Assembly: GCF_004217225.1 (NCBI RefSeq) | Contig: NZ_SHKM01000001.1 | Coordinates: 1,526,137-1,590,136 of the forward strand | Direction: 5' to 3' | DNA length: 64,000 nucleotides | DNA from: Azospira oryzae | Lineage (GTDB): Bacteria; Pseudomonadota; Gammaproteobacteria; Burkholderiales; Rhodocyclaceae | Shown: positions 1 through 64,000 of the stretch, one piece after another | Numbering within the stretch: position 1 is the first letter of the stretch | Layout of the letters: every line of letters starts with the position of its first letter | Made by a program: the position numbers and the translations under genes | Notes under the pieces: generated by a model | Told to the model about the DNA's origin: nothing | The model's database searches: none | The model's input: only the letters and a program-made list of their open reading frames with translations

Positions 1-37
1 GGGCGGAAATGCCGATCTTGACGGTGCGCTTGGCCAT
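1..37 (-). CDS. 5' end of an unidentified gene (partial)
   Basis: Only the first twelve codons lie inside the window. They start at an ATG ending at 37, with a GGAG ribosome site six bases upstream. The peptide MAKRTVKIGISA resembles the start of class I glutamine-amidotransferase or peptidase C26 proteins, and the gene follows the ybdK-like gene on the same strand. Twelve residues cannot establish a family, so the function is left open. Confidence 0.5.
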   Translation of the reverse strand, partial: MAKRTVKIGISA

Positions 38-130
38 GTCTGGCTCCTTTCGATCCGGGTTTCAGGGCATTGCCGCAGCAAGGACAAGCGCCCGGGAGCA
101 CGCCGCAAACCAGGCCCCTCTCGGTGAACG

Positions 131-151
131 CTGTGCCCTCTGTGGCAAAAG
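131..151. repeat. Short dispersed CACAGAGG-type repeat, copy 1
   Basis: These 21 bases match 12919-12939 perfectly in reverse complement, with the core TTTGCCACAGAGGGCACAG. The flanks are also partly alike. Both copies are intergenic. Similar CACAGAGGNCACAGAG runs are scattered through many proteobacterial genomes. No function can be read from the sequence. Confidence 0.6.
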
Positions 152-168
152 CATTTTCAATACACCCG

Positions 169-1293
169 CTACACGCCCCCCGCCCAGCAACGGGCCGAGT
201 GGCGCACCACGTCCTCCAGGGCGCCGCTTTCCTCGTGCCGGGCCCGCAGCCAGGCGCTGCCGTTGGCGCCGCTGCCGGCCATGGCGGCCAGCCGGGCCAG
301 GGGCGCGCGGCTGCCGAGGATGTCGGCGAAGGGCTGCAGGCGCTCCAGGGTGGCCAGCAGGTCGTCCCGCAGCACCAGGCTCTGCTGGCTGCGCGGGTCC
401 ACCAGGGTGGCGTCGAAACCGAAGCGGGTGGCCTGGAAGCGGTTGTAGCCGTAGACCAGGTACAGGCCCTCCTCCACCCGGTCCGCCGGGTAGGGACGCT
501 CCACCAGCAGCCAGAAGGCCAGGGCCTGGACGAAGGCGGCCAGGGCGGCGGCCGTATCCACCTCCAGGGGGGTGTCGCAGATGCGCACCTCCACGGTGCC
601 GAATTCGGGCTTTGGGCGGATGTCCCAGTAGAAGTCCTTGATGCTGCCGATGATGCCGTAGCCCAGCATCTTGGCAAAAAACTCCTCGAAGCCGGCCCAG
701 GTGCTCACCGGCGGCATGTGGCCGGAGAGGGGAAAGGCGGAAACGGCGTGCAGACGCGAGGTCTCGAAGGAGGTGTCCTGCCCCTGGGAAAAGGGCGAGG
801 CCGCCGAGAGGGCGATGAAGTGGGGAATGTAGCGGGACAGCTGATGCGTCAGATACACCGCGTCGTCCCCCGACTCGCAGGCCACGTGGATATGCTGGCC
901 GAAGACGGTGAACTGCTTGGCCAGGTAGCCGTAGAGGCTGGACAACTGCTGGAAGCGCTCGGTGGGGAAGATGCGCCGCTCGTGCCAGCGGTGGAAAGGG
1001 TGGGTGCCGCCGCCGGCGATGGCCAGGTTGAGGCTGCCGGCGGTATGCACCACCGCGTCGCGCATGGCGTGCAGCTCCTCCAGCAGGCTGTCGTGGCGGG
1101 CGTGGGGGCTGCTGTTGAGCTCGATCATGCTCTCGGTGATCTCGGGCTTGATCTCCCCCGGGTGGGCCACCTTCTCCAGGGCCCGCAGCAGGTCCGGGCC
1201 GCCCCGGGTCAGGTCCTGGGTATGGGGGTTGATCACCTGCAGTTCCAGCTCCACCCCCAGGGTGTAGGGACTGACGGACTTGAACTCAAGCAT
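169..1293 (-). CDS. ybdK: Carboxylate-amine ligase, YbdK/GCS2 family
   Basis: This 374-residue protein matches the length and pattern of the YbdK branch of glutamate-cysteine ligase type 2 enzymes. These proteins have an ATP-grasp-like fold and weak gamma-glutamylcysteine ligase activity, and their true substrate is usually unknown. Visible family marks are GVELELQ at residues 13-19, the THPF loop near 97-100 and GQHIHV near 132-137. GAAGGAG lies six bases before the ATG and fixes the start. The start overlaps the end of the upstream antiporter gene by eight bases, which implies translational coupling. The family call is firm and the physiological substrate is not. Confidence 0.85.
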   Translation of the reverse strand: MLEFKSVSPYTLGVELELQVINPHTQDLTRGGPDLLRALEKVAHPGEIKPEITESMIELNSSPHARHDSLLEELHAMRDAVVHTAGSLNLAIAGGGTHPFHRWHERRIFPTERFQQLSSLYGYLAKQFTVFGQHIHVACESGDDAVYLTHQLSRYIPHFIALSAASPFSQGQDTSFETSRLHAVSAFPLSGHMPPVSTWAGFEEFFAKMLGYGIIGSIKDFYWDIRPKPEFGTVEVRICDTPLEVDTAAALAAFVQALAFWLLVERPYPADRVEEGLYLVYGYNRFQATRFGFDATLVDPRSQQSLVLRDDLLATLERLQPFADILGSRAPLARLAAMAGSGANGSAWLRARHEESGALEDVVRHSARCWAGGV

Positions 1294-2530
1294 GCTCGTC
1301 TCCTTCCGGCCGGCTCTCGCCGGCGCCCTTGAAAGCCGCCTGCACAGCCAGGGGGCCGAGGAATTCCAGCAGCACCACCGCCGCCAGCACCAGGTTGCCC
1401 AACCGTTCGCCGAACTGGGGATAGAGGCTGGTGAGGTCGTGCACCAGGGCGATGGCCACCCCGGACATGGGCAGCAAAGCCAGGCTCAGCCAGGCATGCT
1501 GGCGCCAGGTAATGCGGGAGAAAGGTGCGGTGAGCATGACCCCGGCCGCCTTGCCCAGGCTGCGGGCCGCCAGATAGGCCAGCACCGGCAGGCCGGCGGC
1601 CAGCACCGCCGTCAGGGGCAGGCTGGCCCCGGTGAGGACGAAAAGGACGATGTAGAAGAGCTGGGCGGCGCCCCCCAGGTCCACGCTGAGCAGGGCGTAG
1701 CGGCTGTCCCACTGGCGGCAGGCCAGGCCGAACACCAGCAGGGCCAGGAACACCGACAGCTGGAAGGCGTGGGCCAGGCCCACCGCCGCCAGCAGCATGC
1801 CGGCCAGGAGGATGAACTGGGAGAACTTGGATTCAGGCCCCTTGCCCAGCAGGCGGGCGCCCCACAGCACCAGGCGGGCGGCCAGGCTGCCCAGCAGCAC
1901 CGAACCCAGCAGCAGGTAGAGGGGATGCAGCAGGGTCTTGTGCCAGGGCGCCGCATTTTCCGCATGGGCCACCGAGAGCAGGGTGGTGGCGGTGAGGAAG
2001 GCGAGCAGGGTGTTGATGGCCACCAGGGCCAGGGTGCGCTCCGTCACCTGGCCTTCGGCCCGGAATTCCCGGGCCACCAGCAGCACCACGGCAGGCGAGG
2101 TGGACAGGCCGATGGCCGCCGCCAGGCCCGCCTCCACCCGGGTGAAGCCGAACAGGCACAGCACCCCGGCCATGGCGGCGAAGGCCAGGGCCGATTCGAG
2201 CAGGGCCGCGGCCAGCAGGGAGCGGTCCCGCTTGAACCAGGTCAGGTCCAGGCGCCGGCCCAGGTCGAAGAGGATCAGGCCCACGGCCACGTCGAAGAAG
2301 AGCCGGGTTTCCCCCAGCAGGGGATGCAGGGACCAGCCCGGCGGCAGCCAGGGACCGGCCTGGCCCAGCAGCAGGCCGGCCAGGAGCCAGCCCAGCAGGC
2401 GCGGCAGTTTCAGGCGGCGGGCCAGCTCGCCGCCGAACAGCCCGGCCAGCAGCAGGCTGCCGAACAGGGCGGCGGGGCCCAGGGCCGGCGGCAGGGCCGG
2501 CAGAAAAGCGAAAGAGATGTTTCCGTCCAT
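1286..2530 (-). CDS. Cation:proton antiporter, CPA2-type membrane domain
   Basis: The 414 residues form about a dozen hydrophobic segments typical of the sodium/hydrogen exchanger domain of KefB/CPA2 antiporters, which exchange Na+ or K+ for protons across the inner membrane. There is no C-terminal TrkA-N (RCK) nucleotide-binding domain, so this is a membrane-only member. A GGGAG sequence about nine bases upstream supports the ATG at 2530. It lies between a cation ATPase and the ybdK-like ligase, all on one strand, which fits an ion-homeostasis cluster. The transported ion cannot be told from sequence. Confidence 0.82.
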   Translation of the reverse strand: MDGNISFAFLPALPPALGPAALFGSLLLAGLFGGELARRLKLPRLLGWLLAGLLLGQAGPWLPPGWSLHPLLGETRLFFDVAVGLILFDLGRRLDLTWFKRDRSLLAAALLESALAFAAMAGVLCLFGFTRVEAGLAAAIGLSTSPAVVLLVAREFRAEGQVTERTLALVAINTLLAFLTATTLLSVAHAENAAPWHKTLLHPLYLLLGSVLLGSLAARLVLWGARLLGKGPESKFSQFILLAGMLLAAVGLAHAFQLSVFLALLVFGLACRQWDSRYALLSVDLGGAAQLFYIVLFVLTGASLPLTAVLAAGLPVLAYLAARSLGKAAGVMLTAPFSRITWRQHAWLSLALLPMSGVAIALVHDLTSLYPQFGERLGNLVLAAVVLLEFLGPLAVQAAFKGAGESRPEGDEHA

Positions 2531-2647
2531 AGCGCGGTGCTCCCATGGGACGGCTGTTCAGCAATGTCTCAACAATGCGGCGCCCGGGCGGCCTGCCCGA
2601 TGGGGCAGGAGCGGTCAGCGCACAGCCTGTTTTTGTTATTGAAAGAC

Positions 2648-2666
2648 GGGCGCCGGCAAGGCGCCC
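2648..2666 (-). terminator. Possible terminator after the cation ATPase gene
   Basis: GGGCGCC and GGCGCCC form a perfect seven-pair stem with a five-base loop. On the reverse strand it is followed by GTCTTTC, a short T-rich run. It sits in the 186-base gap downstream of the ATPase gene. A second GC hairpin of the CCCGGG type adjoins it. The weak T tract keeps confidence low. Confidence 0.35.
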
Positions 2667-2716
2667 CGGGATCATCCCCGGGGGCGGGGACGGTGGAGGC
2701 CGTAGGTTACTTCAGG

Positions 2717-5464
2717 TCAGAGTCGGCCGGACCCCGGCAAGTTCCGTACGGCCTGACGGCGCGCAAAGCCCAGGCGCAGACGCTTCTCGGTGCCGATGAC
2801 CAGGCCGCAGAAGAGGGCGAAAGCGCCGATTTCCAGCCATTCCGTGAGGCCGATGGGGGCCGTGGCGAAGAGCCGGTTCATGATCGGCGCGTAGGTGAAC
2901 AGCAGCTGCAGGGCCGCCATGGTGCCGATGCCGCCCCAGAACCAGCGGTTGGTGAACAGGCCGATGCTCCAGAAGGAATGGGTGAGGGAGCGGCAGTTGA
3001 AGAGATAGACCGTTTCCACCAGCACGAACACATTGACCGCCACGGTGCGGGCCTCGGCCAGGGTGTGGCCCTGGTCCAACTCCCGCAGGAAGAGGCCGAA
3101 GGCGCCGAGCAGCAGCAACAGGCTCACCAGCAGGATGCGCCCCACCAGAGGGGCGTCCAGCACCGGCGTCTGGGGCGCCCGGGGCGGGCGGGCCATGACG
3201 CCCTTCTCGATGGGCTCGAAGGCCAGCATGAGGCCGAGGAACACGGCCGTGGTCATGTTGATCCACAGGATCTGCAGGGGCGTGATGGGCAGGGTGGCGC
3301 CGGCAACGATGGCGGCGACGATGACCAGGCCCTCGCCGAAATTGGTGGGCAGAGTCCAGGTGATGAACTTCACCAGGTTGTCGAAGACGCCACGGCCCTC
3401 CTCCACCGCTGCCTCGATGGCGGCGAAGTTGTCGTCGGTGAGGACCATGGCGGCGGCCTCCTTGGCCACCTCGGTGCCGGTGATGCCCATGGCGATGCCG
3501 ATATTGGCCTGCTTCAGGGCCGGGGCGTCGTTCACCCCGTCGCCGGTCATGGCCACCACCTGGCCCTGGGCCTGCAGGGCCCGCACCAGACGCAGCTTCT
3601 GTTCCGGCTCGACCCGGGCGAAGACGTTGATCTGCTGCACCGCCGCCTGCAGCCCGGCATCGTCCAGGGCCGCCAGTTCGCCGCCGGAGAGGGCCTGCTC
3701 GCCCTCGGCGGCGATGCCGATCTGGCGGGCGATGGCCAGGGCGGTGACGGCATGATCGCCGGTGATCATCTTGACCCGGATGCCGGCGTTGCGGCAGGCC
3801 TTCACCGCCGCCACGGCCTGGGCCCGGGGCGGGTCCATCATGCCGATCAGGCCCAGGTAGTCCAGGCCCTCGCCGGCGATCAGGGAGTCGGCCTCCAGCA
3901 CGGCCTCGGCCGCCCAGCCGCGGCGGGCCACGGCCAGCACCCGCAGGCCCCGGGCCGCCATCTCCCGGGCCTGGCGCTCGATGGCGGCGGCGTCGGCTGC
4001 GCTCAGGGGCACCGGCTGGCCTTCCGCATTGCAGCGGCGGCGGCAGTGGGGCAGCAGCTTTTCCAGGGCGCCCTTGGCATAGACCACCAGGCCGCCGTCG
4101 CCCCGGTGCAGGGTGGCCATGTACTGGCGGGCCGAGTCGAAGGGCAGTTCATCCTGGCGCGGATAGAGGGAAAGCAGGGTGTGCTCGTCCAGCCCGGCCT
4201 TGCGCGCCGCCACCAGCAGGGCGGCCTCCGTCGGGTCGCCGCTGATCTGCCAGTGGCGCCCCTCCTTGAAGAGGCCGGCGTCGTTGCACAGGGCGGCGGC
4301 CAGCAGGGTTTCCCGCAGGGCCGGCTCCGGCGGCGCCTCGTTGCCCAGACGACGGCCGCCGATCTCCCCTTCCGGGGCGTAGCCGTTGCCGCTCACCGGG
4401 TAGGCGATGCCGCCGGCCACCACTTCCCGCACCGTCATCTGGTTTTCGGTGAGGGTGCCGGTCTTGTCGGAGCAGATCACCGTGGTGCTGCCCAGGGTTT
4501 CCACCGCCGGCAGCTTGCGGATGATGGCGCGGCGCTTGGCCATGCGCGAGACGCCGATGGCCAGGGTGATGGTCATGGCCGCCGGCAGGCCTTCGGGAAT
4601 GGCGCCCACGGCCAGGGCCACCGCCGCCATGAACATCTCGAAGGGGGATTCGCCGCGCCACAGGCCGACGGCAAAGGTGAACAGGGCCAGGGCACCGATG
4701 GCCATCAGCAGCCAGTTGGAAAAGGCCGCCATCTTGCGGGTGAGGGGCGTCATCAGGTCCGGCGTCTCGCCCATCAGCTTGGAGATGCGGCCGGTCTCGG
4801 TGGCGTCGCCGGTGGCGATGGTGATGCCGGCGCCCTGGCCGCTCACCACCATGGTGCCGGCGTAGGCCATGTTGCCCCGGTCTGCCAGCAGGGTTTCCGG
4901 CGGCAGGGTCTCGGCGTGCTTGTCGCTGGCCGTGGATTCGCCGGTGAGGGCCGCCTCCATGGCCTTCATCTCCTTGGCCCGGAACAGGCGCAGGTCCGCC
5001 GGCACCTTGTCGCCGGCGGCCAGCAGCACCACGTCGCCGGGCACCAGGGCGCGGGAGGGCAGGCGCTTCTTCTCCCCTTCCCGCAGCACCGTCACCTCGC
5101 TGGCGACGGAACGGGCCAGGGCCGCCAGGGCGCTCTCCGCCTTGCCTTCCTGGATGAAGCCGATGATGGCGTTGATCAGGGTGACCCCGAAGATGACCCC
5201 CGAATCCACCCACTCGCCGAGAAAGGCGGTGACGGCCCCGGCCAGCAGCAGCACCAGCACCAGGGGCTGGGCGAACTGCAGGGCGAAGCGCAGCAGGGGA
5301 CCCTTGCCCGGCTTGGGCGTCAGCCGGTTCTCGCCGTGGGTCTGGCGGCGGCATTCCACCTCGGCCTCCGACAGCCCTTCGGCGCAGGAGGTCTGCCAAT
5401 GCTCGGCTACGGCATCGCCGGAAAGGTGGTGCCAGACGGGTGAGGAAGCATCGGGACGGGGCAT
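2717..5464 (-). CDS. P2-type cation-transporting ATPase
   Basis: This 915-residue pump has all core P-type motifs in order: the actuator TGES at about 174-177, PEGLPA in TM4 near 290-295, the phosphorylated DKTGT at 333-337, and ITGDH and TGDGVND in the P domain. It ends with the usual six-helix C-terminal membrane region. PEGLP in TM4 and an N-terminal cation-ATPase domain (HWQTSCAEGLSEAEVE) place it with P2 pumps (PacL, calcium or Na+/K+-like) rather than heavy-metal P1B pumps, and no N-terminal CxxC domain is present. Calcium, magnesium, sodium or potassium are all possible substrates. Confidence 0.9.
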   Translation of the reverse strand: MPRPDASSPVWHHLSGDAVAEHWQTSCAEGLSEAEVECRRQTHGENRLTPKPGKGPLLRFALQFAQPLVLVLLLAGAVTAFLGEWVDSGVIFGVTLINAIIGFIQEGKAESALAALARSVASEVTVLREGEKKRLPSRALVPGDVVLLAAGDKVPADLRLFRAKEMKAMEAALTGESTASDKHAETLPPETLLADRGNMAYAGTMVVSGQGAGITIATGDATETGRISKLMGETPDLMTPLTRKMAAFSNWLLMAIGALALFTFAVGLWRGESPFEMFMAAVALAVGAIPEGLPAAMTITLAIGVSRMAKRRAIIRKLPAVETLGSTTVICSDKTGTLTENQMTVREVVAGGIAYPVSGNGYAPEGEIGGRRLGNEAPPEPALRETLLAAALCNDAGLFKEGRHWQISGDPTEAALLVAARKAGLDEHTLLSLYPRQDELPFDSARQYMATLHRGDGGLVVYAKGALEKLLPHCRRRCNAEGQPVPLSAADAAAIERQAREMAARGLRVLAVARRGWAAEAVLEADSLIAGEGLDYLGLIGMMDPPRAQAVAAVKACRNAGIRVKMITGDHAVTALAIARQIGIAAEGEQALSGGELAALDDAGLQAAVQQINVFARVEPEQKLRLVRALQAQGQVVAMTGDGVNDAPALKQANIGIAMGITGTEVAKEAAAMVLTDDNFAAIEAAVEEGRGVFDNLVKFITWTLPTNFGEGLVIVAAIVAGATLPITPLQILWINMTTAVFLGLMLAFEPIEKGVMARPPRAPQTPVLDAPLVGRILLVSLLLLLGAFGLFLRELDQGHTLAEARTVAVNVFVLVETVYLFNCRSLTHSFWSIGLFTNRWFWGGIGTMAALQLLFTYAPIMNRLFATAPIGLTEWLEIGAFALFCGLVIGTEKRLRLGFARRQAVRNLPGSGRL

Positions 5465-5528
5465 GGTGGGCGAGAAGGCAATGACGACAGCCTTATTGTC
5501 CGCCCTTTCCCCTTTCCGGTGGAGTACG

Positions 5529-6734
5529 TCAGGCTCCCGACACGGCCTTGTGCAAACGGCTGCCGCCGAGCCAGGCGGCCAGCCCGGCCAGGCTGACGAT
5601 GCCGCCGCAGAGGCAGACGCCGCTCCAGCCGGCAGCGCCGTAGGCGGCGGCAGAGACCAGGGAGCCGGCGGCGCCGCCGATGAAATAGCAGGTCATGTAG
5701 GCCGCCGTCAGCCGGTTGCGGGCCTCGGGCCGGATGCGGTAGATGGCGCCCTGGTTGCTCACGTGCACGCCCTGCACCGCCAGGTCCAGAGCCAGCACGC
5801 CGAGGATCAGGGCCGCCAGGGACAGGGGCGCGAAATAGAGGGAGCCCCAGGAGAGCAGCAGCAGCCACCAGCCCAGGGTGGTGGCCCGGTCGCCGTGGCC
5901 CCGGTCCGCCAGATGGCCGACGGCGGAGGCAGCCAGGGCGCCGGCGGCGCCGGCCAGGCCGAAGAGGCCGATGGTGACTTCGGAAAAGCCGTAGGCGGGG
6001 CCGGCCAGGAGGAAGGCCATGGAAGTCCACAACACGCTGAAGGCGGCGAAGGCGGCGGCGCCGAGGAAGGCCCGCAGGCGCAGGCTCGGCTCCTCCCGGA
6101 AGAGGCCGAGCACCGACAGCAGCAGCCGCGGGTAGCTGAGGCCGACGCTGTGCTGATAGCGGGGCAGGCGCCGGGCCAGCACCAGGGCCGCCAGGGCCAT
6201 GGCCGCGGCGCCGACCCAATAGACCGTGCGCCAGCCGCCCAGGGTGGCCAGGGCCCCGGCCACGGTGCGGGCCAGCAGGATGCCCAGCAGCAGGCCGCTC
6301 ATCACCGTGCCCACCACCTTGCCGCGCTGGGCCGGCGCCGCCAGGGTCGCCGCCAGGGGCACCAGCACCTGGGCCACCACGGAGAACAGTCCGGCCAGGG
6401 CGGTGCCGACGAAGACGCCGGCCATGGAGGGCGACAGGGCGGTGACCAGCAGGCCCGCCGCCGCCAGCAGGGTCATCACCACGATCAGGCGGCGCCGCTC
6501 CAGCAGGTCGCCCAGGGGCACGATCAGCAGCAGGCCCAGGGCGTAGCCCAGCTGGGCCGTGGTGACGATGGCCCCGGCCCCGGCGGCGGACAGCCCCATC
6601 TCCCGGGCGATGGCCGGCAGCAGGGGCTGGGCGTAGTAGTTGCCGGCCACGGCCAGGCCGGTGGCGACGGACATGATGGGCACCAGGCCGGGCGTCAGGC
6701 CCGGGGTGACAGGAACGGCGGCAGCAGAGGACAC
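5529..6734 (-). CDS. Major facilitator superfamily exporter (DHA1-like)
   Basis: The 401 residues make twelve predicted membrane spans. The conserved cytoplasmic loop GDLLERRRL sits between TM2 and TM3 (family motif A), and NYYAQPLLP lies in the first span, a pattern common in AraJ/YdhP-type drug or metabolite exporters. The gene is divergent from a LysR regulator 134 bases away, so that regulator probably controls it. The substrate is unknown. Confidence 0.85.
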   Translation of the reverse strand: MSSAAAVPVTPGLTPGLVPIMSVATGLAVAGNYYAQPLLPAIAREMGLSAAGAGAIVTTAQLGYALGLLLIVPLGDLLERRRLIVVMTLLAAAGLLVTALSPSMAGVFVGTALAGLFSVVAQVLVPLAATLAAPAQRGKVVGTVMSGLLLGILLARTVAGALATLGGWRTVYWVGAAAMALAALVLARRLPRYQHSVGLSYPRLLLSVLGLFREEPSLRLRAFLGAAAFAAFSVLWTSMAFLLAGPAYGFSEVTIGLFGLAGAAGALAASAVGHLADRGHGDRATTLGWWLLLLSWGSLYFAPLSLAALILGVLALDLAVQGVHVSNQGAIYRIRPEARNRLTAAYMTCYFIGGAAGSLVSAAAYGAAGWSGVCLCGGIVSLAGLAAWLGGSRLHKAVSGA

Positions 6735-6821
6735 GGCAATCTCCAGGGGAAGGTGGGCGCCCCGGTCCCGGCCGGAGCGGCGTTATGTGGCGCCAGTATG
6801 GGAATGGCGGATCAATGACGC

Positions 6822-6831
6822 CAATGCATTG
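6822..6831. promoter_or_regulatory. Candidate operator between MFS and LysR genes
   Basis: CAATGCATTG is a perfect ten-base palindrome in the divergent promoter region, 38 bases before the LysR start. It is preceded by another CAATG in direct orientation (6813-6817). Position and symmetry suit a regulator site. No binding evidence exists. Confidence 0.3.
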
Positions 6832-6868
6832 TTATCATCCAACCAATCCATTTTTCAGATTGATCGCC

Positions 6869-7741
6869 ATGAACCTGCGCCAGATCGACTATGCCGTGGC
6901 GGTGGCCGAAACCGGCAGCTTCACCCGGGCCGCCGAGCGCTGCCACACGGTGCAATCCGCCCTCAGCCACCAGATCTCCCGCCTGGAGGAGCAGCTGGGA
7001 GCCCGCCTCTTCGAGCGCACCTCCCGCCGGGTGGCCCTGACCCCGGCCGGCCGCACCTTTCTCACCCACGCCCGCCAGGTGCAGGAAGCCGCCCGCCGCC
7101 TGGGAGACGAAATGGCCGCCGCCACCGGCGAGATCCGGGGCACCCTGACCCTGGGCACCATCTCCACCCTCACCGTGGTGAACCTGCCCGCCCTCCTCGC
7201 CGACTTCCACCGCCGCCACCCCCAGGTGGACATCCGCCTGCACACCGGCATGAGCGACCGCCTGCTGGAAGAACTGCGGCAGCAGGAAACGGATGCCGCC
7301 TTCATCGGCGTCTGGCCCGGCGAGCCGGTGGCCGGGGTGGACGCCCGCATCCTCAGCGAAGAGCCCCTGGTGGCCCTGCTGCACCCGGACCATGCCCTGG
7401 CCGGGCGCAAGCGCCTGAGCCTGGCCGAACTGGCCCGGCAAACCCTGGTGGACTACCAGGCCGGCACCGGCCCCCGGCAACAGACCGACGCCGCCTTCCA
7501 GGCCGCCGCCATCGAGCGCCGGGTGACGGTGGAGGTCAATCACGTGGAATGGCTGGAGGCCCTGGTGCGGCAAAACGTCGGCATCGCCCTGGTGCCCCTG
7601 GCAACGGCCGCCCACTACCCGGGGCTGGTCACCATCCCGGTCCAGGCCGCACCCCGTCGCCGGGTCTACTTCGCCTGGGGCCGCCACCCCACCCCGGCCG
7701 CCCTGGCCTTTCTTGGGCTGGTGCAGCAGGCGCTGGAGTGA
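6869..7741 (+). CDS. LysR-family transcriptional regulator
   Basis: This 290-residue protein has an N-terminal winged helix-turn-helix (residues about 3-60, with the typical AVAETGSFTRAAE and SALSHQISRLEEQLG segments). A LysR substrate-binding domain follows from about residue 90. The start MNLRQID at 6869 is preferred because it aligns with the usual LysR start. An earlier in-frame ATG at 6785 would add an unrelated tail. It is divergent from the MFS exporter, its likely target. Confidence 0.88.
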   Translation: MNLRQIDYAVAVAETGSFTRAAERCHTVQSALSHQISRLEEQLGARLFERTSRRVALTPAGRTFLTHARQVQEAARRLGDEMAAATGEIRGTLTLGTISTLTVVNLPALLADFHRRHPQVDIRLHTGMSDRLLEELRQQETDAAFIGVWPGEPVAGVDARILSEEPLVALLHPDHALAGRKRLSLAELARQTLVDYQAGTGPRQQTDAAFQAAAIERRVTVEVNHVEWLEALVRQNVGIALVPLATAAHYPGLVTIPVQAAPRRRVYFAWGRHPTPAALAFLGLVQQALE

Positions 7742-7779
7742 GCGGCGGGACGCTCAGGGCATCCCGGTCTGGGAGGCAG

Positions 7780-8145
7780 GAGGGACGGACCTTTCGGCCA
7801 TGGCATGGCGGAGAGGGGCGTCGCTGTTGGGTTGTGGGGCTGGTGCTTTTCGGCAGGGGATATTGCCTGTGAGGCTGAATCCTCAGGCGTGGTGGGTTGA
7901 TTGACCGCTGTGTTCCGCGCCTGACGCGCGGGTTACTTGTTCTTGTCTCGCCAAGAATAAGTAACCAACAAGAAGGCGAGCCCGGTTTGGCGCCCCTGCG
8001 GGGTCCCCTGCGCTACTCGCTTCCGGCGGGGGCTGCGCAACTCGGCCTACGGCCTCAGACAGTGCTCGCCCATTTTCTGCCAGAAGCTCCGTTGCTCGGC
8101 GCCGCACAGGGCGGGATTGGCGCTTGCCGGATTCAGCTATCGACC
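7780..8145 (+). repeat. Repeat A, copy 1 (low-coordinate border of cassette array 1)
   Basis: This stretch of about 366 bases is closely similar to 50250-50620. It starts with a hairpin (7784-7822). A second long hairpin, GGTTACTTGTTCTTG paired with CAAGAATAAGTAACC, lies at 7931-7966. The copies differ at paired positions in that stem, which suggests the structure is kept. Small reading frames inside it look like non-coding by-products. In reverse orientation it also resembles repeat B at the other end of the array, so the array lies between diverged inverted repeats. Confidence 0.8.
7784..7822. repeat. Palindromic (REP-like) hairpin at the outer edge of repeat A1
   Basis: Two 19-base arms around one base (GACGGACCTTTCGGCCATG and CATGGCGGAGAGGGGCGTC) form a long imperfect hairpin. 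Related hairpins occur at 10642-10682, 43012-43065, 49041-49089, 50255-50293 and 53169-53208, several preceded by GGAGGCAG or GGCAG. Four of these lie at the outer edges of cassette islands 1 and 3. Confidence 0.6.
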
Positions 8146-8175
8146 TAAAACGGGAATGACCTAGGGAAAGCAGAT

Positions 8176-8255
8176 GTTCAACGTTAAATTAAGCGGCGTG
8201 CCGCTTGTGGCGCGTCTGAGCGACTGAAGGGAACGGTTTTGATGTGATGTTAGGG
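8176..8255 (-). other. attC site 1c (end of array 1)
   Basis: On the reverse strand the site runs from R'' CCCTAAC (8249-8255) to a perfect R' GTTGAAC (8176-8182), 80 bases, with internal dyad symmetry around GCGGCACGCCGC. It is clearly similar to the attC at 52166-52246 in array 3. It follows the lipoprotein gene and is the last recombination site before repeat A. Confidence 0.8.
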
Positions 8256-8272
8256 AGCATTAGTTCCTAAAC

Positions 8273-8602
8273 TCACATCAATTGTTTGACATGTTGAAAG
8301 CTACACGTCGTTGGTGGCGTATCACTCAAGAAACGCCATTTAACAACGACATGATCAGCAGCCCGGATTGATAAAACGTAATCACACTGGTCCGATCTGC
8401 GACTTACAAGTTCATAGGTTTGGGAATTCACTTCACGCCGCTCAAATGACCACTCAATCGGATGGTCATATTTCGGCAATGGCTTTCCGACATATTGATC
8501 CAACACCGTTTCCATATCTTGGTAAGTGACCATCGGAACACAGCCACATAGAAAGCACAGAATCGAGAGAAGAATACCTTTCTCGACGGCAGCCACAAGC
8601 AT
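8273..8602 (-). CDS. Putative lipoprotein, cassette-borne, unknown function
   Basis: The 109-residue product begins with a hydrophobic signal sequence ending in LCFLCGC, whose cysteine at about residue 21 looks like a lipobox. It is therefore probably an envelope lipoprotein. The rest is a small soluble domain with two further cysteines (QCDYV and TCSF) and no family I recognise. The ATG lies just inside the cassette junction, where GTTAGGGAGCCGCGC supplies an AGGGAG ribosome site, so the recombination site itself creates the translation signal. Confidence 0.65.
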   Translation of the reverse strand: MLVAAVEKGILLSILCFLCGCVPMVTYQDMETVLDQYVGKPLPKYDHPIEWSFERREVNSQTYELVSRRSDQCDYVLSIRAADHVVVKWRFLSDTPPTTCSFQHVKQLM

Positions 8603-8610
8603 GCGCGGCT

Positions 8611-8665
8611 CCCTAACGTGGAGCTAATCGGACCTGCGCGGATTTTCGCGCAGGTCCGGTTGAGC
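8611..8665 (-). other. attC site 1b
   Basis: This compact 55-base site has R'' GCTCAAC (8659-8665) and R' GTTAGGG (8611-8617) on the reverse strand. They surround a perfect ten-pair stem, GACCTGCGCG at 8631-8640 with CGCGCAGGTC at 8647-8656. The shape is that of a folded bottom-strand attC substrate for an IntI recombinase. Confidence 0.85.
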
Positions 8666-8709
8666 GCAGACAGACATAGCGATGAGAACTACAACCATAC
8701 CAATTGACC

Positions 8710-9129
8710 TCAAATGATTTTGAAGTACCCCGTGAGATGCCATCCAACTATCCAGCAGATTAGTGAAAAAGCACCGCCGATATATACAACGATGCCACCA
8801 ACGACTGGATCGGCAACTCGCGAAAGAGCCACAACAAGAATTGCGGCAAACCCAAAGGCGGTATTCCCAAGTGTGACGAGAGTGCTGCCGATTTGATGCT
8901 TTTGGCTAGGTGGCGGCCGTGTCAGAGGCGATTTCTCAGTTCGTGATCGGCGACGACCAAATACGAACCACGCAATCAGCGCCATACTAATAATGCCGGC
9001 AAGGCTGCCCGCAAGACGATCAGCAAATCCCAACATCCCAATCAAGGCGGCAAGTAAGGCCCATAGAACCCCACCCGCGATTAGGCATAGACCGAAAAAC
9101 TGAGAGATCAGGATGTTAAGGGGTGGCAT
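8710..9129 (-). CDS. Small four-helix membrane protein, cassette-borne
   Basis: The 139 residues contain four hydrophobic spans (about residues 8-30, 40-58, 85-103 and 110-130) with a basic RRRSRTEKS loop between the second and third. No known family is recognised. It begins 8 bases inside its cassette, without a strong ribosome site, and ends 45 bases before attC 1b. Its membrane character matches most other cassette products here. Confidence 0.65.
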   Translation of the reverse strand: MPPLNILISQFFGLCLIAGGVLWALLAALIGMLGFADRLAGSLAGIISMALIAWFVFGRRRSRTEKSPLTRPPPSQKHQIGSTLVTLGNTAFGFAAILVVALSRVADPVVGGIVVYIGGAFSLICWIVGWHLTGYFKII

Positions 9130-9137
9130 CAGTTGGT

Positions 9138-9207
9138 GCCCAACGTAGAGCTAACCGGCGCTGCGCGGCTTTATCGCGCAGCGTCCGTGTGGACTGCCGG
9201 GTTAGCC
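9138..9207 (-). other. attC site 1a
   Basis: On the reverse strand R'' is GGCTAAC (9201-9207) and R' is GTTGGGC (9138-9144), 70 bases apart end to end. A nine-pair stem joins CGCTGCGCG (9159-9167) to CGCGCAGCG (9175-9183). The potassium-channel gene reads into this site and stops at 9171, giving the tail NPAVHTDAAR. Reading into attC is common for cassette genes. Confidence 0.85.
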
Positions 9208-10076
9208 ATTACTTTCGAAAATTCCTCTTCAAGCAAAAGAATCTGTTGAATTTGAAACTTCACGGTTCGGTAAAGAAGAATGGCCGGTGTAATAACGTTG
9301 GATTGATAAGCCTCTCCATCGGGGCATTGCTCATGTTCTTTAATCAGTTCCTCCAAGGTGTCTTTCAGCAGCTTTCCTCCACCCCCCATTGTTTCGTATG
9401 AGTAGAGTGCTTCACGGACATCTTGAGCTTTTGATATGGTTAAAAAATCTACGACGCCTTGATGAATGGCTGGGTACTCAAGCAAATCGAAATTTGCGAT
9501 CAGAAATTTGAATTCATTTAACACTGCATCCAGTTTTTCAAAGTAATGATGGATGACTGGTTTGCTAAATCCGCTTTTAGTCAGCAGCGATGGCCTGTAA
9601 ATATCTTGGAGATCAGAAAAAAGGAATTCACTATTTGGTTTTTTCTTGCCCTGTCTCTTACTCATAGGAGTGGTGAGTTCGACGAGCGCTATTTCATAAT
9701 CGAAGATCACTACATGCAAATATTTGTAGAAACTGGCCAAGCTATGAAGGTTTTTTACCTGAATGCGACGAGTAATTGACGCCTCTTGCTGCGCCTCGAT
9801 TCGACTGGCAAACGATTGCCACAGAGAACTCAAAAACAAACCAATTATCACAATGCCAAATATGGCTTCACTCGCAACAATCATCATAGCCAGTTCAGAT
9901 TTTGGAGTTATGTCTCCGTAGCCAAGCGTGGTTATCGTTACCGTGCTGAAATAGATGCTCTTGAGCAGCGTGAAATCTGTCTCCTTTGTCGCATCAGGGA
10001 TGTATCGATATGCGAACGCGTAAGCAACTATCAGAAATAGATAGATTGCCAGGAAAAACGAAGGACGTAATTTCAT
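9171..10076 (-). CDS. Two-helix potassium channel, cassette-borne
   Basis: This 301-residue protein has TM1 at about 7-25, a pore helix, the potassium selectivity filter TTLGYGD at 49-55 and TM2 at about 62-84. A 210-residue cytoplasmic domain of no family I recognise follows. It fits the Ion_trans_2 group, which forms tetrameric inner-membrane K+ channels. AGGA seven bases before the ATG supports the start, 19 bases inside the cassette junction. The last residues are encoded by attC 1a. An ion channel is an unusual cassette product. The gene is AT-rich compared with its neighbours, consistent with acquisition. Confidence 0.85.
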   Translation of the reverse strand: MKLRPSFFLAIYLFLIVAYAFAYRYIPDATKETDFTLLKSIYFSTVTITTLGYGDITPKSELAMMIVASEAIFGIVIIGLFLSSLWQSFASRIEAQQEASITRRIQVKNLHSLASFYKYLHVVIFDYEIALVELTTPMSKRQGKKKPNSEFLFSDLQDIYRPSLLTKSGFSKPVIHHYFEKLDAVLNEFKFLIANFDLLEYPAIHQGVVDFLTISKAQDVREALYSYETMGGGGKLLKDTLEELIKEHEQCPDGEAYQSNVITPAILLYRTVKFQIQQILLLEEEFSKVMANPAVHTDAAR

Positions 10077-10090
10077 TGACGGTCCTAATG

Positions 10091-10696
10091 GCTAACTAGT
10101 AGTAGACGACAAAAGTGTCCAATAAAAACGGGACTGTCCAATATCCTGGAACACCGGACAGCCGAAGCGATTGGCCCGCAACGGATTCAGCAAACCTTCC
10201 GTTTACTGGCCTCACTAAAAATCCGTTAAACCGGACAGCCTCAAAGTTACCGTCGGCACACTCACACCGCAACCAAAAGTTGCAAATAGCATATCCCAAA
10301 GAACTACCCCCCAGCCCCAACCGGTGCGATCACCTTCGCCACGCCACCGGTTTTCCATCCCCTTCCCCCCCCGCCGAGCAGCGCAAGGCGGGCGGGGGGC
10401 TTTCGGCGAGGACTGCTTGAGGCCCGAAGGGCCGAGTTCCGCAGCCGCCCCGACCGACTGAGCAGCGCAGGAAAGCCCGCAGGGCCGGGGGTGAGGGTTC
10501 CCCTTCTTTTGGTTCCTTTTCTTGGGGAAGCAAGAAAAGGAACACGCGCGGCGGCGCGGAACCCGGCCGCAAAATCGACAAACCACGCCCCGCCAATCCC
10601 CAGAAACAAAGCCCCAAAACCACCCCGCCACCAAACAAAAAGGACGGCCATCTCCACCATGCCCCGGCGGAAATGCCCGTCCTTCCTGCCTCCTGG
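10091..10696 (-). repeat. Repeat B, copy 1 (promoter-proximal border of array 1)
   Basis: About 606 bases here match 52613-53220. The inner part (10091-10340) has two direct copies of ACCGGACAGCC (10153-10163 and 10230-10240). It ends precisely at the first cassette junction, CTAAC, where an integron attI would be. The outer part is a diverged inverted relative of repeat A, with a perfect 13-pair hairpin (GTTCCTTTTCTTG, 10512-10543). A possible 74-codon frame on the reverse strand changes many residues between the two copies, so the segment is probably not coding. It covers most of the gap between the channel and lipoprotein genes. Confidence 0.8.
10642..10682. repeat. Palindromic (REP-like) hairpin at the outer edge of repeat B1
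   Basis: GGACGGCCATCTCCACC pairs with GGCGGAAATGCCCGTCC across a seven-base loop. Read in reverse complement it resembles the hairpin at the outer end of repeat A, so the two ends of the island mirror each other. Confidence 0.55.
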
Positions 10697-10737
10697 CGCA
10701 CCCGGTGCGCCAGCCAATTCAAACCCGCCAACCCGGC

Positions 10738-11241
10738 TCACCAGCCGTAATAGACGCCCCCGCCCCGGCGGTAGTAGGGCCCCCAGCGCGGGCCCCAGAA
10801 GGGGTCGTAGTAGGGCATGGCCCGCAGCCGCTCCTGCTGCCGCACGGCCTCCACCTCCCGGGCGTTCTGCTGTTCCTTTTCCGTCAGGGTGGTGGCCAGA
10901 TCGGCGCGCAGGGCCTTTTCCCGGTATTCGTGCAGGTAGTCGAGCACCGCCACCGGCAAGCCCTGGCGGGTCAGGTCCAGTACCTGGCTGGGAGTTGGGT
11001 CGAGGCGGGTCTGGGTTTCCTTGAGGCGGGCGATGATGGCGTCGGCCTTCATGCCGGACTTGGCCATGGCCACCAGTTCGGGAAAGCCCAGCTTGGGCGT
11101 GTCGGGCGCCAGGCGCTGCATCTGTTCGGGAGTGAGGCGGGCCAGCTTGGGGGTGGCGGTGCCGTCGGGAGGGGCGCTGGCGCAGCCGGCCAGCAGGGCC
11201 AGGGGCAGCAGGAGCGGGAATAGGCGGCGATGCACGGTCAT
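10738..11241 (-). CDS. Hypothetical lipoprotein with Tyr/Gly-rich tail
   Basis: The 167-residue product has a signal peptide ending in the lipobox LLAGC (cysteine about residue 20), a helical middle with a charged stretch (TLTEKEQQNAREVEAVRQQE), and a C-terminus rich in Tyr, Gly, Trp and Pro. It is probably an outer-membrane lipoprotein. GGAGGAG nine bases upstream fixes the start. Its stop lies next to repeat B, so the array was probably inserted downstream of it. No function is recognised. Confidence 0.75.
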   Translation of the reverse strand: MTVHRRLFPLLLPLALLAGCASAPPDGTATPKLARLTPEQMQRLAPDTPKLGFPELVAMAKSGMKADAIIARLKETQTRLDPTPSQVLDLTRQGLPVAVLDYLHEYREKALRADLATTLTEKEQQNAREVEAVRQQERLRAMPYYDPFWGPRWGPYYRRGGGVYYGW

Positions 11242-11363
11242 GATGCTTTCTCCTCCATTACGGGGCCGGGGTCAGGGAGAGACCCCACGGCCGGCCCCCA
11301 GGTTCCGGAACCGGCCCGGCGGACACCAGGCGGCGGAACCCCGGGGACGCAGCCTGAGCGTCA

Positions 11364-11448
11364 GGCCCGGGGCCGCGGGCCAGGCGTGTCGCCGCAGACA
11401 GTACGCAAGTACGGCAAGGCGACACAACAACGCCCGGGGCCCCGGGCC
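11364..11448. repeat. 85-base nested palindrome downstream of tldD
   Basis: Three matched arm pairs nest around a GCAA loop: GGCCCGGGGCC with GGCCCCGGGCC (11364-11374 and 11438-11448), GTGTCGCC with GGCGACAC (11386-11393 and 11418-11425), and GTAC with GTAC at the centre. It lies between tldD and the lipoprotein gene, both on the reverse strand. It may be a REP-like element or a large terminator. There is no T tract. Confidence 0.6.
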
Positions 11449-11454
11449 GGGTAC

Positions 11455-12894
11455 TCAGGCGGTGCCGCCGACAGTGAGGCCGTCAATGCGCAGGGTGGGC
11501 TGGCCCACGCCCACGGGCACGGACTGGCCGTCCTTGCCGCAGGTGCCGACGCCCGGGTCCAGGCCCAGGTCGTTGCCGATCATCTTCACCCGGGTCAGGG
11601 CGTCCGGGCCGTTGCCGATGAGGGTGGCGCCCTTCACCGGGTAGAGCACCTTGCCGTTTTCCACCATGTAGGCTTCGGACATGGAGAAGACGAACTTGCC
11701 GCTGGTGATGTCCACCTGGCCGCCGCCGAAATTGACGGCGTAGATGCCCTTCTTCACCGACTTGAGGATTTCCTCCGGCGACTTGTCGCCGGCCAGCATG
11801 ATGGTGTTGGTCATGCGCGGCAGGGGCAGGTGGGCGAAGGATTCGCGGCGGCCGTTGCCGGTGGGCTCGACGCCCATGAGGCGGGCGTTGAGGGAATCCT
11901 GCATGTAGCCTTTCAGGATGCCGTCCTCGATCAGCACGGTGCGGCGGGTGGGGTTACCCTCGTCGTCGATGTTGAGGGAGCCGCGACGGTCCGGCAGGGT
12001 GCCGTCGTCCACCACGGTGACGCCCTTGGCGGCGACCCGCTCGCCGATGCGGCCGGAGAAGGCGGAGGAGCCCTTGCGGTTGAAATCGCCCTCGAGGCCG
12101 TGGCCGATGGCTTCGTGCAACAGGATGCCGGGCCAGCCGGGGCCGAGCACCACGGTCATGGTGCCGGCCGGCGCGGGCCGGGCGTCCAGGTTGGTGACGG
12201 CCTGATGCACGGCTTCGGCGGCGTAGCGCTTGAGCACTTCCTCGCTGAAATAGCCGTAGTCGTAGCGGCCGCCGCCGCCGGCGGAGCCCTGCTCCCGCTT
12301 GCCCTTGCCGCCGTCCACGATGACGGTGACGGAGACCCGCACCAGGGGCCGCACGTCGGCGGCCAGGCGGCCGTCGCTGCCGGCCACCAGCACCACGTCG
12401 TATTCGCTGGCGAGGGAGGCCATGACCTGGGTGACGCGGGAATCGATGGCCCGGGCGTAGCCTTCCAGGCGCTCCAGCAGCTTCACCTTGTCGGCGGCCT
12501 GCAGGGAGGGAATGGGGTCCTGGGCCGGATAGAGGCCGTGGCCCTTGCGCCCCTTCAGCTTGGGCGCCGTGCCCGACTGGCCGGCGGCGCCGATGGCGCG
12601 CACGGCGGCGGCAGCGTCGCCGAGGGCGTTGCGGCTGATGTCGTCGGAGTAGGCGAAGGCGGTCTTCTCGCCGGAGATGGCGCGCACGCCGACGCCCTGG
12701 TCGATGTTGAAGCTGCCGGATTTGACGATGCCCTCCTCCAGGCTCCAGGCCTCGGCCCGGCTGTACTGGAAGTAGAGGTCGGCGTAATCCACGTCGTTCT
12801 TCATGATCTGGCCGAAGACCTCGGACAGGCGCTTGTCGTCCAGGCCGTAGGGGGTCAGCAACAGGGATTCGGCTTGCTTGATGATCTTGCTCAT
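11455..12894 (-). CDS. tldD: Metalloprotease TldD
   Basis: This 479-residue protein has the TldD metal-binding motif HEAIGH at 260-265 (HExxxH), followed by GLEGD, plus the conserved C-terminal GTCGKDGQ region carrying the usual late cysteine. With TldE (PmbA), TldD forms a heterodimeric cytoplasmic protease that processes microcin B17 and CcdA in E. coli. No tldE is in the window. It follows yhdP and the nitrilase gene on the same strand, an order seen in other betaproteobacteria. Length and motifs are normal for the family. Confidence 0.95.
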
Positions 12895-12918
12895 GGGGAA
12901 ACCTAAAGCCTTAAAAAA

Positions 12919-12939
12919 CTTTTGCCACAGAGGGCACAG
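12919..12939. repeat. Short dispersed CACAGAGG-type repeat, copy 2
   Basis: Perfect inverted match of 131-151. It lies in the 99-base gap between the nitrilase and tldD genes and is followed by further CACAGAG repeats (to about 12951). Confidence 0.6.
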
Positions 12940-12993
12940 AGATCACAGAGTTTTTAGCGGTCCAGTCCTGGCTCTGCGTGAATAGAGGATACG

Positions 12994-13827
12994 TCACAGC
13001 ACCCGGTGCTTGAGGGCCGGCAGGTTGGCCCGGGTCTCGGCGATGCAGCCGTGGTCGAGCAGGCCCAGGACCACGCCGGGGCCTTTCAGTTTGCGGTCCA
13101 CGATGGTGCCCCAGGGGTCCACGATCATGCTGTTGCCGTGGGTCTCCCGGCCGTTCTCGTGCTTGCCGCCCTGGCCCACGGCCAGCACGTAGCACTGGTT
13201 CTCGATGGCCCGGGCCCGCAACAGGATTTCCCAGTGGGCGCGGCCGGTGGTTTCGGTGAAGGCGGCGGGCACCACGATCAGGTCCACCGGCGCCAGGCGG
13301 CGGTACAGCTCGGGGAAGCGCAGGTCGTAGCAGATGGAAAGACCGATGCGGCCATAGGGCGTGTCGAAGGCCACCGGCTCGCTGCCGGCCTCGATGGAGG
13401 CGGCCTCGTCGTAACGCTCCAGGCCTTTCTGGAAGCCGAACAGGTGGATCTTGTCGTAGCGGGCCACGCGCTGGCCGGCCGGGTCGTAGACCACGGTGGA
13501 ATTCATCACCTTGGCCGCGTCCTTCGCCTCCAGGGGAATGGAGCCGCCGATGAGCCAGATGCCGTGCTGCTTTGCCGTGGCGGCGAGGAATTCCTGGATC
13601 GGGCCGTGGCCGTCGACTTCCCGCACCTTGACCTTGTCGCCCTCGGCCATGCCCATGATGGGGAAGTACTCGGGCAGGGCGACGATGCGGGCGCCCTGGG
13701 CCGCCGCTTCGGCGACACCGTGGGCGGCGGCCGCCAGGTTGTCGGCGACCCGGGGGCCGGACACCAGCTGCACGGCGGCGATCAGGGCATTTTCGGTCTT
13801 CTGGCGCTCAGGGCTTGGCGGATTCAT
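12994..13827 (-). CDS. Carbon-nitrogen hydrolase, Nit1/NitB-like (deaminated glutathione amidase)
   Basis: The 277-residue product has the nitrilase-superfamily triad: Glu53 in ALPEYF, Lys126 in RYDKIHLF and Cys166 in SICYDLRFPE. Nit1-type enzymes hydrolyse deaminated glutathione, a metabolite repair reaction. The subfamily call rests on the FPELYR pattern and on the location next to yhdP and tldD. The start at 13827 (MNPPSPERQK) is chosen over a longer frame because it overlaps the yhdP stop by 20 bases and matches normal enzyme length. It is probably cotranscribed with yhdP and tldD. Confidence 0.88.
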   Translation of the reverse strand: MNPPSPERQKTENALIAAVQLVSGPRVADNLAAAAHGVAEAAAQGARIVALPEYFPIMGMAEGDKVKVREVDGHGPIQEFLAATAKQHGIWLIGGSIPLEAKDAAKVMNSTVVYDPAGQRVARYDKIHLFGFQKGLERYDEAASIEAGSEPVAFDTPYGRIGLSICYDLRFPELYRRLAPVDLIVVPAAFTETTGRAHWEILLRARAIENQCYVLAVGQGGKHENGRETHGNSMIVDPWGTIVDRKLKGPGVVLGLLDHGCIAETRANLPALKHRVL

Positions 13828-16800
13828 CGGTCTTGGCCTTCTCGGATTTATCGGCTTTGGCGGCGGATACTTTTTCCACCTTGGGGTCTTCCCAGCTGCC
13901 GGTGACGGCGTATTCGAAAGCAAAAATCTGGTCCACCGGATTCTGCAGCACTTTCTGGGCGATGAGGGCGGCCACGCCGGCCACCGGATTGACCAGGGCC
14001 GCCGTGCCCAGGGCCACGGAGCTGCCCAGGGCCGGCTGCACCCGCACCCGCAGGTTCTGGGTTTCGTTGTCCAGGTTGATGTCGCCCTTGATGCCCACCT
14101 TGGCCGCCGGACCGTCGATGCTGAGGTCCGAGGTCTTCATCAGACCATTCTGCACCTTGAAGGTGCCCTCCACGTTGTCGAAGGCGAAACCTTCGGAGAA
14201 GACATCTCGGAAATCCAGGGTGATACGCCGGGGCAGGGACTGCAGGGAAAGCAGGCCGATGAGCTTGCCGATGCCCGGCTCCACCTTGGCGAACTGGCCC
14301 TTCTCCGCCGTCAGCTTGACCTCGCCGGAGAGGCTGGGAATGTCCAGGGTGGTGGGCGTGTTGTTCCAGGCCAGCTTGCCCGCCAGGGTGGCGCTGCCCC
14401 GCTTGAGGGTGCCGGGGAAACCCAGGCGGTCCAGGTACTTGCCGGCATCCCCCGCTTCCAGCCTGAACTCCACGTCGGTGCGGTGGGCGCCCCGGGGATC
14501 GGTGCGCCACAGGCCCTTGCCGTTGATGGAGCCGTCCGGGCTGGAGAGCAGCACCTTGTCCAGGCGCCACACCCGGCCTTCGTTGCGGGCCAGCAGTTCG
14601 AGCTTGCCGAAGCGGCGGCTGCCCAGGGTGAAGCTGTCGGCAACGATGTCCAGGCCCGGCAGTTCGTCCTGGTTCTCGGCCTCGCCCAGGCGCTGCATGG
14701 CTTCCTGCTGGGGCGTGCTTTCCGGCAGGGTCAGGTATTTGAGGCGGGCCTTGACCCTGCCTTGGCCGGCGCCGTCCCAGTTGATCTGGCCGGCGGCTTC
14801 CTTGGCGTTGACCTCCACCTGCCAGCTGTTGCCGGCGGGCGCGGCCTTCAGGGTGACGTCGTGCAGGCGCCGCCCGGAGATGTCCAGCAGGGGCGTCTTC
14901 AGCACCGCCAGGGAGAGGGGCGCCGCCGACTCGCCGACAGCGGCACTGCCGCCACTACTGGCGCTGCCGCCGTTGCCGTTGGCCGGGGTCAGGGCCTTGA
15001 GCCAGAAATCCGCATCCACGCTGGGCAGATTCACCGTCAGGGCGAGGCCCCGCTCAGGCAGGCTGAGGCCTTCGCCGATGGCGATGGCGCCGCGCTCGGT
15101 GACCGGGCCGGCGGCTTCCCGGCGGCGGATGATGTGGGCGCTGGCCAGTTTGCCCAGGGTGAATTTCACCTGTTCCCTCGCCACCGGCGCCGGCGCGCCC
15201 TTGCGGGGGGCGGCTTCGGCCAGGGCGCCCCGCTCCAGGTGCAGGGGCAGGGCGGCGGCGGCGCTCTTGTTGAAGGGCTCGGGCAGACTGGAGGCCAGAC
15301 CCTTGAGGTCGGAATCCACCACCAGCTCCGCCGTCTTCTTGCGCACCCGCACCTCGCCCTTCCAGGCGGCGCTGCCGGAGACGTTGTCGAACAGGGGCAG
15401 GTCCAGCTGGCGGCGCAGGGCAGCGGCGGTGAGGCTGCCGGAGGCATTGACCAGCACCTTGTCGCCCTCGTTGCTGGCGGAGAGCTTCATGGGGCCGCCG
15501 AGGAACTGGCCGGTGATTTCCCTGACGCTGATGCCGGCGTCGGTGAAGTGCAGGCGGCCGTTGGCCTGGGTGATGGGCGGCAGGCCCGGCTCCACCGTCA
15601 CCTGGTTGTTGAGGAATTCGTAGTCGCCCTTGATGCGGCTGTCGGCCATGCGGCGCAGGAACAGTTCCAGCTGCAGGTTGAGGCGGCCTTCGCCCTGGGC
15701 CTTCATGCCGTCGGTGAAGTTGTCGATCTTGTCGCCCACCGGGCTCTGGTCGATGAACTTGAGGAATTCGCCGGTGGGGCCTTCGGCCTTGCCGGTGATG
15801 CTGAGCAGCTCCTCCGGCGCCTCCAGGTCGGCGATCTCGGCCTTGACGCCGGAGAGGCGGGCTCCCAGCAGCTTGGCGCTCTTGGCTTCGATCAGCATGC
15901 GGGCGCCCTCGAAACGCAGGGAGCCCTGGATGTCGTCGATGCGGGGCCAGCCGGAGGCATATTCCAGGGTGGCGCCGTTGATGCGGGCGGTGACCAGGAA
16001 CTGGCCGTCTTTGGGGTCGAGGAAGGGGAAGCGGGCCAGGTCGCCCTTGAGCACCAGCTTGGCCTCGGAGGCGGTGCCGCCGGTGATGGAGCTCTTCAGC
16101 CAGTCCCGGGCGTCCTGGGACACCACCTTGGGCATGTAGCGCCAGACGGCAGTGCCGTCGGCCTTGCTGATGCCGGCGGTGAGGTCGATGCTGCCGGGGC
16201 CGTCGCCGCTAAGGCGGTAGGTGCCCTGGGCCGAGCCGGTGGCGTCGGGGCCGTTGAAGGTGAGGCTGTCCAGGCTGACGTCGAGGCGGCTGCCGTCGAT
16301 CTTCCAGCTGACCTGGCTGTTGAGGGCATCCACCGCCAGGCGCGGATCGGGGAAGACCTGGGGCAGTTCCAGCTGGGCCTTGGCCGAGCGCAGGGTGAGG
16401 CTGCCGCCCCGGTCCCCGGCGTCCACCGTGCCGCTCATGCCGGCAAAGCCCGGGAAGCGGCTGCTGGCCTTGATGCCGAGGCCGTCGAAGCGGGCCTTGA
16501 GGTTGTAGTCCTGGGGCTTGCCCTCGTTTTCCGTCCAGCTGGCCTTGAGGTCCCGCACCAGGCCCCGGGGGGCGTAGTCGTTCAGCCACTGGCGCACCTC
16601 GGCCCCCAGGGGTAGGTGCTCGGCCAGGGCCGCCAGGGCGCCCAGGTCCAGGGTGGTGGCGGCGGCGCTGCCGCGGCGGCGGTCGGAGAAAAGGCCGCCC
16701 TCCTGCCAGGAAAAGGCGAAATCCGTGGGTTCCAGGCTGGTGCCGTCCCGGGTGGCAAGGCCGACCCGCTTGCCGGAGAAGCGGGTGTCGCCGTTGCGCC

Positions 16801-17785
16801 GCTCGCCGCTGATGCGGCCCGCCAGGCGCAGCAGGTCCAGTTCCGGCAGGTCCTTGGCCAGCTTCAGGCGCAGGTCCTGCAGGCCCACGTCGGCGGTGGC
16901 CGCCACCGGCAGGCCCTTTTCCACCTCCAGCCACAGGCGCAGGGCGCCGCTGCCCTGGGGCAGGGAAACGGGGTAATCGACCCAGGCCTGCCAGGCCGCC
17001 AGGTCGGTGTGCACGAATTCGGTGTACAGCTCGCCGCTCCAGTCCTCCAGCCGCTGCGGATCGGAGCCCCGCAGGTCGCCCCGCAGGTCGAGGCGGGAAG
17101 CCAGTTCCGCCGGCGGCAGGGCAGAGAGGCCGAAGCGGTGGCGGCGCCCCCGGTTTTCCAGGAGGAAATTCACCGCCTCCAGGGTCAGGGGCGGGGCGCC
17201 CCGCTGCAGGTCTTCCCAGACGATGGTGGCGTCCTTGATGTGGATGCGCTCCTGGCTCAGCACCCAGTGCAGGGCGCTGCCGTCGCTCTTGCCGTCTTCC
17301 AGGGGAATGCCGGCCACCTCGAAGCGGCCGTCGGCGAGGCGCCGCACCAGCAGGGTCGGCTCGCTGATTTCCAGCAGGTGCAGGCGGGGCGAGAGATGGG
17401 GCACGCTCCACCAGGAGAGCACGCTCTCCACCCGCTCGAAGGCCAGGGCCGGATAGCCCTGCCTGTCGGCCACCCGCACGTCGGCCAGGGTCAGCTCGGG
17501 GCGCAGGCCGCGCCAGCCGGCGTCGATGTGGCCGATGGTGACCGGCAGGCCGACGGCCTGGCTCACCGCCTGTTCGATGTCGGCCCGGTAGTTGCCCACG
17601 TTGGGCAGCACCCAGTAGCGCAGGGCCAGCACCAGGAAGGCGAAGACGAAGTAGACCACCACCCCCGCCACCAGGGCCAGGCGGCCGACACGGCGCCAGA
17701 ACTGGCGCGCCCGGGGGCTGACGAGGAAGGGCAGGAGGGCGTGCAGGCGGTGGTAAAGGGCCGACCGCAGGACGGAATCAGTCAT
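13808..17785 (-). CDS. yhdP: AsmA-like envelope lipid-transport protein YhdP
   Basis: This giant protein of 1325 residues has one N-terminal membrane anchor (about residues 34-57). A long repetitive beta-strand region follows and ends with the conserved AsmA-like C-terminal segment. YhdP proteins span the periplasm and are implicated in phospholipid transport to the outer membrane, redundantly with TamB and YdbH in E. coli. The start MTDSVLRSAL at 17785, with GAGG upstream, is preferred to a 12-residue longer frame. It is divergent from glnE and overlaps the nitrilase start by 20 bases. Confidence 0.92.
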   Translation of the reverse strand: MTDSVLRSALYHRLHALLPFLVSPRARQFWRRVGRLALVAGVVVYFVFAFLVLALRYWVLPNVGNYRADIEQAVSQAVGLPVTIGHIDAGWRGLRPELTLADVRVADRQGYPALAFERVESVLSWWSVPHLSPRLHLLEISEPTLLVRRLADGRFEVAGIPLEDGKSDGSALHWVLSQERIHIKDATIVWEDLQRGAPPLTLEAVNFLLENRGRRHRFGLSALPPAELASRLDLRGDLRGSDPQRLEDWSGELYTEFVHTDLAAWQAWVDYPVSLPQGSGALRLWLEVEKGLPVAATADVGLQDLRLKLAKDLPELDLLRLAGRISGERRNGDTRFSGKRVGLATRDGTSLEPTDFAFSWQEGGLFSDRRRGSAAATTLDLGALAALAEHLPLGAEVRQWLNDYAPRGLVRDLKASWTENEGKPQDYNLKARFDGLGIKASSRFPGFAGMSGTVDAGDRGGSLTLRSAKAQLELPQVFPDPRLAVDALNSQVSWKIDGSRLDVSLDSLTFNGPDATGSAQGTYRLSGDGPGSIDLTAGISKADGTAVWRYMPKVVSQDARDWLKSSITGGTASEAKLVLKGDLARFPFLDPKDGQFLVTARINGATLEYASGWPRIDDIQGSLRFEGARMLIEAKSAKLLGARLSGVKAEIADLEAPEELLSITGKAEGPTGEFLKFIDQSPVGDKIDNFTDGMKAQGEGRLNLQLELFLRRMADSRIKGDYEFLNNQVTVEPGLPPITQANGRLHFTDAGISVREITGQFLGGPMKLSASNEGDKVLVNASGSLTAAALRRQLDLPLFDNVSGSAAWKGEVRVRKKTAELVVDSDLKGLASSLPEPFNKSAAAALPLHLERGALAEAAPRKGAPAPVAREQVKFTLGKLASAHIIRRREAAGPVTERGAIAIGEGLSLPERGLALTVNLPSVDADFWLKALTPANGNGGSASSGGSAAVGESAAPLSLAVLKTPLLDISGRRLHDVTLKAAPAGNSWQVEVNAKEAAGQINWDGAGQGRVKARLKYLTLPESTPQQEAMQRLGEAENQDELPGLDIVADSFTLGSRRFGKLELLARNEGRVWRLDKVLLSSPDGSINGKGLWRTDPRGAHRTDVEFRLEAGDAGKYLDRLGFPGTLKRGSATLAGKLAWNNTPTTLDIPSLSGEVKLTAEKGQFAKVEPGIGKLIGLLSLQSLPRRITLDFRDVFSEGFAFDNVEGTFKVQNGLMKTSDLSIDGPAAKVGIKGDINLDNETQNLRVRVQPALGSSVALGTAALVNPVAGVAALIAQKVLQNPVDQIFAFEYAVTGSWEDPKVEKVSAAKADKSEKAKTDESAKP

Positions 17786-17837
17786 GGGCCTCGACCGGCA
17801 ACAGGGCGGAGGCGGCGGCAACGATGGCGGCGGCGCT

Positions 17838-17867
17838 TTGCAAAGGTATTGGGCGGGTCACTACAAT
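17838..17867 (+). promoter_or_regulatory. Candidate sigma-70 promoter for glnE
   Basis: TTGCAA (17838-17843) and TACAAT (17862-17867) are separated by 18 bases. They lie 76 bases before the glnE ATG, in the yhdP-glnE divergent gap. Each hexamer matches four or five consensus positions. Confidence 0.45.
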
Positions 17868-17943
17868 GGCAAGTTCTGGGCGAAGGGGTGGATTTTAACC
17901 CAGCCACCCCCGGAAACCCCGGATATAACCGGATGATTCCCTG

Positions 17944-20727
17944 ATGAATAACGATTCCAACAATAACGCCGCTCCCGCCCCCGCCGCCGACACGACTTTT
18001 CCCGCCGCCTGGCAACCCGCCCTGGACCACAGTGCCTACCTGCGCCAGCTGCTCTCCTGCCGCGGCGAACTGGTGCCGATCCTGGCCGAATCCTGGCAGC
18101 GCCCCCTCACCGCCGCCGACCTGGAGGAGTGGATCGCCCAGGCCGCCCCGGCCGACGAGGAAGCCCTGAAACCGGTGCTGCGCCGCCTGCGCCAGCGGGT
18201 CATGGCCCATCTCATCATCCGCGACCTGGCCGCCGCCGCGCCCCTGCAGGAGGTGGTGGAAACCATGACCCTGCTGGCCGACATCACCACCAACTTCGCC
18301 CTGGACTTCGTGCACCGCAGCCTGGTGCAGCAGTACGGCGAACCCCTGGACAGCCAGGGCCGACCCCAGCGCCTGCTGGTGGTGGGCATGGGCAAGCTGG
18401 GCGGACGGGAGCTGAACGTCTCCTCCGATGTGGACTACATCTTCGTCTATCCGGAAGAAGGCCAGACCGCCGGCCGCGCCGACGGCGGCGGCCAGGTGGA
18501 CAACTACGATTTCTTCCACCGCCTGGGCAAGCGCCTCATCATCGCCCTGGGGGACCTCACCGCCGACGGCCAGGTCTTCCGCGTGGACATGCGCCTGCGC
18601 CCCAATGGCGATTCCGGCCCCCTGGTGTGCAGCCTGGACGCCCTGGAAAACTACTTCATCACCCAGGGCCGGGAATGGGAACGCTACGCCTGGATCAAGG
18701 CCCGGGTCATGAACGCCGGCGCCAACGACGTGAACAACTGGGGCCCGGTGCTGAGCCAGACCGGCCGCCCCTTCGTCTTCCGCAAGTACCTGGACTTCGG
18801 CGCCATCAACGCCATGCGCGACCTGCACGCCCAGATCCGCCGCGAGGTGGCGCGCAAGGACATGGCCAACCACGTCAAGCTGGGCCCCGGCGGCATCCGG
18901 GAAATCGAGTTCATCGCCCAGGTATTTCAGCTGATCCGCGGCGGCCGCGACACCGCCCTGCAGATCCGCCCCACCCTGCAGGTCCTGGCCCTGCTGCCGG
19001 AACGGGGCCTGATGGCCCAGGAGGCGGTGGACGAGCTGAGCACCGCCTACGACTTCCTGCGCCGCCTGGAACACCGCCTGCAATACGTGGCCGACCAGCA
19101 GACCCACAGCCTGCCTGAAGATGCGGAGGGCCAGGCCCGCATTGCCCGTTCCATGGGTTTTCCCGACTACCCTGCCCTGCTGGCCGTGCTCGACGGCCAT
19201 CGCCAGCGGGTCTCCCTGCACTTCGAGGCCGTCTTTGCCGAACCGGAGGCCCCCAGCTCCCAGAGCGAAACCCTCACCGCCCTGTGGCAGGGCGCCCTGG
19301 AATGCGACGGCGCCCAGGAAAAATTCGCCGGCCTCGGCTTTGCCGACGTGCAGGACTCCCTGGAACGGCTGCAGGCCTTCCGCGACGGCGCCCGCTACCA
19401 GCAGCTGCCCGCCAGCAACCGGGAACGCATGGACGCCCTGGGCCCGCGCCTGATCGAAGCCGCCGCGGCCACGCCGACGCCGGACCTGACCCTCTCCCGC
19501 TGCCTCGCCTTCCTCGAGGCCATCGGCCGCCGCGGCGCCTACCTGGCCCTGCTGCAGCAGTATCCCCAGGCCCTGAAGAAGGTGGCCGAACTCATCGGCG
19601 GCTCCAGTTGGGCCGCCGAATACCTGACCCGCCACCCCATCCTGCTCGATGAACTGCTGGACCCGCGCCTGCTGGAAGTGGCCACCGACTGGCAGCGCTT
19701 CCGCCGCGAACTGCGCCGGGCCCTGGACGAATGCGCCGGCGACACGGAACGGGAAATGGACCTGCTGCGGGAAATGCACCACGCCCAGGTCTTCCGCCTG
19801 CTGGCCCAGGACCTGGCCGGCCTGCACAGCATCGAGAAAATCTCCGACCACCTCACCGAGCTGGCCGACATCATGGTGGCCGAGACGGTGCGCCTGTGCT
19901 GGGGCAAGCTGAAGACCCGGCACCGGGAAGAGCCCGTCTTCGCCGTCATCGGCTACGGCAAGCTGGGGGGCAAGGAGCTGGGCTACGCCTCCGACCTGGA
20001 CATCATCTTCCTCTTCGACGAAAAGAAGGACACCGCCCAGGAGGCCGAAGAGGTCTACGCCCGCCTGGCCCAGCGGGTGAACACCTGGCTCTCCTCCCAG
20101 ACCCCCGCCGGCCTGCTCTTCGAGACCGACCTGCGCCTGCGCCCCAACGGCGATTCCGGTCTCATGGTCTCCTCCCTCGCCTCCTTCCGCGAATACCAGC
20201 TGCACAGCGCCTGGGTGTGGGAACACCAGGCTCTCACCCGGGCCCGCTTCGTCGCCGGCGATACGGACGTGGGCCGGGGCTTCGACGCCATCCGGGAGGA
20301 AATCCTGCGCCAGCCCCGGGACCGGGCCAAGCTCAAGGAAGAAGTGCTGGCCATGCGGCAGAAGATGATCGACGCCAACGCCTCGGATGCCGAAACCGTG
20401 GCCCGGGGCGAATTCGACATCAAGCAGGACCCGGGCGGCATCATCGACGTGGAATTCATCATCCAGTACCTGGTGCTGGGCCACGCCCACGAGCACCTGG
20501 AACTCACCGGCAACCTGGGCAACATCGCCCTCCTCGGCATCGCCGCCCGCCTCGGCCTGATCCCCGCCGCCCTGGCCGAGCCGGTACAAAACGCCTACCG
20601 CGACTACCGCCGCCTGCAACACGCCAAACGCCTCAACGGCAGCCCCAAGAGCCGGGTGGCAAGGGACTCGGTAGCCGAGCGCATCGCCGCGGTACGGGCG
20701 TTGTGGGAGGAAGTGTTTAAGGGGTAA
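17944..20727 (+). CDS. glnE: Bifunctional glutamine synthetase adenylyltransferase/deadenylylase
   Basis: GlnE (927 residues, against 946 in E. coli) adds AMP to, or removes it from, glutamine synthetase in response to PII and glutamine. Both nucleotidyltransferase domains are intact. The N-terminal deadenylylase has GMGKLGGRELN at 148-158 followed by SSDVDYIF. The C-terminal adenylylase has GYGKLGGKELG at 670-680 followed by ASDLDIIF. A Rho-independent terminator lies 37 bases after the stop. Beyond it the second cassette array begins. Confidence 0.97.
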   Translation: MNNDSNNNAAPAPAADTTFPAAWQPALDHSAYLRQLLSCRGELVPILAESWQRPLTAADLEEWIAQAAPADEEALKPVLRRLRQRVMAHLIIRDLAAAAPLQEVVETMTLLADITTNFALDFVHRSLVQQYGEPLDSQGRPQRLLVVGMGKLGGRELNVSSDVDYIFVYPEEGQTAGRADGGGQVDNYDFFHRLGKRLIIALGDLTADGQVFRVDMRLRPNGDSGPLVCSLDALENYFITQGREWERYAWIKARVMNAGANDVNNWGPVLSQTGRPFVFRKYLDFGAINAMRDLHAQIRREVARKDMANHVKLGPGGIREIEFIAQVFQLIRGGRDTALQIRPTLQVLALLPERGLMAQEAVDELSTAYDFLRRLEHRLQYVADQQTHSLPEDAEGQARIARSMGFPDYPALLAVLDGHRQRVSLHFEAVFAEPEAPSSQSETLTALWQGALECDGAQEKFAGLGFADVQDSLERLQAFRDGARYQQLPASNRERMDALGPRLIEAAAATPTPDLTLSRCLAFLEAIGRRGAYLALLQQYPQALKKVAELIGGSSWAAEYLTRHPILLDELLDPRLLEVATDWQRFRRELRRALDECAGDTEREMDLLREMHHAQVFRLLAQDLAGLHSIEKISDHLTELADIMVAETVRLCWGKLKTRHREEPVFAVIGYGKLGGKELGYASDLDIIFLFDEKKDTAQEAEEVYARLAQRVNTWLSSQTPAGLLFETDLRLRPNGDSGLMVSSLASFREYQLHSAWVWEHQALTRARFVAGDTDVGRGFDAIREEILRQPRDRAKLKEEVLAMRQKMIDANASDAETVARGEFDIKQDPGGIIDVEFIIQYLVLGHAHEHLELTGNLGNIALLGIAARLGLIPAALAEPVQNAYRDYRRLQHAKRLNGSPKSRVARDSVAERIAAVRALWEEVFKG

Positions 20728-20763
20728 GGGCTAAGGGGCGGCGGATGCCGCGGGCTCGAAATG

Positions 20764-20793
20764 AAAAAGCCGCCGGGAATCCGGAGGCTTTTT
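20764..20793. terminator. Bidirectional terminator after glnE
   Basis: AAAAAGCCGCCGG and CCGGAGGCTTTTT form a 13-pair stem with one mismatch and a GAAT loop. It has a T run on the forward side and an A run on the other. It can end glnE and also transcripts arriving from cassette array 2. Confidence 0.85.
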
Positions 20794-20798
20794 CGAGG

Positions 20799-20858
20799 GG
20801 CGAACGTAGAGGTAAAGGTGACCGGAAAGCAAAGCGCAGAGGGATAGCCGAGTTGGGC
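20799..20858 (-). other. Degenerate attC site 2d
   Basis: R'' GCCCAAC (20852-20858) is perfect and nearly complements the cassette start TTGGGA. The proposed R' is GTTCGCC (20799-20805). The inner stem is poor, so the site may be decayed or truncated at the array edge. Confidence 0.45.
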
Positions 20859-20862
20859 AGCA

Positions 20863-21132
20863 TTACGGCATACCCTTTAAGCCTTGAAATTCCAAGGCGG
20901 TCAAAAAATTTTTGAGCATGCGCGCTTGCTCTTCTGGACTGTTTGACACTGATGAATTGGCCCACCGCTCGAACGCTCTTGGGTTGAAGTCGATTAAACC
21001 GTTTCCTCCGCTCTCAACGTCAACCACGAAATAGCGAGTTCCTTCGCGGTACTCAACCGTGAGACGGCCCGTAAACTGGACTTCGAAGCCATCACTGCTT
21101 CGAACCCCTTGCTTATTGAGCCACGTGAACAA
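20863..21132 (-). CDS. Hypothetical protein, cassette-borne, TTG start
   Basis: The 89-residue soluble product starts FTWLNKQGVR after the initiator and has no recognised family. No ATG or GTG is available in frame. The TTG at 21132 is supported by a GGGAG ribosome site nine bases upstream that forms part of the cassette junction GTTGGGAG. The frame stays open through the upstream attC, but that segment has no start codon. It is probably a real cassette gene of unknown function. Confidence 0.55.
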   Translation of the reverse strand: MFTWLNKQGVRSSDGFEVQFTGRLTVEYREGTRYFVVDVESGGNGLIDFNPRAFERWANSSVSNSPEEQARMLKNFLTALEFQGLKGMP

Positions 21133-21142
21133 GGTTCTATGC

Positions 21143-21211
21143 TCCCAACGTTCGAATTCTTCGGACTGAGTAGCTTCTCGCGCGAGACCGGTGGAATGAT
21201 GGGGTAGGGCT
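21143..21211 (-). other. Degenerate attC site 2c
   Basis: R' GTTGGGA lies at 21143-21149 on the reverse strand. The left box is GCCCTAC, one base from RYYYAAC, directly after the stop of the YcxB-like gene. The palindrome TCTCGCGCGAGA (21177-21188) sits between them. Confidence 0.45.
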
Positions 21212-21729
21212 CACGAAGGGAGCCATGACTTAACCTGGGTCAGTTGATTCAAGGAACCCAGTGCCGCCTTAGGTAGGACAAATGCCTGAGAATTGTCGAT
21301 GAATAGATACAGATTCTTGCCATCTTCTGCGAGGTAACGGAACGAAGACCAGGGGTAGTAAGCTTCGCCATATGCTCCCTTTGCGGAAAAACCACTGGGG
21401 TCAAGGTCGACCGTTTGTTCAGACAAGAACCAACTCTCAGGGGATAGCATTACCTTGCGATAGATTCGTTGCTTGAAAAAGGCTCCGGCAACTAGCAGAC
21501 CGACGCCAACGACGAATGCGGCAGCAACAAACATCAAGTCGCGGGTCATCTCGGGGAATTTTTGGAACAGTGCAACATAAGAGGCAAACGCAATTCCTAA
21601 AGGCACCCAAATGAATAGGTTCGAAAAAAAGAGCTTCGAGTTGGCACTCGAAAGCTGAGTCAGCCGCCGATTTACGACTTTATGAAGTGCGACGAAATCG
21701 GCCTGAGACAGGGTAAATGAGCAATGCAT
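21211..21729 (-). CDS. YcxB-like membrane protein, cassette-borne
   Basis: This 172-residue protein has two central membrane spans (about 36-54 and 66-87) and a C-terminal domain with YYPWSSFRYLAEDGKNLYLF. That pattern is typical of the YcxB C-terminal family, whose function is unknown. It lies in a cassette opening at GTTGGGA and ends at attC 2c. Its lower GC content contrasts with the glnE and helicase genes on either side. The family call rests on the WSSF and LYLFI pattern. Confidence 0.7.
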   Translation of the reverse strand: MHCSFTLSQADFVALHKVVNRRLTQLSSANSKLFFSNLFIWVPLGIAFASYVALFQKFPEMTRDLMFVAAAFVVGVGLLVAGAFFKQRIYRKVMLSPESWFLSEQTVDLDPSGFSAKGAYGEAYYPWSSFRYLAEDGKNLYLFIDNSQAFVLPKAALGSLNQLTQVKSWLPS

Positions 21730-21748
21730 CGGTGGTTAGCCTTGTGAG

Positions 21749-21814
21749 TCCCAACGTTCAAGCGTAGCCGACGGCAAAAAGCTCATCTTTTTGACGGATG
21801 GCTAAGCACTAAAC
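21749..21814 (-). other. attC site 2b
   Basis: R' is GTTGGGA (21749-21755). A strong hairpin follows: AGCCGACGGCAAAAAG (21766-21781) pairs with CTTTTTGACGGATGGCT (21787-21803) around CTCAT-type bases, with two mismatches and a bulge. The left box is degenerate (GTTTAG). The stem is the best evidence. Confidence 0.6.
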
Positions 21815-21821
21815 GCGCTGC

Positions 21822-22031
21822 TTATTTTTTTAGCTTTGTCGCCGGGCGATGCTTCTGAACGATAGCGGCAATTTCAGAATTGAGATTTGCTTGATCTCGA
21901 TCTATTTTCTCTTGCTGCTTTGCTTGCTGCTCTCTGAGTATCTGAGCGCCTTTGGGGTCAAACCGTACCCCAACATAATTTGCCGGGTTTTCTTCAGGAA
22001 AATCTTCGAAGTATTCAGACCATTCGCCCAT
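21822..22031 (-). CDS. Small charged hypothetical protein, cassette-borne
   Basis: The start MGEWSEYFEDF at 22031 gives 69 residues. A second ATG two codons earlier touches the AGGAG ribosome site, which is too close, while the chosen ATG sits six bases from it. The product is acidic at the N-terminus and forms a charged helix later (REQQAKQQEKIDRDQAN), possibly a coiled coil. It ends KLKK. No family is recognised. The frame lies between attC 2a and 2b. Confidence 0.6.
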   Translation of the reverse strand: MGEWSEYFEDFPEENPANYVGVRFDPKGAQILREQQAKQQEKIDRDQANLNSEIAAIVQKHRPATKLKK

Positions 22032-22055
22032 TTTCATCTCCTGTAAAAATTTGGT

Positions 22056-22122
22056 GCCTAACGCCCAAGTTCACCAGCAGCCACACGAAACATGGGCATC
22101 CGTGTGCAATGCTCGGCTAAAC
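22056..22122 (-). other. attC site 2a
   Basis: R' GTTAGGC (22056-22062) is a perfect match to GTTRRRY. An inner stem CACACG/CGTGTG, with GCC and GGC pairs, spans about 22081-22106. The R'' end is degenerate (TGTTTAG). It ends the 34-codon cassette described next. Confidence 0.6.
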
Positions 22123-22162
22123 ACAGCGTAGTAGCGGCCAGCAAACGCCAGGCCATGAGCAT
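22058..22162 (-). CDS. Possible 34-residue product of a minimal cassette
   Basis: A junction GTTGGGT at 22171-22177 opens a cassette of about 120 bases. Its only frame starts with ATG at 22162, nine bases after GGGTGG, and runs into attC 2a, stopping inside R'. The peptide begins MLMAWRLLAATTLC, a hydrophobic start, and ends VAAGELGR. Cassettes this small are often non-coding, so translation is uncertain. Confidence 0.3.
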   Translation of the reverse strand: MLMAWRLLAATTLCLAEHCTRMPMFRVAAGELGR

Positions 22163-22267
22163 AATCAGCCACCCAACATATGTCGAGTGACTAGGTCAAA
22201 ACACTGCGCTTTCAGCCCCCGGAGAACCTGGGCACCAACTCAGCCACTGGCCATCCCTGAATCGTCC

Positions 22268-22352
22268 CGCCCCCCTGCCCTGCAACCCAATCCCCACGCC
22301 CCTCCCAGCCAGGCCATGCCGGAGAAGCGCATCCCGCCTGCCTCCCAGGCCG
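22268..22352 (-). repeat. Partial inverted relative of repeat A next to array 2
   Basis: On the reverse strand this stretch carries CTGGGAGGCAGG, then GGCATGGCCTGGC, GAGGGGCGT and TTGGGTTG in the same order and spacing as 7770-7840 of repeat A. The match is imperfect, roughly two thirds by eye. It places a member of the same repeat family beside the third cassette array. The rest of the gap before the helicase gene holds only the promoter below. Confidence 0.5.
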
Positions 22353-22404
22353 GCACCCGCAAACTCCCCATTTCCCCCATACCGGCCTCCGGCTCGCATG
22401 GGTG

Positions 22405-22410
22405 TATAAT
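22405..22410 (+). promoter_or_regulatory. Consensus -10 box for the helicase gene
   Basis: A perfect TATAAT lies 52 bases before the helicase start in otherwise GC-rich sequence. No good -35 is visible at 16-18 bases. The leader would be about 45 bases. Confidence 0.5.
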
Positions 22411-22462
22411 CCCGGCCCTATGTCCTTGATGCCACATTTACTTTTCTGCGGAGACGCCCCCT

Positions 22463-23887
22463 TTGCGTTTTGACGAACTGGGCCTGGCGCCCGAAATTCT
22501 TAAGGCCGTGACCGAGATGGGTTACGCCGAAGCAACCCCGATTCAGCAGCAGGCCATTCCCCTGGTCCTGCAGGGCAAGGACCTCAAGGCCTGTGCCCAG
22601 ACCGGTACCGGCAAGACCGCCGCCTTCACCCTGCCCCTGATCCAGCGCCTGCTGCACCTCGATACGGCCAGCCCGTCGCCGGCCAAGCACCCGGTGCGCG
22701 CCCTGATGCTGGCCCCCACCCGGGAACTGGCGCTGCAGGTGTATGAGTCGGTGAAGTCCTACACCAAGTACACCCACTTCCGCTCCATCTGCCTCTTCGG
22801 CGGCGTGGATATCAAGCCCCAGATCGCCGAGATGAAGAAGGGCGTGGAGTTCGTCGTCGCCACTCCGGGCCGCCTGCTGGACCACGTGGAACAGAAGAGC
22901 GTCTCCTTCAATCAGGTCCAGGCCCTGGTGCTGGATGAGGCCGACCGCATGCTGGACATGGGCTTCATCCCCGACATCCAGCGCATCCTCAACATGCTGC
23001 CGAAGACCCGGCAGAGCCTGCTCTTCTCCGCCACCTTCTCCAACGAGATCCAGCGCCTGGCCGACACCATGCTGCAGTCGCCGATCCTGGTGGAAGTGGC
23101 CCGGCGCAACCAGGTGAACGACACCATCACCCACCGGGTGCACCCGGTGGCCGAGACGCGCAAGAAGGACCTGCTGATCAAGCTGCTGCGCTCCGGCGAA
23201 ATCACCCAGACCCTGGTCTTCATGCGCACCAAGCAGGGCTGCGGCCGTCTGGCCCGGGAACTGGAGCGGGCCGGCATCGCCGCCGACTCCATCCACGGCG
23301 ACAAGTCCCAGAACGAGCGCATCAAGGCCCTGGATGCCTTCAAGAACGGCGGCTGCAAGGTACTGGTGGCCACCGACGTGGCGGCCCGCGGCCTGGACAT
23401 TGACCACCTGCCCTACGTCATCAACTTCGAACTGCCCCACACGCCGGAAGACTACGTGCACCGCATCGGCCGCACCGGCCGCGCCGGTCGCCAGGGCAAC
23501 GCCATTTCCCTGGTCTGCGCCCACGAGGTCGGCTATCTGGCGGATATCGAAAAGCTGATCAAGATGCAGATCGAGCAGGTGGCCGTGGCCGGCTTCGAGC
23601 CGGAGATGGATTACGAATATCCCCCCGGCAGCGGCAAGAAGCGCCGGGCCCACGAGACCCACGCCCCGTCCCAGCCCGTGGCCGGCCGCAGCAAGCCCCC
23701 GGTGAAGCGCAACAACATGATCGCCAAGGACGGCTTCGACTTCTCCAAGCCCTACGAGCCCAAGGCCGCCCCGGCCACGGTGCCGAGCAAGGAGGAAGCG
23801 GCCCACACCCCGGTCGGCAAGCCCGATCCCCACAAGCCGAAGAAGCCCATGGTGGCGGCCCTCCTGGGCGGCCTGGGGCGCAAGTAA
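22463..23887 (+). CDS. rhlE: DEAD-box ATP-dependent RNA helicase, RhlE type
   Basis: The 474-residue protein has the Q motif TPIQQQ (25-30), Walker A AQTGTGKT (45-52), DEAD (158-161), SAT (189-191) and HRIGRTGRAG (333-342). A basic disordered tail from about 385 carries GKKRR. The RhlE opening (FDELGLAPEI) supports the start at a TTG codon, with GGAG about ten bases upstream. No in-frame ATG is available upstream. RhlE proteins remodel RNA in ribosome assembly and mRNA decay. A strong terminator follows. Confidence 0.93.
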   Translation: MRFDELGLAPEILKAVTEMGYAEATPIQQQAIPLVLQGKDLKACAQTGTGKTAAFTLPLIQRLLHLDTASPSPAKHPVRALMLAPTRELALQVYESVKSYTKYTHFRSICLFGGVDIKPQIAEMKKGVEFVVATPGRLLDHVEQKSVSFNQVQALVLDEADRMLDMGFIPDIQRILNMLPKTRQSLLFSATFSNEIQRLADTMLQSPILVEVARRNQVNDTITHRVHPVAETRKKDLLIKLLRSGEITQTLVFMRTKQGCGRLARELERAGIAADSIHGDKSQNERIKALDAFKNGGCKVLVATDVAARGLDIDHLPYVINFELPHTPEDYVHRIGRTGRAGRQGNAISLVCAHEVGYLADIEKLIKMQIEQVAVAGFEPEMDYEYPPGSGKKRRAHETHAPSQPVAGRSKPPVKRNNMIAKDGFDFSKPYEPKAAPATVPSKEEAAHTPVGKPDPHKPKKPMVAALLGGLGRK

Positions 23888-23906
23888 GGCAAGCCTGCGG
23901 GCAGCG

Positions 23907-23934
23907 AAAAGGCCACCTCCCGGTGGCCTTTTTT
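23907..23934 (+). terminator. Rho-independent terminator after the helicase gene
   Basis: AAAAGGCCACC and GGTGGCCTTTTTT form an 11-pair stem around TCCC with a six-T tail, 20 bases after the stop. Confidence 0.92.
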
Positions 23935-23993
23935 ACTCCCGGCATCCGAATCAACCGAGCGGGCCGCCCACGGGGCCGGCCAAGAAAGCAAGC

Positions 23994-25142
23994 ATGAGCG
24001 ACGCACCGATGATCCGCTGGAGCGAAGACGGCACCGACCACACCGCCCTGTGGCGCTCCGAGGCCGGGCTGCCGCCGCCGAAGCGGGTGCTGGTGGCCGA
24101 CGACACCCTCAACGCCGACCAGGCCTACCGTCTGGCCTGCGAGGGCACGGCCCTGCTCTGGCGCGGCGACTTCCACAACGGCCGCCAGCTGCTGCAGGCC
24201 CTGGCCCGGCGCATCGAGCGCAAGCAACCCAAGGGCAAAGGCAAGGCCAGCAAGGACACCGCGCCGGCCTCCCTGACCCAGGCCTTCCACCTGCACCGCC
24301 AGGCCCAGGGCCAGCGGGCCCGCATCCTGGCCATGCTGCTCATCGCCGTGGACGCCGACTACCGGGTGAACCTGCGCCGGGCGCCGGATTTCAGCGCCGC
24401 CTGCACTGAGGCCTACGGCCCGGCCGGGGAGCCCTTCGTCGTCAGCCTGCGGGAACTGCAGGCCCTGGTGGGAGCCCACGAATGGCGCAAGAAGGGAGTC
24501 AATATCCCGGCCCTGGGCGCCACCATCCACCCCCATTACGGCGTTTTCTCGCCCCTGCGCGGCGAATACCTGGAACTGCTGGCCCAGGCCCCCCTTCCTG
24601 CCTCGGACCTGGCCTTCGACATCGGCACCGGCAGCGGCGTCATCGCCGCCCTGCTGACCAAGCGGGGCCTGGCCAAGGTGGTGGCGACAGATCTGGACCC
24701 GCGGGCCCTGGCCTGCGCCCGGGAAAACCTGGAACGCCTGGGCCTGGCCGCCCGGGTGGAACTGCAGCAGCGGGACCTCTTTCCCGAGGGGCGGGCGCCC
24801 CTGGTGGTGTGCAACCCGCCCTGGGTGCCGGCCAAGCCCAGCTCCCCCATCGAATACGCCGTCTTCGACCCGGACAGCCGCATGCTGCGTGGCTTCCTGG
24901 CCGGCCTGAAGGACCATCTGGCGCCCGGCGGCGAAGGCTGGCTGATCATCTCCGACCTGGCCGAGCACCTGGGCCTGCGCTCCCGCCAGCAGCTGCTCGA
25001 CTGGATCGCCGCCGCCGGCCTGGAAGTGGCGGCCCGCCACGACATCCGCCCCAGCCACGGCAAGACCCGGGACGCCGACGATCCCCTGCATGCCGCCCGG
25101 GCCGCCGAAGTCACCTCCCTGTGGCGCCTGCGGGCCGCTTAG
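23994..25142 (+). CDS. Class I SAM-dependent methyltransferase
   Basis: The 382 residues comprise an N-terminal region of about 180 residues with no recognised domain and a C-terminal Rossmann methyltransferase domain. The SAM-binding motif DIGTGSG is at 209-215 and the catalytic NPPW at 274-277. The (N/D)PPW/Y signature is typical of enzymes that methylate amide or exocyclic nitrogens, such as HemK/PrmC or RlmG-type. A substrate among rRNA, protein glutamine or a small molecule cannot be chosen. It is monocistronic between two terminators. Confidence 0.85.
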   Translation: MSDAPMIRWSEDGTDHTALWRSEAGLPPPKRVLVADDTLNADQAYRLACEGTALLWRGDFHNGRQLLQALARRIERKQPKGKGKASKDTAPASLTQAFHLHRQAQGQRARILAMLLIAVDADYRVNLRRAPDFSAACTEAYGPAGEPFVVSLRELQALVGAHEWRKKGVNIPALGATIHPHYGVFSPLRGEYLELLAQAPLPASDLAFDIGTGSGVIAALLTKRGLAKVVATDLDPRALACARENLERLGLAARVELQQRDLFPEGRAPLVVCNPPWVPAKPSSPIEYAVFDPDSRMLRGFLAGLKDHLAPGGEGWLIISDLAEHLGLRSRQQLLDWIAAAGLEVAARHDIRPSHGKTRDADDPLHAARAAEVTSLWRLRAA

Positions 25143-25180
25143 CGCCGGCAGCAGGGCCCGCCCCGGGCCGGTCAACGCAA

Positions 25181-25206
25181 AAGGGCCGCGTCGTGACGCG
25201 GCCCTT
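25181..25206. terminator. Bidirectional terminator
   Basis: AAGGGCCGCGTC and GACGCGGCCCTT form a perfect 12-pair stem with a two-base loop between the convergent methyltransferase and Gly-rich protein genes. It is A-rich on the left and moderately T-rich on the right. Confidence 0.8.
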
Positions 25207-25225
25207 GTCTTGAGGGGAGACTGTT

Positions 25226-25636
25226 TCAGGGATTGGCGTTGCGCATGCCGCCGGGGCCCATACCGCCACCGCCGGGACCCATCCCACCCCCACCGGGACC
25301 CATGCCACCGCCACCGGGACCCATGCCACCTCCCGGGCCCATGCCGCCGCCCCGGGCCGGCGGCACCTCGGGCAGGGTCACGCCTTTTTCCTTGGCCCGG
25401 GCCTGCATGGCCTCGTGGTGTTCCAGGCGCACCTTTTCCCGCTCCTCGGCGGTCTTGGCGCTGCGCATCTTGGCCCGGTGTTCGCGGCGCTCCTGGGGCG
25501 TCATCAGCTGGCTGCCGTAAATCTGCTCCTGCTTGGCCGGCGCCGCCTGTTTGGCGGTATCGGCGGCCTGGGCCAGGCCGGGCAGCAGCAGGGCGCCCAG
25601 GAGGGCGGAAACGGCACAGAGGGTCGGTGTTTTCAT
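25226..25636 (-). CDS. Secreted protein with Gly-Pro-Met tandem repeats
   Basis: The 136-residue product starts at 25636 (AAGGAG six bases upstream). It has a Sec signal peptide cleaved after LAQA, then a charged helical region (LMTPQERREHRAKMRSAKTA) reminiscent of small periplasmic stress proteins. The C-terminus is built from GGGMGPG units. The repeat is visible in DNA as roughly 21-base tandem units at 25264-25350. The number of units may vary between strains. Function is unknown. Confidence 0.72.
   Translation of the reverse strand: MKTPTLCAVSALLGALLLPGLAQAADTAKQAAPAKQEQIYGSQLMTPQERREHRAKMRSAKTAEEREKVRLEHHEAMQARAKEKGVTLPEVPPARGGGMGPGGGMGPGGGGMGPGGGGMGPGGGGMGPGGMRNANP
25264..25350. repeat. 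Tandem repeat coding for GGGMGPG units
   Basis: About four imperfect copies of a 21-base unit (CCACCGCCACCGGGACCCAT and variants) lie within the Gly-rich protein gene. They keep the reading frame, so slippage would add or remove whole heptapeptides. Confidence 0.75.
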
Positions 25637-25771
25637 GATTGGCTCCTTCCACAGAGGGGTTGGCAAGACACGGCGATTCCCTGCCTTCAATCTAGGCCGC
25701 CGCGACCCGGGATGCCAGAATCAATATCAAAAAATGCTGATGAAGCGGTGAGAGCCGGCCACCGCCAAAGC

Positions 25772-26338
25772 TCAGGCCGTCACTCCCTGCAGGCCGCCGA
25801 AGAAGGTCTCGGTGCCGCCGTCGCCCTTGAGGGTGATGTAGAAACTCTGGTTGTTGTAGGCGATGCGGGCTTCCACCAGGGCAGCCTGGGCCGAGGGATT
25901 GCCCTGCAGCGCGGCATAGCGGGCGGCGTAGTCCTCGTAACCCTGAACGGCATGAAGCATCTCTTCGCCGGAAGCCACCTCGGCGAACTGGTCCCGCAGC
26001 TCCGTGTCTTCATGGAACAACTGCTCGATCCTGGCCTTGTCCGGGTGATCGTTGGCGACGCTGACGTAGCCCATGCGGTCCGGCGTCAGCACGGGCTCGG
26101 GTGGCACCTGGATGCCGGCCTGGCGGAACTTCTCTGCCGCATTGGCGGCAAACTTTTCCTTGGCGGCGGCCACCGATGCGGGCGTGGGGCACTCCAGGGG
26201 CGGCAACTCCTGGGGCAGGTTGCTGGCGGCCGCCGTCTGGGTGGCAGCGCTGCTGCCGTCAGTGGCGGCGGCCTTTACCGGCGTGGCCGAGGCGGTGCTG
26301 TAGGTTGCGTAGAGTCTGTTGAGGGAAGCGATGTTCAT
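25772..26338 (-). CDS. Hypothetical protein, soluble, Ala-rich N-terminus
   Basis: The start MNIASLNRLYATY at 26338 (GGAG six bases upstream) gives 188 residues. There is no signal peptide or membrane span. The N-terminal third is low-complexity Ala/Ser/Thr and the rest is predominantly helical and acidic. The N-terminal style recalls proteins secreted by type III or flagellar routes, but that is only a loose resemblance. It lies 68 bases after the PP2C gene on the same strand. Confidence 0.6.
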   Translation of the reverse strand: MNIASLNRLYATYSTASATPVKAAATDGSSAATQTAAASNLPQELPPLECPTPASVAAAKEKFAANAAEKFRQAGIQVPPEPVLTPDRMGYVSVANDHPDKARIEQLFHEDTELRDQFAEVASGEEMLHAVQGYEDYAARYAALQGNPSAQAALVEARIAYNNQSFYITLKGDGGTETFFGGLQGVTA

Positions 26339-26406
26339 GACCGGCTCCGGGGGGAAGACGGCCATGCATTTGCGATTTCCATGCCAGCGGCCTGGCGGCG
26401 GATGGC

Positions 26407-27147
26407 TCAGGGCAGCAGGCGGAGGATGGCCAGGGAGCAGTTGTCGCCCTCCCCCTGGCAGCGCTGGCGGGCCCGGTTGATGAGGATTTCCGCCGCTTCC
26501 CGGGCCGGGAAGGCGGCCAGCACGCCGCCGATCTCGGCGTCGGAGAAATAGGCCCAGAGGCCGTCGGAGCAGAGCAGGAAGTTGTCGCCAGGCTGGACCT
26601 CGGCCTGGCCCACGTCGATCTTGGGATCGTCCTTGTCGCCCAGGGAGGTGAGCAGGACATTGCGGTTGGGGTGGATCAGGGCCTGCTCCGGCGTGATCTT
26701 GCCGGCCCGCACCAGATGCTCGACGTAGGAATGGTCGGCGCTGTGCTGCAGCAGCCGGTCGCCCCGGTAGTGGTAGAGGCGGGAGTCGCCGCAGTGGGCC
26801 CAGGTGGCGCCGCCGGGCTCCAGCACCAGCATGACGGCGGTGCTGTGGGGGTCCTTCTCGTTGAGGAAGCGGCTGGTGCGGATCAGCAGATGGGCCTCGT
26901 GGATGGCGGTGCGCAGCAGGTCGCCGGCAGCTTCATCTTTCGGGGCGTAGCTGGAGAAGTTGTTCTGGGCGGTATGCACCACCTGCTCGGCCGCCAGGGC
27001 GCCGCCGGTGTGGCCGCCCATGCCGTCGGCCAGCACGGCCAGCACCGTGCCCTTGAGCCGGGGATGGGCCATCAGCCCCACCCGGTCCTGCTGTTCCTTG
27101 CGGTCGCCCTGATGCTGGGCGACGCAGGCATCCAGGGTCAGCGCCAT
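26407..27147 (-). CDS. PP2C-family serine/threonine protein phosphatase
   Basis: This 246-residue enzyme has the PP2C metal-binding motifs DGMGGH (41-46), GDSR (120-123), SDG (194-196) and GDN (234-236), the full set for a Stp1/PrpC-like cytosolic phosphatase using two Mn2+ or Mg2+. No transmembrane or sensor domain is attached and no cognate Ser/Thr kinase is visible in the window. It follows a 103-residue unknown gene by 21 bases, probably in one operon with the HDOD gene. Confidence 0.92.
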   Translation of the reverse strand: MALTLDACVAQHQGDRKEQQDRVGLMAHPRLKGTVLAVLADGMGGHTGGALAAEQVVHTAQNNFSSYAPKDEAAGDLLRTAIHEAHLLIRTSRFLNEKDPHSTAVMLVLEPGGATWAHCGDSRLYHYRGDRLLQHSADHSYVEHLVRAGKITPEQALIHPNRNVLLTSLGDKDDPKIDVGQAEVQPGDNFLLCSDGLWAYFSDAEIGGVLAAFPAREAAEILINRARQRCQGEGDNCSLAILRLLP

Positions 27148-27168
27148 GAGAGGCTCCCGGGGCCGTGC

Positions 27169-27480
27169 CTAGCCGAGCAGCTTGTCCTTGATTTCCTCGG
27201 CGCTGGGCACCTTGCCCGCCATGTGGGGATTGCGGCTGTGGAAGACCCGGGTGGCGGCGACGATGACCTGATGCACTTCCTGCTGGGTCAGTTCCGGGTG
27301 GCTGTCACGCACCACGCGGAAAGCCAGGTGTTCCAGGGAGTGGCCGCCCCAGGTGTTCTTGGGGTCGAAGAAGGGTTCGATCTGCACATACACCGCGTCG
27401 AATACATTGCGCAGTTTGCTGTTGCCGCGGCGGTCGGGGCGTTCCTGACCGTTGGCGTCGATAAAGGTGGCCGTATTCAA
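27169..27480 (-). CDS. Small hypothetical protein between HDOD and PP2C genes
   Basis: The 103-residue soluble protein has no recognised domain. It contains HSLEHLAFRVVRDSHPE and a basic, helical C-terminus. It is 21 bases from the phosphatase gene and 61 bases after the HDOD gene, so it may belong with phosphatase signalling. Codon use matches the core genome, which supports a real gene. Confidence 0.6.
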   Translation of the reverse strand: MNTATFIDANGQERPDRRGNSKLRNVFDAVYVQIEPFFDPKNTWGGHSLEHLAFRVVRDSHPELTQQEVHQVIVAATRVFHSRNPHMAGKVPSAEEIKDKLLG

Positions 27481-27541
27481 GGGTGCTGTCCTTCAGGGGA
27501 TGGTTTTTCCGGACGATTATAGCGCCGGGGCCGGCCCCGAG

Positions 27542-28438
27542 TCAGGATTGGTGCTGAAAGCGCTCCAGCAGCACGTCCAGGTATTCGGGCAGGTCGTCGG
27601 CATGGATGCCCAGTTCCTCCTGCACGTCCTCCACCACCCGGCCCCAGTCCGGGTCGTCCAGGTGCAGATACTGGTGGTAGGCGTGGATGGCCAGCTGGAT
27701 GATGGCCGCCAGGCTGCGGGAGTCGCCCGGCACCAGCTGGGGCAGGTCGTGGTGGAAGCGGATGGCCTCGCAGATGAACTCGGGCAGGTGCCAGTGGCGG
27801 GCCACGAAATAGCCGACGACGCAGTGGTCCGCCTGGTATTTCTTGTCCTCTTCCAGCAGGTCGATCCAGGTGTCGTTCTCCTCCAGGTGCATGGCCCGGC
27901 AGTAGGAGGGGAAACGCTCCATCAGCAGGGGCACGCCGCAGTCGTGGAAGATGCCGGCCAGGTAGGCCTGGTCGGGGAAGACGTTGCACACCATGACCCG
28001 TTCGTCGGCGATCAGCATGGCCAGCTGGGCGATGGTCTGGGAGCGGCTCCAGAAGCGCTCGTAGGCCTTGCGGTGCTTGGAAACCTTGTTGGCGCCCATG
28101 AGGGCGATGGCCTGCACCAGGTTGAGGGTCTGCTTGAGGCCGATGGCCTGGAGGATTTTCTCCAGGTTGTCGAAGGGCTGGTGCTGGCGGTAGGCGGAGG
28201 ACTGCACCGCCTTGAACAGCATGGCGGTGATGCCCGCATCCTGGGAAATGACCCTGGCCAGGGCCCGCAGGTCCGCCTCGTCGCTGCGCAGCAACCGCTC
28301 CAGTTCCTCCACCACCTTGGGCTGGGGCGGCAGCTTGACGCCCTGGGACAGCAGCCGCTGCAGCGTCTTCTCGTCCTTTTGCAGACGGCTTTCAGGGACG
28401 GATTCGACCGTTGCGGCGGCGGAGGCAGAGGAGGTCAT
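27542..28438 (-). CDS. HDOD-domain signalling protein
   Basis: The 298-residue protein is largely one HDOD domain (residues about 28-235), an HD-related output domain lacking the full metal-binding HD set. It shows LPPQPKVVEELERLL, ISQDAGITAMLFKAVQSS and AGIFHDCGVPLL in the usual order. Such proteins act in c-di-GMP, chemotaxis or stress signalling, but their biochemistry is poorly known. It starts six bases after the glcF stop and may be read through from the glc operon. Confidence 0.85.
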   Translation of the reverse strand: MTSSASAAATVESVPESRLQKDEKTLQRLLSQGVKLPPQPKVVEELERLLRSDEADLRALARVISQDAGITAMLFKAVQSSAYRQHQPFDNLEKILQAIGLKQTLNLVQAIALMGANKVSKHRKAYERFWSRSQTIAQLAMLIADERVMVCNVFPDQAYLAGIFHDCGVPLLMERFPSYCRAMHLEENDTWIDLLEEDKKYQADHCVVGYFVARHWHLPEFICEAIRFHHDLPQLVPGDSRSLAAIIQLAIHAYHQYLHLDDPDWGRVVEDVQEELGIHADDLPEYLDVLLERFQHQS

Positions 28439-28444
28439 GGGGCC

Positions 28445-29707
28445 TTAAGTCTGGGGTAATTGCTCTTCCAGCAATTCTACCCAGTGCCGCACCGGCACGG
28501 CACTAGGAGTCCCCCTAGGTGCGCCGCCGCTCTGCAGGTGGGTGAGACAGCCGATGTTGGCAGTGGCGATCACTTCCGGCAGGCCGGCGCCGAGGGCCGA
28601 GAGCTTGTTGTCCCGCAGCTGCTTGGACAGTTCCGGCTGCAGGATCGAGTAGGTGCCCGCCGAGCCGCAGCAGAGGTGGCTGTCGGCCACCGGGGTGAGG
28701 GTGAAGCCGGCGGCGGCCAGCAGCTCCTCCACCACGCCGCGGATGCCCTGGCCGTGCTGCAGGGTGCAGGGCGAGTGGAAGGCCACCTTGCGCCCGGCCG
28801 CCGGCTGGTGGGCCAGCAGGGGCAGCAGGGCTTCCTTCTGGGCCAGCACCAGTTCGGCCGCGTCCTTGGTCAGCTCGGCGATGCGGGCCGCCTTGGCGGC
28901 GTAGGCCGGATCGTCCTGCAGCAGGTGGCCGTATTCCTTGACGTGGGCGCCGCAGCCGGAGGCGGTCATGAGAATGGCCTCGGCGCCGGCCTCAACATGG
29001 GGCCACCAGGCGTCGATGTTGCGCCGCATGTCGTCCAGGGCCGCTTCCTGGGCATTGAGGTGAAAGCGCAGGGCGCCGCAGCAGCCGGCCTTTTGCTCCT
29101 CGATCATCTGGATGCCCAGGCGGTCCAGCACCCGGGCCGCGGCGGCGTTGATATTGGGGGCCAGGCCGGGCTGCACGCAGCCGGCCAGGGCCAGCACCTT
29201 GCGCTGGCGCACCGCCGTGGGCCGGGGCTTGGCCGGCCCGCCGGCGGCCGCGGGAATCTTGTCGCCGAGGACGGAGGGCAGGAAGGGTTTCAACACCTTG
29301 CCCACGGCCACCGCCGGGTTGAACAGCCAGGGCCGCGGCAACACTTCCCGCAGGGCCAGGCGGGTCAAGGCTTCCAGACCGCCCCGGGGCACCCGTTCCT
29401 CCACCACCTGGCGACCGATGTCCAGCAGGCGGTGGTACTTCACGCCGGAGGGGCAGGTGGTCTCGCAGGAGCGGCAGGTGAGGCAGCGGTCCAGGTGCAG
29501 GCGGGTGCGCTCGGTCACCGGGCCGCCCTCCAGCACCTGTTTGATCAGGTAGATGCGGCCCCGGGGGCCGTCCAGCTCGTCCCCCAGCAGCTGATAGGTG
29601 GGACAGGTGGCGGTACAGAAGCCGCAGTGCACGCAGGTGCGCAGGATGGCGTCCGCCTCCTTGCCGGCAGGCGTGTCCTTGATGAAATCGGCGAGTTGGG
29701 TCTGCAT
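28445..29707 (-). CDS. glcF: Glycolate oxidase iron-sulfur subunit
   Basis: GlcF (420 residues) has two 4Fe-4S motifs, CVHCGFCTATCP (Cys 25, 28, 31, 35) and CLTCRSCETTCP (Cys 75, 78, 81, 85), and two C-terminal CCG domains marked by CCGALRFH and CCGSAGTY. It carries electrons from the GlcDE flavin subunits to the membrane quinone pool in glycolate oxidation to glyoxylate. The start at 29707, one base after the glcE stop, is preferred over a 17-residue longer frame that would overlap glcE. Confidence 0.94.
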   Translation of the reverse strand: MQTQLADFIKDTPAGKEADAILRTCVHCGFCTATCPTYQLLGDELDGPRGRIYLIKQVLEGGPVTERTRLHLDRCLTCRSCETTCPSGVKYHRLLDIGRQVVEERVPRGGLEALTRLALREVLPRPWLFNPAVAVGKVLKPFLPSVLGDKIPAAAGGPAKPRPTAVRQRKVLALAGCVQPGLAPNINAAAARVLDRLGIQMIEEQKAGCCGALRFHLNAQEAALDDMRRNIDAWWPHVEAGAEAILMTASGCGAHVKEYGHLLQDDPAYAAKAARIAELTKDAAELVLAQKEALLPLLAHQPAAGRKVAFHSPCTLQHGQGIRGVVEELLAAAGFTLTPVADSHLCCGSAGTYSILQPELSKQLRDNKLSALGAGLPEVIATANIGCLTHLQSGGAPRGTPSAVPVRHWVELLEEQLPQT

Positions 29708-29708
29708 C

Positions 29709-30809
29709 TCAGAGGCCCTCGTAGAGGCGCCCGGCGGCGAAGACGCCGCGGGGGTCAAAAGTGGCTTTCAGGCGGCGATGGATGTCCAGCAGGGGCGAGG
29801 CCAGGGGGTGGAAGGCCTGGTCCCGGGCCGCTGCCGGGCCGCGGAACAGGGTGGCGTGGCCGCCGGCCTTTTCCGCCGTTTCCCGGATGCGCCGGGGCTC
29901 GGCGTCGGACACCAGCCAGCGCTGGGCACCGCCCCACTCCACCAGGGTGCGCCCCGGCAGGTCCAGCTGGGGCGCCGTGGAAGGCACGGCGAGGCGCCAC
30001 AGGGCGGGCTCGTTGGCACCGCCGGCGCCGGCGAAGAAGGGATGGGTCTGTTCCCGCACCCCGGCCCAGAAGGCAGACGCAATGCCGGCCTCCACCAGGG
30101 TGCCGCCAAGAGCGGCCTGGGCTGCGGCGACGGCGGCACGGGCGCCGGAAAGGCGCACCGTGATTGCCTCTCCGTCCGGGTGCCCGGCGTCGCTCCACAC
30201 CGTGGCGGAAATGGGCAGGGGCTTGCCGCCCCACTGGTTCATCAGGGCCAGGGCCTTGGCCTGGGAGGTTTCCAGGCGGATGGTGGCCTCGGCCACGGGC
30301 CGGGGCAGCACCTTGAGGGACACTTCCAGCAGCAGACCCAGCTGCCCCAGGCTGCCGGCCAGGAGCCGGGGCACGTCGTAGCCGGCCACGTTCTTCATCA
30401 CCTGGCCGCCGAAGTTGAGCACCTGGCCCTGGCCGTCCATCAGACGCACGCCGAGGACGAAGTCCCGCACCGCCCCGGCCTGGGCCCGGCGGGGGCCGGA
30501 AAGACCGGCGGCGACCATGCCGCCGACGGTGGCGTCAGGGCCGAAATGGGGCGGTTCGAAGGCCAGGTACTGGCCCTTTTCCGCCAGCACCGCCTCCAGC
30601 TCGGCCAGGGGCGTGCCGGCCTTCACCGTGACCACCAGTTCGGTGGGCTCGTAGGCCACCACGCCGCGATGGCTGCGGGTGTCGACAATGTCGCCCTGCA
30701 CCGGGCGGCCGTAGAAGTCCTTGCTGCCGCCACCCCGGAGCAGCAGGGGGGCGCCGGCGGCAGCGGCCAGGATGCGTTCCCGGCACTGTTGTTCAAAAAC
30801 CTGGCTCAT
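29709..30809 (-). CDS. glcE: Glycolate oxidase FAD-binding subunit
   Basis: GlcE (366 residues) has an N-terminal PCMH-type FAD-binding domain, with LLRGGGSKDFYG and GPDATVGGMVAAGLSGPRR, and a shortened C-terminal cap. Its ATG overlaps the glcD stop in an ATGA arrangement, which implies translational coupling. A much longer upstream frame over glcD is a shadow. It acts with GlcD and GlcF. Confidence 0.93.
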   Translation of the reverse strand: MSQVFEQQCRERILAAAAGAPLLLRGGGSKDFYGRPVQGDIVDTRSHRGVVAYEPTELVVTVKAGTPLAELEAVLAEKGQYLAFEPPHFGPDATVGGMVAAGLSGPRRAQAGAVRDFVLGVRLMDGQGQVLNFGGQVMKNVAGYDVPRLLAGSLGQLGLLLEVSLKVLPRPVAEATIRLETSQAKALALMNQWGGKPLPISATVWSDAGHPDGEAITVRLSGARAAVAAAQAALGGTLVEAGIASAFWAGVREQTHPFFAGAGGANEPALWRLAVPSTAPQLDLPGRTLVEWGGAQRWLVSDAEPRRIRETAEKAGGHATLFRGPAAARDQAFHPLASPLLDIHRRLKATFDPRGVFAAGRLYEGL

Positions 30810-32266
30810 GCCTGTTCTCCACGGGTCTGGCGATACTCCCGGCAGCGGGCCGGGGTGGGGATGGCCTTGCCCGGGTTGAGCAGGCCGGCCGGGTCGAAGG
30901 ACTGCTTGATGCCCTCGAAGCGGGCCAGCTCCTCCGGCGTGAACTGGGCGCACATCTGGGTGATCTTCTCCACCCCGACGCCGTGCTCGCCGGTGATGGA
31001 GCCCCCCAGGGCCACGGACAGCTCCAGGATCTCGGCACCGAAGGCGGTGGCCCGCTCCAGTTCGCCGGGCTGGTTGGCGTCGTACATGATCAGGGGGTGC
31101 AGGTTGCCGTCGCCGGCGTGGAAGACATTGGCGCAGCGCAGGCCGTATTTCTTCTCCATGGCGGCGATGGCGGTGAGCATCTCCGCCACCCGCTTGCGCG
31201 GAATGGTGCCGTCCATGCACAGGTAGTCCGGGGTGATGCGGCCCACGGCGGGGAAGGCGGCCTTGCGCCCGGCCCAGAAGCGCAGCCGCTCGGCCTCGTT
31301 GGCGGAGACCCGCAGGGAGGTGGCGCCGCTCTTTTCCAGCACGGCGCGCATGGCGGCGATTTCCTCCTCCACCTCCTCCGGCGTGCCGTCGGATTCGCAC
31401 AGCAGCACGGCCTCGGCGTCGAGATCGTAGCCTGCCTTGACGTAGGGCTCGACAGCGTGGGTGGCGGGCTTGTCCATCATCTCCAGGCCGGCGGGAATGA
31501 TGCCGGCGGCGATGACCTCGGCCACCGCGTTGCCGGCCTTGGTGACGGAATCGAAGTAGGCCAGCACCACCTTGGCCACCTGGGGCTTGGGCGTCAGCTT
31601 CACCAGCACCTCGGTGATCACCGCCAGCATGCCTTCGGAGCCGTTGAGCAGGGCCAGCAGGTCGAAGCCCGGGGCATCCAGGGCGGCGCTGCCGAAGGTC
31701 ACCGGCTCGCCGGCCATGGTGTAGCCCCGCACCTGCAGCACGTTATGCACGGTGAGGCCGTACTTGAGGCAATGCACGCCGCCCGAGTTCTCCGAGACGT
31801 TGCCGCCGATGGTGCAGGCGATCTGGGAAGAAGGGTCCGGCGCGTAGTAGAGGTTGTAGGGCGCGGCGGCCTCGGATACGGCCAGGTTGCGCACCCCGGG
31901 CTGGACCAGGGCGGTGCGGGCCACCGGGTCCACCTTGAGGATTTTCTTGAACTTGGCCAGGGACAGCAGCAGGCCCTGGTGGTGCGGCATGGCGCCGCCG
32001 GAAAGGCCCGTGGCGGCGCCCCGGGGCACCACCGGCACCTGGAGCCGGTGGCACAGCTGCAGGATGGCCTGCACCTCCGCCTCCGTCTCCGGCAGGGCCA
32101 CCGCCAGGGGCAGGTTGCGGTAGGCCGTGAGGCCGTCGCATTCGTAGGGGCGCAGGTCCTCCGGCTCCCCGTAGACCCGGCCCGGGGGCAGGATGCGCCC
32201 CAGGGCGGCCAGCAGGGCCGCCTGGTCCACGGCGAAATCCGGACTGTCCGGCAGACGGTCACCCAT
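30806..32266 (-). CDS. glcD: Glycolate oxidase catalytic flavin subunit
   Basis: GlcD (486 residues) has a FAD-binding PCMH domain (VVPRGAATGLSGGAMP at about 92-107) and the FAD-oxidase C domain with the conserved GEHGVG loop. It oxidises glycolate, and in relatives D-lactate, to the 2-oxo acid. GAGGAG eight bases before the ATG fixes the start. It overlaps the stop of the upstream FadR-type regulator by eight bases, so the regulator and glcDEF form one unit. Confidence 0.95.
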   Translation of the reverse strand: MGDRLPDSPDFAVDQAALLAALGRILPPGRVYGEPEDLRPYECDGLTAYRNLPLAVALPETEAEVQAILQLCHRLQVPVVPRGAATGLSGGAMPHHQGLLLSLAKFKKILKVDPVARTALVQPGVRNLAVSEAAAPYNLYYAPDPSSQIACTIGGNVSENSGGVHCLKYGLTVHNVLQVRGYTMAGEPVTFGSAALDAPGFDLLALLNGSEGMLAVITEVLVKLTPKPQVAKVVLAYFDSVTKAGNAVAEVIAAGIIPAGLEMMDKPATHAVEPYVKAGYDLDAEAVLLCESDGTPEEVEEEIAAMRAVLEKSGATSLRVSANEAERLRFWAGRKAAFPAVGRITPDYLCMDGTIPRKRVAEMLTAIAAMEKKYGLRCANVFHAGDGNLHPLIMYDANQPGELERATAFGAEILELSVALGGSITGEHGVGVEKITQMCAQFTPEELARFEGIKQSFDPAGLLNPGKAIPTPARCREYRQTRGEQA

Positions 32267-33068
32267 GGTCGTTCTCCTCGTGCGCTGGACCCACGGCCAG
32301 CTTGGCTTCAAGACAGGTTGCTTGGGGCGCCGCGCCCACCCGGGCCGCCGCCTGATAAAGATGGCCGGCCGCCGCCTGGCGTGCCGCCGCTGCATCGCCA
32401 GCGGCGATGGCGGCGTAGAGCCGTTCGTGTTCGGCCTGGGCCGCCGCGGCCCGGCCCGTGGCATGGCCGGCTGCGTCCCAGGTGGGACGGCGGCTTTCGG
32501 AAAACTGGGCGGAAAGGAAGCTGACGAAGCGGCGGATTTCCGGGTTGTGGGTGGCGGCGGCAATGGCCTGGTGGAAGACGTCGTCGTCCTCGGCGCCGTC
32601 GTCGCCCTGGCGCACCGCCTCCCCCATGGCCTGCAGGGCCGCGTACATGGCCGCCAGGTCGGCCGGGGTGCGGCGCCGCGCCGCCAGTTCCGCCGCCCCG
32701 GTCTCCACCAGGGCCCGCAGTTCGAAGATGTGGCTGAGGGCTTCCCCCGCCGGGGTCCCCGGGGCCAGCTTGAAGCTGCCGCTGTCGGGCCGGGCGGCCA
32801 CGCTCATGCCCGAACCCTGGCGCGAGGCCACCAGACCGTCGGCCTTGAGGCGGGCCACCGCCTCCCGCACCACGGCGCGGGAAACGCCGAACTCGGCGGC
32901 CAGGGCCATTTCCGTCGGCAGGCGCGCCCCCGGCGCATAGGCGCCGCTGCGGATGCGCTGCTCCAGGGCCGCCCCGATGTCGGCGGAAAGCCCGGCCGAA
33001 GGGCCCACGCCACGGCCCCGGGCGGAACCCGGGGCGGCAGTGCTGGCAAGGGATGGGGAAGCGGCCAT
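32259..33068 (-). CDS. FadR-type GntR regulator of the glycolate operon (GlcC-like)
   Basis: The 269-residue product has a winged helix-turn-helix (about residues 28-85, LPTEMALAAEFGVSRAVVREAVARL) and a C-terminal FCD ligand domain with the usual metal-binding histidines, including DDVFHQAI. It is the first gene of the glc unit and overlaps glcD by eight bases, so it likely controls glycolate use, as GlcC does in E. coli. The start at 33068 is chosen because the operator lies just upstream. A longer frame would read through it. Confidence 0.87.
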   Translation of the reverse strand: MAASPSLASTAAPGSARGRGVGPSAGLSADIGAALEQRIRSGAYAPGARLPTEMALAAEFGVSRAVVREAVARLKADGLVASRQGSGMSVAARPDSGSFKLAPGTPAGEALSHIFELRALVETGAAELAARRRTPADLAAMYAALQAMGEAVRQGDDGAEDDDVFHQAIAAATHNPEIRRFVSFLSAQFSESRRPTWDAAGHATGRAAAAQAEHERLYAAIAAGDAAAARQAAAGHLYQAAARVGAAPQATCLEAKLAVGPAHEENDHG

Positions 33069-33073
33069 AAAAG

Positions 33074-33084
33074 TTGTCTGACAA
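33074..33084. promoter_or_regulatory. FadR/GntR-type operator at the regulator start
   Basis: TTGTCTGACAA is a palindrome that fits the FadR-family consensus TNGTNNNACNA exactly. It lies five bases before the ATG of the FadR-type gene, so autorepression of the whole glc unit is likely. Binding is inferred from consensus and position. Confidence 0.65.
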
Positions 33085-33124
33085 ATTTTTGCCAAGACTA
33101 AAACCCGCCCCGCCACCGGTCAAC

Positions 33125-33520
33125 CTAGGGGAAACCCTCCCCGCCCCCGGCCTGTGCCCCACGCCGGGCGGAGAGGAAATGCAACAGCCCCGGCGGCATC
33201 TCCCTCGGCACTTCCAGCATGAACCCGGCCAGCCAGCCGGCAATGGGGTCAGCGGGCAGCGTGACCCCGCTAACGTCGCGGGCCAGATGGAAATAGGCGG
33301 CCCCATAGGCGCGCAACCCGGCCGGGCCGGCAGCGCCAAGCCTCGCGGCAGTTGGCGACAGCAACAGCCGACGGCAGCGGCCGTGACGGAACAGGAACAC
33401 CACCCGGGCCGCCCCGCAGCCGGCCAGGGGCTCCCCCCAGCCATTGACCAGCCCTTCCCCCGGCCTCTCGTACAGACACAGCTGCCGGCACCCGGGCAAG
33501 GGCGGCAGGACTTCAGCCAT
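33125..33520 (-). CDS. Hypothetical protein coupled to the TSUP transporter
   Basis: The 131-residue product starts MAEVLPPLPG at 33520, and its ATG overlaps the transporter stop by eight bases (ATGGCTGA), so the two are probably translated together. It is GC-rich with core-like codon use, and has Gly-rich hydrophobic stretches, two early cysteines and no recognised family. It may assist the transporter, but that is only context. Confidence 0.55.
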   Translation of the reverse strand: MAEVLPPLPGCRQLCLYERPGEGLVNGWGEPLAGCGAARVVFLFRHGRCRRLLLSPTAARLGAAGPAGLRAYGAAYFHLARDVSGVTLPADPIAGWLAGFMLEVPREMPPGLLHFLSARRGAQAGGGEGFP

Positions 33521-34262
33521 AGGTGCGCCAGAAGAAGGCGCCGGCCATGAGGAAGTTGAGCAGCACCACCCCCTTCCGCAGACGCCGGGGTTCCAGGCGC
33601 TGACTGAGCCGCGCCCCCAGCCAGCCCCCGGCAACGGCGCCGGCCGCCAGGGCCAGGCCCGGCCCCCAGCGCACCTGGCCGGCGACAATGAAGCAGAGGA
33701 CGGCCACCGCATTGGTGGCGCCGACGAACAGGCTCTTGGCACCGTTCACCGCCCGCAGTTCGGTATGGCCCCAGATGCCCCACAGGGCCATCATCATGAT
33801 GCCCACGGCGCCGCCGAAATAGCCGCCGTAGACGGCCAGCAGGCCCTGGCCGGCCAGCATGACGCCCGCCCCCGGATGGCGCTGCCGTCGCAGCAGGCGG
33901 CCCGCCGCGCCGCCCCAGGCGAAGGCCACGGCCCCCAGCAGGAGCAGCCAGGGCACCAGCAGGTCGAAATGGCGCGAGGGTGTCAGCAACAGCAGAATGG
34001 CGCCGATCAGCCCGCCGGCCAGGCTGACCGCCAGCAGGCGGGAGGTGGCCACCCCGGGAAAGGGGCAAAAGTCCCGCCGCAGGGTCCAGGCGCTGGCCAG
34101 GGCGCCGGGGAACAGGGCCACGGTGCTGGTGGCATTGGCGACGGTGGACGGCACCCCGGCCAGGATCAGGGCCGGCAGGGTGACGAAGGAGCCGCCGCCC
34201 GCCAGGGCATTCATGGCGCCGGCCAGGGTGCCGACGGCGAGAAGCATGAGTGAGTTTTCCAT
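33513..34262 (-). CDS. Sulfite/anion exporter, TSUP (TauE/SafE) family
   Basis: The 249-residue integral membrane protein has eight hydrophobic spans and the family repeats GTLAGAMNALAGGGSFVTLP (N-half) and GYFGGAVGIMMMALWG (C-half). TSUP members export sulfite, sulfoacetate or other organosulfur or carboxylate anions. It is divergent from a LysR gene 94 bases away, its probable regulator. The substrate is not known. Confidence 0.87.
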   Translation of the reverse strand: MENSLMLLAVGTLAGAMNALAGGGSFVTLPALILAGVPSTVANATSTVALFPGALASAWTLRRDFCPFPGVATSRLLAVSLAGGLIGAILLLLTPSRHFDLLVPWLLLLGAVAFAWGGAAGRLLRRQRHPGAGVMLAGQGLLAVYGGYFGGAVGIMMMALWGIWGHTELRAVNGAKSLFVGATNAVAVLCFIVAGQVRWGPGLALAAGAVAGGWLGARLSQRLEPRRLRKGVVLLNFLMAGAFFWRTYG

Positions 34263-34290
34263 GAGCCTCAGTCTGAAACATGGATCACCC

Positions 34291-34315
34291 CCTGAAAATC
34301 GGCATTTTTCTCAGG
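34291..34315. promoter_or_regulatory. Candidate LysR operator between TSUP and LysR genes
   Basis: CCTGAAAAT and ATTTTTCTCAGG form an interrupted inverted repeat centred in the divergent gap, which includes T-N11-A spacings typical of LysR sites. No binding evidence exists. Confidence 0.35.
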
Positions 34316-34356
34316 CACACTTCGGCTATTCCATAGGCTGAGCAGGGAGCCGCACC

Positions 34357-35256
34357 ATGCGTTTCGATCTCACGGACCTCAATCTCTTCATCCAGGTCGC
34401 TGACAGCGGCAGCATCACGGCTGGCGCCGAGCGCTGCCATTTGTCCCTGGCCTCGGCCAGCGCCCGCATCCGCGGCATGGAGGAAACCCTGGGCACGCCC
34501 CTGTTGCAACGGGGCCGGCGCGGCGTCACACCGACACCCGCCGGCCGGGCCCTGCTGCACCACGCCCAGACCATCGCCGCCCAGGTGCAGCATCTGCGCG
34601 GCGATCTGGGCCAGTATGCCCAGGGCCTCAAGGGCCACATCCGGCTGCTGGGCAACACCGCCGCCCTCAGCGAGTTCCTGCCGGAGGCCCTGGCCGCCTT
34701 TCTCGCCGCCCATCCCCAGGTCGATGTGGACGTGGAGGAACGGCTCAGCCACCACATCGTCGAGGCCATCGCCGCCGGCCTGGGCGATGTGGGCATCATT
34801 GCCGACTCGGTGGACCCGGGGGAGCTGGAAACCCTGCCATTCCGGGAAGACCGCCTGGTGCTGGTATGCAGCCGCCGCCATGGGCTAGCCGGGAGCGAGA
34901 CGGTCAATTTCGCCGACACCCTGGACTGGGAATGGGTCGGCCTCACCCCGGGCAGCGCCCTGCCCGACTTTCTCGCCGCCCATGGCGCCCGCATCGGCCG
35001 CCAGCCCCGCTACCGGGTGCGGCTCGGCAATTTCGACGCCCTCTGCCGCATGGTGGAAGCGGGCGTCGGCGTCGGCATCGTCCCGGTGACGGCAGCCCGC
35101 CGCTACGCCCGCAGCATGGACCTGGCGGTGGTGCCCCTGGCCGATGCCTGGGCCAGCCGCCAGTTGCGGCTCTGCTGCCGCCGGCTGGAGGCGCTGCCGC
35201 CCTACGCCCGGCAGCTGGTGGAGCATCTGCGGCAAGCCCCGCCGCCGGCCATCTGA
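34357..35256 (+). CDS. LysR-family transcriptional regulator
   Basis: The 299-residue protein has an N-terminal helix-turn-helix (LFIQVADSGSITAGAERC and SASARIRGMEETLG) and a substrate-binding domain from about residue 92. It is transcribed away from the TSUP transporter and probably regulates it. A region with a gene remnant follows downstream. Confidence 0.88.
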   Translation: MRFDLTDLNLFIQVADSGSITAGAERCHLSLASASARIRGMEETLGTPLLQRGRRGVTPTPAGRALLHHAQTIAAQVQHLRGDLGQYAQGLKGHIRLLGNTAALSEFLPEALAAFLAAHPQVDVDVEERLSHHIVEAIAAGLGDVGIIADSVDPGELETLPFREDRLVLVCSRRHGLAGSETVNFADTLDWEWVGLTPGSALPDFLAAHGARIGRQPRYRVRLGNFDALCRMVEAGVGVGIVPVTAARRYARSMDLAVVPLADAWASRQLRLCCRRLEALPPYARQLVEHLRQAPPPAI

Positions 35257-35454
35257 GGCGCCACACCCGGCCCCCGGCGTCTCATTCGCCGCCCCTGCCC
35301 GGCGGCCCGTCCGCCAGTTCCTCCCACACCGCGGCGAAGACTGCGGCAGAAAGGGTTTCTTCCTCCACCGCCCGGGCCAGCACCACACCGCCTACATGGG
35401 AGGGCATCAGGGCCTGGGGCCGGCGACGAAATTGCCTGGCCTCGGCCGCCCCGG

Positions 35455-35640
35455 CCCGGCGACACCCTGCGGGGGAAAAGCGAGGTGCAGTCCGTGCTGC
35501 CCTCCCGTTCCAAACCCCAGCAGGGCATGGTCACGGTGCGCAGCGAAATCCTCAACCAGCACGGCGACACGGTGCAGATGCAGGTGCAGACCGCCAAAAT
35601 GGTGGTGCCGCGCCGGCGCCTGAGCCGGCCAAGGGCCCGG
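35455..35640 (+). pseudogene. Remnant of a MaoC-type acyl dehydratase
   Basis: In one forward frame the text PGDTLRGKSEV is followed by SRSKPQQGMVTVRSEILNQ and then TAKMVVPRR. This reads like the C-terminal half of MaoC-like hot-dog dehydratases (hydration of enoyl-CoA). The N-terminal half, including the catalytic Asp and His, is missing and the natural stop is lost. The segment lies in the 386-base gap between the LysR and glycerate kinase genes. The rest of the gap (35257-35454) shows no convincing gene. Confidence 0.6.
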
Positions 35641-35642
35641 CC

Positions 35643-36962
35643 TCAGCCGTTGCCCTCCTCCGGCAGCACCAGCACGGCGCGGAAGTCGTTGACGTTGGTG
35701 CGGGTGGGGCCGGTCAGCAGCAGGTCCCCCAGGCCGGCGAAGAAGCCGTAGGCGTCGTGGCCGGCCAGATGGCCCTGGGCGTCCAGGCCGGCGGCGGCGG
35801 CCCGGGCCAGGGTTGCCGGATCGATGCGGGCGCCGGCGTTGTCCTCGGAGCCGTCGATGCCGTCCGTGTCCGCCGCCAGGGCGTGGATGCCAGGCCGGCC
35901 GCCGAGGGCCAGCGCCAGGGCCAGGAGGAATTCGCTGTTGCGCCCGCCCCGGCCCAGGGGCGCGCCCGGCGCCACGCTGACGGTGGTCTCGCCGCCGGAG
36001 AGGAGCACGCAGGGCGGCGCCAGGGGCGTGCCGTGGTCCTGGCAGGCCAGGGCCAGGCCGGCCATGACCTTGGCCACCTCCTTCGCCTCCCCTTCCACCC
36101 GGTCCCCCAGCACCAGGGGCGTGATGCCGGCGGCCCGGGCGGCCTCGGCGGCGGCCAGGAGGGACTGCTGGGGGCGGCCGATGAGCCGGTAGTCGCTGCG
36201 GCCGAGCCGGGAATCGCCGGGCTTGGGCGTCTCCAGGGCGCCGGACTGCAGCAGGGCGGCCACTTCCGGCGGCACCTCGATGCCATGGCGGGCCAGTACC
36301 GCCAGGGCGTCGGCGCAGGTAGTGGGATCGGCCACGGTGGGGCCGGAGGCGATGACCGAGGGGGCGTCGCCGGCCACGTCGGAAATGGCCAGGGTCAGCA
36401 CCGGGGCCGGCCAGGCCGCGGCGGCCAGGCGCCCGCCCTTGACCGCCGAGAGGTGCTTGCGCACGCAGTTGATCTCGCCGATGTCGGCGCCGCTGAGCAG
36501 CAGGGCCCGGGTCAGGGCCCGCTTCTGGGCCAGGTTGACGCCGGGGGCCGGGGCCGCCATGAGGGCGGAACCGCCGCCGGAAATGAGGGCCAGCACCCGG
36601 TCCTTTTCCGTCAGGCCCCACACCTGTTCCAGGATGCGGGCGGCAGCGGCCTCGCCGGCGACGTCCGGCACCGGATGGGCCGCCTCCACCACTTCGATGC
36701 GGCGGCAGGGCAGGCCGTGGCCGTAGCGGGTCACCACCAGGCCGGAAAGGGGGCCGGGCCAGCGCTCCTCCACCGCCCGGGCCATGGCCCCCGCCGCCTT
36801 GCCGGCGCCCACCACCACCAGGCGCCCGCCCTCGGGCAGGCTGGCCGGGTCCGGCAGATGGGGCGGCACCAGCCGGGCCGGATCGGCGGCGGCGAGGGCG
36901 GCCTGCAGCAGGTTGTGCAGCAGGGCGTCGGGGGCGAGTGGCTTGTGGGAGGCAGCGGACAT
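35643..36962 (-). CDS. ttuD: Glycerate 2-kinase, MOFRL family
   Basis: The 439-residue protein has the N-terminal glycerate kinase domain (VVVGAGKAAGAMARAVE and LISGGGSALMAAP) and the C-terminal MOFRL domain ending with GPTRTNVNDFRA. It phosphorylates D-glycerate to 2-phosphoglycerate, often with tartronate semialdehyde reductase in glyoxylate or hydroxypyruvate use. In this window the related functions are spread out: glcDEF at 28-32 kb, hyi at 38 kb and reductase-like genes at 53-58 kb. Confidence 0.9.
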   Translation of the reverse strand: MSAASHKPLAPDALLHNLLQAALAAADPARLVPPHLPDPASLPEGGRLVVVGAGKAAGAMARAVEERWPGPLSGLVVTRYGHGLPCRRIEVVEAAHPVPDVAGEAAAARILEQVWGLTEKDRVLALISGGGSALMAAPAPGVNLAQKRALTRALLLSGADIGEINCVRKHLSAVKGGRLAAAAWPAPVLTLAISDVAGDAPSVIASGPTVADPTTCADALAVLARHGIEVPPEVAALLQSGALETPKPGDSRLGRSDYRLIGRPQQSLLAAAEAARAAGITPLVLGDRVEGEAKEVAKVMAGLALACQDHGTPLAPPCVLLSGGETTVSVAPGAPLGRGGRNSEFLLALALALGGRPGIHALAADTDGIDGSEDNAGARIDPATLARAAAAGLDAQGHLAGHDAYGFFAGLGDLLLTGPTRTNVNDFRAVLVLPEEGNG

Positions 36963-37105
36963 GGGGACTCCGGGAAAAGTCGGGACTGGCCGGACGGCAC
37001 TCGCCGCCAGCGTCGGCGGCTGGCGGCGGCTGGCGGCAGAAGCGGGGCCGATGGCCCGCGCCGGTGCTGCCCGGGCCGGCCGTGCGCTGGGCAGGTCGCC
37101 CGGCA

Positions 37106-37132
37106 GCGCGCTATTACCTCGCTATTACCTAA
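37106..37132. repeat. Short tandem repeat upstream of the hemerythrin gene
   Basis: CGCTATTACCT is repeated twice in tandem just before an FNR-like box. The 359-base gap from 36963 to 37321 otherwise holds GC-rich sequence with no gene-like frame. Confidence 0.5.
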
Positions 37133-37143
37133 TGCATACTTTC

Positions 37144-37157
37144 TTGACCTGGATCAA
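37144..37157 (+). promoter_or_regulatory. FNR/ANR-like box upstream of the hemerythrin gene
   Basis: TTGACCTGGATCAA differs from the FNR consensus TTGATNNNNATCAA at one base. It lies 165 bases before the bacteriohemerythrin ATG, so oxygen-responsive control is plausible. A transcription start roughly 40 bases downstream would leave a long leader. Confidence 0.45.
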
Positions 37158-37321
37158 CGGCCGCCGGCGTCCAGGGGTTAGGCTGACCGCCCAGCCTCCG
37201 GGCTCCCTGCGGCCAAGGGCCCGGTCTGCGCCGGCCTCGGGCCGGCCGGGGCGGACATGGGGCCGTTGCCCCGTTGCCGCCTTTTTACCGCCTTCTGCCT
37301 TTCTGACCATAGCGCCCGCCC

Positions 37322-37798
37322 ATGAGCACCGAACTTTTCACCTGGAGCGACGATTTTTCCGTCGGCATCCAGGAAATCGACGAACAGCACAAGGTCCTGG
37401 TGGGCCTGCTCAACCAGCTCCACGAGGCCATCCGCGACCACCAGGGCAGCGCCACCTCCCGGGAGATCCTGGACCGGCTGGCCGACTATACCCGCACCCA
37501 TTTCACCGTGGAAGAGAGCCTCATGCGGGTCACCAACTACCCGGATTTCCCCGGCCACAAGGCCCAGCACGAGGAGCTGATCCGCCAGATCCGGGAGCTG
37601 CAGGAGAAGCTGGACACGGGCAAGGCCGCCATCAGTTTCGAGCTGCTGCACTTCCTCAAGGTGTGGCTGACCAAGCACATCAGCGAGACCGACAAGCGCT
37701 TCGGCAGCCACTTCCTCGGCGTGCCCCTGGCCGCCGACTGGTCGCCGGAGGTGGAGGCGGCCATGAACTCGAAGAAGGCCTGGTGGCGCTTCTGGTAA
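37322..37798 (+). CDS. Bacteriohemerythrin
   Basis: The 158-residue protein has the full di-iron ligand set of hemerythrins: His23 in EQHKVL, His60 and Glu64 in THFTVEE, His79 and His83 in HKAQHEE, and His119 and Asp124 in the HFLKVWLTKHISETD helix. It should bind O2 reversibly as a single soluble domain of usual length. The upstream FNR-like box fits a role under low oxygen. A strong terminator follows. Confidence 0.93.
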   Translation: MSTELFTWSDDFSVGIQEIDEQHKVLVGLLNQLHEAIRDHQGSATSREILDRLADYTRTHFTVEESLMRVTNYPDFPGHKAQHEELIRQIRELQEKLDTGKAAISFELLHFLKVWLTKHISETDKRFGSHFLGVPLAADWSPEVEAAMNSKKAWWRFW

Positions 37799-37827
37799 GC
37801 CGGGCCGCTTGAGGCCGGCAGTGCAGG

Positions 37828-37857
37828 AAAACGGCAGCGAGGCTGCCGTTTCTTTTT
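37828..37857 (+). terminator. Terminator after the hemerythrin gene
   Basis: AAACGGCAGC and GCTGCCGTTT form a perfect ten-pair stem around GAG, followed by CTTTTT. Confidence 0.9.
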
Positions 37858-38085
37858 GCCGCGGCCGTGGCGCCCCGGGCGATGCTGCCGCCCCCGCGGC
37901 TTGCCGCTTATAGGGGACTGCCGCCGGGAAAATCGGCCCGCCTGCCCCGTAAGCGACAACGCCCGCCGAGAGGAGCCCGGCGCGACCGCCGTACAGCACC
38001 TGCCCGCTGAGGCAGCAACGACGCCATTCTCCGATGACCCATGGCTGAGATGGCCGTCCTGCCTGGCCCCCAGGCCACTCCCCTT

Positions 38086-38895
38086 TCAGATGTCCCGCGC
38101 CGCCGCCAGCCAGCCCAGGCCGGCCTCGGTGCTGGCGGCGGGCTTGTATTCGCAGCCGATCCAGCCGTCGTAGCCCAGTTCCGCCAGGCGGCGGAAGAGA
38201 TAGGGGTAATGGATTTCGCCGCTGCCCGGTTCGTGGCGCCCCGGGTTGTCGGCGATCTGCAGGTGGCCGATGGCGGCCAGATGGCGTTCCAGGAAACGGG
38301 TCAGGTCGCCCTCCATGATCTGGGCGTGGTAGAGGTCGTACTGCAGCCGCCCCACGCCCGCCTCCGCCAGCACCTCCAGGCCCTTGGCCGGGCGGTCGAG
38401 CCAGAAGCCGGGCATGTCCACCCGGCTGTTGATGGGCTCGGCCAGCAGCTCGATGCCGTGGGGCGCCAGCTTGGCATGGGCCCAGCGCAGGTTGGCGATG
38501 AAGGTGGCGCGCAATTCGGCTTCCACTTCCGCCGCTTCCACTTCCGCCGCCTCCACCGCCCCGGCCGGGGCCAGACCGGCCAGGCAGTTCAGCCGGCGGC
38601 AGCCCAGGGTGAGCGCATACTCCAGCGCCAGCTCAACGCCCTGGCGGAATTCCGCCTCCCGCCCGGGCAGGCAGCCGAGGCCCCGCTCGCCCGCCTCCCA
38701 GTCACCCGCCGGCAGGTTGAACAGCACCTGCTCCAGGCCGTGGGCCCGCAGGCGCTCGGCGATTTCCTCCTTGGCGTGGGCGTAGGGGAACATGTACTCG
38801 ACGCCCCGGAAGCCGGCGGCGGCGGCCCGGGCGAAGCGATCGAGGAAGGGATGCTCGGCAAAGAGAAAGCTCAGATTGGCGGCAAATTTCAACAT
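38086..38895 (-). CDS. hyi: Hydroxypyruvate isomerase family TIM barrel
   Basis: The 269-residue protein is a xylose-isomerase-like TIM barrel of the Hyi/OtnI group. The metal-binding glutamates lie in LLAEPINSRVDMPGF and GCEYKP, and LQYDLYHAQIMEGDL sits between them. Hyi interconverts hydroxypyruvate and tartronate semialdehyde. OtnI acts on 2-oxotetronate, so the substrate is uncertain. A tandem AAEVE repeat occurs near residue 115. The start at 38895 (MLKFAANLSF) matches the family. Confidence 0.82.
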   Translation of the reverse strand: MLKFAANLSFLFAEHPFLDRFARAAAAGFRGVEYMFPYAHAKEEIAERLRAHGLEQVLFNLPAGDWEAGERGLGCLPGREAEFRQGVELALEYALTLGCRRLNCLAGLAPAGAVEAAEVEAAEVEAELRATFIANLRWAHAKLAPHGIELLAEPINSRVDMPGFWLDRPAKGLEVLAEAGVGRLQYDLYHAQIMEGDLTRFLERHLAAIGHLQIADNPGRHEPGSGEIHYPYLFRRLAELGYDGWIGCEYKPAASTEAGLGWLAAARDI

Positions 38896-38936
38896 AAGGG
38901 CGGGAAACGCAAGGGCGGCGAAGGGGAAAGCCTCAG

Positions 38937-38942
38937 TATAAT
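38937..38942 (+). promoter_or_regulatory. -10 box for the cobalamin adenosyltransferase gene
   Basis: A perfect TATAAT lies 39 bases before the ATG at 38981, in the short divergent gap with hyi. No clear -35 is seen. Confidence 0.4.
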
Positions 38943-38980
38943 CGGCCCACCAAGTTATCTATAAGACAGAGGAGACTGCC

Positions 38981-39559
38981 ATGGGCAACCGCCTTTCCAA
39001 GATCGTCACCCGCACCGGCGACCAGGGTGAAACCGGCCTCGGCGACGGTTCCCGCACCGGCAAGGACAGCCTGCGCATCGACGCCATCGGCGAGGTGGAC
39101 GAGCTCAACTCCTCCCTCGGCCTGCTGCTGGCCGAAAGCTTCCCCGAGGCCATCGACGCCGCGGCGCGGGAAGCCCTGATCCAGGTCCAGCACGACCTCT
39201 TCGACCTGGGGGGCGAGCTGTGCATCCCCGGCATGGAAATGGTCAAGGAAGAACAGGTGCTGCGCCTGGAGCAATGGGTGGCCGACTTCAACGAGCCCCT
39301 GGCGCCCCTCAAGGAATTCATCCTCCCCGGCGGCACCCGGGCCGCCGCCCACGCCCACCTGGCCCGCACCATCTGCCGCCGCGCCGAGCGCGCCGTGGTG
39401 CGCCTGGCCCACGCCGAGAGCGTGGCCGACGGCCCGCGCCAGTACCTCAACCGGCTCTCCGACCTGCTCTTCGTCCTCGGCCGGGCCCTGAACCACGCCG
39501 CCGGCTGCGGCGACGTGCTGTGGAAGCACGAGCGCAAGGCCAAGCCGAAACAGGCGTGA
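38981..39559 (+). CDS. Cob(I)alamin adenosyltransferase, PduO type
   Basis: The 192-residue enzyme has the ATP-binding start TRTGDQGETGLGDGSR, the ICRRAERAVV segment and NRLSDLLFVLGR near the C-terminus, all diagnostic of the PduO/MMAB family that makes adenosylcobalamin from cob(I)alamin and ATP. GAGGAG before the ATG fixes the start. A terminator follows. No other cobalamin gene is nearby. Confidence 0.95.
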   Translation: MGNRLSKIVTRTGDQGETGLGDGSRTGKDSLRIDAIGEVDELNSSLGLLLAESFPEAIDAAAREALIQVQHDLFDLGGELCIPGMEMVKEEQVLRLEQWVADFNEPLAPLKEFILPGGTRAAAHAHLARTICRRAERAVVRLAHAESVADGPRQYLNRLSDLLFVLGRALNHAAGCGDVLWKHERKAKPKQA

Positions 39560-39578
39560 AGGCCTGAGGCCGGAAAGG

Positions 39579-39603
39579 AAAAGGCACCGCACGGTGCCTT
39601 TTT
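39579..39603 (+). terminator. Terminator after the adenosyltransferase gene
   Basis: AAAAGGCACCG and CGGTGCCTTTTT form an 11-pair stem with a CA loop and a five-T tail. Confidence 0.92.
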
Positions 39604-39722
39604 CTTGGCCGGTGGCCGCAAGTCGCCAGCCAGCCCTGGCCGCAAGCCCTGGCGCCATCAAGGACGCAGCAACCGGCTGAGCAGGTCTCCCGGGCGGCCC
39701 CAGTCTGCTGGGCGTATCGGGC

Positions 39723-40121
39723 TCAGGCCCCGGGCAGGCGGGCGATGACCTTGATCTCGAACTGGAAACCATAGAGCCAGGTCACCCCCACCCCGGTCAG
39801 GGCGGGATAGGGAGCCTCGCCCCAGTAATCCGGCAACACCCGCCAGAAGGTTTCCAGCACGGCCTCGGGATCGACCAGGAACACGGTCACCTCCACCACG
39901 TCGGCAAAGGTGCAGCCGGCGGCCTCCAGCACCCCGTTCAGGTTGTCGAAGGCGCGGCGGATCTGGGCCTCCAGCTCCGGTTCCGGCGAACCGTCGTCGC
40001 GGCTGCCGACCTGGCCGGAGACGAAGAGGAAACCGTTCGAGCGCACGGCGGGGGAATAGCGGTTGCGTTCATACAGGGCTTGGCGCCCCGGCGGAAATAC
40101 CGCATCGCGGGGTGATGTCAT
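39723..40121 (-). CDS. RidA/YjgF/YER057c-family protein
   Basis: The 132-residue protein shows the RidA pattern: YSPAVRSNGFLFVSGQVG near the start, then AGCTFADVVEVTVFLVD and a C-terminal strand. Family members are trimeric and deaminate reactive enamines or act on related small molecules. The start at 40121 (MTSPRDAVF) is preferred because upstream sequence in this frame belongs to the regulatory gap. It is divergent from a LysR gene with a palindrome between them. Confidence 0.85.
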   Translation of the reverse strand: MTSPRDAVFPPGRQALYERNRYSPAVRSNGFLFVSGQVGSRDDGSPEPELEAQIRRAFDNLNGVLEAAGCTFADVVEVTVFLVDPEAVLETFWRVLPDYWGEAPYPALTGVGVTWLYGFQFEIKVIARLPGA

Positions 40122-40265
40122 GGCAAGGGCTCTCTTTCTTGGTCGGCGGCGATGGCCGGACATGGCGGTAAGGGGAGCGCCCCCCGGAGGCGGGGCACGC
40201 TGCAGCGGAGCACCCACTGTAGCGCCGGGGCCGGGGCCGATAAATGGCAGCGGCTGGGCAACAGT

Positions 40266-40282
40266 GTTTGTAAAATACAAAC
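40266..40282. promoter_or_regulatory. Perfect palindromic operator between RidA and LysR genes
   Basis: GTTTGTAAAATACAAAC is a perfect seven-plus-seven inverted repeat with a three-base spacer, 27 bases before the LysR start. It contains the T-N11-A pattern of LysR boxes. It is the likely site for autoregulation and control of the RidA-family gene. Confidence 0.6.
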
Positions 40283-40309
40283 AATCATCACCGGAAAATC
40301 AAAACAAAC

Positions 40310-41212
40310 ATGGACCGTTTCGATGCCATGCGCGCCTTTACCTGCGTCGTCGACACCGGCAGCTTCACCAAGGCGGCGGAGACCCTGCACATCAGCCGGG
40401 CCACGGCGACCCAGCTGGTGCAGCAGCTGGAGAAGCGGCTGCAGGTCCGGCTGCTGGACAGGACCACGCGCAAGGTGGGAGTGACCGGTGCCGGCAGCGC
40501 CTTTTACGAGCGGGCGGTGCGCCTGCTGGCCGATCTGGACGATGCGGAAAACAGCGTCACCGCAAGCCAGGAGACCCTGGGCGGCCGCCTGCGCCTCGAC
40601 GTGCCCAGCCCCCTGGCGCGCCTGGTGCTGCTGCCGGCCCTGCCCGCCTTTTTCGCACGCCATCCCGACATCCAGATCGACATGCGGGTCAGCGACCGTA
40701 CTTCGGACCTGCTGGACGAAAACATCGACGGCGTCATCCGGGGCGGCCCCATGGCGGACCCGACGCTGATTGCCAGACGCCTGGGCGACCTGCGCCTGCA
40801 GACCTACGCGGCGCCCGACTATCTGCAGCGCCTGGGTTCGCCGCAGCACCCCCGGGAACTGGAGGGTCCGGAGCATCGCATCGTCGGCTATCTGTGGGCC
40901 CACCGGAACCAGCAGGCGCCCTATCTGATGCGACGGCAGCAGGAGGCCCTCGGCATCCGCGGCCACTACGCCCTGGCCGTGGACGACGGCAACGCCTACC
41001 TGGCGGCGGCCCTGGCCGGGCTGGGGATCGTCTGGCTGCCCGACTACATGGCCCGGCCCCACGTGGCCGCAGGCTCCCTGATCCGGTTATTCCCGGACTG
41101 GCAACTGGACCCCATGCCCCTGCATGCCGCCTTCCCCCCCAGCCGGCGCAACAATGCCCGGCTGCGGGCCTTCATCGACTGGGCGGCCGAACTGATCGCC
41201 GGCATTTCCTGA
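40310..41212 (+). CDS. LysR-family transcriptional regulator
   Basis: The 300-residue protein has a canonical N-terminal helix-turn-helix (MDRFDAMRAFTCVVDTGSFT) and a CrgA-like substrate-binding domain (SPLARLVLLPALPAFFARHP). Its divergence from the RidA-family gene and the palindrome between them suggest that gene as its target. Confidence 0.88.
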   Translation: MDRFDAMRAFTCVVDTGSFTKAAETLHISRATATQLVQQLEKRLQVRLLDRTTRKVGVTGAGSAFYERAVRLLADLDDAENSVTASQETLGGRLRLDVPSPLARLVLLPALPAFFARHPDIQIDMRVSDRTSDLLDENIDGVIRGGPMADPTLIARRLGDLRLQTYAAPDYLQRLGSPQHPRELEGPEHRIVGYLWAHRNQQAPYLMRRQQEALGIRGHYALAVDDGNAYLAAALAGLGIVWLPDYMARPHVAAGSLIRLFPDWQLDPMPLHAAFPPSRRNNARLRAFIDWAAELIAGIS

Positions 41213-41350
41213 CGCCGGGCCGGGAGCCGGCCCGCGCCCCGGCCTGCCGGCGCCCTCGCCGCGATTGGCGGCCCGCCGGGCGTGGGTTTTCCACAGCAGC
41301 CGCCGCAGCGCCGGCAAACCGCCGGTGCCGACCGCCCCGGGCGCACCGGC

Positions 41351-41875
41351 CTACAGCAGCGCCGCCGTGTCCACCACCGCCACCCGGGTGGTCAGGGCGC
41401 TGAGGGCGATGCGGTGGATCATCTCGCTGACCGTGGTGCAGCAGTCCTTCAGCACCGAGACCGGGTATTTCTCCGCCGCCTTGGAGAGGGCGGTATGGGT
41501 GACGCAGTTGTGGGTCATCATGCCGCACAGCCACAGCTCGGTGATGCCCCGCTGTGCCAGCACGGCTTCCAGATCGGTCTGGTGGAAGCTGTCGGCGAAA
41601 CGCTTCAGCACCACCGGCGCCTCCGGCGCAGCGGCCAGGAGACGGGGGTGGAGGTCCACGCCCGGCGTTCCCTGGTTGAAGAAAGGCGCCGGTCCCTTGG
41701 CCGGGTCGGCCACGTGCTGCACCAGGATCACCGGCACGCCCCGGGCCCGGGCCGCGGCCACCGCCGCCAGGGTGCGCTCCAGCACCGCCTCCGGCTGCCA
41801 CAGGGGAAAGGCGCCGCCGGGGAAATAGTCGTTCTGCAGGTCGATGACGACCAGGGCGGGTTTGCTGTTGCTCAT
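41351..41875 (-). CDS. Isochorismatase-family cysteine hydrolase
   Basis: The 174-residue protein has the Asp-Lys-Cys catalytic set of this superfamily: Asp12 in VVIDLQNDYF, Lys91 in VVLKRFADSF and Cys124 in GMMTHNCVTHT. Members include nicotinamidases, isochorismatases and ureido-amidases. It is divergent from a GlxA-type regulator, which often controls such hydrolases. The substrate is open. Confidence 0.88.
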   Translation of the reverse strand: MSNSKPALVVIDLQNDYFPGGAFPLWQPEAVLERTLAAVAAARARGVPVILVQHVADPAKGPAPFFNQGTPGVDLHPRLLAAAPEAPVVLKRFADSFHQTDLEAVLAQRGITELWLCGMMTHNCVTHTALSKAAEKYPVSVLKDCCTTVSEMIHRIALSALTTRVAVVDTAALL

Positions 41876-41993
41876 GGGAATCTCCTTGAGTGGGGTGCGA
41901 TGGGCCGATTATTGGCCAGCCCCGGCACCACCGGCAGTGGCCCGAATGACAATTTCCGTTAATATCGGGCCACACCATTTCCCGGGAACTGCC

Positions 41994-42953
41994 ATGAACC
42001 GGCTCCCCGTCGCCGTGCTGGCCTACCAGCGCATCAGCCCCTTCCACCTCTCCGTACCCTGCGTCGTCTTCGGCGAGCGCCACCAGGGCGCCCCGGCCTT
42101 CGCGCTGCAAGTGTGCGCCTGGGAGGACGGCCCCCTCGCCACCACCGCCGGCTTCAGCCTCAATGTGGAACAGGGCCTGGAGGCCCTGGCCACGGCCCGG
42201 GTGGTGATCGTGCCGAGCTGGCGCGACCCGGCGGAACGGCCGCCCCAGGCCGTGCTCGACGCCCTGGTGGCCGCCCACCGGCGCGGCGCCCAGGTGGTGG
42301 GCCTGTGCCTGGGGGCCTACGTGCTGGCCGAGGCGGGCCTGCTGGACGGCCGCCGCGCCACCACCCACTGGGAGTTCGCCGCGGACTTCGCCCGCCGCTA
42401 CCCGGCCGTGACCCTGGACCCGGGGGTGCTCTACGTGGACGAAGGCAACCTCCTCACCTCCGCCGGCACGGCGGCGGGCATCGACGCCTGCCTGCACCTG
42501 CTGCGCCAGCGCTGCGGCGCCACTGCCGCCAACCGGGTGGCCCGCCGCCTGGTGACGCCGCCCCACCGCCAGGGCGGCCAGGCCCAGTACATCCCCCAGC
42601 CCCTGCCCGCCAGCGCCGGCGATTCCCGCCTGGCGGCGCTGCTGGACCGGGTGCGGGCCAGCCTGGAACAGCCCCACGACCTCAACAGCCTGGCGGCCCA
42701 GGCCCTGATGAGCCGGCGCACCTTCACCCGCCACTTCCGCCAGCTCACCGGCGCCACCGTCGGCCAGTGGCTGCTGGGGGAACGGCTGGGCCTGGCCCAG
42801 CGCCTGCTGGAGAGCACGGACCACGGCATCGAACGCATCGCCCAGCTGGCCGGCTTCGGCTCCCCGGAAGCCCTGCGTCTGCACTTCCGCCGCAGCCTGG
42901 GGGTTTCCCCCAGCCAGTGGCGGCAATCCTTCGGCGCCCGGGACGGGGCCTGA
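41994..42953 (+). CDS. GlxA-type regulator: DJ-1/PfpI domain plus AraC DNA-binding domain
   Basis: The 319-residue protein joins an N-terminal DJ-1/PfpI-like domain (VGLCLGAYVLAEAGLLDGR around residue 100) to a C-terminal AraC pair of helix-turn-helices (residues about 215-310, AQALMSRRTFTRHFRQ and IERIAQLAGFGSPEALRLHF). The start MNRLPVAVL at 41994 is chosen, since the longer frame runs over the promoter gap. It is divergent from the isochorismatase-family gene, its likely target. Confidence 0.9.
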   Translation: MNRLPVAVLAYQRISPFHLSVPCVVFGERHQGAPAFALQVCAWEDGPLATTAGFSLNVEQGLEALATARVVIVPSWRDPAERPPQAVLDALVAAHRRGAQVVGLCLGAYVLAEAGLLDGRRATTHWEFAADFARRYPAVTLDPGVLYVDEGNLLTSAGTAAGIDACLHLLRQRCGATAANRVARRLVTPPHRQGGQAQYIPQPLPASAGDSRLAALLDRVRASLEQPHDLNSLAAQALMSRRTFTRHFRQLTGATVGQWLLGERLGLAQRLLESTDHGIERIAQLAGFGSPEALRLHFRRSLGVSPSQWRQSFGARDGA

Positions 42954-43011
42954 GGGCGCCGCCATGCCCGCAACACCGCCCGGCGGTCACCCCGCCAGCG
43001 CCCCCATGCCC

Positions 43012-43065
43012 GGAACGCCTTGTCCCGCCTGCATCTACGGCATGGCATGGCGGAAATCCGCGTCC
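43012..43065. repeat. Solo REP-like hairpin
   Basis: GGAACGCCTTGTCCCGCC pairs imperfectly with GGCGGAAATCCGCGTCC, and CTTCCTGCC follows. In reverse complement it matches the outer hairpins of repeats A and B. It lies in the 219-base gap after the GlxA-type gene, with no cassette array attached. Confidence 0.45.
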
Positions 43066-43172
43066 TTCCTGCCCCACCGGACAGGCAGGGCGGCAAGCCC
43101 CATCCCTGCGCCTTAAGACCGCCTTAAGATTCGCCGGTTAAGGTGGCGCACAAACTGACTCAGAGTGCCGCC

Positions 43173-44330
43173 ATGAACCGTCGCCATCCTTCCCCCAGCT
43201 TCAGCCTCGCCGCCGTCGCCCTGCTCTGCACCCTGGCCTTTCCGGCCCGGGCCGCCAACCCGGCCGACTTCATTGCCCTGGCCCCCGCCCAGGCCAAGGC
43301 CCTGGGGGTGGAAACCCGGCCCCTGGCCGCCGCCGACACGGGCAGCGCCGCCGGCCTGCCGGCCAAGGTGGTGGTGCCGGTGGAGCAGATGCGGGTGGTG
43401 GCGGCGCCCCTGGCCGGCCTGCTGACCCAGGTGGGCGCCGTGGCCGGGCAGACGGTGAAGAAAGGCCAGATGCTGGCCCGCCTGGCCAGCCCGGGCCTCT
43501 TGCAGGTGCAGCGGGACTACCTGCAGGCCAGGCAGCAGGCCGACCTGGCCCAGCGCAGCCTGGCCCGGGACGAACAGCTGTTCAAGGAAGGCATCATCGC
43601 CGAAGCCCGGCTCCAGGCCAGCCGCGCCAGCCAGGCCCAGGCGGCGGTGGCGGCGCGGGAGCTGCAGGCCGAACTGCGCATTGCCGGCGCCACCGCCGGC
43701 GGCGGCAGCCTGACCCCGGAAGTGGCGGTCAGCGCACCCCTGGACGGCGTGGTGCTGGAAGCCAGCGCCACCGTGGGCAGCCGGGTGGAGGCGGCCACCG
43801 CCCTGTTCACCGTGGCCCAACTGAATCCCCTGTGGCTGGAAATCCAGGCCCCCGCCGCCCTGGCCGGCAACCTGAAAGAAGGGGCGGCGGTGCGCATCGC
43901 CGGCAGCGAGGCCAGCGGCAAGCTCATCAACGTGGGCCGCCAGATCAGCCCCGGCAGCCAGACCGTGACCCTGCGGGCGAGGATGGACGCGGGTCTCGAC
44001 TCCCTGCACCCGGGCCAGATGGTGGAAGCCACGGTGGCCGCGGCGCCCCAGGCCGGCGCCACTGCCGGCAAGAGCGCCACCTACCGCATCCCCCAGGCCG
44101 CCGTGGTGCGCCAGGCCGGCCAGGCCTGGGTCTTCGTGCAGACGGCCGGCGCCAGGCCCGGCTTCCAGGCCACCCCGGTGAGCGTGGCCGGTAACGCCGG
44201 CGCCGACGTGCTGGTGAGCGGCAGCGCCCTGGCAGCCAACGCGGCGGTGGCGGTGAAGGGCGTCAGCGCCCTCAAGTCCGCCTGGAGTACTGCTGCCAGC
44301 GCCGCCAGCGATGCCGGGAGCGCCCAATAA
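43173..44330 (+). CDS. RND efflux periplasmic adaptor (membrane fusion protein)
   Basis: The 385-residue adaptor has a signal peptide cut after FPARA, split lipoyl/barrel-sandwich halves (GLLTQVGAVAGQTVKKGQML and VSAPLDGVVLEASATVGSRV) around a helical hairpin, and a beta-barrel domain. It bridges the inner-membrane pump and outer-membrane channel. The start at 43173 is favoured because the signal peptide begins there. Its stop shares a base with the pump ATG (TAATG). No His- or Met-rich metal-binding tail is visible. Confidence 0.9.
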   Translation: MNRRHPSPSFSLAAVALLCTLAFPARAANPADFIALAPAQAKALGVETRPLAAADTGSAAGLPAKVVVPVEQMRVVAAPLAGLLTQVGAVAGQTVKKGQMLARLASPGLLQVQRDYLQARQQADLAQRSLARDEQLFKEGIIAEARLQASRASQAQAAVAARELQAELRIAGATAGGGSLTPEVAVSAPLDGVVLEASATVGSRVEAATALFTVAQLNPLWLEIQAPAALAGNLKEGAAVRIAGSEASGKLINVGRQISPGSQTVTLRARMDAGLDSLHPGQMVEATVAAAPQAGATAGKSATYRIPQAAVVRQAGQAWVFVQTAGARPGFQATPVSVAGNAGADVLVSGSALAANAAVAVKGVSALKSAWSTAASAASDAGSAQ

Positions 44331-47300
44331 TGCTTTCCCGCCTGGTCGAATTCTCCCTGGCCCAGCGCCTCCTGATGCTGGTGCTGACGGCCCTGCTGGT
44401 GGGCGCCGGCATCATGGCCTTCCACAACCTGCCCATCGACGCCTTCCCCGACGTTTCCACCACCCAGGTGAAAATCATCATGAAGGCCCCGGGCATGACC
44501 CCGGAAGAGGTGGAGGCCCGCATCGTGGTGCCCATCGAGCAGGAAATGCTGGGCATCCCCAAGCAGCGCATCCTGCGCACCACCTCCAAATACGCCATCG
44601 CCGACGTCACCATCGACTTCGAGGACGGCACCGACATCTACTGGGCCCGCCAGCAGGTGGCCGAGCGCCTCGGCGGCGTCGAGCTGCCCCCCGGCGCCAG
44701 CGGCGGCCTGGCCCCCATCACCACGCCCCTCTCGGAAATGTTCATGTTCACCGTGGAAGGCCCCCTCTCCCTGGAGGAGAAGCGGACCATCCTGGACTGG
44801 ACCATCCGCCCCCAGCTGCGCACCCTGCGCGGCGTCGCCGACGTGAACAGCCTGGGCGGCCACGCCAAGGCCTTCGAGGTGGTGCCCGACGCGGCGGCCC
44901 TCAACGCCCGCGGCGTCAGCCTCAACGAACTGCGCCAGGCGGTGGAAGGCAACAACCGCAACGACGGCGCCGGCCGCCTCACCGAAGGCGAGGAAACCCT
45001 GCTGGTGCGGGTCGAAGGGGCCGTGCACAGCCTGGACGACCTGCGCGCCATCGTCATCGCCCAGCGCGGCGGCAACCCGGTGCGGGTGGGCGACGTGGCC
45101 GAGGTGCGCTTCGGCGCCCTCACCCGCTACGGCGCGGTGACCAAGGACGGCCAGGGCGAGGCGGTGGAAGGCCTGGTGCTGGGCCTGCGCGGCGCCAACG
45201 CCCAGCAGGTGGTGGACCAGGTGAAGGCCAAGCTGGCCGAAATCCAGGCCACCCTGCCCGAAGGCGTCAGCATCGTGCCCTTCTACGACCGGGGCCATCT
45301 GGTGGAGCGGGCCGTGGGCACCGTCTCCAAGGCCCTGGGCGAGGCCATCGTGCTGGTGGTGATCCTGCTCCTGGCCTTCCTCGGCAACCTGCGGGCGGCC
45401 TTGGTGGTGTCGGTGATCCTGCCCCTCTCGGCCCTGCTCACCTTCATCCTCATGCAGTACTTCGGCCTCTCCGCCAACCTGATGAGCCTGGGCGGCCTGG
45501 CCATCGCCATCGGCATGCTGGTGGATGCGGCGGTGGTGATCGTGGAAAACGTGGAGAGCCACCTCTCCAGCCCCCACACCTCCGCCCGCCTGCCCCTGCT
45601 GCACGTCATCTACCGCTCGGTGCGGGAGGTGACGGTGCCGGTGGCCTCCGGCATCGCCATCATCGTCATCGTCTTCGTGCCCCTGCTGACCCTGGAGGGG
45701 CTGGAAGGCAAGCTCTTCATCCCGGTGGCCCTGACCATCGTCTTCGCCCTGGTCTCCTCCCTGCTGCTGGCCCTCACCGTCATCCCGGCCCTGGCCTCCA
45801 TGCTCATGCAGCGGGGCGGCCACCACGAGGCCTGGCTGGTGCAGAAACTCAACGCCACCTACGCCCCGGCCCTGGACTGGGCCCTGGCCCACACCCGGCA
45901 GGTGGTGGTCGCCGCCCTGGCCCTGCTGGTGCTGGCCATCGGCGCCTACACCCTGCTGGGCAAAACCTTCCTGCCCACCATGGACGAGGGCGACCTCATC
46001 ATCCAGCTGGAAAAGCTGCCCTCCATCAGCCTGGAGGAGACGGTGGAAACGGATCAGCGGGTGCAGCGGGCCATCCTGGAGCGGGTGCCGGAGGTGAAGA
46101 ACATCATCGCCCGGGTCGGCTCCGACGAACTGGGCCTGGACCCCATGGGCCTCAACCAGACCGACACCTTCCTCGTGCTCAAGCCCATCGACGAATGGCG
46201 CCAGCCGGACAAGGACTGGCTCACCGACCAGCTGCGCCAGGTGATGGAAGACTTCCCCGGCATCGCCTACACCTTCACCCAGCCCATCGACATGCGCATC
46301 TCGGAAATGCTCACCGGCGTGCGCGGCGACATCGCGGTGAAGGTCTTCGGCACCGATCTGGACCAGCTCAACCACGCCGCCGACGGCATCGTCGCCCTGC
46401 TCAAGGGCATCAAGGGCGCGGAGGACGTGTTCACCCTGAAGAACGAAGGGGTGCAGTACCTCAAGGTGGAGATCGACCGCCTCGCCGCCGGCCGCCTGGG
46501 CCTGCCCATTGAAGAGGTGCAGAACGCCCTCAAGACCCTGGTGGAAGGCCTGCCCGCCGGCCTGGTGGTGGAGCCGGGACGGCGCACCCCGGTGCTGCTG
46601 CGGGGCGGCCCGGACTACAAGACCAGCGTCGAGCGCTTCGCCGACCTGCGCCTGTCCCTGCCCGGCGAAGGCACCAATGTCCGCACCGTGCCTCTGTCCC
46701 AGGTGGCCAAGATCGAACGGGTGGAAGGCCCGGTCAAGGTGGACCGGGAAAACGCCCAGCGCTACGTGGTGATCCAGTCCAACGTGCGGGACCGGGACCT
46801 GGTGGGCTTCGTCGAGGAAGCCCAGGCCAAGGTGGCCCAGCAGCTGAAGCTGCCCCAGGGCTACCGCATCGTCTGGGGCGGCCAGTTCGAGAACCAGCAG
46901 CGGGCCGCCCAGCGCCTGATGCTGGTGGTGCCGGTGGCCCTGGGCCTGATTTTCATGCTGCTCTTTTCCACCTTCGGCTCCCTGCGCCAGGCCGGCCTGG
47001 TCCTGGCCATGATCCCCTTCGCCCTGGTGGGCGGCGTCTTCGCCCTGCTGCTTTCGGGCCAGTACCTGTCGGTGCCCGCCTCGGTCGGCTTCATCGCCCT
47101 GCTCGGCATCGCCGTGCTCAACGGCGTGGTGATGCTCACCTACTTCAACCAGCTGCGCACCCAGGGCCTGCCCCTGGAGCAGGTGGTGCGGGAAGGGGCC
47201 AGGCGGCGCCTGCGCCCGGTGCTGATGACGGCCTCCATCGCCGCCTTCGGCCTGGTACCCCTACTCTTCGCCAGCGGCCCCGGTTCCGAGATCCAGAAGC

Positions 47301-47416
47301 CTCTGGCCATCGTCGTCATCGGCGGCCTGCTCAGCTCCACCCTGCTGACCCTGCTGCTGCTGCCCATCCTCTACCGCCGCTTCGGCTTCGACAACACTCC
47401 GGGAGAACGGCCATGA
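44330..47416 (+). CDS. Heavy-metal efflux RND pump (CzcA/CusA family)
   Basis: The 1028-residue pump has twelve membrane spans, two large periplasmic loops, and the heavy-metal RND opening LPIDAFPDVSTTQVKI. Its TM4 reads AIAIGMLVDAAVVIVENVE, with the second Asp and the Glu of the CzcA relay but Ala/Ile where CzcA has its first Asp. This is nearer the CusA TM4 pattern, yet the methionine triad of CusA is not evident. The metal (Co, Zn, Ni, Cu or Ag) should not be assumed. It is the second gene of a four-gene operon. Confidence 0.9.
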   Translation: MLSRLVEFSLAQRLLMLVLTALLVGAGIMAFHNLPIDAFPDVSTTQVKIIMKAPGMTPEEVEARIVVPIEQEMLGIPKQRILRTTSKYAIADVTIDFEDGTDIYWARQQVAERLGGVELPPGASGGLAPITTPLSEMFMFTVEGPLSLEEKRTILDWTIRPQLRTLRGVADVNSLGGHAKAFEVVPDAAALNARGVSLNELRQAVEGNNRNDGAGRLTEGEETLLVRVEGAVHSLDDLRAIVIAQRGGNPVRVGDVAEVRFGALTRYGAVTKDGQGEAVEGLVLGLRGANAQQVVDQVKAKLAEIQATLPEGVSIVPFYDRGHLVERAVGTVSKALGEAIVLVVILLLAFLGNLRAALVVSVILPLSALLTFILMQYFGLSANLMSLGGLAIAIGMLVDAAVVIVENVESHLSSPHTSARLPLLHVIYRSVREVTVPVASGIAIIVIVFVPLLTLEGLEGKLFIPVALTIVFALVSSLLLALTVIPALASMLMQRGGHHEAWLVQKLNATYAPALDWALAHTRQVVVAALALLVLAIGAYTLLGKTFLPTMDEGDLIIQLEKLPSISLEETVETDQRVQRAILERVPEVKNIIARVGSDELGLDPMGLNQTDTFLVLKPIDEWRQPDKDWLTDQLRQVMEDFPGIAYTFTQPIDMRISEMLTGVRGDIAVKVFGTDLDQLNHAADGIVALLKGIKGAEDVFTLKNEGVQYLKVEIDRLAAGRLGLPIEEVQNALKTLVEGLPAGLVVEPGRRTPVLLRGGPDYKTSVERFADLRLSLPGEGTNVRTVPLSQVAKIERVEGPVKVDRENAQRYVVIQSNVRDRDLVGFVEEAQAKVAQQLKLPQGYRIVWGGQFENQQRAAQRLMLVVPVALGLIFMLLFSTFGSLRQAGLVLAMIPFALVGGVFALLLSGQYLSVPASVGFIALLGIAVLNGVVMLTYFNQLRTQGLPLEQVVREGARRRLRPVLMTASIAAFGLVPLLFASGPGSEIQKPLAIVVIGGLLSSTLLTLLLLPILYRRFGFDNTPGERP

Positions 47417-47733
47417 GCGCAAACAATCGCCCCGTGGATACCTGCCTGACCCTGGTGATCCACCCCAATCTGGAAGATGCGGTGGTGGACTTCCTCCTCG
47501 ACCGGGCCGAGACCGTGGGCCATTTCACCTCCCGCCCGGTGGATGCCCACGGCGGCGACATCGCCTACGAAACCGCCGCCGAACGGGTGCGCGGCCGGGC
47601 CCGCCGCTTCCGCATCCAGGCCCTCATGGCCGGCACCCATGTGCACGACCTGCTGCGGGACTTGCGCCAGCAATTCACCGGCGCCGACATCTACTACTGG
47701 ACCGCCCCGGTCCAGCAATCCGGGAGGCTGTAA
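47413..47733 (+). CDS. DUF3240 protein of the metal-efflux operon
   Basis: The 106-residue soluble protein overlaps the pump stop by four bases (ATGA) and ends one base into the OMF start, so it is a fixed part of the operon. It looks like DUF3240 (CLTLVIHPNLEDAVVDFLLD), a small alpha/beta fold often found beside czcA-type genes. A PII-like regulatory or metal-sensing role has been suggested for such proteins but is not demonstrated here. Confidence 0.78.
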   Translation: MSANNRPVDTCLTLVIHPNLEDAVVDFLLDRAETVGHFTSRPVDAHGGDIAYETAAERVRGRARRFRIQALMAGTHVHDLLRDLRQQFTGADIYYWTAPVQQSGRL

Positions 47734-49010
47734 TGGGCCCCATGCTGAAACTGATGCCCCTGGCCGCCCTGCTCTGCAGCGCCGCCCTCCAGGCCGCCGA
47801 ACCGCCGCCCCTGGCCTACCCCACCGACCTGCCGCCGCGGGAAGCGGCGGTCAACGCCATCCGCCTCGCGCCCCAGGCCAAGGCCGCCGAAGCCATGCTG
47901 GAAGCCGAGGGCGAAAACCGCAAGCGCCTGGAAGCCGGCCCCTATGAATGGACCGCCCGGGTCGGCAGCCAGCGGCGCAACGTCAATGGCGTCAATGGCG
48001 CCGCCAACGAGCGCTACCGGGAATGGAGCGGCGGCATCGAGCGGGGCATCCGCCTGCCCGGCAAGGCCGCCCTCGACGAGCAGCTCGGCGCCAACGGCGA
48101 AGCCATGGCCAAGGTGGCCCTGGGCGACACCCTGCACGAGACCTCCCGCAGCCTGCTGCGCTACTGGTTCATCTGGCTGCGGGAAAACGAAGGCGCCGCC
48201 CAGTGGCAACGTCAGAGCGAATCCCTGGCCCGCCAGCGCCAGGTCACCGCCCGCCGCGTGCAGCTGGGGGACGCGCCACGCCTGGAACTGATGCAGGCCG
48301 AAGCCGCCGCCGCCCAGGCCCAGGCCGCCCTGGAACAGGCCCGCCTGCGCCGCCAGGTGGCCGAGGCCGACCTGGCCGCCCGCTTCCCCGGCCTGCCCCA
48401 GCCCAGGCAGGTGGCTCCCAGCGAGCCCCTGCCCCTGGAAGAGGCGGAGTGGCGCGAGCACCTGCTGGAACACAACCACGAGCTGATGCTGGCCCGGGCC
48501 GAAAGCGAACAGGCCCGGCTGGTGGCCAACCGGGCCGACGCCGAGCGGATGCCCGACCCCACCCTGGGGGTGCACGTGGGCTCCGACAAGGGCGGCGAGG
48601 AACGCATCGCCGGGGTCAGCATCTCCATCCCCTTCTCCGGCAGCCTGCGCAGCGCCACCGCCCGCCGCGACGCCGCCTACGCCAGCGCCGCCGCCAGCCG
48701 GGAAGCCGCCACCCTGGCCCGCATCAACGCCGAAGTGGCCGCCCTCCTGGCCAACGCCCGGGCCGCCTACGAATCCTGGCGCCGGGCCGAGGATGCCGCC
48801 CAGCGCATCGAGCAGGCCGCCGCCCTCATGGCCCGGGCCTACCAGCTGGGCGAAGCCGGCATCACCGAACTGCTCACCGCCCAGCGCCAGGCCAACGAAG
48901 CCCGCCTCGCCGCCAACCAGAGCCGCCTCGACGCCCTGGAAAGCCGCTACCGGGTGTACCTGGACGGCCACGGCCTGTGGCCGGTGGACGGGGAGCACAC
49001 GGAGAAATAA
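47733..49010 (+). CDS. Outer-membrane efflux channel (TolC/CzcC family)
   Basis: The 425-residue protein has a signal peptide (cut after LQA) and two OEP repeats rich in long helices, each followed by beta segments, as in TolC-type trimeric channels. It completes the tripartite pump with the adaptor and RND genes. No lipobox cysteine is present. The operon ends at a strong hairpin 31 bases later. Confidence 0.88.
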   Translation: MGPMLKLMPLAALLCSAALQAAEPPPLAYPTDLPPREAAVNAIRLAPQAKAAEAMLEAEGENRKRLEAGPYEWTARVGSQRRNVNGVNGAANERYREWSGGIERGIRLPGKAALDEQLGANGEAMAKVALGDTLHETSRSLLRYWFIWLRENEGAAQWQRQSESLARQRQVTARRVQLGDAPRLELMQAEAAAAQAQAALEQARLRRQVAEADLAARFPGLPQPRQVAPSEPLPLEEAEWREHLLEHNHELMLARAESEQARLVANRADAERMPDPTLGVHVGSDKGGEERIAGVSISIPFSGSLRSATARRDAAYASAAASREAATLARINAEVAALLANARAAYESWRRAEDAAQRIEQAAALMARAYQLGEAGITELLTAQRQANEARLAANQSRLDALESRYRVYLDGHGLWPVDGEHTEK

Positions 49011-49040
49011 GGCCGTCACGAAGCACCGCCCTGGAAGGCA

Positions 49041-49091
49041 GAAGGGACGGGCCTCCCCACCGTGCAACGGTGGGAAAGCCCGTCCCTTCTT
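49041..49091. terminator. Bidirectional hairpin terminator, related to the REP-like family
   Basis: GAAGGGACGGGC pairs with GCCCGTCCCTTC, and an inner CCCACCG/CGGTGGG stem closes on TGCAA. The first arm, preceded by GGAAGGCA, resembles the outer end of repeat A. It lies between the convergent efflux and acetyltransferase genes. Confidence 0.75.
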
Positions 49092-49134
49092 GTTGGTGGC
49101 GATGGTGCCGCTGCCAGGCAGCGGACCGCTACGG

Positions 49135-49641
49135 CTAGGCGGTGGCGAAGAAGGCCGGATCGAAGGCGACGCTGGCAGCCGGCAGCGGGCCCTGGAAGGC
49201 CAGGGCCTGGAAGTACTGGGGCGGCACCTCCGGCAGCAGCAGCGGCGCCGCCTGGACGAAGCCGAAGCGGGCGTAGAAGGCCGGCACCCCCACCAGCACG
49301 CAGCCGGCGGCGCCGCGCCGGCGCAGTTCCTCCAGGCCGTGCCGCATCAGCCGGCTGCCGATGCCGCAGCCCTGATGCTCTGGCAGCACCGAAACCGGGC
49401 CGACCCCAAACCAGCCGGGAGCGGCCGGACTCAGGGTCACCGGCGAAAAGGCCACGTGGCCGAGGAGACGCCCGCCCTCCTCCGCCACCAGGGAAAGGCT
49501 GAGCCTGCCGCTATCTCGCAGGGCGCCGACGATGAACTGCTCGGTGCCCGCGCTGTGGGCCGCCGTGGCAAAGGCCAGGCGGGTCAGGTCGAAAATGGCG
49601 GCGCTGTCGGCCGGCTCTTCGGGACGAATGGTGATGGTCAT
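49135..49641 (-). CDS. yjhQ: GNAT acetyltransferase, YjhQ-like antitoxin candidate
   Basis: The 168-residue protein is a GNAT fold with the acetyl-CoA loop VSVLPEHQGCGIGSRLM near residue 85 and the FYARFGF strand typical of this subgroup. Its gene follows an YjhX/TopAI-like toxin gene at 82 bases on the same strand, the order of the E. coli yjhX-yjhQ toxin-antitoxin pair. Antitoxin function is inferred from that synteny. The start at 49641 has AAGGA about ten bases upstream. Confidence 0.75.
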   Translation of the reverse strand: MTITIRPEEPADSAAIFDLTRLAFATAAHSAGTEQFIVGALRDSGRLSLSLVAEEGGRLLGHVAFSPVTLSPAAPGWFGVGPVSVLPEHQGCGIGSRLMRHGLEELRRRGAAGCVLVGVPAFYARFGFVQAAPLLLPEVPPQYFQALAFQGPLPAASVAFDPAFFATA

Positions 49642-49723
49642 GTGATGAATTCCTTTTTGCAATGCAGGCGCCGCTCCGCCCAGCCGCCAGTAGGGACCCG
49701 GGCCGGGCGGTGGCGCGGGAGGA

Positions 49724-49981
49724 TTACTGGTTGTCGAGCTGGCCGCGCACGGCCCCCAGGCCGGCCCGGTTGATCCGGTAAGGCCGGCCGTCCAGGGAGG
49801 CGATGAGGCGCTTGGCCTTCAGCTTCTTGAACACCGGCAAGGTGCAGTCGCTGAGGACGAAACCTTCGCGGGTATAGCAATCGACGTGGGTAATGCGGCC
49901 GGAAGCATCGCGGTGATGTTCGATATGGCCGCCTTTGGCGAGGACGTGCAACGTCCGCTGCTCGGGCTTGGAAAGATTCAT
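49724..49981 (-). CDS. yjhX: TopAI/YjhX-family toxin
   Basis: The 85-residue protein, starting [18 protein letters not shown], matches YjhX in length and in the segments [27 protein letters not shown] and PYRINRAGL. In E. coli YjhX (TopAI) inhibits DNA topoisomerase I and is neutralised by YjhQ. A nine-residue longer frame is rejected because the family starts at MNLS. The pair sits about 700 bases from cassette array 3. Confidence 0.85.
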
Positions 49982-50249
49982 GTTGGATTGTTCCGCAATC
50001 AAATGCACACACGACGGCAGCCTCCGAGAGGCGCCATCGACGCTATGGGCATATCGATAACTCGCGGCCGGCGGGGCCAGACGGAGTTATCGGATTGCGG
50101 CAATCTCCAACATACAGACCTAACTCAAATGGAATGGGCTTGCCCGTTTGCCGGGCAGGCGCGAATGATAGCGCTCCCCTCGGGGCGGGGCAATCGGGGC
50201 GGTGTCGGGCAGGGCGCCGCCGGACGCCTGGCACCCGGCCTGCAAGGCC

Positions 50250-50620
50250 GGAGGGACGGCCCTTCCAGCCATGGCATGGCGGAAGGTGGCGTCGTTATTG
50301 GGTGGTGGCACTGTTGTTTCCGGGACTGCGGGCGAGTTGTTGCCGGTCTGAGTCTTCGGGCGTAGTGAGTTTAGTGACCGCTGCGTTCCGCGCCTGACGC
50401 GCGGGTTACTTTCTTTTGCTTCGCCAAAAGAAGAGTAACCAAAGAAAAGGCGAGCCCGGTTTGGCGCCCCTGCGGGGTCCCCTGCGCTACTCGCTTCCGG
50501 CGGGGGCTGCGCAACTCGGCCCTACGGGCCTCAGACAGTTCTCGCCCTTTTTCCGCCGCAAGCTCCGTTGCTCGGCGCCGCACAGGGCGGGATTGGCGCT
50601 CTCTGATTTTGCTATCGACC
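50250..50620 (+). repeat. Repeat A, copy 2 (low-coordinate border of cassette array 3)
   Basis: This 371-base segment is a diverged copy of 7780-8145, in the same position relative to its cassette array. It opens with the hairpin at 50255-50293. The inner hairpin at 50404-50440 keeps its pairing through compensating changes relative to copy 1. The region between the yjhX start (49982) and this repeat shows no gene-like frame, and frames within the repeat look non-coding. Confidence 0.8.
50255..50293. repeat. REP-like hairpin at the outer edge of repeat A2
   Basis: GACGGCCCTTCCAGCCATG and CATGGCGGAAGGTGGCGTC pair around one base. Relative to copy 1 several changes occur on both arms together, as expected for a conserved structure. 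Confidence 0.6.
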
Positions 50621-50632
50621 CAGCCAGTCAGA

Positions 50633-50731
50633 GGCTAAGGTTGAAGGCCCTTGGCTGCAGGAACCGCGCAGCGGTGGTGAGAATCCACAAGTAAAACTTG
50701 CAGAGCTTTCCACTCGGCTAAGTCGTTAGGC
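50633..50731 (-). other. Degenerate attC site 3d (array end)
   Basis: R'' GCCTAAC (50725-50731) is perfect and contains the stop codon of the gene before it. The proposed R' is CTTAGCC (50633-50639), one base from GTTRRRY. The inner arms CTGCAAG and CTGCAGG pair poorly. It is probably decayed. Confidence 0.5.
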
Positions 50732-51145
50732 AATCTGTTGATGAGGGAAGCGGGCCGTAAAAAACTCAACAAGACGGTCAAAGTCGTCGTGGGGCATCAT
50801 GTCTCGAAGCTGCGTACCGACCCTTTTCCCATCTTTGAGGACGAAGGTCAATTTGTGCTGACTGAATTCGACCGAACCAATCCTCTCCGCTGGAATGGCG
50901 AGCCTGTAGCCAACCAAAACCACGATGCCCGTTTCATCATAGTCGGCAATCGGGAGGTGTCGGTGGTACTTCACCAGATGGAAAGACTTGATGCCAATGG
51001 AAATGCAGTAGGCCCCAAGGAATATAAAGAAGACTCCCTTCGACAAGTCATAGACGAGAAAGTAGAACAACACTGCGAGAGCCGTGTGAACGACTAGCTT
51101 CGGCTTCAGCTTGCCGATGAACTCGGATGAGTAGTAGATCTTCAT
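50726..51145 (-). CDS. Small membrane protein with PH-like tail, cassette-borne
   Basis: The 139-residue product has two membrane spans (about 17-36 and 38-55) and a C-terminal beta-rich domain (AIPAERIGSVEFSQHKLTFV). That arrangement resembles membrane-anchored PH-like or YcxB-type proteins, but no specific family is claimed. It stops inside the R'' box of attC 3d. Its leader within the cassette is about 45 bases with no clear ribosome site. Confidence 0.62.
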   Translation of the reverse strand: MKIYYSSEFIGKLKPKLVVHTALAVLFYFLVYDLSKGVFFIFLGAYCISIGIKSFHLVKYHRHLPIADYDETGIVVLVGYRLAIPAERIGSVEFSQHKLTFVLKDGKRVGTQLRDMMPHDDFDRLVEFFTARFPHQQIA

Positions 51146-51190
51146 GATATTTGAGGGTTACAGGCAATAGATGAAAACAGGGGCAAGACT

Positions 51191-51280
51191 ACCTAGCGTT
51201 GTAGGTAAGGGGCGCTGCGCAGCGGTTTATCGCGCAGCGCCCAGTGACCGAAGGGAGCGGCCTTGAGCGCAATGTTAGGG
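51191..51280 (-). other. attC site 3c
   Basis: R'' is CCCTAAC (51274-51280) and R' is GCTAGGT (51191-51197). A perfect ten-pair stem joins GGCGCTGCGC (51211-51220) to GCGCAGCGCC (51232-51241). The stem and loop closely match attC 1a at 9159-9183 in array 1. Confidence 0.78.
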
Positions 51281-51281
51281 G

Positions 51282-51551
51282 TCATTGCTGTAGCCAAAGC
51301 ATGGCAAGGAAGAAAAGTGCGACAACAACAGTGAGCCAACGAGCCCGGCGTGGGTTAGTTGGGGAAATGCCATACAAATTGTTGAGGCGTAGCTTTTCAG
51401 TAAACGACATTTTTGTAGGAAATGGCCCAACTAAATCTTCGAGGGCTTTAACTTGCTGATGCGGGTTATTGCCGAGTACATCGTTCGCACGAAGGAGTGC
51501 AAAAACGATGGCAATAAGAGCGCCAACAAGGAGCAAATCGAAAAGCGGCAT
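51282..51551 (-). CDS. Small two-helix membrane protein, cassette-borne
   Basis: The start MPLFDLLLVGALIAI at 51551, with AGAGG five bases upstream, gives 89 residues. A longer frame would read through attC 3b and is rejected. There is one membrane span at each end and a polar middle (PHQQVKALEDLVGPF). No family is recognised. Its stop is one base before R'' of attC 3c, a tight fit typical of cassettes. Confidence 0.65.
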   Translation of the reverse strand: MPLFDLLLVGALIAIVFALLRANDVLGNNPHQQVKALEDLVGPFPTKMSFTEKLRLNNLYGISPTNPRRARWLTVVVALFFLAMLWLQQ

Positions 51552-51556
51552 GAGAC

Positions 51557-51655
51557 CTCTAGCGTTCGACGTGAGGGGCCGCCGGAGCGGCGAAGCCGCG
51601 GAGGGTACCTGCCGGCCGCGCCGGCAGGCGGTCCCTCTCGACGGAGTTGTTAGAG
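51557..51655 (-). other. attC site 3b
   Basis: R'' is CTCTAAC (51649-51655), exactly complementary to the start of its cassette. R' is GCTAGAG (51557-51563). The 99-base site holds two GC-rich inverted repeats, including CTGCCGGC...GCCGGCAG and GCGGCGAAGCCGC. This R' has GCT instead of GTT, like the next site. Confidence 0.72.
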
Positions 51656-51658
51656 CGC

Positions 51659-52162
51659 TTAGCTGACACTCCAAACCAAGCAGAAATAGGCATAGCTATT
51701 GGGCGCAACAATCCATGTTTCCAACTGGCTTGGCCAGCCATGAGAGTCATGAAGCCGAAAATGGATTTTGCCTTCCGGGTAGGACGAGTGGATTACATCA
51801 AGAAAGTTCGCAACGGTGGCTTCGGCGTCCGCGGGGCGGGTTACGGTGGTGTCGCCGATGACGCACGCGAAGAAGTCCACCAACTCGGCAGGGGATGTCA
51901 CTGCCTCAGGCATTTGCTGGGAAGCGACACCATCGTTTACCTCAAAATCGCTAACAAGCATGCCGCCTTCCGGAAATGCCTTTTTTGAAATGGCCGACAG
52001 CCCGTCGAGAAATTCAAGTAGAGGTGTAGGCAACTCTCGCGTCGGTGTTAGGCCATTGGAGTCTATACGCGACACCGTTTCGAGCTTCCAGTGCGAGAGG
52101 GTGCTGTCACCCACCACGGCTTCGAGAAGTGTTTCCATCAGGCTTCGGCGGTCGTGGGCCAT
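51659..52162 (-). CDS. Hypothetical soluble protein, cassette-borne
   Basis: The ATG at 52162, three bases after the cassette junction, gives 167 residues (MAHDRRSLMETLLEAVV). A longer frame would start inside the attC of the previous cassette and is rejected. The product is acidic and soluble, with no signal peptide, membrane span or recognised domain. MPEAVTSPAELVDFFACVIG and a Trp-rich C-terminus stand out. The ribosome site is weak, so a later Met (METLL) is possible. Confidence 0.58.
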   Translation of the reverse strand: MAHDRRSLMETLLEAVVGDSTLSHWKLETVSRIDSNGLTPTRELPTPLLEFLDGLSAISKKAFPEGGMLVSDFEVNDGVASQQMPEAVTSPAELVDFFACVIGDTTVTRPADAEATVANFLDVIHSSYPEGKIHFRLHDSHGWPSQLETWIVAPNSYAYFCLVWSVS

Positions 52163-52165
52163 GCG

Positions 52166-52246
52166 CTCTAACGTGCAAAGTAAATGGCGTGCCGCTTGCG
52201 GCACGTCCAAGCGCCTGCAGGGCGCGGTTTGACTGGGATGTTAGAT
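52166..52246 (-). other. attC site 3a
   Basis: R'' is ATCTAAC (52240-52246) and R' is GTTAGAG (52166-52172). The inner GCGTGCCGCTTGCGGCACG palindrome (52188-52206) forms a strong stem. The whole site is similar to attC 1c at 8176-8255. Confidence 0.8.
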
Positions 52247-52247
52247 T

Positions 52248-52607
52248 TCATTTCAGTAGCCACTGCCCAAGGGCGAGAAATGACGCTGCAGTTGCAGCCC
52301 CCAAAAACCAAACCAACATTCTTCCCCAGACCCTGAGCAAGAAATTAAGACCTTCTCGATTGGTGGGGAAATATACGAGCGGAATTTTTGCTTTCAGTTC
52401 GCTTGGCGAAAAACTCTTCACGTCGATAACAAACAGCAAGACGCTAATGAAGAAGTACGCAGCGACCACCGGAAACATTCCTTTTTCGGATGAGCCAGCG
52501 GGGAGCACTTCAAAGTGCTCAAGTGCTTCGAGAACTGCGATGAGTACGACCAGTGATATGCCCGTTATGAAGGCAGATTTACGCGTGGCAGTTGGGAAAG
52601 CGAGCAT
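52248..52607 (-). CDS. Small three-helix membrane protein, first cassette of array 3
   Basis: The 119-residue product has spans at about 13-30, 44-62 and 96-115, with a positively charged loop between the last two. No family is recognised. The ATG is only ten bases inside the cassette junction and has no ribosome site, which suggests weak or leaderless-like translation, or dependence on an upstream frame. It stops one base before attC 3a. Confidence 0.62.
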   Translation of the reverse strand: MLAFPTATRKSAFITGISLVVLIAVLEALEHFEVLPAGSSEKGMFPVVAAYFFISVLLFVIDVKSFSPSELKAKIPLVYFPTNREGLNFLLRVWGRMLVWFLGAATAASFLALGQWLLK

Positions 52608-52612
52608 AAAAT

Positions 52613-53220
52613 TCTAACTAGTAGTAGACGACAAAAACGTCCAATAAAAATGGGACTGTCCAATATCCTGGAACACCGGACAGCCAAATCGATTGTCCCG
52701 CAACGGATTCAGAAAACCTGCCGTTTACTGGCCCCACTAAAAATCCGTGAAACCGGACAGCCTCAAAGTTACCGTCGGAACACCCACACCGCAACCAAAA
52801 GTTGCAAATCGCATATCCCAATAACCTAAATCACCCACCCCAAACCGGTGAGAACACCTTCGCTACGCCACCGGCTTTCCATCCCCTTCCACCCCCGCCG
52901 AGCAGCGCAAGGCGGGCGGGGGGCTTTCGGCGAGGACTGTCTGAGCCCCCGCAGGGGGCGAGTTCCGCAGCCGCCCCGCTCGGCTGAGCAGCGCAGGGAA
53001 GCCCGCAGGGCCGGGGGTGAGGGTTCCCCTTCTTTTGGTTCCTTTTCTTGGGGAAGCAAGAAAAGGAACACGCGCGGCGGCGCGGAACCCAGCCGCAAAA
53101 TCAGCAAACCACGCCCAACCAATCCCCCAGTAACAAAGCCCCCCCCCACCCCGCCACCAAACAAAAAAGACGGCCATCCCCACCATACCCCGGTGGAAAC
53201 GCCCGTCCCCATTGCCTCCC
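52613..53220 (-). repeat. Repeat B, copy 2 (promoter-proximal border of array 3)
   Basis: This is the counterpart of 10091-10696. The inner 230-250 bases keep both ACCGGACAGCC direct repeats (52675-52685 and 52752-52762) and stop exactly at the cassette junction CTAAC. The outer part carries the perfect GTTCCTTTTCTTG hairpin (53038-53069) and a border hairpin (53169-53208). It fills the gap between the first cassette gene and the reductase gene. The short reverse-strand frame it contains is probably not coding. Confidence 0.8.
53169..53208. repeat. REP-like hairpin at the outer edge of repeat B2
   Basis: GACGGCCATCCCCACC pairs with GGTGGAAACGCCCGTCC. Compared with copy 1, changes on the two arms partly compensate. 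Confidence 0.55.
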
Positions 53221-53255
53221 GGGCCAATGCCCGGATCAGATCAACACCGTCGAGA

Positions 53256-54146
53256 CTAGCCCTTCCCCTCCAGCACCCGCAGCAGGGAGGAGGTGTCGTC
53301 CTTGCCCATGCCCTGCCCCATCAGGGCGTTGAGTTGCTGGCCCACCTGGGCCGCCACCGGCAGGGGCGCACCCAGGGCGTGGGCCTCGGCCAGGAGGATG
53401 CCGAAATCCTTGTGGTGCAGCCGGGCCTCGATGCCGGCGGCAAAGTCCCGCTCCGCCATGCGCTCGCCCATCACCTCCAGCACCCGGCTGCCGGCGGAGC
53501 CGCCGAGCAGGGCTTCCCGCAGGCGGGAGGTGTCCACGCCGCTGGCGGCGGCCAGGTGCATGGCTTCGGCGCAGGCCTGGATGGCGGCCACCATGATCAT
53601 CTGGTTGCAGGCCTTGGCCACCTGGCCGGCGCCGTTGTCGCCGATGTGCACCACGGTTTTGCCCAGGCGCAGCAGCAGGGGCCGCACCCGCTCCAGTACG
53701 GCGGCGTCGCCGCCGGCCATGATGGCCAGGGTGGCGTGGATGGCGCCCTGCTCGCCGCCGGAAACGGGGGCGTCGAGGAAATGGATGCCCCGGGCGGCCA
53801 GGGCGGCAGCGATCTCCCGGGCATCGCCGGGGGCGATGGTGCTCATGTCCACCACCACGCTACCGGGGGCCAGGCCCTCGATGAGGCCGGCTTCGCCGAG
53901 GACCACGCTTTTGACGTCGCTGCCGCTGGTGACCACGGTGAACACGATCTCGGCCCGGCGCCCGACCTCGGCCGGGGTGGCGGCGACGGCGGCGCCCATT
54001 TCGGCCAGGGGCGCGGTGCTGGCGGGACGGCGGCCCCACACGGTGAGGGGATAGCCGGCGTCGAGCAGGTGGCCGGCCATGGGGCGGCCCATGACGCCGA
54101 GGCCGATGAAGCCGACGGCGGGTTTGGCGGAAGAGCTGGCGGTCAT
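53256..54146 (-). CDS. Tartronate semialdehyde reductase-like (HIBADH family), copy 1
   Basis: The 296-residue NAD(P)-dependent beta-hydroxyacid dehydrogenase has the Rossmann start GFIGLGVMGRPMAGHL, the substrate loop FLDAPVSGGEQGA and the catalytic-lysine region GQVAKACNQM. It probably reduces tartronate semialdehyde to glycerate, though 3-hydroxyisobutyrate is also possible. Its ATG overlaps the GGDEF gene stop (ATGA). A second member lies on the other side of that gene. Confidence 0.85.
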   Translation of the reverse strand: MTASSSAKPAVGFIGLGVMGRPMAGHLLDAGYPLTVWGRRPASTAPLAEMGAAVAATPAEVGRRAEIVFTVVTSGSDVKSVVLGEAGLIEGLAPGSVVVDMSTIAPGDAREIAAALAARGIHFLDAPVSGGEQGAIHATLAIMAGGDAAVLERVRPLLLRLGKTVVHIGDNGAGQVAKACNQMIMVAAIQACAEAMHLAAASGVDTSRLREALLGGSAGSRVLEVMGERMAERDFAAGIEARLHHKDFGILLAEAHALGAPLPVAAQVGQQLNALMGQGMGKDDTSSLLRVLEGKG

Positions 54147-57100
54147 GTGGAATGCAGTGACTGAAGGGATGGGGATGGGGCGCCGCCGGGGCCGGCGGCC
54201 TGGCGGTGCTGCTGCTTGGCCAGGTACATGGCCTGGTCGGCGGCGCCGATGAGGGATTCGGCCACGTCGGCCTGGTCGGGGAAGACGGCGCTGCCGATGG
54301 AAACGCCGACCCGCAGTTCCTGGCCCTGCCACATCACCGGGCGGGCGACGGCGTTTTCGATCTCGCCCATCACCCGCTCCAGATCGTCCTCGACGGAGAG
54401 GTGGGCGAGGAGCACGGCGAATTCGTCGCCGGCCAGGCGGGCCACCGTGTCGCTGGTGCGCACGGCATTCTGCAGGCGGCGCCCCACCTCCTGCAGCACC
54501 GTGTCGCCGGCCTGGTGGCCGTAGGTGTCATTGACGCTCTTGAAGCCGTCCAGGTCCATGTAGAGCAGGCCCAGCCGCTCGCCCTGGCGCCGGGCGTGGG
54601 CCAGGGCCTGATCCAGGCGCTCGAGGAAGAGGGAGCGGTTGGGCAGGCCGGTGAGGGGGTCATGGTGGGCCAGGCGCCACATTTCCTCCTGGCTGCGGCG
54701 CAGCTCGGTGACGTCCTGGTACACGGCGACGAACTGGCGCACCCCGCCCTGGGCGTCGGTGACGGAGCGGATGTCCAGCTCCACCAGGATGGCTTCGCCG
54801 GTCTTGCGCCGGTTCCATATTTCGCCGCGCCACTCGCCCCGGGTCTTCAGGGCCTGCCACATGCGGGAGAAGAATTCCGGGCTGTGGCGGTTGGAGCGGA
54901 AGAAGCCGGTGCGCCGGCCCAGGCACTCCTCCCGGCTGTAACCGAGGAGGCTGACGAAGGCGGAGTTCACGTTGTTGATGGTGCCGTCGCCGTCGGTGAT
55001 GAGGATGGCCCGACCGGCCCGCTCCAGCACGTCCCGGTAGATGCGGCTGGAGAGTTCCGCCGCCTTGATCTCGGTGATGTCGGCGAAGGAGGTGACGACG
55101 GCGAAGGGCTGCCGCTCGTCGGCGAAGTTGAGGGGCCGGCTGTTCACGCTGAGCCAGATGAGGCCGGCGTCGGGCCGGTGCAGGCCCATGATGATGTTGT
55201 CGCAGGAGACGCCGGTGCGCAGGGTGACCATGGCCGGATGGTCGCGGCCGGGGAAGGGGCTGCCGTCCTCCCGCACCGCCTGCCATTCCGGGTCGGTGGA
55301 ATCCAGGCCCACCAGGTTCTCGCCGATGCGCAGGATACGCCGGGCCGAGGCGTTGGCGGAAATGATCTTGCCTGCCTGGTCCTGCACCACCACGCCCTCG
55401 GCCATGGCCGAGACCAGGGAACGCTGCATGGCCTCGCTGCGGGCCAGGTCCAGTTCGGCCTGCTTGCGCGCCGAGATGTCGGAGATGATGCCGAGCATGC
55501 GCAGGGGCCGGCCCTCCGGGTCCCGGGCGCAGACCTTGCCCCGGCTCAGCACCCAGCGGTAGTTGCCGTCCTTGTGGCGCAGGCGGAATTCCATCTCGTA
55601 CACCGGCGTGCGCCCGGCGAAATGGTCGGTGACGGCGGCCATGGCCCGTTCCCGGTCGTCCGGATGCAGGCGCTCCAGCCACTCCTCGTGGCGGCTCGGC
55701 AGTTCCTCGTCCCGGTAGCCCAGGATGGCCTTCCAGCGCGGCGAGAAATAGGCCCGGTTGTCCGCCACGAACCAGTCCCAGACCCCGGCGTCGGCCCCGT
55801 CCAGGGCGAACTTCCAGCGCTCCTCCGCATCGGCCAGGGCCAGCTGCATGTTCATGTAGTCGGTGACGTCCTGCAGGGTGCCGGTGAGGCGGCTGGGGCG
55901 CCCGTTTTCGTCCCGTTCGGCGCGACCGCCCAGGTGCACGTAGCGCTCCACATTGCCCGGCAGCAGCAGGCGGCAGGCGATGTCGAGGGAACCGCCCTGC
56001 TCCCGCACCTGGGCGAAGTTGACCTCGATGCGCTTGCGGTCCCGGGGATTGACCCGGGCCAGGAAGGCCTGCAGGGAGGGCTTCTGGCTCTCCGGCAGAT
56101 AGCCCAGGATGCGGTAGGTCTCGTCGGACCACCACACCTGGTTGCCCGGAATGTCACGCTCCCAGCTGCCCAGGTTGGCCACCCGCTGGGCTTCGATGAA
56201 ATGGCCCCGCTCCCGGGCCAGCATGGTTTCGAGCCGGTCCCGGCGCAGCTGGTAGAAGGCGACGGCGCCGCCGCACAGCAGCACCAGCAGGGACAGCAGC
56301 ATGCCCTTGCGCAGGTTGGCGTTGCGCTGGGCCAGCAGTTCCTCCTCCAGGCCCCGGGGCGACACGGCCACCATCACCAGCATGGGATAGCGGTCCAGCC
56401 AGCGGTAGGCGACGGTGCGGGTGATGCCGTCCAGAGCCGAAACCCGGGTGACCAGGCCGTGGGAGCTTTTCTTGAAGGGGCCGAACAACTCGTCGCTGAG
56501 CTGCTTGCCCAGGTGCTTTTCCATTTCCCGGGAGCGGCCCAGGACCTTGCCGGCAGCGGAATACAGGGTCAGCACCCCGTCCGGCCCCAGGTCCTGGTGC
56601 TGGACGAAGGCGGTGAGCTGGCGCGGCTCCATGAAGAAGGCGACGACCCCGGCAAACTGGCCCCGGGCATCGAAGATGGGGCGGGACAGCTGCACCCCCG
56701 GCGCCCCGGTCATGCGCCCCTGGACCGGCCCGCTGATGTAGAGGCTGTCGCGGCCGCCGCTGGAGAAATGGATGTAGTTGTCCCGGTCCCCCAGATAGAC
56801 CCGCTCGCCGGGACGGCGGGGGGCATCGGAGGTGGCGACGTAGCCGTCCCGGTCGATGACGGTGACCCGGGCCCCCAGCTCCTGCAGGGAACCCTGGCGC
56901 AGCAGGGCGATGGTGGTGTCGACTGACTTGCGCTCGGCCACGTATTCGCTGCGCAGGAGCAGGAGCACGTCGTCCAGGCGCTGCAGCTGGCGCAGCAGGT
57001 TTTCCGCCACCAGGTCGGCCACCACCCGGCGCTCCGCCTCGAAGCGCTGCTGCCGCTCCTCGGCGAAGAGGCGGTTTTCCCGCAGCAGGAAGGTCCAGAT

Positions 57101-57175
57101 CAGGGCCAGGGCCGCCGCCACCATGAGCAGCAGCGCGACGGGCCAGCGACGCCCCGGGAACAAGGGTTTGGGCAT
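54143..57175 (-). CDS. Membrane-bound PAS-GGDEF diguanylate cyclase
   Basis: The 1010-residue protein has an N-terminal membrane helix, a periplasmic Cache-like sensor (about 40-280), a second helix near 290-310, about four PAS/PAC modules (about 330-830) and a C-terminal GGDEF domain. The active site reads AGDEF (915-919), a tolerated variant, and the inhibitory site RTSD (906-909) sits five residues upstream. No EAL domain follows, so it should make c-di-GMP in response to several signals. It is translationally coupled to the reductase gene after it and 13 bases from the reductase gene before it. Confidence 0.9.
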   Translation of the reverse strand: MPKPLFPGRRWPVALLLMVAAALALIWTFLLRENRLFAEERQQRFEAERRVVADLVAENLLRQLQRLDDVLLLLRSEYVAERKSVDTTIALLRQGSLQELGARVTVIDRDGYVATSDAPRRPGERVYLGDRDNYIHFSSGGRDSLYISGPVQGRMTGAPGVQLSRPIFDARGQFAGVVAFFMEPRQLTAFVQHQDLGPDGVLTLYSAAGKVLGRSREMEKHLGKQLSDELFGPFKKSSHGLVTRVSALDGITRTVAYRWLDRYPMLVMVAVSPRGLEEELLAQRNANLRKGMLLSLLVLLCGGAVAFYQLRRDRLETMLARERGHFIEAQRVANLGSWERDIPGNQVWWSDETYRILGYLPESQKPSLQAFLARVNPRDRKRIEVNFAQVREQGGSLDIACRLLLPGNVERYVHLGGRAERDENGRPSRLTGTLQDVTDYMNMQLALADAEERWKFALDGADAGVWDWFVADNRAYFSPRWKAILGYRDEELPSRHEEWLERLHPDDRERAMAAVTDHFAGRTPVYEMEFRLRHKDGNYRWVLSRGKVCARDPEGRPLRMLGIISDISARKQAELDLARSEAMQRSLVSAMAEGVVVQDQAGKIISANASARRILRIGENLVGLDSTDPEWQAVREDGSPFPGRDHPAMVTLRTGVSCDNIIMGLHRPDAGLIWLSVNSRPLNFADERQPFAVVTSFADITEIKAAELSSRIYRDVLERAGRAILITDGDGTINNVNSAFVSLLGYSREECLGRRTGFFRSNRHSPEFFSRMWQALKTRGEWRGEIWNRRKTGEAILVELDIRSVTDAQGGVRQFVAVYQDVTELRRSQEEMWRLAHHDPLTGLPNRSLFLERLDQALAHARRQGERLGLLYMDLDGFKSVNDTYGHQAGDTVLQEVGRRLQNAVRTSDTVARLAGDEFAVLLAHLSVEDDLERVMGEIENAVARPVMWQGQELRVGVSIGSAVFPDQADVAESLIGAADQAMYLAKQQHRQAAGPGGAPSPSLQSLHST

Positions 57176-57188
57176 GGCCGGCGGGTTC

Positions 57189-58088
57189 TCAGTCGGCCCC
57201 GTCGGTCCGGCCGGAAAGGCGCTCCAGCAGTTTCAGCACCGCCACCGAATCCTCCTCCCCCAGGCCGGAACCGACCATGGCGTTGAACATCTGGGCCGTG
57301 GCAGCGGCGCCGGGCAGGCACAGGCCCAGTTCATGGGCGCTCTGCATGACGATGTTGAGGTCCTTCTGGTGCATCCAGGATTTGAAGCCGGGCTTGAAGT
57401 TGCGCTCCAGCATGCGCTGGCCGTGGTTCTCCAGGATGCGGCTGTAGGCGAAGCCGCCGAGCAGGGCCTCGCGCACCTTGGCCGGGTCCACCCCGGCCTG
57501 GCGGGCGAAGTTGAAGGCTTCGGCCACCGCCAGCACGCCCATGCCGGTGACGATCTGGTTGCAGGCCTTGGCCACCTGGCCGGCGCCGGCGGCGCCCACG
57601 TGGACCACGTTCTGGCCCAGGCAGAGGAAGGCCGGCAGGGCCTTGGCAAAGGCTTCGGCGGAACCGCCGGCCATGATGGAAAGGCTGCCGGCAATGGCCC
57701 CCACCTCGCCGCCGGAGACCGGGGCATCGACGAAGTCCACGCCCCGGGCCTGCAGCCTGGCGGCCAGGTCGCGGGCCGCGGCGGGAGCGATGGTGCTCAT
57801 GTCCACCGCCACCAGACCGTGCTTGCCGGCCCCCTCGGCGCCGGCGGCAACGCCGTCGGGACCCAGCATCACCTGCGCCACGTCGGGGGCATCGGCCACC
57901 ATGGAAATGACCACTTCGACCTGGCCGGCTACGGCCGCCGGGCTGCTGCAGCCGACGGCGCCGGCCTCCAGCAGAGGCGCCATGGATTCGGGCCGGCGCG
58001 CCCAGACATGGACGCCGTGGCCGCCCTTGAGCAGGTTGAGAGCCATGGGGCGGCCCATGATGCCAAGACCGATGAAGCCGATTTCCAT
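57189..58088 (-). CDS. Tartronate semialdehyde reductase-like (HIBADH family), copy 2
   Basis: The 299-residue protein has GFIGLGIMGRPMALNLL, FVDAPVSGGEVGAIAG and GQVAKACNQIV, closely paralleling copy 1. The fit to glyoxylate-pathway GarR/GlxR enzymes is a little better here (FNFARQAGVDPAKVREALLGG). It is the first gene of a likely operon with the GGDEF protein and copy 1. Glycerate kinase, hydroxypyruvate isomerase and glycolate oxidase elsewhere in the window could link to it, but no glyoxylate carboligase is present. Confidence 0.87.
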   Translation of the reverse strand: MEIGFIGLGIMGRPMALNLLKGGHGVHVWARRPESMAPLLEAGAVGCSSPAAVAGQVEVVISMVADAPDVAQVMLGPDGVAAGAEGAGKHGLVAVDMSTIAPAAARDLAARLQARGVDFVDAPVSGGEVGAIAGSLSIMAGGSAEAFAKALPAFLCLGQNVVHVGAAGAGQVAKACNQIVTGMGVLAVAEAFNFARQAGVDPAKVREALLGGFAYSRILENHGQRMLERNFKPGFKSWMHQKDLNIVMQSAHELGLCLPGAAATAQMFNAMVGSGLGEEDSVAVLKLLERLSGRTDGAD

Positions 58089-58146
58089 ACTGTTTCCTCT
58101 GGTGATTGATGTCGTTCCGGCCGCCTCTGCCGGGCGGCCTCTTCAT

Positions 58147-58164
58147 ACTAAAGTCATAGTTAGT
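58147..58164. promoter_or_regulatory. Inverted repeat upstream of the reductase-GGDEF operon
   Basis: ACTAA and TTAGT are separated by eight bases, 59 bases before the copy 2 reductase ATG, in a short AT-rich patch. It could be an operator. Confidence 0.3.
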
Positions 58165-58186
58165 TTAACCCCCTCGCGGCATGAAA

Positions 58187-58210
58187 AAAAGCGCCCGGGC
58201 GGGCGCTTTT
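58187..58210. terminator. Terminator after the chemotaxis receptor gene
   Basis: AAAAGCGCCCG and CGGGCGCTTTT form a perfect 11-pair stem with a two-base loop, 24 bases beyond the receptor stop. T-rich flanks on both sides suggest it may work in both directions. Confidence 0.88.
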
Positions 58211-58233
58211 GCATATTTCCTGCGCGACGGGGG

Positions 58234-59883
58234 TTAGACGCGGAAGCCGGCGATGGCCGTACTCAACCCACCGGCGGCGGAACGCAGTTGCACGGCGGAC
58301 TGGCTCATCTGCCCGGCCACTTCGCTGGCCTCTTCCGCCGAGGAGGAAATGCGCTCCATGTTCTGGGCGATTTCCGTGCTGGCCACCTGCTGCTCCCGCA
58401 CCGAGAGGACGATTTCATCGACCCCGCGGCTGGCCTGCTCCACCTTGCCCCGGGCCTGCTCCAGGGTGCCCTCGACACCGCCGGCCAGGCCGGCGCTGGC
58501 TTCGATGGATTGCAGCCCGGCCCCCACCGCCGCCCGCACCTGGTCGGTCTGACTGACGATGGCGCTGGCCAGGCGGGCGATCTCGGAGGCGGAGCCGCCG
58601 GATTTTTCCGCCAGCTTGCGCACCTCGTCGGCCACCACGGCGAAGCCCCGGCCCGCCTCGCCGGCCCGGGCCGCCTCGATGGCGGCATTCAGGGCCAGCA
58701 GGTTGGTCTGGTCGGCGATCTCCCGCACTTCCTGGGTCATGTGGGTGATGGCGCTGGTGCTGTGCACGAAGTCCTCCACCACCCGGGCCACGTCATCCAC
58801 CGTGTCGCGGATGCGGTGAATCTCGGCCACCAGCTCGCTCACCTGCTGGCTGCCGGCGTTGGTGGAGCTGACGCTTTCCTGGGACTGGCCATGGACGTCG
58901 CCGGCCACTTCGGCCACGGTGGCGATGGCCACCGTCAGCTCCTCGATGGCGGCGGCGTTGCTGGCCACGGACTCGGACTGGGCATGGGAGGCGTCGTTGA
59001 GCAGCCCGGAAGTGTGGGCCAGTTCGCCGGCGGTGTGGTCCACGGTCTGGACCGAGGCCGCCACCTGCCCCACCAGGGAGTGCATCTTGCCCATCATGTC
59101 GTTGAAGGCCGCCGCCATGCGGCCGATTTCGTCGCGCTGGTCGATGCCCACCCGCTGGGTCAGGTCGCCGGTGGCGGCAATGCGGGTGATGGTGCCTTCC
59201 AGCAGTTGCACCGGCCCGGTGATGGCCCGGATCAGGTAGAAGGAAAGACCGGCCAGCAGCGCCAGCGCCAGGGCCAGGAAGGCCCCCAGCCAGAGCAGCA
59301 TGGTGCGGTAGGTGGCAGCGGCGGCGGCCTGCTCGGCGGCGCCGTTCTCGGCGGCCGCCGACTGGATCTGGGCCACCAGTCCGTCGATCATCTGGGTCGG
59401 CTCCCGGTCGATGCCCCGCACCAGCTTGTCCACCGTCGCCGCCGGATCGCCAGCGGTACGCTCGTAGGATTTCAGCGCCGCCCGGTAGGCCGGCCCCAGC
59501 TTGGCGAAGGTACTGCCCGCCTCGGCCACCTTGAGCCGGTCGGCGATGCCCAGGCGACGGGCCAGGCCGTCCAGCTTCTCCAGGCCGGCGATGACCTGGG
59601 CCTCCTCCTTGTCGAAGCCGGCCAGGTGCTTCTCGAAGGCCTGGACGTCCTTGCCCCGCAGCAGGATGTTCTTCCATTCCTGCACCTGGATCTTGAAAGC
59701 GACCTGGACGCCCCGGGCGGTATTGACCGCCTCCAGGTAGGTCTGCTGGCGGTCGAGGGCCCCGACCATCTGGCGGTTGAGGTGGCTGCTCTGCAGGGCG
59801 GAAAATCCGCCCATGACCACCAGGGTGAGTACGGCAACGGCGGCCAGAAGCAGAAGCTTCCAGCGGATGCTGGCATTTTTCAT
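58234..59883 (-). CDS. Methyl-accepting chemotaxis protein
   Basis: The 549-residue receptor has TM1 (about 9-29), a periplasmic four-helix-type sensor, TM2 (about 193-213), a HAMP linker and a cytoplasmic signalling hairpin. The tip reads [22 protein letters not shown] followed by [18 protein letters not shown]. It lacks the C-terminal CheR-tethering pentapeptide. The ligand cannot be inferred. No other chemotaxis gene is in the window. Confidence 0.93.
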
Positions 59884-60010
59884 GGAATCCCCCCGAATCG
59901 TTGTCAGGACCGAATGATCCGGCCTGAGCGAAGGACCATCATACGGCCGGGAGGTTCCGAAAAATGACGAAAAAGCGGATATTAATCAGCAACCTGGGAG
60001 TTACCCTAGG

Positions 60011-60220
60011 TCAGCCGCCACGCTTCACACCGGCCTTCAGCAGCATCATTTCCAGGGGGCAGAAACGGGTGAAACCGCTCTGCAGCAGGTTGGCGCCGAC
60101 GAAGGCGGTGAACCAGAGGAAATTGGCATTGACGAACAGGGGGCTGGCTTCCACCCCCAGGGCCAGGGACAGCAGCACGAAGCTGCCGGCGAAGATGCGG
60201 ATGAGACGTTCCGAGGTCAT
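60011..60220 (-). CDS. DUF2892/YgaP-like small membrane protein
   Basis: The start MTSERLIRIFAG at 60220 gives 69 residues with two short membrane spans. TRFCPLEMML holds the conserved late Cys-Pro of DUF2892, a domain also found at the end of YgaP rhodanese proteins. The ATG overlaps the RND stop (ATGA). A much longer frame over the RND gene is a shadow. The context with a SQR-like gene suggests a link to sulfur metabolism. Confidence 0.82.
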   Translation of the reverse strand: MTSERLIRIFAGSFVLLSLALGVEASPLFVNANFLWFTAFVGANLLQSGFTRFCPLEMMLLKAGVKRGG

Positions 60221-63200
60221 GGTTGTTGCTCCTTGAAAGTGGCGTAGTAGAGCACCGGGATCACCACCAGGGTCAGCAGGGTGGAAACCAGGATGCCGAA
60301 GATGAGGCTGATGGCCAGCCCGTTGAAAATGGGGTCGTCGAGAATGAACAGGGCGCCCAGCATCGCCGCCAGGGCGGTCAGGGCGATCGGCTTGGCGCGC
60401 ACGGCGGCGGCGGTGACGATGGCCTCCTTGAAGGGCATGCCCTTGGCCGTTTCCTCCTTGATGAAATCCACCAGCAGGATGGAGTTGCGCACGATGATGC
60501 CGGCCAGGGCGATCATGCCGATCATGGAGGTGGCGGTGAACTGGGAGCGCAGCAGGGCGTGGCCGGGCATGACGCCGATGATGGTGAGGGGAATCGGCGC
60601 CATGATGATCAGCGGCGTCACATAGCTCTTGAAGTGGGCCACCACCAGCAGGTAGATGAGGATCAGGCCGACGCCGTAGGCGGCGCCCATGTCGCGGAAG
60701 GTCTCGTAGGTGATCTGCCATTCCCCGTCCCACTTGAGGGAGAAGCCGGCATAGGGGTCCGCCGGCTGGCGGATGAAAGTGTCGGCCAGGGTGCCGCCGG
60801 CCCCCTTGAGGCCGTCCAGGTTCATGCCGACGATCTCGCCCCGGGCGGCGAACATGCCGTAGAGGGGCGAATCCAGGTCGCCGCCCATGTCGCCATAGAC
60901 GTACACCACGGGCAGCAGGTCCTTGTGGTAGATGGCTTTTTCCCGGGCCAGGCGGCGCACTTCCACCACCTCGGAGACCGGCACCAGGGCGCCGGAACGG
61001 GCCCTCACCTTGAGCCGCAGCAGGGCGTCCAGACTGCTCTGCACCTCGGCCGGGAGGGTGATGCGCACCGGAATCTCGTACTTGGAATCCTGGTTGTGGG
61101 CCGGAGTCACGTCCTCGCCGGCCAGGCCCATGCGCACCACCTCGACGATGTCCTTCTGGGCCACGCCGAGCTGGGCCGCCTTGGTCTGGTTCACCCGCAG
61201 CACGGTTTTTTCCGCATCGGCCTGGACCGAGTCGTCCACGCTGGTGAAATCCGGAGCTTTCTCGAAGACGCCGCGCACCTGCTTGGCCACGGCGATGCGC
61301 CCGGCCTCTTCCGGCCCGTAGATCTCGGCCACGATGGGGCTCATCACCGGCGGCCCCGGCGGCACTTCCACCACCTTGGCGTTGCCGCCGGCGCGGCGGG
61401 CCACCGCCTCGATCTCGGCCCGCACCGCCACGGCGATCTCGTGGGACTGGCGGGAGCGATGGTGCTTGTCCACCAGATTGACCTGGATGTCGCCCATTTC
61501 CGGCTCGCCGCGCAGGTAGTACTGGCGCACCAGGCCGTTGAAGTTGATGGGGCTGGCAGTGCCGGCGTAGGCCTGGTAGTCGGTCACCTCCGGCACCTGC
61601 TGCAGCACGGCGCCGATGTCCTTCAGCACCCGGGCGGTCTCTTCCAGGGGCGTACCCACGGGCATGTCCAGCACCACCTGGAATTCGCTCTTGTTGTCGA
61701 AGGGCAGCATCTTCAGCACCACCAGCTTCACCACCGCCAGGGAGACGGAGAGGAAGATGGCCGCCAGCACCCCGAGAAAGAGCTTCTTGCGGGCGGCGGC
61801 GCCGCTGCGCTCGTCGAGGAAGGGCGGCAGCACCTTGTGGAAGAGCCGGTCCAGCTTGCCCGCCACCTTGCCGTCGTCGGCCCCGTGGCCGCCGCCGTGG
61901 GCCAGCAGCTTGGCCGCCAGCCAGGGAGTGACGATGAAGGCCACGGCCAGGGAGATGGCCATGCCGAGGGAGGAGTTGATGGGGATGGGGCTCATGTAGG
62001 GCCCCATCAGGCCGGTGACGAAGGCCATGGGCAGGAGGGCCGCGATCACCGTCAGGGTGGCCAGGATGGTGGGTCCGCCGACCTCGTCCACCGCCCCGGG
62101 GATCAACTCCAGCAGGGTCTTCTCGGGGTGCAGCAGCTTCCAGCGGTGGATGTTCTCCACCACCACGATGGCATCGTCCACCAGGATGCCGATGGAGAAG
62201 ATGAGGGCGAACAGGCTGACCCGGTTCAGGGTGAAGCCCCAGGCCCAGGAGGCGAACAGGGTGGCGGCCAGGGTCAGGGAGACGGCGATGCCGACGATGA
62301 GGGCCTCCCGCCGCCCCAGGGCGAAGAACACCAGCAGCACGACAAAGGCGGTGGCGAAGAGCAGCTTGCCGATCAGCTTCTGGGCCTTCTCCGTGGCGGT
62401 GGCGCCGTAGTTGCGGGTGACGGTGACTTCCACACCCTCGGGGATGAGGCTGCCCTTGAGGCTCTCGGCCCGGGCGATGACGGCGTCGGCCACATCCGCC
62501 GCATTGACGCCGGGCTTCTTGGAGATGGCCAGGGTGACGGCCGGATAGGTGCCGTCCGGGGAAGCATCCTCGCCCCCCGCGGCGATGCCCCGCTGGGCTG
62601 CCGCCGGGCCGGCGCCGAACCAGACGTAGCGCTTGGGCTGGTCCGGACCGTCTTCCACCGTGGCCACATCGGCCAGAAACACCGGCTTGCGGATGCTGCC
62701 TTCGCTGCGCACGGCCACCACCAGGTTCTTCACGTCCTGGGCCGATTCGATCAGGGTGCCGGTGTGCACCAGCATTTCCCGCCCGCCCTCCACCAGGCGG
62801 CCGGAAGGCTGCTCGTTGTTGGCGATCTGCAGGGCGTCGCGCAGGTCCTGGGCGGTGACGCCGTAGGCATTCATGCGCTCGGCGTCCATGGCGACCCGGA
62901 TCACGTGGTCCGGCCCGCCCAGGGTGGTGACGTCCCGGGTGCCGGCCAGGTGCTTGAATTCCACCTCGGCGGAGCGGGCGATCTGCTGCAGTTCGAAGGC
63001 GGAGCGGCGGCTGTCCCGGGTCCAGAAGGTGAGGGAGACGATGGGCACGTCGTCGATGCCCTTGGGCTTGACGATGGGTTCGCCGACGCCCAGGTTGGCC
63101 GGCAGCCAGTCCCGGTTGGAATGGACGGTGTCGTAGAGGCGCACCAGGGCATCCTGGTTCTTCACCCCCACCTCGAACTGCACCGTGATCACCGCCATGC

Positions 63201-63468
63201 CCGGGCGGGAGACGGAAAAGACATGGTCCACCCCGGTCATGCGCGAGAGCACCTGCTCCCCCGGGGTGGCCACCAGGTTTTCCACATCCTTGCTCGAGGC
63301 CCCGGGGAAGGGCACCACCACGTTGGCCATGGTGACGTCGATCTGGGGCTCCTCCTCCCGGGGCGTCACCAGGACGGCGAACAACCCGAGGAGCAGCAGC
63401 ACCAGGGCCAGCAGGGGCGTCATGGGGGACGCCTGGAAGGTGTGGGCGATACGGCCGGAAATTCCCAT
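60217..63468 (-). CDS. RND efflux permease (AcrB-like)
   Basis: The 1083-residue transporter has the twelve-span RND layout and TM4 FSIGILVDDAIVVVENIHRW, with the adjacent Asp pair of the hydrophobe/amphiphile group (unlike the metal pump at 44 kb). No adaptor or outer-membrane gene accompanies it within the window. Instead a SQR-like flavoprotein gene precedes it by 26 bases and a DUF2892 gene is coupled after it. Such RND genes occur in sulfide-linked clusters. Its substrate is unknown. Confidence 0.88.
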   Translation of the reverse strand: MGISGRIAHTFQASPMTPLLALVLLLLGLFAVLVTPREEEPQIDVTMANVVVPFPGASSKDVENLVATPGEQVLSRMTGVDHVFSVSRPGMAVITVQFEVGVKNQDALVRLYDTVHSNRDWLPANLGVGEPIVKPKGIDDVPIVSLTFWTRDSRRSAFELQQIARSAEVEFKHLAGTRDVTTLGGPDHVIRVAMDAERMNAYGVTAQDLRDALQIANNEQPSGRLVEGGREMLVHTGTLIESAQDVKNLVVAVRSEGSIRKPVFLADVATVEDGPDQPKRYVWFGAGPAAAQRGIAAGGEDASPDGTYPAVTLAISKKPGVNAADVADAVIARAESLKGSLIPEGVEVTVTRNYGATATEKAQKLIGKLLFATAFVVLLVFFALGRREALIVGIAVSLTLAATLFASWAWGFTLNRVSLFALIFSIGILVDDAIVVVENIHRWKLLHPEKTLLELIPGAVDEVGGPTILATLTVIAALLPMAFVTGLMGPYMSPIPINSSLGMAISLAVAFIVTPWLAAKLLAHGGGHGADDGKVAGKLDRLFHKVLPPFLDERSGAAARKKLFLGVLAAIFLSVSLAVVKLVVLKMLPFDNKSEFQVVLDMPVGTPLEETARVLKDIGAVLQQVPEVTDYQAYAGTASPINFNGLVRQYYLRGEPEMGDIQVNLVDKHHRSRQSHEIAVAVRAEIEAVARRAGGNAKVVEVPPGPPVMSPIVAEIYGPEEAGRIAVAKQVRGVFEKAPDFTSVDDSVQADAEKTVLRVNQTKAAQLGVAQKDIVEVVRMGLAGEDVTPAHNQDSKYEIPVRITLPAEVQSSLDALLRLKVRARSGALVPVSEVVEVRRLAREKAIYHKDLLPVVYVYGDMGGDLDSPLYGMFAARGEIVGMNLDGLKGAGGTLADTFIRQPADPYAGFSLKWDGEWQITYETFRDMGAAYGVGLILIYLLVVAHFKSYVTPLIIMAPIPLTIIGVMPGHALLRSQFTATSMIGMIALAGIIVRNSILLVDFIKEETAKGMPFKEAIVTAAAVRAKPIALTALAAMLGALFILDDPIFNGLAISLIFGILVSTLLTLVVIPVLYYATFKEQQP

Positions 63469-63494
63469 GTCTGTGTCGGCCCGGACGAACCGGA

Positions 63495-64000
<506 letters not shown>

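What the first reader, a model, noticed from the sequence alone, without database searches (positions are those of the whole stretch)
7780..10696. Cassette array 1 lies between diverged inverted repeats, like a transferable unit
Repeat A (7780-8145) read forward resembles the outer part of repeat B (about 10340-10696) read in reverse: an outer palindromic hairpin, then GTTCCGCGCC, a long hairpin with AAGAAAA-type arms, and similar GC-rich text inwards. The array is enclosed by inverted copies, as in MITE-bracketed or integron-mobilising units. Neither repeat encodes a transposase.
Basis: partly seen in the sequence, partly recalled or inferred. Interest (0 to 1): 0.8.

Follow-up and report, generated by a model that had tools for sequence, protein, structure and literature searches.

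The report
Paired structured ends bracketing swappable cargo
The two repeats around this gene-cassette array look like the left and right ends of a dispersed chromosomal element that, from copy to copy, encloses almost nothing, a single foreign gene, or an integron landing site with cassettes but no integrase.

Summary
Repeat A matches reverse-complemented repeat B far beyond shuffles (score 112; best of 300 shuffles 37). The outer palindrome belongs to a separate dispersed hairpin family; the unit is about 7884-10592.

A and B are not two copies of a MITE. They are the distinct ends of a paired element (~480 bp when empty) found in many Betaproteobacteria. Neighbouring halves are convergent in 79 cases, divergent in 6, tandem in 2; centres are bimodal, 59 of 32-228 bp and 20 of 788-5097 bp. 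Each end folds into an arm with strong compensatory changes.

The window's genome has six A and six B ends, all paired. Four pairs carry a cassette array starting at an attI like that beside the genome's only full-length integron integrase; two carry one gene. Cargo is AT-rich in 20 of 20 loaded units. Likeliest reading: a non-autonomous cargo element whose array copies are loaded in trans by the resident IntI.

Movement of the whole unit is not shown: no transposase, no target-site duplication (65 pairs), no exactly alignable empty site.

The parts
7884..8116 (+). A end of unit U1 (model core 7907-8111), outer end on the left
   Evidence: A clade
8176..8257 (-). attC of the third (last) cassette
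   Evidence: reported there over-extended to 8300; limits read
8273..8602 (-). cassette ORF, 109 aa, no Pfam match
8608..8671 (-). attC-like site of the second cassette; R'' side degenerate, not called by the script
   Evidence: read; similar to 9139-9187
8710..9129 (-). cassette ORF, 139 aa, membrane-protein-like, no confident family
9139..9208 (-). attC of the first cassette
   Evidence: 9149-9208; R' side read
9171..10076 (-). first cassette ORF, 301 aa, Ion_trans_2 (5e-15)
10090..10340 (-). attI block; cassette crossover G^TTA between 10096 and 10095; last ~71 nt like the attI beside the resident intI
10355..10592 (-). B end of unit U1 (model core 10370-10567), outer end on the right
   Evidence: B clade
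50348..50600 (+). A end of unit U2
52614..52863 (-). attI block of unit U2, 90% identical to that of U1
52880..53115 (-). B end of unit U2 (model core 52891-53093)
50726..52600 (-). cassette array of unit U2 (ORFs 50726-51145, 51282-51674, 51659-52210 and more, attC at 52166-52247)
7780..7815 (.). outer palindrome, judged OUTSIDE the unit (dispersed terminator-like hairpin)
   Evidence: 19 of 30 matches are to this part alone
10641..10690 (.). outer palindrome on the right, judged OUTSIDE the unit
   Evidence: U6 lacks it

Best explanation
A and B are the two distinct ends of a dispersed, chromosomal, non-autonomous element that holds interchangeable cargo. SHOWN: the ends recur as convergent A+B pairs; each end is a conserved folded arm; the pair encloses a 32-228 bp centre, a single AT-rich gene, or an attI followed by cassettes; in the window's genus cargo always reads from B towards A. 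SHOWN: the attI in the array-bearing units is closely similar to the attI beside the genome's only full-length integron integrase, and the sites diverge at the integron crossover point. INFERRED: that IntI, encoded elsewhere (C3), inserts and shuffles cassettes in these units in trans, so the genome runs one integrase on six attI platforms. INFERRED: the pair spreads, and its cargo is exchanged, by an activity supplied in trans (an unidentified recombinase that recognises the folded ends) and/or by homologous recombination between dispersed ends.
For: Six A and six B ends in G000, all paired. A and B form two clades (support 0.999); 11 of 11 genus units plus one from another genus have one of each. 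79 convergent against 6 divergent and 2 tandem neighbours, with bimodal gaps. 37 consensus pairs, 24 with changes on both sides; covariation 0.428 against 0.151 shuffled and at most 0.105 slid. Cargo GC below ends and flanks in 20 of 20 loaded units. attI shared with the resident integron: 87% over 71 nt, nine sites alike up to the crossover. attC in 6 of 6 attI units and 0 of 4 others scanned. B ends of array units and single-gene units up to 97.5% identical. V21 and U6 lie between orthologous genes with similar ends and different cargo. Cargo reads B to A in 11 of 11 genus units.
Against: 74 half copies had no detected partner, 41 of them with at least 2 kb of sequence inward. No single A/B split fits all lineages: 38 of 72 pairs, shuffled mean 31 and maximum 40. 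No transposase in cargo, no target-site duplication, no exactly alignable empty site. Extra DNA beside U6 means that more than cargo changed at that site. No sigma-70-like promoter was found in the B ends of U1 and U2. Trans action of IntI is untested.
Confidence: 0.68

Rival explanations
1. A true non-autonomous transposon: both ends are bound by one transposase from elsewhere, and ends plus cargo move as one block, with left-end and right-end types.
For: Distinct end types, always paired in the genus; dispersed copies with unrelated flanks; at least ten distinct places of about 500 nt each listed in G063 and in G080; B-attI blocks 79-90% alike at unrelated sites.
Against: No target-site duplication in 65 pairs, no candidate transposase in 39 cargo proteins, almost no copies on plasmids or phages. 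Y1 transposases are absent from 10 of 21 genomes, including all three of the genus.
Confidence: 0.35
2. A recombination frame: the ends do not transpose; cargo is exchanged between copies and strains by homologous recombination in the conserved ends, for example after DNA uptake.
For: Array and single-gene units share near-identical ends (97.0-97.5%); V21 and U6 have similar ends and different cargo between orthologous genes; attI units do not form one clade in either end tree.
Against: Does not by itself explain how ends reached many unrelated sites, nor the strict A+B pairing. It predicts some conversion between mates, yet 0 of 144 halves is nearest to its mate.
Confidence: 0.3
3. The paired arms are structured RNAs or transcription insulators placed around foreign AT-rich genes; their spread is by other means and the arrays are bystanders.
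For: Covarying arms; 10 and 11 terminator-like sites in the two B regions against 1.8 expected; AT-rich cargo.
Against: 59 of 79 pairs enclose almost nothing; no Rfam family matches at gathering threshold.
Confidence: 0.15
4. An ordinary CALIN left by loss of intI from a chromosomal integron, flanked by unrelated repeats by chance.
For: No intI in the unit; CALINs are common and intI loss is one proposed origin (PMC8618304, passages seen).
Against: The same B-plus-attI junction recurs in six units at unrelated sites; the same ends enclose non-cassette cargo; the resident integron has no A or B end beside it.
Confidence: 0.05

Closest known systems
TIME-COMPs, including the integron mobilization unit (PMC13367494: abstract and passages seen)
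   Same: A non-autonomous short element brackets a cargo, in some cases an integron, and depends on an enzyme in trans.
   Different: There, two copies of one Tn3-derived element bracket the cargo, mostly on plasmids and with direct repeats. Here the brackets are two distinct ends, chromosomal, with no direct repeats found and with covarying folded arms.
CALIN / integron cassette array (PMC8618304: passages seen)
   Same: attC-bearing cassettes without a neighbouring integrase gene.
   Different: A cognate attI is present in each array unit, and the array is one of several cargo types inside a recurring pair of ends.
REPtrons and IS200/IS605-type elements (recalled, no paper read)
   Same: Hairpin-bearing ends, no target duplication, dispersed intergenic copies.
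   Different: No Y1 transposase in any cargo protein scanned and none near a half; several copy-bearing genomes lack Y1 genes. The ends are ~210-nt multi-helix arms on opposite strands.
Defence hotspots of P2 phages and P4 satellites (PMC9122126: search listing and start of abstract only)
   Same: Fixed frame with variable, partly defence-related genes.
   Different: Those are phage or satellite loci; this frame is non-coding and chromosomal.

Membership tests
Integron cassette array / CALIN | attC sites between ORFs | tested here: met
   Called in U1-U4, V19 and V23, and in none of U5, U6, V20, V21; single calls are by a simple script
Integron cassette array / CALIN | No intI in or next to the array | tested here: met
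   Only IntI over cut-off in G000 is on C3:84197-85135
Complete integron | attI cognate to an integrase | tested here: met
   87% over 71 nt with the attI beside the resident IntI; divergence at the crossover in nine sites; activity untested
Complete integron | intI within the unit | tested here: not met
MITE | Short non-coding element with inverted ends | tested here: met
   Empty form about 480 bp, inverted halves
MITE | Direct repeats on insertion | tested here: not met
   65 of 79 pairs, fixed-offset k-mer test; exact outer ends are uncertain
MITE | Ends shared with an autonomous transposon | tested here: inconclusive
   No transposase in 39 cargo proteins; no exhaustive search for an autonomous copy
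TIME-COMP / integron mobilization unit | Two copies of the same element bracket the cargo | tested here: not met
   One A and one B in 11 of 11 genus units; 0 of 144 halves nearest to its mate
TIME-COMP / integron mobilization unit | Tn3-family terminal inverted repeats | not tested
   Looked at only by eye; no Tn3 ends were compared
REPtron / IS200-IS605 | Y1 transposase inside or associated | tested here: not met
   0 of 18 Y1 loci (about 1.5 kb each side) hold a half; no Y1 gene in G000, G001, G002
Known structured RNA family | Match at Rfam gathering threshold | tested here: not met
   none

The most novel reading that the evidence does not exclude
A previously unnamed class of chromosomal cargo element: two different folded ends of about 210 nt form a docking frame into which single defence-like genes or an attI platform are swapped, with the mobilising activity in trans. 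In this genus it has turned one integrase into a distributed integron with six attI platforms in one genome, four of them inside such frames.
Probability: 0.4. Interest if true: 0.9.

Novelty: new variant of a known kind. Interest (0 to 1): 0.75.

Why it matters
If correct, cassettes and single-gene cargo (3 of 39 cargo proteins strongly match PADLOC defence or candidate-defence families) spread through many betaproteobacterial chromosomes in a non-coding frame that gene annotation does not see. It would explain how some integrase-less cassette arrays arise and stay loadable, and it makes a direct prediction: one IntI should act on attI sites far away in the genome. The 214-position model of the ends makes the frame searchable.

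Tried and rejected
Rejected: the outer palindrome as part of the bracket. Rejected: two copies of one MITE. Rejected: Y1/RAYT as resident mobiliser in this genus. Rejected: plasmids or phages as the usual carrier (one weak match in a 2.5-Mb Variovorax record, one viral contig, no phage record).

Led nowhere: exact empty sites. The U3 site in G001 and the livG-livF site in relatives lack the unit in some genomes, but the intergenic text does not align. A single global A/B split of 72 pairs was no better than shuffled pairs. The first attC script crashed and was rerun; it misses degenerate attC and over-extends others. Promoter scans of the B ends found nothing. Ten literature searches listed no paper that I recognised as describing this repeat family; the library lacks preprints and most subscription journals. 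From memory, similar repeats occur in Pseudomonas and Xanthomonas; I did not test this, and the exact-pattern survey of the class found 2 of 143 genomes positive, own genome included.

Dropped before counting: half hits below 28 bits; 7 of 79 pairs with a short half; 14 of 79 pairs without full ends or flanks; small, antisense or attI-region ORFs of the loaded units (39 proteins sent to the family searches).

Full report
WHAT WAS CLAIMED.

OBSERVATION. A aligns with reverse-complemented B: 71% over 304 nt, E=2e-30; score 112 against a maximum of 37 in 300 dinucleotide shuffles, and 105 against 28 without the outer hairpins. The outer hairpin is a separate dispersed family: 19 of 30 own-genome matches to A are to that part alone, and U6 has the core ends without it. 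The unit is therefore about 7884-10592.

SIX UNITS IN ONE GENOME. The own genome (G000, 3.45 Mb, 6 contigs) has six A ends and six B ends, each A facing a B within about 1.5-5.6 kb. U1 and U2 lie in the window; U3 is at C3:175.8 kb, U4 at C1:1417.7 kb, U5 at C1:96.1 kb, U6 at C2:561.9 kb. The flanks are unrelated. G001 (same genus) has four pairs and two end fragments; G002 has one pair and one single A. A and B form two clades with support 0.999, and all 11 genus units plus one from another genus have one of each.

A WIDESPREAD PAIRED ELEMENT. Of 61 genomes searched (own included), 12 match A. Drawn evenly over the class the pattern is rare: 2 of 143 genomes, own included. A model of the half element gave 241 hits in 157 sequences. 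Neighbouring halves are convergent in 79 cases, divergent in 6 and tandem in 2. Gaps fall in two groups, 59 of 32-228 bp and 20 of 788-5097 bp. Against strict pairing: 74 halves had no detected partner, 41 of them with at least 2 kb inward. In a tree of 144 halves from 72 pairs, none is nearest to its own mate, although no single A/B split serves all lineages (38 of 72, within the shuffled range). G063 and G080 each list at least ten distinct places of about 500 nt.

THE ENDS ARE FOLDED. An alignment of 80 halves (103 met the length filter, and I chose 80) gives 37 consensus pairs, 24 with changes on both sides. 94.5% of cells are paired; the covariation score is 0.428, against 0.151 in shuffles and at most 0.105 in slid controls. 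Relatedness inflates the shuffle control, and the structure was derived from this same alignment, which favours it over slid versions. Whether DNA or RNA is selected is not known. No Rfam family matches at gathering threshold.

CARGO. Of 20 loaded pairs, six (all in this genus) hold attI plus cassettes and 14 hold one gene or, in L026 and L065, a second small ORF. Cargo is AT-rich (42.5-53.1% GC) relative to ends and flanks in 20 of 20. Of 39 cargo proteins sent, none matched a transposase or recombinase family at E up to 0.01. Single-gene cargo includes PD-T7-4 (L021, 3.5e-69), PDC-S33 with a RelA_SpoT domain (L070, 3e-104), PDC-S67 (L062, 2.3e-56), DUF4062 (L020) and a weak HEPN match (L125). 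PADLOC includes candidates, so 'defence' is a lead. In the genus, cargo reads from B to A in 11 of 11 units.

THE INTEGRON LINK. One IntI passes the cut-off in G000 (C3:84197-85135, 478 bits) and one in G001; G002 has only fragments and no attI match. The attI beside the G000 IntI is 87% identical over 71 nt to the inner end of the unit's attI block. Nine sites in two genomes are alike up to CTACTACTAG and diverge just after it, at the integron crossover. attC are called in all six attI units and in none of the four attI-less ones scanned. About 180 nt of the block is shared among units but not with the resident integron, which suggests that one attI was captured in a unit and then multiplied (inference). 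G000 and G001 each also have one further attI array with neither IntI nor A/B ends. G000 thus has six attI sites for one IntI.

CARGO EXCHANGE. The B ends of an array unit and a single-gene unit can be 97.0-97.5% identical (U4/U6, U3/U5). V21 (G001) and U6 (G000) sit between orthologous genes (92.8% and 96.3%), with ends about 95% identical and different cargo. Extra DNA beside U6 shows that more than the cargo changed there.

MOBILITY. No target-site duplication stands out in 65 pairs. The U3 site is short in G001 (about 210 nt against 3.0 kb). A livG-livF site holds the unit in some relatives and 73-114 nt in others. In neither case can breakpoints be placed. Copies are almost absent from plasmids (one weak match in 72,556 records), phage records (0 of 50,697) and viral contigs (one). 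Y1 transposase genes are absent from 10 of 21 genomes, including the three of this genus, and none of 18 Y1 loci lies near a half.

VERDICT. The bracket is real, and it is a recurring frame of two distinct ends, not a pair of MITEs. An attI cognate to the resident IntI makes loading in trans likely but untested. How the frame itself spreads is open. The genus is not named by any search; that it may be Azospira is a guess from memory.

Noticed in passing
window 49025-50230 and 6785-7741; L039: In G001 the segment that lies left of U2 in the window (acetyltransferase and a small gene) sits beside the LysR gene that is left of U1: a rearrangement between the two unit sites.
   Followed up: partly
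window 7780-7815, 10641-10690, 22274-22353, 38009-38060, 43032-43073, 49025-49110: A dispersed terminator-like hairpin family (GACGGGCC..GGCCCGTC type), often next to the units but mostly on its own.
   Followed up: partly
L228 around 10267 (G000 C2:305 kb); L171 around 7469 (G001 C3:340 kb): A further attI with a cassette array but with neither intI nor A/B ends, sharing upstream text in the two species.
   Followed up: partly
window 10132-10163 and 52654-52685 (minus strand): A 14-pair hairpin with a T run lies just upstream of attI in the units; similar text is upstream of attI beside intI.
   Followed up: no
L227:8944-10401: The one viral contig with the element: a loaded pair (303-aa ORF) between phage-like genes and murB. 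Gene names here are from reading the translation.
   Followed up: no
G002 C1:2082184-2082680: G002 keeps only fragments of an integron integrase and has no attI match.
   Followed up: no

Follow-up and report, generated by a model that had tools for sequence, protein, structure and literature searches.

The island at 50.25-53.22 kb of the window, the 64,000-nt stretch of Azospira oryzae DNA that we analysed, is probably a decayed integron that was captured once between two repeats, A and B, and spread with them, its cassette array being served in trans by a lone integrase. In the course of events that we favour, an integron fragment consisting of attI and a short cassette array, its intI already lost, would have been captured once between A and B, and the A-B composite would then have reached several places in the chromosome, every copy retaining, immediately inside B, an attI that looks usable. 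The single intact IntI of the genome would most likely insert and remove cassettes at the island attI in trans, so that one integrase would serve several dispersed arrays. The A-B unit as a whole would have been moved or exchanged either by an enzyme acting in trans or through homologous recombination between its conserved arms, and both fit.

The anatomy of this island, which we call I2, could be observed directly. At the outer edge of A, a terminator-like hairpin with a T-rich tail is evident in the sequence (50249-50296), and hairpins resembling it are found at the left edges of other islands. The A arm itself (50375-50600, plus strand) is the left end of an inverted-repeat element and contains the hairpin GGTTACTTTCTTTTG..CCAAAAGAAGAGTAACC. 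All that follows up to and including B is on the minus strand. The right end of the element is the B arm (52896-53099), with a second terminator-like hairpin at its outer edge (53162-53222). Inside B lies what appears to be a remnant of the attI-to-intI spacer (52685-52830), which includes AAACCGGACA and no recognisable intI coding sequence, followed by a copy of attI (52613-52684) with 90% identity to that of the intact intI on contig 3; the cassettes diverge directly past CTACTACTAGTTA. Cassette 1, the first past attI, encodes 119 aa (52248-52607); cassette 2, 167 aa from its ATG (51659-52162); cassette 3, 89 aa from its ATG (51282-51551); and cassette 4, 139 aa (50726-51145), its attC being degenerate or missing. 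None of the four genes belongs to a Pfam family. The first three cassettes are separated from their neighbours by attC sites at 52168-52244, 51559-51653 and 51193-51278, scoring 62.3, 34.4 and 53.9 bits with our attC model, the first and last of which were included in its training set and the second was not.

At both extremes of the island, the last ~60-70 nt are of the hairpin-plus-T-run, terminator-like type and are partly sequence of the host locus; in a sister island, I1, homology with Azospira sp. I13 restarts within the right-hand terminator-like edge. Similar hairpins recur at gene ends in the genome, for example at window positions 49030-49101 and 22285-22353, as well as at the outer edges of the islands. 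The left neighbour of I2 (49834-50113) has a counterpart of 100% identity in Azospira sp. I13, placed there between the left and the right neighbour of I1, although the other flanks are 84-97% identical. Such complete identity would point to a recent transfer or rearrangement.

A previous reading of the window, made from the sequence only, had claimed that I2 repeats the plan of the island at 7.78-10.70 kb (I1), with the same flanking repeats in the same order and orientation, the same direction of genes and no cassette gene in common. All of this was borne out. Repeat A aligns at 83% over 398 nt (50230-50620 with 7758-8145) and repeat B at 90% over 610 nt (52614-53222 with 10092-10696), and the two alignments are collinear, with an offset of 42.47-42.53 kb and with order and orientation conserved. 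I1 has its A arm at 7901-8124 (plus strand) and, on the minus strand, cassette genes at 8273-8602 and 8710-9129, a first cassette gene encoding a 301-aa ion-channel protein (Ion_trans_2; 9171-10076), an attI copy (10091-10162) and the B arm (10372-10573). The attC model finds three sites in I1, as in I2, all on the minus strand (8178-8253, 8613-8673 and 9140-9205), none of which was in the training set. In both islands every cassette gene is on the minus strand, running from B to A, and a blastp comparison of 64 proteins from 17 loci found no cargo protein common to any two loci at E≤1e-3.

The likeness of I1 and I2 is not a matter of chance, because the 3.45-Mb genome contains exactly six A/B pairs, constant in order and relative orientation, and neither repeat on its own. 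The sequence-only reading had itself named what would speak against it, namely A and B lying mostly apart from attC sites and in random combinations; the six pairs, with no singles, do not refute it. The other four pairs are I3 (C3:175938-178447) and I5 (C1:1417681-1423275), both with attC cassettes, and I4 (C1:97716-96090) and I6 (C2:563357-561876), each of which encloses one low-GC gene and no attC site detectable with the attC model. Further complete pairs occur in Azospira sp. I13 (four) and in a third Azospira (one), and all 11 are loaded, with cargo genes running from B to A in every one; genome G081 holds a single A arm without a partner. Whether each pair lies next to attC sites had been suggested as a check, and the answer is mixed: attC cassettes are present in four of the six pairs here (I1, I2, I3 and I5), as well as in the two armed islands of Azospira sp. 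I13 that bear attI, and are missing from the remaining two and from most pairs of the wider family, so attC is not the defining partner of A and B.

It is the inner end of B that identifies the islands as integrons. Its first 71 nt match, at 90%, the attI that precedes the genome's sole intact intI, which lies on another contig (C3:84197-85135, 330 aa, TIGR02249 at 478 bits against a cut-off of 265); because B ends inwardly in a copy of this attI, we regard the islands as integrase-less integron arrays in which attI has been kept. No integrase profile match was found near I1 or I2. In ten arrays from the two species, the common sequence extends up to CTACTACTAGTT[A/G] and is followed by unrelated genes, as would be expected of insertion at one crossover point, which suggests that IntI may act on the island copies of attI. 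The junction between B and attI is collinear in I1, I2, I5 and two islands of Azospira sp. I13, and therefore points to one capture. The 10-nt motif AAACCGGACA lies 134 nt from attI in the islands and 137 nt from it in the intact integron, the distance at which intI begins there, and is weak support for an intI remnant since it is also present within the attI of the intact locus; for the same reason, we rejected the survival of any intI coding fragment in the armed islands, where the motif is all that we found.

Some attI copies lack arms. Array X of this genome (G000:C2:302172-305334) has six attC sites and an attI copy followed by ~18 nt of the start of intI, and would appear to be an integron whose integrase was lost in place; an arm-less attI copy in Azospira sp. 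I13 (L099) likewise keeps ~18 nt of the intI start. Two further integrase-less arrays, Y and Z (G000:C1:460500-467500 and 1404500-1411500), have two attC sites each and neither attI nor arms. Since X lacks arms, and Y and Z lack both arms and attI, arms are not needed for dispersed arrays, which speaks against our favoured explanation. In another genus, an attI-like site (75%) immediately precedes a Type II restriction-modification pair (L117:2208-4622; PADLOC REase_II 501 bits, MTase_II 204 bits), on a contig with neither intI nor arms.

The arms have a wider distribution than the arrays. A and B are diverged inverted copies of each other (71-76%), and repeat A has matches in 77 of 250 genomes and 40 of 121 genera of the order. 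Searching with an arm profile retrieved mostly inverted pairs, usually tightly spaced (30-350 nt). Elsewhere in the family, 27 of 31 pairs are 33-284 nt apart and the other four are loaded with 0.7-1.4 kb; among the pairs of the order that we read, two of 10 were loaded. The arms form two groups, A and B (100/99), and of the 16 pairs resolved in other genera, 14 combine one A with one B (shuffle p 0.005), which together indicate an old element whose two ends are distinct. At two loci of a related genus, the pair is either present or cleanly absent. An Rfam scan of the window and of the empty elements revealed no family in the arms, and the plasmid collection gave no real match. In one further genus (L085 and L229), an attC site lies within an arm pair, possibly reflecting a second origin of cassettes within the element. 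Together, these data make possible, short of probable, a mobile element that is spread across the order and has two different ends, normally an empty inverted pair of ~500 nt, that acts as a holder of swappable cargo and that in Azospira would hold attI arrays fed by one integrase and single genes such as an anti-phage gene.

Comparison with Azospira sp. I13 provided direct observations of sites without arms and of a cargo swap. In that species, the regions matching the flanks of I1, I3, I4 and I5 and the right flank of I2 contain no arms. The I3-matching site is essentially empty (211 nt), and those matching I1, I4 and I5 contain other genes; because some arm-less loci carry other genes, not all of these comparisons represent clean empty sites. 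Conversely, the locus matching the attI-bearing C12 island of Azospira sp. I13 has no arms in our genome, and no counterpart to the flank of its C25 island was found there. The I6 locus carries the element in both species (C13 in Azospira sp. I13), with flanks 95 and 91% identical and arms 91 and 93% identical, around unrelated cargo: a 299-aa protein here and a PD-T7-4 anti-phage protein in Azospira sp. I13. Beyond each arm of this locus, our genome also carries an additional 0.6-0.9 kb that is not shared.

These observations bear on what moves the element. It is possible, if not our favoured wording, that A-B is a true non-autonomous transposon with a left and a right end, mobilised by a transposase encoded elsewhere, and that the arrays and defence genes are passengers. 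This is a version of the capture-and-spread explanation that names the mover, and the two are compatible. The conserved asymmetric ends, which form terminal inverted repeats, speak for it, as does presence/absence polymorphism at the two loci of the related genus and at the I3 site. So does the loading of complete pairs, 11 of 11 in Azospira against six of 41 elsewhere (p 2e-7), a contrast that is indicative only, because we sampled by similarity to the A arm of Azospira. Against it, we recognised no transposase in the cargo of loaded copies, inspection of the alignments by eye gave no clear target duplication, and the Y1 transposase (PF01797), which we considered as the mover and rejected, is absent from three Azospira genomes.

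A less likely alternative is that these are ordinary decayed integrons, in which a chance duplication copied a segment with attI and cassettes, and the arms are common intergenic repeats such as terminators or REP-like palindromes. Plain integrase-less arrays do exist in the same genome (Y and Z), arm-like repeats are common in the order, and intI pseudogenes are common in general (PMC2426708). This explanation is already weakened by the single order and orientation of the six pairs, by the absence of the arms where the island is missing, and by the occurrence of the same type of pair around unrelated single genes at I4 and I6, the latter with cargo that differs between two species. Finally, integron integrases have been described to insert cassettes at non-classical genomic sites, attG (PMC12444791, PMC12901181), but flanking repeats that are mere landing sites of this kind are very improbable here, given that the junction is a copy spanning the length of attI and matches the intI-linked one, and that the matching sister-species sites have no arms.

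Capture of an integron fragment between A and B, followed by spread, thus remains our preferred explanation, and it places the islands near several known systems without equating them with any. Integrase-less arrays and decayed integrons are already known. I1 and I2 each carry at least two attC-bearing cassettes with no intI nearby, as a CALIN does; unlike a CALIN, the islands keep a near-full attI and an array bracketed by A and B, with four sister copies in the genome having both features. They have the attI and the attC cassettes at attI of a complete integron, and no adjoining intI. In this they resemble decayed chromosomal integrons with an intI pseudogene, such as that of Xanthomonas (PMC12444791), from which they differ in forming several dispersed copies inside an inverted-repeat element, with one intact intI elsewhere. 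The paired, inverted, hairpin-rich repeats without coding capacity recall REPINs and REP-associated elements, but the arms are far longer, the copies few, and the REP-associated Y1 transposase is lacking in Azospira. Integrons are also carried on transposons without transposition genes of their own, as in Tn402 derivatives and MITE-flanked class 1 integrons. There too, an attI array lies between inverted ends and is presumably moved in trans; the island ends differ in being asymmetric arms of ~200 nt that also surround non-cassette genes, with no transposase identified.

The sequence-only reading had proposed a recurring platform for gene capture that may be undescribed. Conserved ends with variable contents are indeed found in the six pairs, in the four of Azospira sp. 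I13 and the one of the third Azospira, and in the cargo swap at a single locus, so the platform itself is supported; the capture site, by contrast, is the attI copy just inside B and not A or B, and the A/B element is usually empty. As to novelty, the literature searched contains no account of several attI arrays in one genome inside a common two-ended inverted-repeat element, nor any description of multiple-attI integron arrays, of arms around arrays or of the arm sequence; the composite may thus be undescribed, while its integrase-less arrays and decayed integrons are not new. If one integrase truly feeds dispersed attI arrays, integron capture would not be confined to one place in the genome, and some of the integrase-less arrays that are commonly taken for relics would in fact be active. 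The order-wide inverted-repeat element would be a simple carrier that exchanges single accessory genes, including an anti-phage gene, and that would have been overlooked by annotation because its ends are non-coding.
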